Part shown: piece after piece, positions 1 to 12,243 of the stretch
How positions within the stretch are numbered: the first letter of the stretch is position 1
Layout of the letters: every line of letters begins with the position of its first letter
From: Bacteroidota bacterium
GTDB taxonomy: Bacteria > Bacteroidota > Ignavibacteria > Ignavibacteriales > Ignavibacteriaceae
Length of the DNA stretch: 12,243 nucleotides
Reading direction: 5' to 3'
Assembly: GCA_022567875.1 (NCBI GenBank)
Contig: JADFGB010000012.1
Coordinates: 1 to 12,243, forward strand
Notes under the pieces: generated by a model
What the model was told of the DNA's origin: nothing
The model's input: the letters and a program-made list of their open reading frames with translations, nothing else
Databases searched by the model: none
Made by a program: the position numbers and the translations under genes

Positions 1-1
1 T

Positions 2-100
2 ATGGCCGTTAGCTTTATGGAAGGTGATAATTTCGAATCTAATAATCATAATCTTGATCTGGACGATAATTATGATTTTGATGAAGGAAGAGTTAATTAA
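2..100 (+). CDS. C-terminal end of an unidentified protein with acidic Asp/Asn-rich tail (5' truncated)
   Basis: An open frame enters from the left edge and stops at TAA 98-100. The visible 32 residues run from MAVSFMEGDNFE to DFDEGRVN and are dominated by Asp, Asn and Glu, which looks like a disordered acidic tail. There is no recognisable domain, so no function is assigned. The ATG at position 2 is unlikely to be the true start, because no ribosome site can be seen and the frame is open to the edge. The next gene starts 39 bases later on the same strand, so the two may be co-transcribed. Confidence 0.5.
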   Translation: MAVSFMEGDNFESNNHNLDLDDNYDFDEGRVN

Positions 101-139
101 AGAAATTAATAATCAATAATAAACTTAGAGAAAATAACA

Positions 140-1390
140 ATGAAACGTAAAATACAAATTCTACCCTCAGGCATCTCATTAGTAGATAAGAAATGGGGTG
201 GATTTTATAGAGGCGGTACCTATTTGTTAATAGGCCCAAGAAAATCAGGCAGAACATTAATAGCACTCCAATATGCTTTAGAATGTGCAAAGCAAAAAGA
301 AGTTTGCCTATTTTTTACAAGTATTCGTCCTAAAGATTTAATGATAATGGCAGCTTCTATAGATTTTGACCTTCAGTATTATATGAATAAAAATCTAATA
401 ATTGTTATCAGAGTTGCTCCACCAAATGAACTTTATGAGGATGTAAATAATGATGACTTTTTGGTTGAATACTTAAATGATATTGTAACTGTTGTTGATC
501 AGCATAGACCAAATAAATTAGTATTTGACGAATTAACACAGTTTATTGGATTCTCGAATCTTGAAAGTCTTAATCAAGTATTTAGACAAACAACTGAAAT
601 TATTGAAGAATCTGATATTACAAGTCTTTATATACTTGGTCAGCCTGCAGCTCCTTCTTCAAGGGCACTTATAGAAACATTATCACTTTCTGCAACCGGT
701 ATTATAACACTCGATAAATCTGATGAAATAGAAGGGGAAAGTAAAAGTGAAACTGAAAGTGGTTTCATTACTATTACTCCAAACGTTGGACATACAGAAG
801 GGAAATTTACAGCTAAATTTTTTATTGAACCCTATAAAGGTGTAACTACCGAAAAAACTACAGACTTTAGTGTTGATACACCTGCAACTCCCTTAAAAGA
901 AAGTAGTGAATATACTTCGTTATCAGATATAGAAATTCCTGATGAAAAATTTTCTGTATCAAGTTTTTATTCAGAAACCGATTTTAAACTTATACTGAAT
1001 AATCAAATAGCACTGTTCAAAAGTACCGGACAATCTTTTTCAGTAATCTCATTCAAGTTAAATGATGTTATTGTTAATAAAAATTTATTAACATTAAATC
1101 AACTTCAGAATGCAATTAGATTATCAACCGATAAAAAAGATAAAATCTGTGTAGTAGAAGATAAAGTTTTGGTTCTACTTACAAGAGGAGAACAAAAAAG
1201 TACTAACAATCTGATTAGCAGAATAAAATCAAATTTACCTGTGAATAACGAAACTGATATGAAAAACTTATTAGATAATATATCAGTTTTTGCAGTTAAT
1301 CCTGATGACACAATTAATAGTGCTGAAGATGTTTTTAATAAAATATCTAAAGAATCATTTGAAACAAGTAAAAAAATATTTTTCCAATAA
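140..1390 (+). CDS. KaiC/RecA-superfamily protein with degenerate C-terminal GGDEF-like domain; probable regulator
   Basis: This is a 416-aa cytoplasmic protein without a signal peptide. Residues 1-190 follow the KaiC/RAD55-like RecA fold: an N-terminal P-S-G-x-x-x-x-D entry, a P-loop GPRKSGRT at 32-39, and Walker B LVFDE at 127-131. The P-loop Lys is Arg38. The Glu pair that KaiC places before 'SPED..AAS.GWDL' is replaced by Ser61-Ile62, although the following PKDL...AASIDFDL segment aligns well. Hydrolysis is therefore doubtful. A Ser/Thr/Glu-rich linker (about 190-270) leads to a region (about 272-412) with the GGDEF strand pattern, including FSVISFKLND near 300 and DKVLVLL at 341-347. Its GGDEF signature is lost (VVEDKV), and no RxxD inhibitory site sits in the expected place. 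The gene ends 11 bases before the TPR/barrel gene. By analogy with PelD, which has a degenerate GGDEF domain, it may sense a nucleotide for the synthase; this role is inferred. Confidence 0.8.
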   Translation: MKRKIQILPSGISLVDKKWGGFYRGGTYLLIGPRKSGRTLIALQYALECAKQKEVCLFFTSIRPKDLMIMAASIDFDLQYYMNKNLIIVIRVAPPNELYEDVNNDDFLVEYLNDIVTVVDQHRPNKLVFDELTQFIGFSNLESLNQVFRQTTEIIEESDITSLYILGQPAAPSSRALIETLSLSATGIITLDKSDEIEGESKSETESGFITITPNVGHTEGKFTAKFFIEPYKGVTTEKTTDFSVDTPATPLKESSEYTSLSDIEIPDEKFSVSSFYSETDFKLILNNQIALFKSTGQSFSVISFKLNDVIVNKNLLTLNQLQNAIRLSTDKKDKICVVEDKVLVLLTRGEQKSTNNLISRIKSNLPVNNETDMKNLLDNISVFAVNPDDTINSAEDVFNKISKESFETSKKIFFQ

Positions 1391-1401
1391 GAGATAAAGC
1401 A

Positions 1402-4305
1402 ATGAAAAGAATATCAATCATTATCATAGCAATTTTATTAGTACTAAGTTCAGTTCAATTTACAAATGCTCAGAGACGTTCTGATGTTTTTAAATTACAA
1501 GCACAAAAGAAAATGCTTGTTGGTCGTTACGGTGAAGCAATAGACCTTTTGAACAAATACATATCTGCAAAACCACAAAAAGCTGACGGATATAATTTGC
1601 GTGGATTAAGTTTTGAAAAAAGGAAAGTATATGAATACGCAGTTTATGATTTTCGTTCAGCAAGAAAACTTCAACCCCAGAGCAAGCAGATAAGTACAAA
1701 TTTAGCTCGTGCATCAGCGGCTTGGAAGTCATTGTTGTATAACAATATTGAAGGTTATAAAAGAGAGATAGCAATTGATCCAAGTGTACCTGTAAATTAT
1801 TTGAATATTGGCAAATCTTATAAACATCTTGGTAAATGGGGTATAGCTGAGGAATGGTACGATAAATATCTTACTCTTGAAGAAGCTTCATCCGATGAAA
1901 TAATTAGATATTCTGAAATACTTGCTAAAAATGGTCATATTAAAAAGGGTGAACCAATATTAAAAAGATACACAGAAAAATATCCTAAAGACCAGAGGCT
2001 ATGGTCAAGATACGGATATTTTGTTCTATGGCTTGGTAAAAATAAAACTGCTATTGATGCATTCGAAAACGCACTTGCAATTCGTCCATATTTTAAAGAA
2101 GCCTTAGATGGCTTAGACAGAGCAAATGGTAAACCATACATCTATTCTATTAATGATACTTCTGTATATAGAAAAGGACGTATTGTAAAGAAAAAAACAA
2201 AACGATTTGAGTATCATATTGATCGATATTATAGATTATTAAAAAGAAGACCAAATGATAATGCTTTACGTTTTACTTTAATTAACGCATTAGTGAAAGT
2301 AGAAAGATTTGTAGAGGCAGAAGCGCAATTAAAGATATTTACCGAAAATGGTGTTGAACCTGAAAGAGTTGAAACTTTAACAGCAGAAGTAGATGCCAAA
2401 AAAGAAAGTGTTATTCAGATTAGAATAACACAATATACGGAAAAGATTAAAACAGATCCAAAAAATAAGAAAATTGCTTTGAAGCTTGCTGGATATTATG
2501 CAGGTTTAAGCGATTATGATAGTGCTCTTGAAATTTTAACTGAATATTTAAATAGAGTCCCCGGGACGAACCCTGACATAAGATTTCTTGTTGTAAAATA
2601 TTCTGCTTGGAATTATGATTTTGATAAAGCTGATGAAGAAATTAAAACGTTGCTAAAAAGTTATCCTAGCAATTTAAAATATCAATTGTTACAAGGTCAG
2701 ATCTCTGTTTGGGCTGTAAGAGAACTTGACGAAGCTAGAGATTATTTAGAGAATGTATTAAGACAGGAACCTAATAATATTTACGCAAATGTATCAATGG
2801 TTACTCTAAACTCCTGGCAGAAAAATTTTGAAGAAGCTAAAGGATATTTAGAAGTTTCCAAAAATTTAAGTCCAAATTCAAACATGGTAATAACTACAGA
2901 ACAATTCTATTTAAGGGCATTATCTGCTAATGAAGGATTGAAAATTTTGCTAATTAGAGCTGATGCAGGACAGTTAGCAATGGATGGTGATTATGAGAGT
3001 GCAGTTGATAAATATGATGAATATTTATCAAAAATTACAGCTCCAACAAGACAAGAACTTTTGGAATATGCAGACATATTATTTGCTGCAAAACATTACG
3101 ATAGAGCAGTAACTTCTTATGATCAAATTTTAGAAGAAGGTGATGATTTTGATGCGGAACTGTTAAGAGCGAGAGCACTGTTGTGGACAGCTGATTCTGC
3201 TGCTGCATTAAATCAATTCAAATTATTAGCTGTAAATCATCCTGAAAGCTACGAAGCATATTTATATTTAGGTGAAGCTTATGCTAAGATGCAAGAATAT
3301 GATGAAGCTAAAGATGTTTATGAAAAGATGTTAGAACCATCTGATGATCCAAATAAAATTCCATTAGATTCAACTCAGATTAATATAATAAATGCAAGAA
3401 AGGGCTGGTTACCATCAGGTAGTGGAATTGGTGATATATTTGCAACTTTTCCAAGTTATATGGCGTTGAATCCACAAAGCACATATTTTGCAGACAACCA
3501 AGACTTTTCATTCAACAAGGTCGGTTTAGGTATGCAATTAGGTTTAACCAGTTTTATGTCCGCAGGTGTAGTATATAATAGGACTCATTTACAAAGTTCA
3601 TTTTTAAGCAATGATCTAACATCATTTAAAGGACAATTTGTTTTCAGGTTATCTGATTATATAACTACCTCATTTAGCTTTGGAACACAAAGAGATCTAT
3701 TTGGTAATAAACGTAATATATCTGATATAATGTTTAAAGCTGAAGACTTAGCTGAATACTCATTAGTTGCTTCATTTGAGAACAACGATGCACGAGTTAT
3801 TCTGATGTCTCCAAATTTAATTGGATTTTCTAACTTCACAGTAGATATGTTTATAATAAACGGATTTTATTTACCATCTTCTATAGTTAAATTATCAGGT
3901 TACTTCCGTTATGCAACTATATCCGATGGAAATTCATTTAATGATTTACAGTTACGCTTAGGTAAGAAATTCTATAAAGACATTTTCATAGGCTATGAAT
4001 TTGGTTACGCTCATTATAAATTTGTTAACGTGCTTTATTATTCACCTCAAAATTATGATACACATAGTTTATGGATGGAATGGAACGCTAAAAAATCTAA
4101 AAAAGTTAGATTAAATTTAGGCGGTAAGTTTGGATATGCACCAAGTATAAATTATATTCTGAGAGAAGGTTATGGAGAAATCTTTTATACACCGGTTCCT
4201 TTTTTCACTCTTAACGGAAGAATTGGTGCATCAAGTTCTTTTAGATCAGATGCCAGCTACAACACAATATATGTTACATTATCAGCTTACTGGAGTTTCT
4301 TTTAG
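1402..4305 (+). CDS. TPR-repeat outer-membrane beta-barrel protein, probable exopolysaccharide export porin
   Basis: This 967-aa exported protein has a signal peptide at residues 1-23 (MKR, an Ile/Leu-rich core, then FTNA|QRRS). Residues about 30-660 are successive tetratricopeptide helices, with typical motifs such as GRYGEAIDLLNKYI, YDSALEILTEYL and EAYLYLGEAYAKMQEYDEA. From about 666 the sequence turns into alternating Gly/aromatic amphipathic strands and ends in LSAYWSFF. The terminal Phe is the usual barrel-assembly signature, and the tail resembles YaiO-type barrels. A periplasmic TPR superhelix joined to an outer-membrane barrel is the layout of BcsC, PgaA and PelB, which carry glycans across the outer membrane. 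With a GT2 synthase downstream, the same role is inferred. It follows the KaiC-like gene by 11 bases and is probably co-transcribed. A hairpin lies 3' of it. Confidence 0.88.
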   Translation: MKRISIIIIAILLVLSSVQFTNAQRRSDVFKLQAQKKMLVGRYGEAIDLLNKYISAKPQKADGYNLRGLSFEKRKVYEYAVYDFRSARKLQPQSKQISTNLARASAAWKSLLYNNIEGYKREIAIDPSVPVNYLNIGKSYKHLGKWGIAEEWYDKYLTLEEASSDEIIRYSEILAKNGHIKKGEPILKRYTEKYPKDQRLWSRYGYFVLWLGKNKTAIDAFENALAIRPYFKEALDGLDRANGKPYIYSINDTSVYRKGRIVKKKTKRFEYHIDRYYRLLKRRPNDNALRFTLINALVKVERFVEAEAQLKIFTENGVEPERVETLTAEVDAKKESVIQIRITQYTEKIKTDPKNKKIALKLAGYYAGLSDYDSALEILTEYLNRVPGTNPDIRFLVVKYSAWNYDFDKADEEIKTLLKSYPSNLKYQLLQGQISVWAVRELDEARDYLENVLRQEPNNIYANVSMVTLNSWQKNFEEAKGYLEVSKNLSPNSNMVITTEQFYLRALSANEGLKILLIRADAGQLAMDGDYESAVDKYDEYLSKITAPTRQELLEYADILFAAKHYDRAVTSYDQILEEGDDFDAELLRARALLWTADSAAALNQFKLLAVNHPESYEAYLYLGEAYAKMQEYDEAKDVYEKMLEPSDDPNKIPLDSTQINIINARKGWLPSGSGIGDIFATFPSYMALNPQSTYFADNQDFSFNKVGLGMQLGLTSFMSAGVVYNRTHLQSSFLSNDLTSFKGQFVFRLSDYITTSFSFGTQRDLFGNKRNISDIMFKAEDLAEYSLVASFENNDARVILMSPNLIGFSNFTVDMFIINGFYLPSSIVKLSGYFRYATISDGNSFNDLQLRLGKKFYKDIFIGYEFGYAHYKFVNVLYYSPQNYDTHSLWMEWNAKKSKKVRLNLGGKFGYAPSINYILREGYGEIFYTPVPFFTLNGRIGASSSFRSDASYNTIYVTLSAYWSFF

Positions 4306-4377
4306 AATTGTGTAAGCGAAAATATTTTGTTAAGAATTAATTAATATAAACAAAATAAATAAAGAAATATAAATCTT

Positions 4378-4424
4378 TGATATCCTGTTTAAGAGTAAAC
4401 TTTTTGAAATTAGACAGGATATTA
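4378..4424 (+). terminator. Hairpin with following T-rich run between the TPR/barrel and SGNH genes
   Basis: ATATCCTGT (4380-4388) pairs exactly with ACAGGATAT (4414-4422). The stem extends inward to 4392/4410 with one G-T wobble, and outward to 4378/4424 with another. The loop is 17 bases (4393-4409). ACTTTTATT follows at 4424-4432, so on the + strand it could act as an intrinsic terminator or attenuator. It separates the first two genes from the SGNH gene. Confidence 0.55.
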
Positions 4425-4460
4425 CTTTTATTGATAAACTATTAAATTATAAAATTTTCC

Positions 4461-4466
4461 GGGAGG
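4461..4466 (+). promoter_or_regulatory. Strong Shine-Dalgarno GGGAGG fixing a GTG start
   Basis: GGGAGG sits six bases upstream of GTG at 4473 and supports that start over internal ATGs. Its strength stands out here: the other genes of the AT-rich part mostly have weak AGAG or AAGG sites. Confidence 0.7.
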
Positions 4467-4472
4467 ATTATT

Positions 4473-5864
4473 GTGGTTAGTGCTCAAAAATTGAATTTAA
4501 CTTTTTCTGCTAAGAAATTTTTACTATTTGTAATCATTCTAATGTTTGTTCCTTTTACAAATATTACAAATGCACAAAGAAGTCTATTCAATATATCAAA
4601 TGAAGGATTATTGGTTACTTTAATAAATAATGTAACTAATAAAGAGAAAAATCTAAATGCTGATAATAATATATATATAGATTTTACCAAAGATAATATT
4701 AGTGTGAATGACGAGCTAAATGTATTAACAAAAACAAACAACAAAAGAATTTACGGAAAATTTGTACCTATAACAGGAAACGTTAAAGAACTCTATAAAT
4801 TTTTTAAAGCTTTGAAAGGAAGCAGAACCAAGAAAATAAGAATAGCTCATTATGGGGATTCAATATTATTAGGTGATGTAATTACAGAAAATCTAAGACA
4901 AAATTTTCAAAATAAATTTGGAGGTGATGGGGTTGGTTTTTTATCAATAAAACCTGATGATATAAGAATGAAAAGAACAATAAGACAAACTGTTTACGGA
5001 AATTGGATAATGGGTTCAATTACTAAGGGAAATCCAAAACATTTTCCAATCGGAATTAGCGGCTTAACTGCAAAAGCAACCGGGAACAGCAGGGTAAAAT
5101 ATCAAACTACAAAATTTATGAGAACATCACGATCTTTTAAAACAGCAAGAATTTTCTACAGTAATGCAAAATCTTCTTCTTCAATAAAATATTCTTTAGA
5201 TGGTAGAAAATTAATATCAAAAAAATTAAGGCCAGGTTCAGATATTAATGAATTAGTACTAAAATCATCACATTTAGGAAAAACATTAGATATAAATTTC
5301 GGAAGTGCAGCAGGCACATATTTTTATGGTGTAAGTTTTGAGACTGGAAATGGAGTTTATGTTGATAATTTTCCTCTTACCGGTAATTCCGGCGTTTCTT
5401 TAACATTCCTAAAGGAGAATACATTACAAAAATTTGATAAATATCTTAATTATGGATTGATAATTATTCAATTTGGTGTAAATGCAACCCAGCTTACTAT
5501 GAATTTTAAATGGTATAAAAATAAAATGGTAAGTGTTATTAAACATTTTAAGAAATCTTTTCCAAATGCAAGTATTTTAGTTATAAGCGTTGGTGATAAA
5601 AGTATAAAGAGAGGCTCTAGATTTGTTACAGATCCTAAGGTTATACAATTATTGAAAACACAAAAAGAGATAGTAAAAAAAGCAAATGTAGCTTTTTGGA
5701 ACCTTTATGAGGCAATGGGTGGGAAAAATTCTTTAAATAAATGGGTTAATGCAGGTCCTCCCTTAGGGTTAAGAGATTATATTCATTTTACAAATTTAGG
5801 TGGAAAAGTAGTAGCTGATTTAATTACTAAAGCTCTTATGAAAGAATATAATAAAATGAGATAA
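4473..5864 (+). CDS. Secreted SGNH/GDSL hydrolase-like protein with large inserted beta-rich segment
   Basis: This 463-aa protein has a GTG start supported by GGGAGG and a signal peptide ending near FTNITNA|QRS (residue 34). SGNH block I is HYGDSILLGD with candidate nucleophile Ser130. Block III is QFGVNA with Asn337. Block V is DYIH with Asp435 and His438, so a Ser-His-Asp triad is present. About 200 residues separate blocks I and III, far more than in a minimal SGNH fold. The insert, about 190-305, looks beta-rich and could be a carbohydrate-binding module. The block I context (GDS, LR, FGGDGVGF) resembles periplasmic Bacteroidota SGNH proteins often found near O-acetylation genes. De-O-acetylation or transfer of acyl groups on the exported glycan is a plausible role but is inferred. 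No MBOAT acyltransferase gene is visible in the window. Confidence 0.83.
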   Translation: MVSAQKLNLTFSAKKFLLFVIILMFVPFTNITNAQRSLFNISNEGLLVTLINNVTNKEKNLNADNNIYIDFTKDNISVNDELNVLTKTNNKRIYGKFVPITGNVKELYKFFKALKGSRTKKIRIAHYGDSILLGDVITENLRQNFQNKFGGDGVGFLSIKPDDIRMKRTIRQTVYGNWIMGSITKGNPKHFPIGISGLTAKATGNSRVKYQTTKFMRTSRSFKTARIFYSNAKSSSSIKYSLDGRKLISKKLRPGSDINELVLKSSHLGKTLDINFGSAAGTYFYGVSFETGNGVYVDNFPLTGNSGVSLTFLKENTLQKFDKYLNYGLIIIQFGVNATQLTMNFKWYKNKMVSVIKHFKKSFPNASILVISVGDKSIKRGSRFVTDPKVIQLLKTQKEIVKKANVAFWNLYEAMGGKNSLNKWVNAGPPLGLRDYIHFTNLGGKVVADLITKALMKEYNKMR

Positions 5865-6032
5865 TATTAAAAAATGTTGATATATGCATTATTATGAGAT
5901 CCTGGATTAAATTAGTCTTAAAGCATTACAACATATTATAAAAAAAGCTTATAAATGATGAAAAAACAAATAATTATACTGGCATTATAATTGAATTAAG
6001 ATACTATCAAAGTATAAAAAAAGAGAAATAAT
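5865..6032. other. 168-base AT-rich intergenic region before the synthase gene
   Basis: No convincing gene is present. It holds small inverted repeats, ATACT/AGTAT at 6001-6005/6011-6015 and TTATAA/TTATAA at 5936-5941/5949-5954, and a weak AGAG ribosome site just before the synthase ATG. A promoter for the 6033-10823 unit probably lies here, but none can be assigned with confidence. Confidence 0.4.
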
Positions 6033-7433
6033 ATGAAATTAAGTCAAAAAGTTAAAAGAAATGTATTTACAATAAAGAATAAAAAAGAACAGAAATATGA
6101 TATTCAAAGCTCTGGAAAATATTTAAAAAGAATACTTATAAGCGGTCTATTATCATTAGTTCTTTTATCTATAATTATATATACATTACCTCAAACCGTT
6201 CTTGATGTAAGTTCTTTGCTTGAATATACTACAATAGTAGCATTAGTAATCTTTCTTTTTGTATTGCTCTTTAGATATTTTGCAATTCTCATAATGGCTT
6301 ATCTATATATTAATGAATATACCTACAAACCAACAACAGGGTTTTTCCCGTTTGTATCTATTATTGTTCCTGTTTATAACGAAGAAAAAGTTGTTGCGCA
6401 ATCTGTAAAATCGTTATTAGAACTTAATTACTCAAATTATGAAATTATCATAGTTAATGACGGCTCAACAGATAGCACAAAAGAAGTTGCTGAAGCTATA
6501 GTTGGCTATCAAAAGGGAAAACTAACAGATGTTAAAGTTTCTTTAATAAGTAAACCTAACGGCGGTAAAGCACAAGCTTTAAATGCCGGAATTAAATATT
6601 CAAAAGCTGAAATTGTTCTATGCATGGACGGTGACTCTCAGTTATCACCTGATTCCATAAAAGTAGCTGTAAGACACTTTAGCAACCCTGAAATAGGAGC
6701 TGTTGCAGGTAATGTAAAAGTAATTAACAGAGGTAAATTATTAACAGACTTACAAGCTCTTGAGTATATAGAAGGTCTTAATATGGCAAGAAGTGCACAG
6801 AGTTTTGTTCATTTGGTAAATATAATTCCTGGTCCTATCGGCTTATTCAGGAAAAAAGCAATTGAAGAAGCAGGATTTTATTCAAGTGATACATTTGCTG
6901 AAGATGCAGATCTTACATTAAAAATTTTAGCAAACGGCTGGAAAATATACTATGAACCAAACTCTATCTCCTATACTGAAGCTCCGGAAAAACTACATGA
7001 GTTGTTAAAACAGAGATACAGATGGACAAGAGGAATTATTCAGTCAATTAGAAAGCATAAAAAATTGATGATAAATCCTACAATTAACTTTGGTGATACA
7101 TTTATTATGTGGACAATGGCCTACGAAGCACTTATATGGCCAGTAATGAATATAGCTGCAAATTTGTTCTTTATTGTTGCTGCAATATTCTTCGGATTTA
7201 CATCGCTAATTTTCTTCTGGTGGGCAGGATTAGCTCTGTTAGACTTAGTAACAGCCTTATACTGTATAGCAGTAGAAAAAGAAGAATTTAGACTTGTACC
7301 ATATTCTTTAATATACAGAATGGTGTTCATTCTTATAATTGATGTTAGTAAAGTGATGTCAACAATAGAAGAATTCTTAGGCATAAAAATGTCCTGGGGA
7401 AAATTGGAAAGAGTTGGAGCTTTAAAATCATAA
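6033..7433 (+). CDS. Processive family 2 glycosyltransferase, membrane polysaccharide synthase (PgaC/BcsA/HasA type)
   Basis: This 466-aa inner-membrane protein has two N-terminal membrane segments (about 32-52 and 66-92), a cytosolic GT-A domain (about 105-340), and about three C-terminal membrane segments (within 357-440). GT2 landmarks are complete: VSIIVPVYNEE near 108, VNDGS with Asp143, the metal-binding DGD at 199-201, AEDAD with presumed catalytic base Asp291, and the acceptor motif QRYRW at 327-331 that marks processive synthases. The closing W-G-K-L-E-R resembles the end of PgaC/IcaA. It should polymerise a UDP-activated sugar into a beta-linked chain while extruding it. The sugar cannot be read from sequence. 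There is no PilZ domain, so any nucleotide control must come from another protein. It heads a four-gene unit, 36 bases before the next gene. Confidence 0.92.
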   Translation: MKLSQKVKRNVFTIKNKKEQKYDIQSSGKYLKRILISGLLSLVLLSIIIYTLPQTVLDVSSLLEYTTIVALVIFLFVLLFRYFAILIMAYLYINEYTYKPTTGFFPFVSIIVPVYNEEKVVAQSVKSLLELNYSNYEIIIVNDGSTDSTKEVAEAIVGYQKGKLTDVKVSLISKPNGGKAQALNAGIKYSKAEIVLCMDGDSQLSPDSIKVAVRHFSNPEIGAVAGNVKVINRGKLLTDLQALEYIEGLNMARSAQSFVHLVNIIPGPIGLFRKKAIEEAGFYSSDTFAEDADLTLKILANGWKIYYEPNSISYTEAPEKLHELLKQRYRWTRGIIQSIRKHKKLMINPTINFGDTFIMWTMAYEALIWPVMNIAANLFFIVAAIFFGFTSLIFFWWAGLALLDLVTALYCIAVEKEEFRLVPYSLIYRMVFILIIDVSKVMSTIEEFLGIKMSWGKLERVGALKS

Positions 7434-7469
7434 TTATTAATTAACTAATTTATTAAAAAGAGGTAACTC

Positions 7470-7916
7470 ATGGAACTTATACCGATTCTATCAACAATAA
7501 TCCTTGTTGCTACTATAAGTACTTTTATATTAGCAATTGGTGCTTATATACTCTATAAAATTAGAGAAAGCAGAGGAGAATTATATGTGGCAGCCGGACC
7601 ATCTGAGGTTAAAGCTGAGTTAGTAACACCAGCAGCTGCTCCTGTACGTGAAGTTGAAAGAGCACCTGCACAGGTTGTTGTTCAACAGCCAGTAGCAAGC
7701 AGTGGTCCTAAACCACAACCAATATTTATTCAACAACAATTTAGACCGGAAGTTAAACCTTTACATTCAAGAGTTGGAGTACCGACTTCTCAGTTTAACG
7801 CATCCGGATTTAGTGCCACACAAAGCCCAAGAGATTCTAAATTTATGAAATATACTTCTGAAGGTTACGTGTCAGCTAAAGAAGATGTAAATGCAGGAGC
7901 ATTAAAGTGGAAATAA
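7470..7916 (+). CDS. Small single-pass membrane protein with Ala/Pro/Gln-rich tail, unknown function
   Basis: This is a 148-aa protein with one membrane segment (about 5-30) followed by YKIRESRG, whose positive charges suggest the remainder is cytoplasmic. Residues about 45-110 are Ala/Pro/Val/Gln-rich and probably disordered. The last 25 residues (SKFMKYTSEGYV...GALKWK) look more ordered and could be a docking segment. AAGAGGT lies just upstream of the ATG. The final 10 bases overlap the next gene. Its place directly after the synthase recalls small synthase partners such as PgaD, but there is no sequence resemblance I can claim. No family is recognised. Confidence 0.72.
   Translation: MELIPILSTIILVATISTFILAIGAYILYKIRESRGELYVAAGPSEVKAELVTPAAAPVREVERAPAQVVVQQPVASSGPKPQPIFIQQQFRPEVKPLHSRVGVPTSQFNASGFSATQSPRDSKFMKYTSEGYVSAKEDVNAGALKWK
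7895..7899 (+). promoter_or_regulatory. Shine-Dalgarno AGGAG inside the upstream gene, fixing a GTG start at 7907
   Basis: AGGAG lies seven bases before GTG 7907 and within the coding end of the small membrane protein gene. This supports a 10-base gene overlap and translational coupling of the two products. Confidence 0.65.
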
Positions 7917-9808
7917 AATCCAACAAAAGTAAAGGCGGAATTAATCAAGGATTAATCATATTTAGTGGGTTAATCTTTGTAATTGGAGCATTATTAACTT
8001 ATTACTTTATCCTTCGTGGTGTATTCGGAAATTTTAATACTGATAATCTTATTCCGAGTCCTAAGATAGTAAAAAGTGCGTTTGCCAAAGAAAAACCACA
8101 TATTGCAATACTTTATTCTCAATACACAGAAAATATGTTGCCTGAAGGCAGCACTTGGTTAAATGATAATATAACTACTTGGAAAAAGTTTCTTGATAAT
8201 TCCAATAATCTTTATGATATCATTTCTGATGAAACAATTGAGTTAGGTCAACATTATAAGTACGGCTTAATTGTTCTCCCAGGTTCTAAATCGTTAAGTG
8301 AAAGGGAAGTTGTAAACCTAAAAAAATATATTGACAGAGGCGGTAGCGTTTTTGCAACAAGTGGTACAGCTTCTTACTCAGATGACGGCAAATGGAGAGG
8401 CTGGCAATTCTTTAATAAAGTATTTGGGATCAATTTTGTTAAAGCAATAGAAAATGATAGCTTTACAAAAATCCACACTATAAGAGGTGGGTTACCAATA
8501 ACTGCAAATATTCCTACAGGATTTCCCTTAAAAGTTGCCACTTGGGACAAACCTATTGCTGCAGAAGTAATGGATCCAAGAACCGTTCAAGTAAGTTTCT
8601 GGTATAACTACAGACTTGAAAATGGTTTGGCAAGAGAGAATATTTTACATACAGCAGGAATAGTCTATGGAAATTATGGAAAAGGAAGATTTGTTTGGAT
8701 GGGATTTGAGATTAACTCTGTTATTGGTGTTCAGGAAGATTATATTTTCTTTGACAGACTATTCAATAATTCTATCAATTGGTTAACATACAAACCACTT
8801 GCATATTTTAATGAATGGCCAAGAGGATATAAAGCTGCTGCAATTATTACACCTACACTTACTCAGGATATTTATAATATCAATAACTTATTAAGTGTAT
8901 TAAAATCAGAAAGAGTAAGAGCAACATTTTTTGTAGATCCTTATATAGCTGAACAAAACAAAAAATTAGTCAGATCTTTATCTAGATATGGAGATGTAGG
9001 AGCATTAGTAGATATTGGTTATTTAGCATCTATTAATGATACATCTAACAGCTTAGATGATTATAACACACAATTAGAAAAACTAAATAGTGCAAAATTA
9101 ATCTTAGAATCTGTTACAGGTAAGTCTGTAACCGGAGCCATACCTTACTACGGTTTATTTGATGAAAATACTATTCAGGCTCTAATTGATGCAAAATATA
9201 AGTTTGTTATTACTGATTCATTAACGGATAGATCGGTTCCAAAAACAATAATACGTGGTGATGAGAAAATTATATCAATAACTAAAACAGCACGTGATGA
9301 TTATGAAGTTATTAGAGATTTTGGCTTAACTTTACCTAACTATCAATTATACACATATCAAGAAGATATTGATAGAATATTATTTGAAGGTGGGTTGTAT
9401 GTATTTAAAATGCATACGGAATATCAATGTACACCTAAAAATATTGGTGTTGTTAGAAAAGTAATTAAAGAATTAAAAAGAAAAAAATTTTGGATAACAA
9501 CTGCATCAGAATTAAGCAGGTGGTTCGAAAGAAAAAATAACGTTGAAGTAAAGGTAGAACCAAGAGGTGAAAGTAGAACAGTTATTACTGTTTCTAATCC
9601 AGGTAATCAAACAGTAAATGGTTTAGTTGTAAAAGTTAATCTAAATCAACCTGCAAGAAGAGTTTCGCTAAGCTCCGAAATTATTGGTACAAAGTTAGCC
9701 AAATTTGAATATGATAAAGCAAATAATATGGTATATCTGTATATAAATGATTTAGAAAAAGGTGAATCTCGTACATATTATTTAGATTATACACTACCCA
9801 ATTCTTGA
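7907..9808 (+). CDS. Membrane-anchored protein with amidotransferase-like and degenerate NodB deacetylase-like domains
   Basis: This 633-aa protein has a GTG start and one N-terminal membrane segment (about 15-36), with the rest probably periplasmic. Residues about 62-230 resemble a class I glutamine-amidotransferase/ThuA-like fold (HIAILYSQ, GLIVLPGSKSLS, YIDRGGSVFATSG), with no nucleophilic Cys at the usual place. Residues about 305-530 follow the NodB polysaccharide deacetylase: RVRATFFV matches the conserved strand after motif 1. By that spacing the TFDD motif is T315-P-T-L318, so both Asp residues are lost. Motif 2 His positions are Leu367 and Gly371. Motif 3 RPPYG is I412-P-Y-Y-G. The motif 5 His (KMH503) is kept. 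Residues about 540-633 form a beta-sandwich-like tail (ITVSNPGNQTVNG). Order and folds recall the PelA oxidoreductase-like and deacetylase regions. It may bind rather than deacetylate the glycan; this is inferred. Confidence 0.82.
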   Translation: MEIKSNKSKGGINQGLIIFSGLIFVIGALLTYYFILRGVFGNFNTDNLIPSPKIVKSAFAKEKPHIAILYSQYTENMLPEGSTWLNDNITTWKKFLDNSNNLYDIISDETIELGQHYKYGLIVLPGSKSLSEREVVNLKKYIDRGGSVFATSGTASYSDDGKWRGWQFFNKVFGINFVKAIENDSFTKIHTIRGGLPITANIPTGFPLKVATWDKPIAAEVMDPRTVQVSFWYNYRLENGLARENILHTAGIVYGNYGKGRFVWMGFEINSVIGVQEDYIFFDRLFNNSINWLTYKPLAYFNEWPRGYKAAAIITPTLTQDIYNINNLLSVLKSERVRATFFVDPYIAEQNKKLVRSLSRYGDVGALVDIGYLASINDTSNSLDDYNTQLEKLNSAKLILESVTGKSVTGAIPYYGLFDENTIQALIDAKYKFVITDSLTDRSVPKTIIRGDEKIISITKTARDDYEVIRDFGLTLPNYQLYTYQEDIDRILFEGGLYVFKMHTEYQCTPKNIGVVRKVIKELKRKKFWITTASELSRWFERKNNVEVKVEPRGESRTVITVSNPGNQTVNGLVVKVNLNQPARRVSLSSEIIGTKLAKFEYDKANNMVYLYINDLEKGESRTYYLDYTLPNS

Positions 9809-9836
9809 TATTATATATTTAAGGTAAATTATAAAA

Positions 9837-10823
9837 ATGAAAATTAAATATTTAACTACTTTTATTATAGCAATGTTAATCTATTTTACCGGGTGTGTTA
9901 ATTCACTAACCTCACCTACTTCAGGTGTAGGTGCTCAAACTGGAAGCATTGCAATTTTTTTTCCTGTAACAAGTGATTCTATTGGATATGACAAAACATT
10001 GATAAATTATTCTGTATCTCCGGTTGTAAGCAATAAATCTGTTGAATTATATGTTAACGGGAAATATTCAGCAACTTATTTTACGAATGATCCGGCTACA
10101 ACTCTTGAATTAAAGTTTGATCAATCAAAGATAGGTACAAAAATTAGTTATTATTTAAAATATTATGATTCTAATGGTACTGCAGAGATTAGTGATACTA
10201 TGAAAAACATACTAATTACTGAACCTAGAATTAAACCTAATATACCAAGCGATTTAAGATTAGTAATGTTACAAGGGACATCATCTTATTCTGTAAATAT
10301 TTCTTGGAAAGACCAACCTAAAGGTGAAGTATACTATGAGGTATGGAGAAGAGATGGATTTACAGCTGATTATATAAGACAATTAGGTCCATTGGCCCCA
10401 GGTACATTTAACGTAAATGATAATAATCTTTTACCTAATGTGGTTTATTATTATAAGGTAAGAGGGCAAAATAATTTTGGTTATTCTGAATTTAGTGAAG
10501 CTGTAAATACAGCCGGAACTGGTGGATCAGGTACATTTCCTCCTCCTACCGGCTTGACAGGTGTAGCATTAAGTTCTAGTGTTGTAAAATTGATTTGGCA
10601 AGATAACAGTAATAATGAGAATTTTTTCAAAATTGAGAGAAATGATAACTGGTCAGCTTGGTCTAAATTCGAAACTATAGCTACTGTTTCTATGGATGTA
10701 ACAACATTTACTGACAATACAGGTGGTATAACAGGCGGACACGAATATCTTTACAGAATAAAAGCATATTCTAATTCAGATTCTTCTTGGTCAAATGTAG
10801 CTTCTGTCAAAACTCCATTATAA
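9837..10823 (+). CDS. Lipoprotein with Ig-like and two fibronectin type III domains
   Basis: This is a 328-aa protein. The N-terminus has a hydrophobic segment ending in the lipobox-like IYFTGC with Cys20, so it is probably a lipoprotein. Residues about 30-128 look like an Ig-like beta domain. Two FN3 domains follow, about 133-226 (start PSDLRLV, then VNISWKD, YYEVWRR, YYYKVRGQN) and about 234-328 (start PTGLTGV, then VKLIWQDNSNNENFFKIER, YLYRIKAYS). The ribosome site AAGG stands about 11 bases before the ATG, and the gene is 28 bases after the NodB-like gene. A hairpin overlaps its stop, so it ends the unit. FN3 domains in such bacteria usually mediate binding to glycans or protein, so it may hold or sort the polymer at the cell surface. 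This role is inferred. Confidence 0.8.
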   Translation: MKIKYLTTFIIAMLIYFTGCVNSLTSPTSGVGAQTGSIAIFFPVTSDSIGYDKTLINYSVSPVVSNKSVELYVNGKYSATYFTNDPATTLELKFDQSKIGTKISYYLKYYDSNGTAEISDTMKNILITEPRIKPNIPSDLRLVMLQGTSSYSVNISWKDQPKGEVYYEVWRRDGFTADYIRQLGPLAPGTFNVNDNNLLPNVVYYYKVRGQNNFGYSEFSEAVNTAGTGGSGTFPPPTGLTGVALSSSVVKLIWQDNSNNENFFKIERNDNWSAWSKFETIATVSMDVTTFTDNTGGITGGHEYLYRIKAYSNSDSSWSNVASVKTPL

Positions 10824-10857
10824 TAAGTTTAATCATTGTTGATTAAACTTATTATAA
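10818..10857 (+). terminator. Perfect 18-bp inverted repeat overlapping the stop codon of the FN3 lipoprotein gene
   Basis: Left arm 10818-10835 and right arm 10840-10857 are exact reverse complements, with a four-base loop TTGT. The TAA stop (10821-10823) lies inside the left arm. The stem is AT-rich, and no clear T-run follows on the + strand, so it could be an atypical or bidirectional terminator or a 3'-end stabiliser. Confidence 0.7.
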
Positions 10858-10880
10858 GATGTATATTCTAAAAATAGTTA

Positions 10881-11318
10881 ATGGTTGGTAATGTGGAAGC
10901 GAAATTTAAAATAAATCTACGATTATTTTCAGCTTTGGGTCAAAATTTACGTTCTCCGTTTTTGGTGCTTGACCTAAAAGGAAGAATTTTATTTTCTAAT
11001 GAAACAGCTGACAAACTGTTTCAATTTCTAGAAAAAAACAAAATAATATTCTCATACTTTGACGAAAAATCAGCTGAAAAGTTTTATGAACTTTTTAATG
11101 AACATCTTTCCACCGGAGAAATTCAACGGCGTGATGCTCTCGGCCATGTGCAACGGAATTATTTCATCCTGGCGGTCGCCGTCAAACTCGATGACCGCAA
11201 CATCATACCAGCCCATCGGGCCGGCAAGGCAGTGAACCATGATGGAGGCAACGCCATTATAGCCCGCAGCCGCACCGGACTGCCCGGCCTCGTGCGCCGG
11301 ACCCCAGATGCTCTGTAA
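10881..11318 (+). CDS. PAS-domain protein, N-terminal part only; frame continues into unrelated sequence
   Basis: The first about 80 residues look like a real gene. A short N-terminal helix is followed by a PAS fold start, SPFLVLDLKGRILFSNETADKLF (around residues 27-49), then a helical segment to HLSTGEIQ near residue 82. PAS domains sense ligands or redox state and usually precede a kinase, GGDEF or regulator domain, which is missing here. From about 11,110-11,130 base composition changes and the frame becomes Arg/Gly/Ala-rich, which I take as out-of-frame phage sequence up to the stop at 11318. The start is uncertain: ATG 10881 has no clear ribosome site, and GTG 10893 is an alternative. 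It lies after the hairpin, so it should have its own promoter. Confidence 0.6.
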   Translation: MVGNVEAKFKINLRLFSALGQNLRSPFLVLDLKGRILFSNETADKLFQFLEKNKIIFSYFDEKSAEKFYELFNEHLSTGEIQRRDALGHVQRNYFILAVAVKLDDRNIIPAHRAGKAVNHDGGNAIIARSRTGLPGLVRRTPDAL

Positions 11319-11357
11319 GGCGGTGCCTTGCTCTAGTGCGCTGTCTGCCATCTCCAT
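11070..11357 (-). CDS. Small phage-like protein, C-terminus lost or altered at the junction
   Basis: The frame reads leftward from ATG 11357 (MEMADSALEQGTALQ...). AGAGGG lies four bases upstream and overlaps the stop of the preceding gene; Met3 (11351) is an alternative start. The first about 77-80 residues, down to MAESITPLNF, belong to the GC-richer DNA. The last about 15 residues (SGGKMFIKKFIKLFS) lie in or past the junction and are probably not part of the true protein. It has a Gly/Ala-rich stretch and a WYDVAVIEFDGDRQDEI segment that suggests beta strands. No family is recognised. It follows the 86-aa gene by eight bases and should share its promoter. Confidence 0.55.
   Translation of the reverse strand: MEMADSALEQGTALQSIWGPAHEAGQSGAAAGYNGVASIMVHCLAGPMGWYDVAVIEFDGDRQDEIIPLHMAESITPLNFSGGKMFIKKFIKLFS
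11107..11130. other. Composition junction between AT-rich bacterial and GC-richer phage-like sequence
   Basis: Left of this point the DNA is AT-rich with + strand genes. Right of it the DNA is about half GC with - strand genes. The bases from CACCGG to ATTCAA (11111-11126) could belong to either side, so the breakpoint is only placed within this range. Two open frames on opposite strands cross it. There is no integrase gene, tRNA or obvious duplicated core nearby. Confidence 0.75.
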
Positions 11358-11365
11358 CGGTCCCT

Positions 11366-11626
11366 CTAGGTGAGTGTCAGTTGAGCGCGGATCGCCTTGA
11401 CGGTTGCCCGCGCGGAGCGGGCCATGCTGTGCATACCCTCGAAGTCGAAACCGATTACATCAGAGTAATAACGAGCGTCACTCAAAAGTTCGGTCCATTC
11501 GTCATTGCTTCCTTCGCAAATATAGCGGCGACCTTTTATGGCTGTGATACATGGTGATGGAAGCTCACGCTCAACATGGTCATCATAGAACATTTGCGGA
11601 ATGGCTGCTATTAGCAGTGTTTTCAT
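11366..11626 (-). CDS. 86-aa phage-like hypothetical protein
   Basis: The start is placed at ATG 11626 (MKTLLIAAIPQMF) because AGAGG sits five bases upstream of it (11632-11636). An in-frame ATG at 11647 would add seven residues but would put this ribosome site inside the gene. The protein is mixed alpha/beta with an acidic middle (CEGSNDEWTELL) and a helical, basic C-terminal part (MARSARATVKAIRAQ). No domain is recognised. It is the first gene after a likely extended -10 promoter and ends eight bases before the next gene. Compact size, spacing and strong ribosome site fit an early phage gene. Confidence 0.65.
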   Translation of the reverse strand: MKTLLIAAIPQMFYDDHVERELPSPCITAIKGRRYICEGSNDEWTELLSDARYYSDVIGFDFEGMHSMARSARATVKAIRAQLTLT

Positions 11627-11631
11627 ATCAG

Positions 11632-11636
11632 CCTCT
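11632..11636 (-). promoter_or_regulatory. Shine-Dalgarno AGAGG deciding the start of the 86-aa gene
   Basis: On the - strand AGAGG-CTGAT-ATG gives a five-base spacing to ATG 11626. This selects that ATG over the upstream one at 11647. Confidence 0.6.
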
Positions 11637-11653
11637 GTGCGTTTCAAAGAGCG

Positions 11654-11672
11654 ATGGTCTCACTTGGACCAT
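11654..11672 (-). promoter_or_regulatory. Leader hairpin upstream of the 86-aa gene
   Basis: ATGGTC (11654-11659) and GACCAT (11667-11672) form a six-base-pair stem with a seven-base loop. It would lie at or next to the 5' end of a transcript from the adjacent promoter. A role as a 5' stem-loop that protects the message is possible but inferred. Confidence 0.4.
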
Positions 11673-11678
11673 ACCCTT

Positions 11679-11687
11679 AGTATAACA
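11679..11687 (-). promoter_or_regulatory. Extended -10 promoter (TGT-TATACT) directed leftward
   Basis: On the - strand the sequence TGTTATACT has the TGn extension and a -10 hexamer TATACT at 11684-11679. At 17-base spacing the -35 candidate is GATACA, with only three matches to TTGACA, so the extended -10 carries the call. It would drive the 86-aa gene and the one after it. Confidence 0.5.
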
Positions 11688-11701
11688 GGTTCCGCCCTGT
11701 T
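11684..11701. repeat. Inverted repeat AACAGG-N6-CCTGTT overlapping the -10 element
   Basis: Perfect six-base arms at 11684-11689 and 11696-11701 flank TTCCGC. The repeat overlaps the upstream half of the extended -10 element and fills the promoter spacer, a position typical for a repressor operator. No regulator gene is visible. Confidence 0.45.
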
Positions 11702-11702
11702 T

Positions 11703-11738
11703 GTATCGCCATCAGGTGCAAACGTATCCCATCAGGTG
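11703..11738. repeat. Two near-identical direct repeats upstream of the promoter
   Basis: GTATCGCCATCAGGTG (11703-11718) and GTATCCCATCAGGTG (11724-11738) differ by one base of length. The shared CCATCAGGTG cores are 20 bases apart, about two helical turns, so two protein molecules could bind on one face. They lie just upstream of the extended -10 promoter. Confidence 0.5.
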
Positions 11739-11749
11739 GAATAACTCAG

Positions 11750-11866
11750 TCACAATGTTAAAATCCAATAAGTGCATAAGCCCCCAACTGCCCATAGCCA
11801 CAGAGTTCGGGGCGCAGAGTAAGCTATCCAAATAAAGAACAGCAGTCCAACACTAACAATTATCAT
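11750..11866 (-). CDS. 38-aa two-helix membrane miniprotein
   Basis: The frame starts MIIVSVGLLFFIWIAYSAPR and ends CTYWILTL. Two hydrophobic stretches (about 2-17 and 22-37) are separated by a short SAPRT turn, giving a helical hairpin in the membrane. GGAGG stands five bases before the ATG (11872-11876), a strong ribosome site. Its ATG overlaps the TGA of the preceding 23-aa gene (ATGA), which implies coupled translation. Tiny phage membrane proteins of this kind can act in lysis, exclusion or host membrane change. None of these can be chosen from the sequence. Confidence 0.6.
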   Translation of the reverse strand: MIIVSVGLLFFIWIAYSAPRTLWLWAVGGLCTYWILTL

Positions 11867-11934
11867 GTGAGCCTCCAGATTGCATAGAGTGAGATTGCCC
11901 AGGCAAACATTGCCCAATTCCAGCCCTCAAGCAT
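11863..11934 (-). CDS. 23-aa Trp-rich membrane miniprotein
   Basis: The frame reads MLEGWNWAMFAWAISLYAIWRLT: one hydrophobic helix with four Trp residues and a basic end. It starts 18 bases after the stop of the 81-aa gene, with a weak ACAGG site. Its TGA overlaps the next ATG as ATGA, and its last codons carry the ribosome site of the 38-aa gene. It could be a true miniprotein or a leader that governs translation of its neighbour. No family is recognised. Confidence 0.45.
   Translation of the reverse strand: MLEGWNWAMFAWAISLYAIWRLT
11872..11876 (-). promoter_or_regulatory. Shine-Dalgarno GGAGG for the 38-aa gene
   Basis: GGAGG-CTCAC-ATG on the - strand has ideal spacing. It lies within the coding end of the 23-aa frame and is the main evidence that the 38-aa frame is translated. 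Confidence 0.6.
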
Positions 11935-11952
11935 TGGAGAGCCTGTTAAATG

Positions 11953-12198
11953 TCACCGTTTCCACCTGTCCAATGCCGCGCTGATCTCTGCCCGGCTCAT
12001 GTCAGTGTAACGAACATGGGGAACGTCAGTCAGCCAGCGTTTCAGCAACAATCGTGTGATTCGTCCGTCTGGCCCTTTGATCCGAACCCATTTCCGACCT
12101 ATTTTGACCTGCACAACGCGCATCCCGGACCCAATACGCGGGATCGGATCACCGGGACCGGGATGAATAACATAGGGCTCAAAGATGGCAATGGCCAT
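11953..12198 (-). CDS. 81-aa basic phage-like hypothetical protein
   Basis: The protein begins MAIAIFEPYVIHPGPGDPIP. Its middle is rich in Lys/Arg and beta-prone residues (VVQVKIGRKWVRIKGPDGRITRLLLKRW), suggestive of a small SH3-like barrel. The tail MSRAEISAALDRWKR is probably a helix. Such basic small proteins may bind nucleic acid, but this is a guess from composition. GAGG lies just upstream of the ATG, and the start overlaps the stop of the upstream gene as TGATG, so translation is probably coupled. No family is recognised. Confidence 0.65.
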   Translation of the reverse strand: MAIAIFEPYVIHPGPGDPIPRIGSGMRVVQVKIGRKWVRIKGPDGRITRLLLKRWLTDVPHVRYTDMSRAEISAALDRWKR

Positions 12199-12243
12199 CA
12201 GGGCCTCGACTCAGGTAAACTGATCTCGCCAGCGTCCAACATG
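12198..12243 (-). CDS. C-terminal end of a phage-like gene (5' part outside the window)
   Basis: On the - strand an open frame enters from the right edge and ends ...MLDAGEISLPESRP with TGA at 12200-12198, which shares its A with the ATG of the 81-aa gene. Only about 14 residues are visible, so nothing can be said about function. The TGATG overlap and same strand support it as a real gene end. Confidence 0.4.
   Translation of the reverse strand, partial: MLDAGEISLPESRP

Follow-up and report, generated by a model that had tools for sequence, protein, structure and literature searches.

A candidate undescribed synthase-dependent exopolysaccharide secretion system conserved in Ignavibacteriales

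We analyze a cluster of seven co-directional genes from a draft Ignavibacteriaceae genome and find that the seven proteins form a conserved system, which is probably a synthase-dependent machinery for the secretion of an exopolysaccharide (surface glycan). Its part list is unlike that of textbook export systems, making it a promising candidate for a so far undescribed member of this class. The original prediction, made from the sequence of this locus, had assigned the genes a common function from their context; co-occurrence, adjacency and the family of the synthase now support a shared role in glycan production, with a polysaccharide as the presumed product.

Methods

The window analyzed here is the entire 12,243-bp contig C72 of a draft metagenome-assembled genome (MAG) that comprises 408 contigs and is 77% complete. 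Co-occurrence was assessed on 59 genomes, consisting of the genome of the window and relatives from its genus, family and order. Proteins were considered present at E ≤ 1e-100 for the family-2 glycosyltransferase (GT2) synthase, E ≤ 1e-6 for the 148-aa protein encoded beside it (S148), E ≤ 1e-3 for the NodB-like protein and E ≤ 1e-40 for the KaiC-like protein. Gene adjacency was counted on 56 non-redundant loci, with only those loci having room on the contig entering each denominator; two loci with no GT2 gene (L055, L069) and three duplicates (L072, L074, L093) were dropped before counting. The family sets exclude sequences shorter than a length floor and any relative sharing 92% identity or more with another. 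The synthase alignment (A4) contains the window sequence and 43 of 44 retained relatives, omitting L041, where a contig end cuts the gene. For the phylum-level scan, 395 genomes were searched with the synthase profile at E ≤ 1e-60.

Results

Seven tightly packed open reading frames, all on the forward strand, occupy positions 140 to 10,823 of the window, as the original prediction had it. Their named homologues belong mostly to MAGs labelled Ignavibacteriales, Ignavibacteriaceae, Bacteroidetes or Melioribacter, and an Rfam search of the window returned zero matches. The window spans its contig from end to end in a MAG that is 77% complete, so that the genes upstream of the cluster are cut off. 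Downstream, positions 10,881 to 11,132 (+) encode the first 84 residues of a multi-PAS histidine kinase/response-regulator hybrid of about 1094 aa, sharing 79% identity with the complete gene that neighbours the cluster in L074. A contig misjoin cuts the copy in the window, whose remainder (residues 92-1094) is found on another contig of this MAG, C25. Since the kinase continues on another contig and GC content jumps from 0.31 to 0.50 at this boundary, the last ~1.1 kb of the contig (about 11,133 to 12,243, GC about 0.50), foreign or misassembled, comes from another place and is outside the system; when positions 11,100 to 12,243 were compared with phages and plasmids, they matched none.

The synthase and S148 share presence and absence in all 59 genomes, the same 54 having both and the same five (G005, G009, G018, G022 and G027) having neither, while the NodB-like protein is found in 55 genomes and the KaiC-like protein in 56. 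Three of the five (G005, G022 and G027) are devoid of all four proteins; G009, which is 76% complete, has a partial NodB-like gene and a KaiC-like gene, and G018 has kept the KaiC-like gene alone. Gene order is similarly stable. S148 lies directly 3′ of the synthase in 56/56 loci and the NodB-like gene downstream of the synthase/S148 pair in 54/54. The gene for a tetratricopeptide repeat (TPR)/barrel protein precedes the synthase in 42 of 44 loci (exceptions L079 and L080) and is itself preceded by the KaiC-like gene in 40 of 41 (exception L096). A fibronectin type III (FN3) gene follows the NodB-like gene in 42/49 loci, a relative of the PAS histidine kinase lies at most 6 kb downstream in 40/40, and an SGNH gene is inserted between the TPR and synthase genes in 12/48. 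Loci L079 and L080 retain an intact GT2-S148-NodB-FN3 block, with the KaiC gene on another contig (genomes G042 and G040). Recurring over tens of loci, this arrangement is not due to chance. The search of related genomes proposed with the original prediction has thus been run, and instead of scattered homologues it yields a conserved neighbourhood whose genes both co-occur and stay adjacent.

The synthase (6033-7433, +) is a processive, PgaC-like GT2 enzyme, as originally predicted. It matches the Pfam GT2 family PF00535 with E 8.6e-36, and the motifs DGD (199-201), AED (289-291) and QRYRW (327-331) are invariant in 44/44 aligned synthases; transmembrane (TM) helices were assigned by eye. Among curated families it ranks best with PgaC/IcaA (TIGR03937, 207.7 bits against a cut-off of 422.3), followed by XrtG-associated enzymes (114.6), NodC (107.7) and the CelA/BcsA cellulose synthase equivalog (TIGR03030, 73.5 bits against a cut-off of 699.1), all scores falling under the respective cut-offs. 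No PilZ match was found in the synthase with Pfam. Profile comparison with hhalign gives E 3.5e-37 for E. coli PgaC and 2.2e-12 for BcsA, and the synthase profile assigns 293 and 273 bits to two Bacteroidia fusion proteins, 175 to E. coli PgaC, 115 and 109 to NodC and 62 to BcsA. In the PDB, hyaluronan and chondroitin synthases come first among the matches, which further comprise cellulose synthases as well as GT2 enzymes with products other than polysaccharides. A firm grouping with non-polysaccharide GT2 enzymes, which would have spoken against the original prediction, is not what this ranking shows, the PgaC/IcaA family leading the next one by 207.7 to 114.6 bits. In the synthase tree, sequences of the order fall on one side of a branch with support 91/100. 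The outgroup placement from this tree was discarded because the PgaC, NodC and BcsA branches are very long and NodC lies among the sequences from outside the order, the tree software itself cautioning against long-branch joins.

S148 (7470-7916, +) combines, in an alignment of 52 sequences (A2), a near-invariant N-terminal TM stretch, a Pro/Gln-rich linker and a conserved C-terminal motif. Its constant position and its shared distribution with the synthase bear out the earlier description of a small membrane protein adjacent to the synthase, and we propose that it acts as a synthase subunit or tether. Comparison of the S148 family with one E. coli PgaD gave an hhalign probability of 0.1%, a single-sequence target of low power.

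The proposed exporter (1402-4305, +) has a signal-like N-terminus, TPRs at about residues 29-670 and a predicted outer-membrane barrel encoded by positions 3433-4305. The TPR half of the earlier assignment is well supported, with many TPR Pfam families matching the protein. The barrel half is suggested by the C-terminal pattern: mean column identity over the last 290 residues is 42%, and 34 of 36 relatives have F, L, Y or W as their last residue. The barrel profile found no solved barrel in the PDB (two chance-level matches), was convincing neither against PgaA (P 0.13) nor against BcsC (P 0.023), and a single one of the 17 members tried gave a BCSC_C match, at E 0.075. The barrel region carries the motif Y[YF]SP in 24 of 37 sequences from the order and 11 of 12 from outside it, compared to 5 of 496 other ORFs longer than 200 aa; the motif is present in E. 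coli BcsC and absent from PgaA, so that these four residues hint at a link to BcsC.

The NodB-like protein (7907-9808, +), whose gene overlaps that of S148, is predicted to be anchored by a helix at residues 14-40, followed by a GATase1/GH42-M-like domain (61-297), a degenerate NodB domain (303-545) and a C-terminal beta part. The PelA-like NodB fold that the original prediction had put forward stands, since the protein matches PF01522 above cut-off (E 2.9e-7) and PelA matches both middle domains; comparison of the family by hhalign with a single E. coli PgaB, a target of low power, gave nothing. The metal-dependent deacetylase role does not hold up as well. The Asp-His-His metal site is lost in 50/50 sequences, with no Asp at 315-318 and no HxxxH in 303-545, and because of these missing ligands the protein looks like a pseudo-deacetylase for which metal-dependent catalysis is unlikely. 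A second NodB-like copy in L070 and L090 retains the metal ligands.

The first gene of the cluster (140-1390, +) encodes a KaiC-like ATPase domain (residues 1-240) followed by a degenerate GGDEF-like domain (residues ~279-404), and its product is a proposed BcsE-like cytosolic regulator. The KaiC half of the earlier assignment holds at the level of the fold: the domain matches PF06745 with E 5.9e-18, the fold is present and Walker B is kept, with the Walker A lysine replaced by arginine in 29/38 members. The matches listed for the KaiC model (50 of 1942 from Foldseek, 50 entries of 998 chains from VIA) are KaiC/RecA-type chains. The GGDEF-like C-terminus is the weakest domain call in the cluster. 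GGDEF families are absent from the 25 Pfam families matched by 38 order members at E 0.1, PF17853 (GGDEF_2) appears below cut-off in two of three tested homologues outside the order (E 7.4e-4 and 4.2e-3), and the strand/helix order of the predicted model fits the GGDEF fold. At the c-di-GMP I-site position the window has DKKD and the M. roseus form SKKD; RxxD occurs in 0/5 aligned order sequences and in 7/10 homologues outside the order, three of which are near-identical. Just one GGDEF protein is present in 30 of 31 relatives. The lost I-site, the missing GGDEF Pfam match and this single protein make c-di-GMP control of the system doubtful. The original prediction had compared this protein to PelD, and its layout fits BcsE better. 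PF10995 (BcsE) matches 2 of 38 members weakly (best E 0.043), and hhalign of the family against a single E. coli BcsE, again a low-power target, gave nothing.

Two further genes are accessory. The SGNH/GDSL hydrolase-like protein (4473-5864, +) has a signal-like N-terminus and a PF13472 match below cut-off (E 7.8e-4). Its G128, D129, S130, G335, N337, D435 and H438 are invariant in 14/14 sequences (window plus 13), so the GDS and DxxH residues uphold the domain assignment despite the weak Pfam match. The gene is optional rather than a core member, because it is present in only 12/48 loci. The FN3 protein (9837-10,823, +) matches PF00041 with E 2e-7 and carries a lipobox-like N-terminus, a pattern found in 36/43 sequences, consistent with the lipoprotein originally described.

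A gene for a family 9 glycoside hydrolase (GH9), of ~550 aa with a signal-like N-terminus, precedes the KaiC-like gene in 31/35 loci (the exceptions being L052, L065, L090 and L092). It matches PF00759 with E 2.5e-74 over profile positions 1-443 of 444 and has a DAGD motif in 28 of 30 full-length copies. It is invisible here because the window begins too far downstream; no GH9 was found in this 77%-complete MAG, and all four genus mates have one. In the genome of L052, a GH9 with 58% identity is encoded some 6 kb past the last KaiC copy. In 12 genomes tested, close GH9 proteins (50-58% identity) are present in 5/8 with the system and 0/4 without it, and weaker copies (30-34%) occur in G018, G022 and G032. 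GH9 belongs to the set in most order relatives and lies outside its widest core, since it was not found in four of 35 loci, in this MAG or in 13 loci from outside the class.

In the phylum-level scan the synthase profile matched 75 of 395 genomes, including strong relatives outside the order. Thirteen loci outside the class (L129-L141) were fetched, and no GH9 was seen in them. All 13 encode the synthase, 12 the TPR protein, 12 the NodB-like protein (two copies in nine) and 11 the KaiC-like protein, one of these (L136) being cut and giving a weak 16-bit match. S148 was recognized by its profile in 9/13; L132 is cut, L141 has room for the gene, and L139 and L140 have a gene at the S148 place that the profile does not match, that of L140 with a TM-plus-proline layout by eye. 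The same operon thus exists outside the class, one locus being from Rhodothermales. Over the 81% that aligns, the KaiC-like protein encoded in L130 shows 100% identity to a protein labelled Rhodothermales bacterium, and a 54% relative comes from Rhodocaloribacter litoris. Three ORFs beyond the operon were tested: those of L134 and L135, on one side, encode LeuRS, and that of L137, on the opposite side, encodes a PQQ-propeller protein. In the yardstick loci L142 and L143, which have weaker synthases, none of the partner genes is seen.

The distribution is patchy. In a sample of 197 genomes of the class outside the order, the NodB-like profile gave 13 matches, one of them full-length (G173, in a TPR-GT2-S148-NodB-FN3-GH9 locus, L096), and three order members in the phylum sample (G005, G487 and G494) have no synthase match at E ≤ 1e-60. 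Given the rarity of the NodB-like family in the class outside the order, the system may have reached the second lineage either through transfer or through descent accompanied by loss.

Discussion

The literature searches gave no description of this cluster among the matches listed, subscription papers and preprints being outside their scope, and a term search of the main text of PMC7112194 returned no Melioribacter, Ignavibacteri-, Rhodothermus or KaiC. On these grounds, and within that scope, we regard the system as undescribed. The defining features of Pga and Bcs that were tested with a clear result are likewise not found, in agreement with the original view that no known system has this combination. 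It is quite possible, although we say so tentatively, that the cluster represents an architecture of its own beside Bcs, Pga, Pel and Alg. Its core would comprise a KaiC/GGDEF-like ATPase, a TPR-barrel protein, a PgaC-like synthase, the one-TM tether S148 and a GATase/pseudo-NodB subunit, common to Ignavibacteriales and Rhodothermales by descent or transfer, with a KaiC-type ATPase gating synthesis and a dead deacetylase guiding the polymer.

Under the secretion reading, the GT2 enzyme would polymerize a nucleotide sugar in the cytosol and thread the chain through the inner membrane. The TM stretch of S148 would sit against the synthase, with its Pro-rich tail in the cytosol according to the positive-inside rule (by eye), and its conserved end may recruit the KaiC/GGDEF-like ATPase as BcsF recruits BcsE. 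In the periplasm, the anchored NodB-like protein would take up the nascent chain as a binding or guiding subunit, not as a metal deacetylase, and the TPR domain would gather the chain for export through the putative barrel. Where present, the SGNH protein would add or remove acyl groups, GH9 would trim the chain, a task that falls to BcsZ when cellulose is secreted, and the FN3 protein and PAS kinase would have accessory and regulatory functions.

Several known systems share parts of this plan. E. coli pgaABCD (Pga/Hms, L094) has a synthase with PgaC-like GT2 motifs, a TPR exporter whose barrel has a putative counterpart here, a NodB-fold protein and a small membrane protein beside the synthase. 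This four-part correspondence, with PgaC as the nearest curated family, could make the cluster a divergent Pga system in which the TPR/barrel, NodB-like, GT2 and S148 proteins stand for PgaA, PgaB, PgaC and PgaD, and the product is poly-beta-1,6-GlcNAc. We consider this quite unlikely. Pga membership was rejected on a synthase score of less than half the family cut-off, the lack of an active NodB site and a GATase1/GH42-M-like domain in place of the PgaB hydrolase domain. PgaD has two TM stretches and S148 one, with no detectable similarity to the one PgaD tested; a KaiC regulator is present here, and most order members carry a GH9, an enzyme not expected to cut a beta-1,6 chain. The Pel system differs in that its synthase PelF belongs to a different GT family and PelA is an active deacetylase/hydrolase, as opposed to the GT2 and pseudo-deacetylase found here. 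Compared with the KaiC clock ATPase, the regulator has one KaiC domain, an altered Walker A and a GGDEF-like tail. The Bacteroidia GH18-NodB-GT2 fusions (L142, 1154 aa), the closest outside synthases among the yardsticks tried, also pair NodB with GT2, but do so in one fused protein with GH18 and a strong PF01522 match (E 1.7e-32), none of the other families being detected in the 20 kb of L142.

The resemblance to type II Bcs of E. coli (L095) bears on what is secreted. BcsZ, the glucanase of that cluster, belongs to GH8, the counterpart here being GH9, and S148 parallels BcsF as a single-TM tether. The regulator also resembles BcsE in its KaiC/RecA-like plus degenerate GGDEF layout, with no receiver-like domain between the two parts in the protein studied here. 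Bcs membership itself was rejected, the synthase being far from BcsA in TIGR03030 score and having no PilZ match, and the I-site RxxD not being kept in the order. As a special case of the secretion reading, the cluster could nevertheless export a cellulose-type beta-1,4-glucan, with a PgaC-like enzyme for BcsA/BcsB, a BcsC-like exporter, a BcsE-like regulator, a BcsF-like S148 and GH9 for BcsZ. We hold this possible, if rather short of likely. The upstream GH9, the barrel motif in common with BcsC and missing in PgaA, the BcsE-like layout and the cell-bound carboxymethylcellulase of Melioribacter roseus (PMC3534657) favour it, against a synthase much closer by score to PgaC than to BcsA, the fact that no BcsB-like gene was noticed and the 13 GH9-free loci outside the class. 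The adjoining GH9, the BcsC-like motif and the M. roseus enzyme lead us to lean towards a beta-1,4 backbone. GH9 perhaps points, at about even chances, to a beta-1,4-linked glucan or glucosaminoglycan; at the level of sequence, a glucan and a GlcN backbone look alike.

FN3 domains and GH9 are common in cellulases, and the same genes could instead serve the attachment to, and degradation of, external cellulose, with GH9, FN3 and barrel proteins as digestive components and the synthase making a minor surface glycan. According to PMC3534657, M. roseus digests cellulose with cell-bound enzymes, and Mros2241, a GH9 with a signal peptide and 58 kD, is with Mros0757 a likely candidate for cell-bound carboxymethylcellulase bands of 55-65 kD. 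The operon GH9 in the genome taken as M. roseus has a computed mass of 58.0 kDa, matching Mros2241. That source takes Mros2241 as a cellulose-degrading enzyme, and the GH9 genes could indeed serve cellulose feeding, as it assumed; it also names GT2 enzymes (Mros1224, 1401, 1750 and others) with cellulose, chitin, mannan or alginate as their possible products, and its consulted part does not describe the cluster. For the cluster as a whole we find the degradative explanation unlikely, as the tightest-linked genes are those for GT2, S148 and the NodB-like protein and the operons outside the class are without GH9. Still more remote is the explanation that the genes are neighbours by inheritance only, on a conserved chromosomal stretch with no functional system. 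The genes do all lie in one order, with LexA and other housekeeping genes nearby. Their joint presence and absence over 59 genomes, the intact block of L079 and L080 with its KaiC gene on another contig, and the recurrence of the operon outside the class with other neighbours make this very improbable.

Conclusions

Bacteria of the Ignavibacteriales type are widespread and little studied, and the secretion system proposed here would, if correct, be a dedicated surface-polymer machine of this group, with Melioribacter roseus as a cultivated host for its study. The cluster also provides a natural case of a deacetylase fold without its metal site inside a secretion cluster, and would tie KaiC-like ATPases to polysaccharide export beyond the enterobacterial BcsE.

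Contig misjoin at the 3′ end

The segment of the window spanning positions 11,133–12,243 is a contig misjoin, since the GC content, 0.31 before it, climbs to about 0.50 there and the multi-PAS histidine kinase/response-regulator hybrid starting downstream of the FN3 gene (10,881–11,132) is interrupted past residue 84, with its remainder (residues 92–1094, 89% identity to the genus mate) located on contig C25 of the same metagenome-assembled genome. Comparison of this tail with phage and plasmid collections yielded no match.

Variation in KaiC, GGDEF and NodB-like components

One or two additional short KaiC copies lie upstream of the main KaiC gene in loci L036/L074, L038, L052 and L059. These copies match over about 240–280 residues and lack the GGDEF-like tail; they occur in the genus to which the window belongs and in a small number of others.

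The c-di-GMP gene set of the Ignavibacteriales genomes scanned is strikingly sparse. Of 31 such genomes, 30 carry exactly one match to GGDEF (PF00990), which usually falls within an open reading frame of some 616–664 aa; such a match is also present in two genomes without the synthase (G005 and G018).

Among the eight loci compared, L070 (gene at 9125–10,855) and L090 have a second NodB-like gene, located downstream, in which D, HxxxH and RPP are all preserved. With these motifs intact, active and dead NodB-like copies may work side by side in both loci.

Among the outside relatives tried, those nearest to the window's synthase are Bacteroidia GT2 fusions: in L142 the GT2 synthase is fused to NodB and GH18 domains, and L146, visible only in part, is probably of this type too. 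These fusions may constitute a further glycan system.
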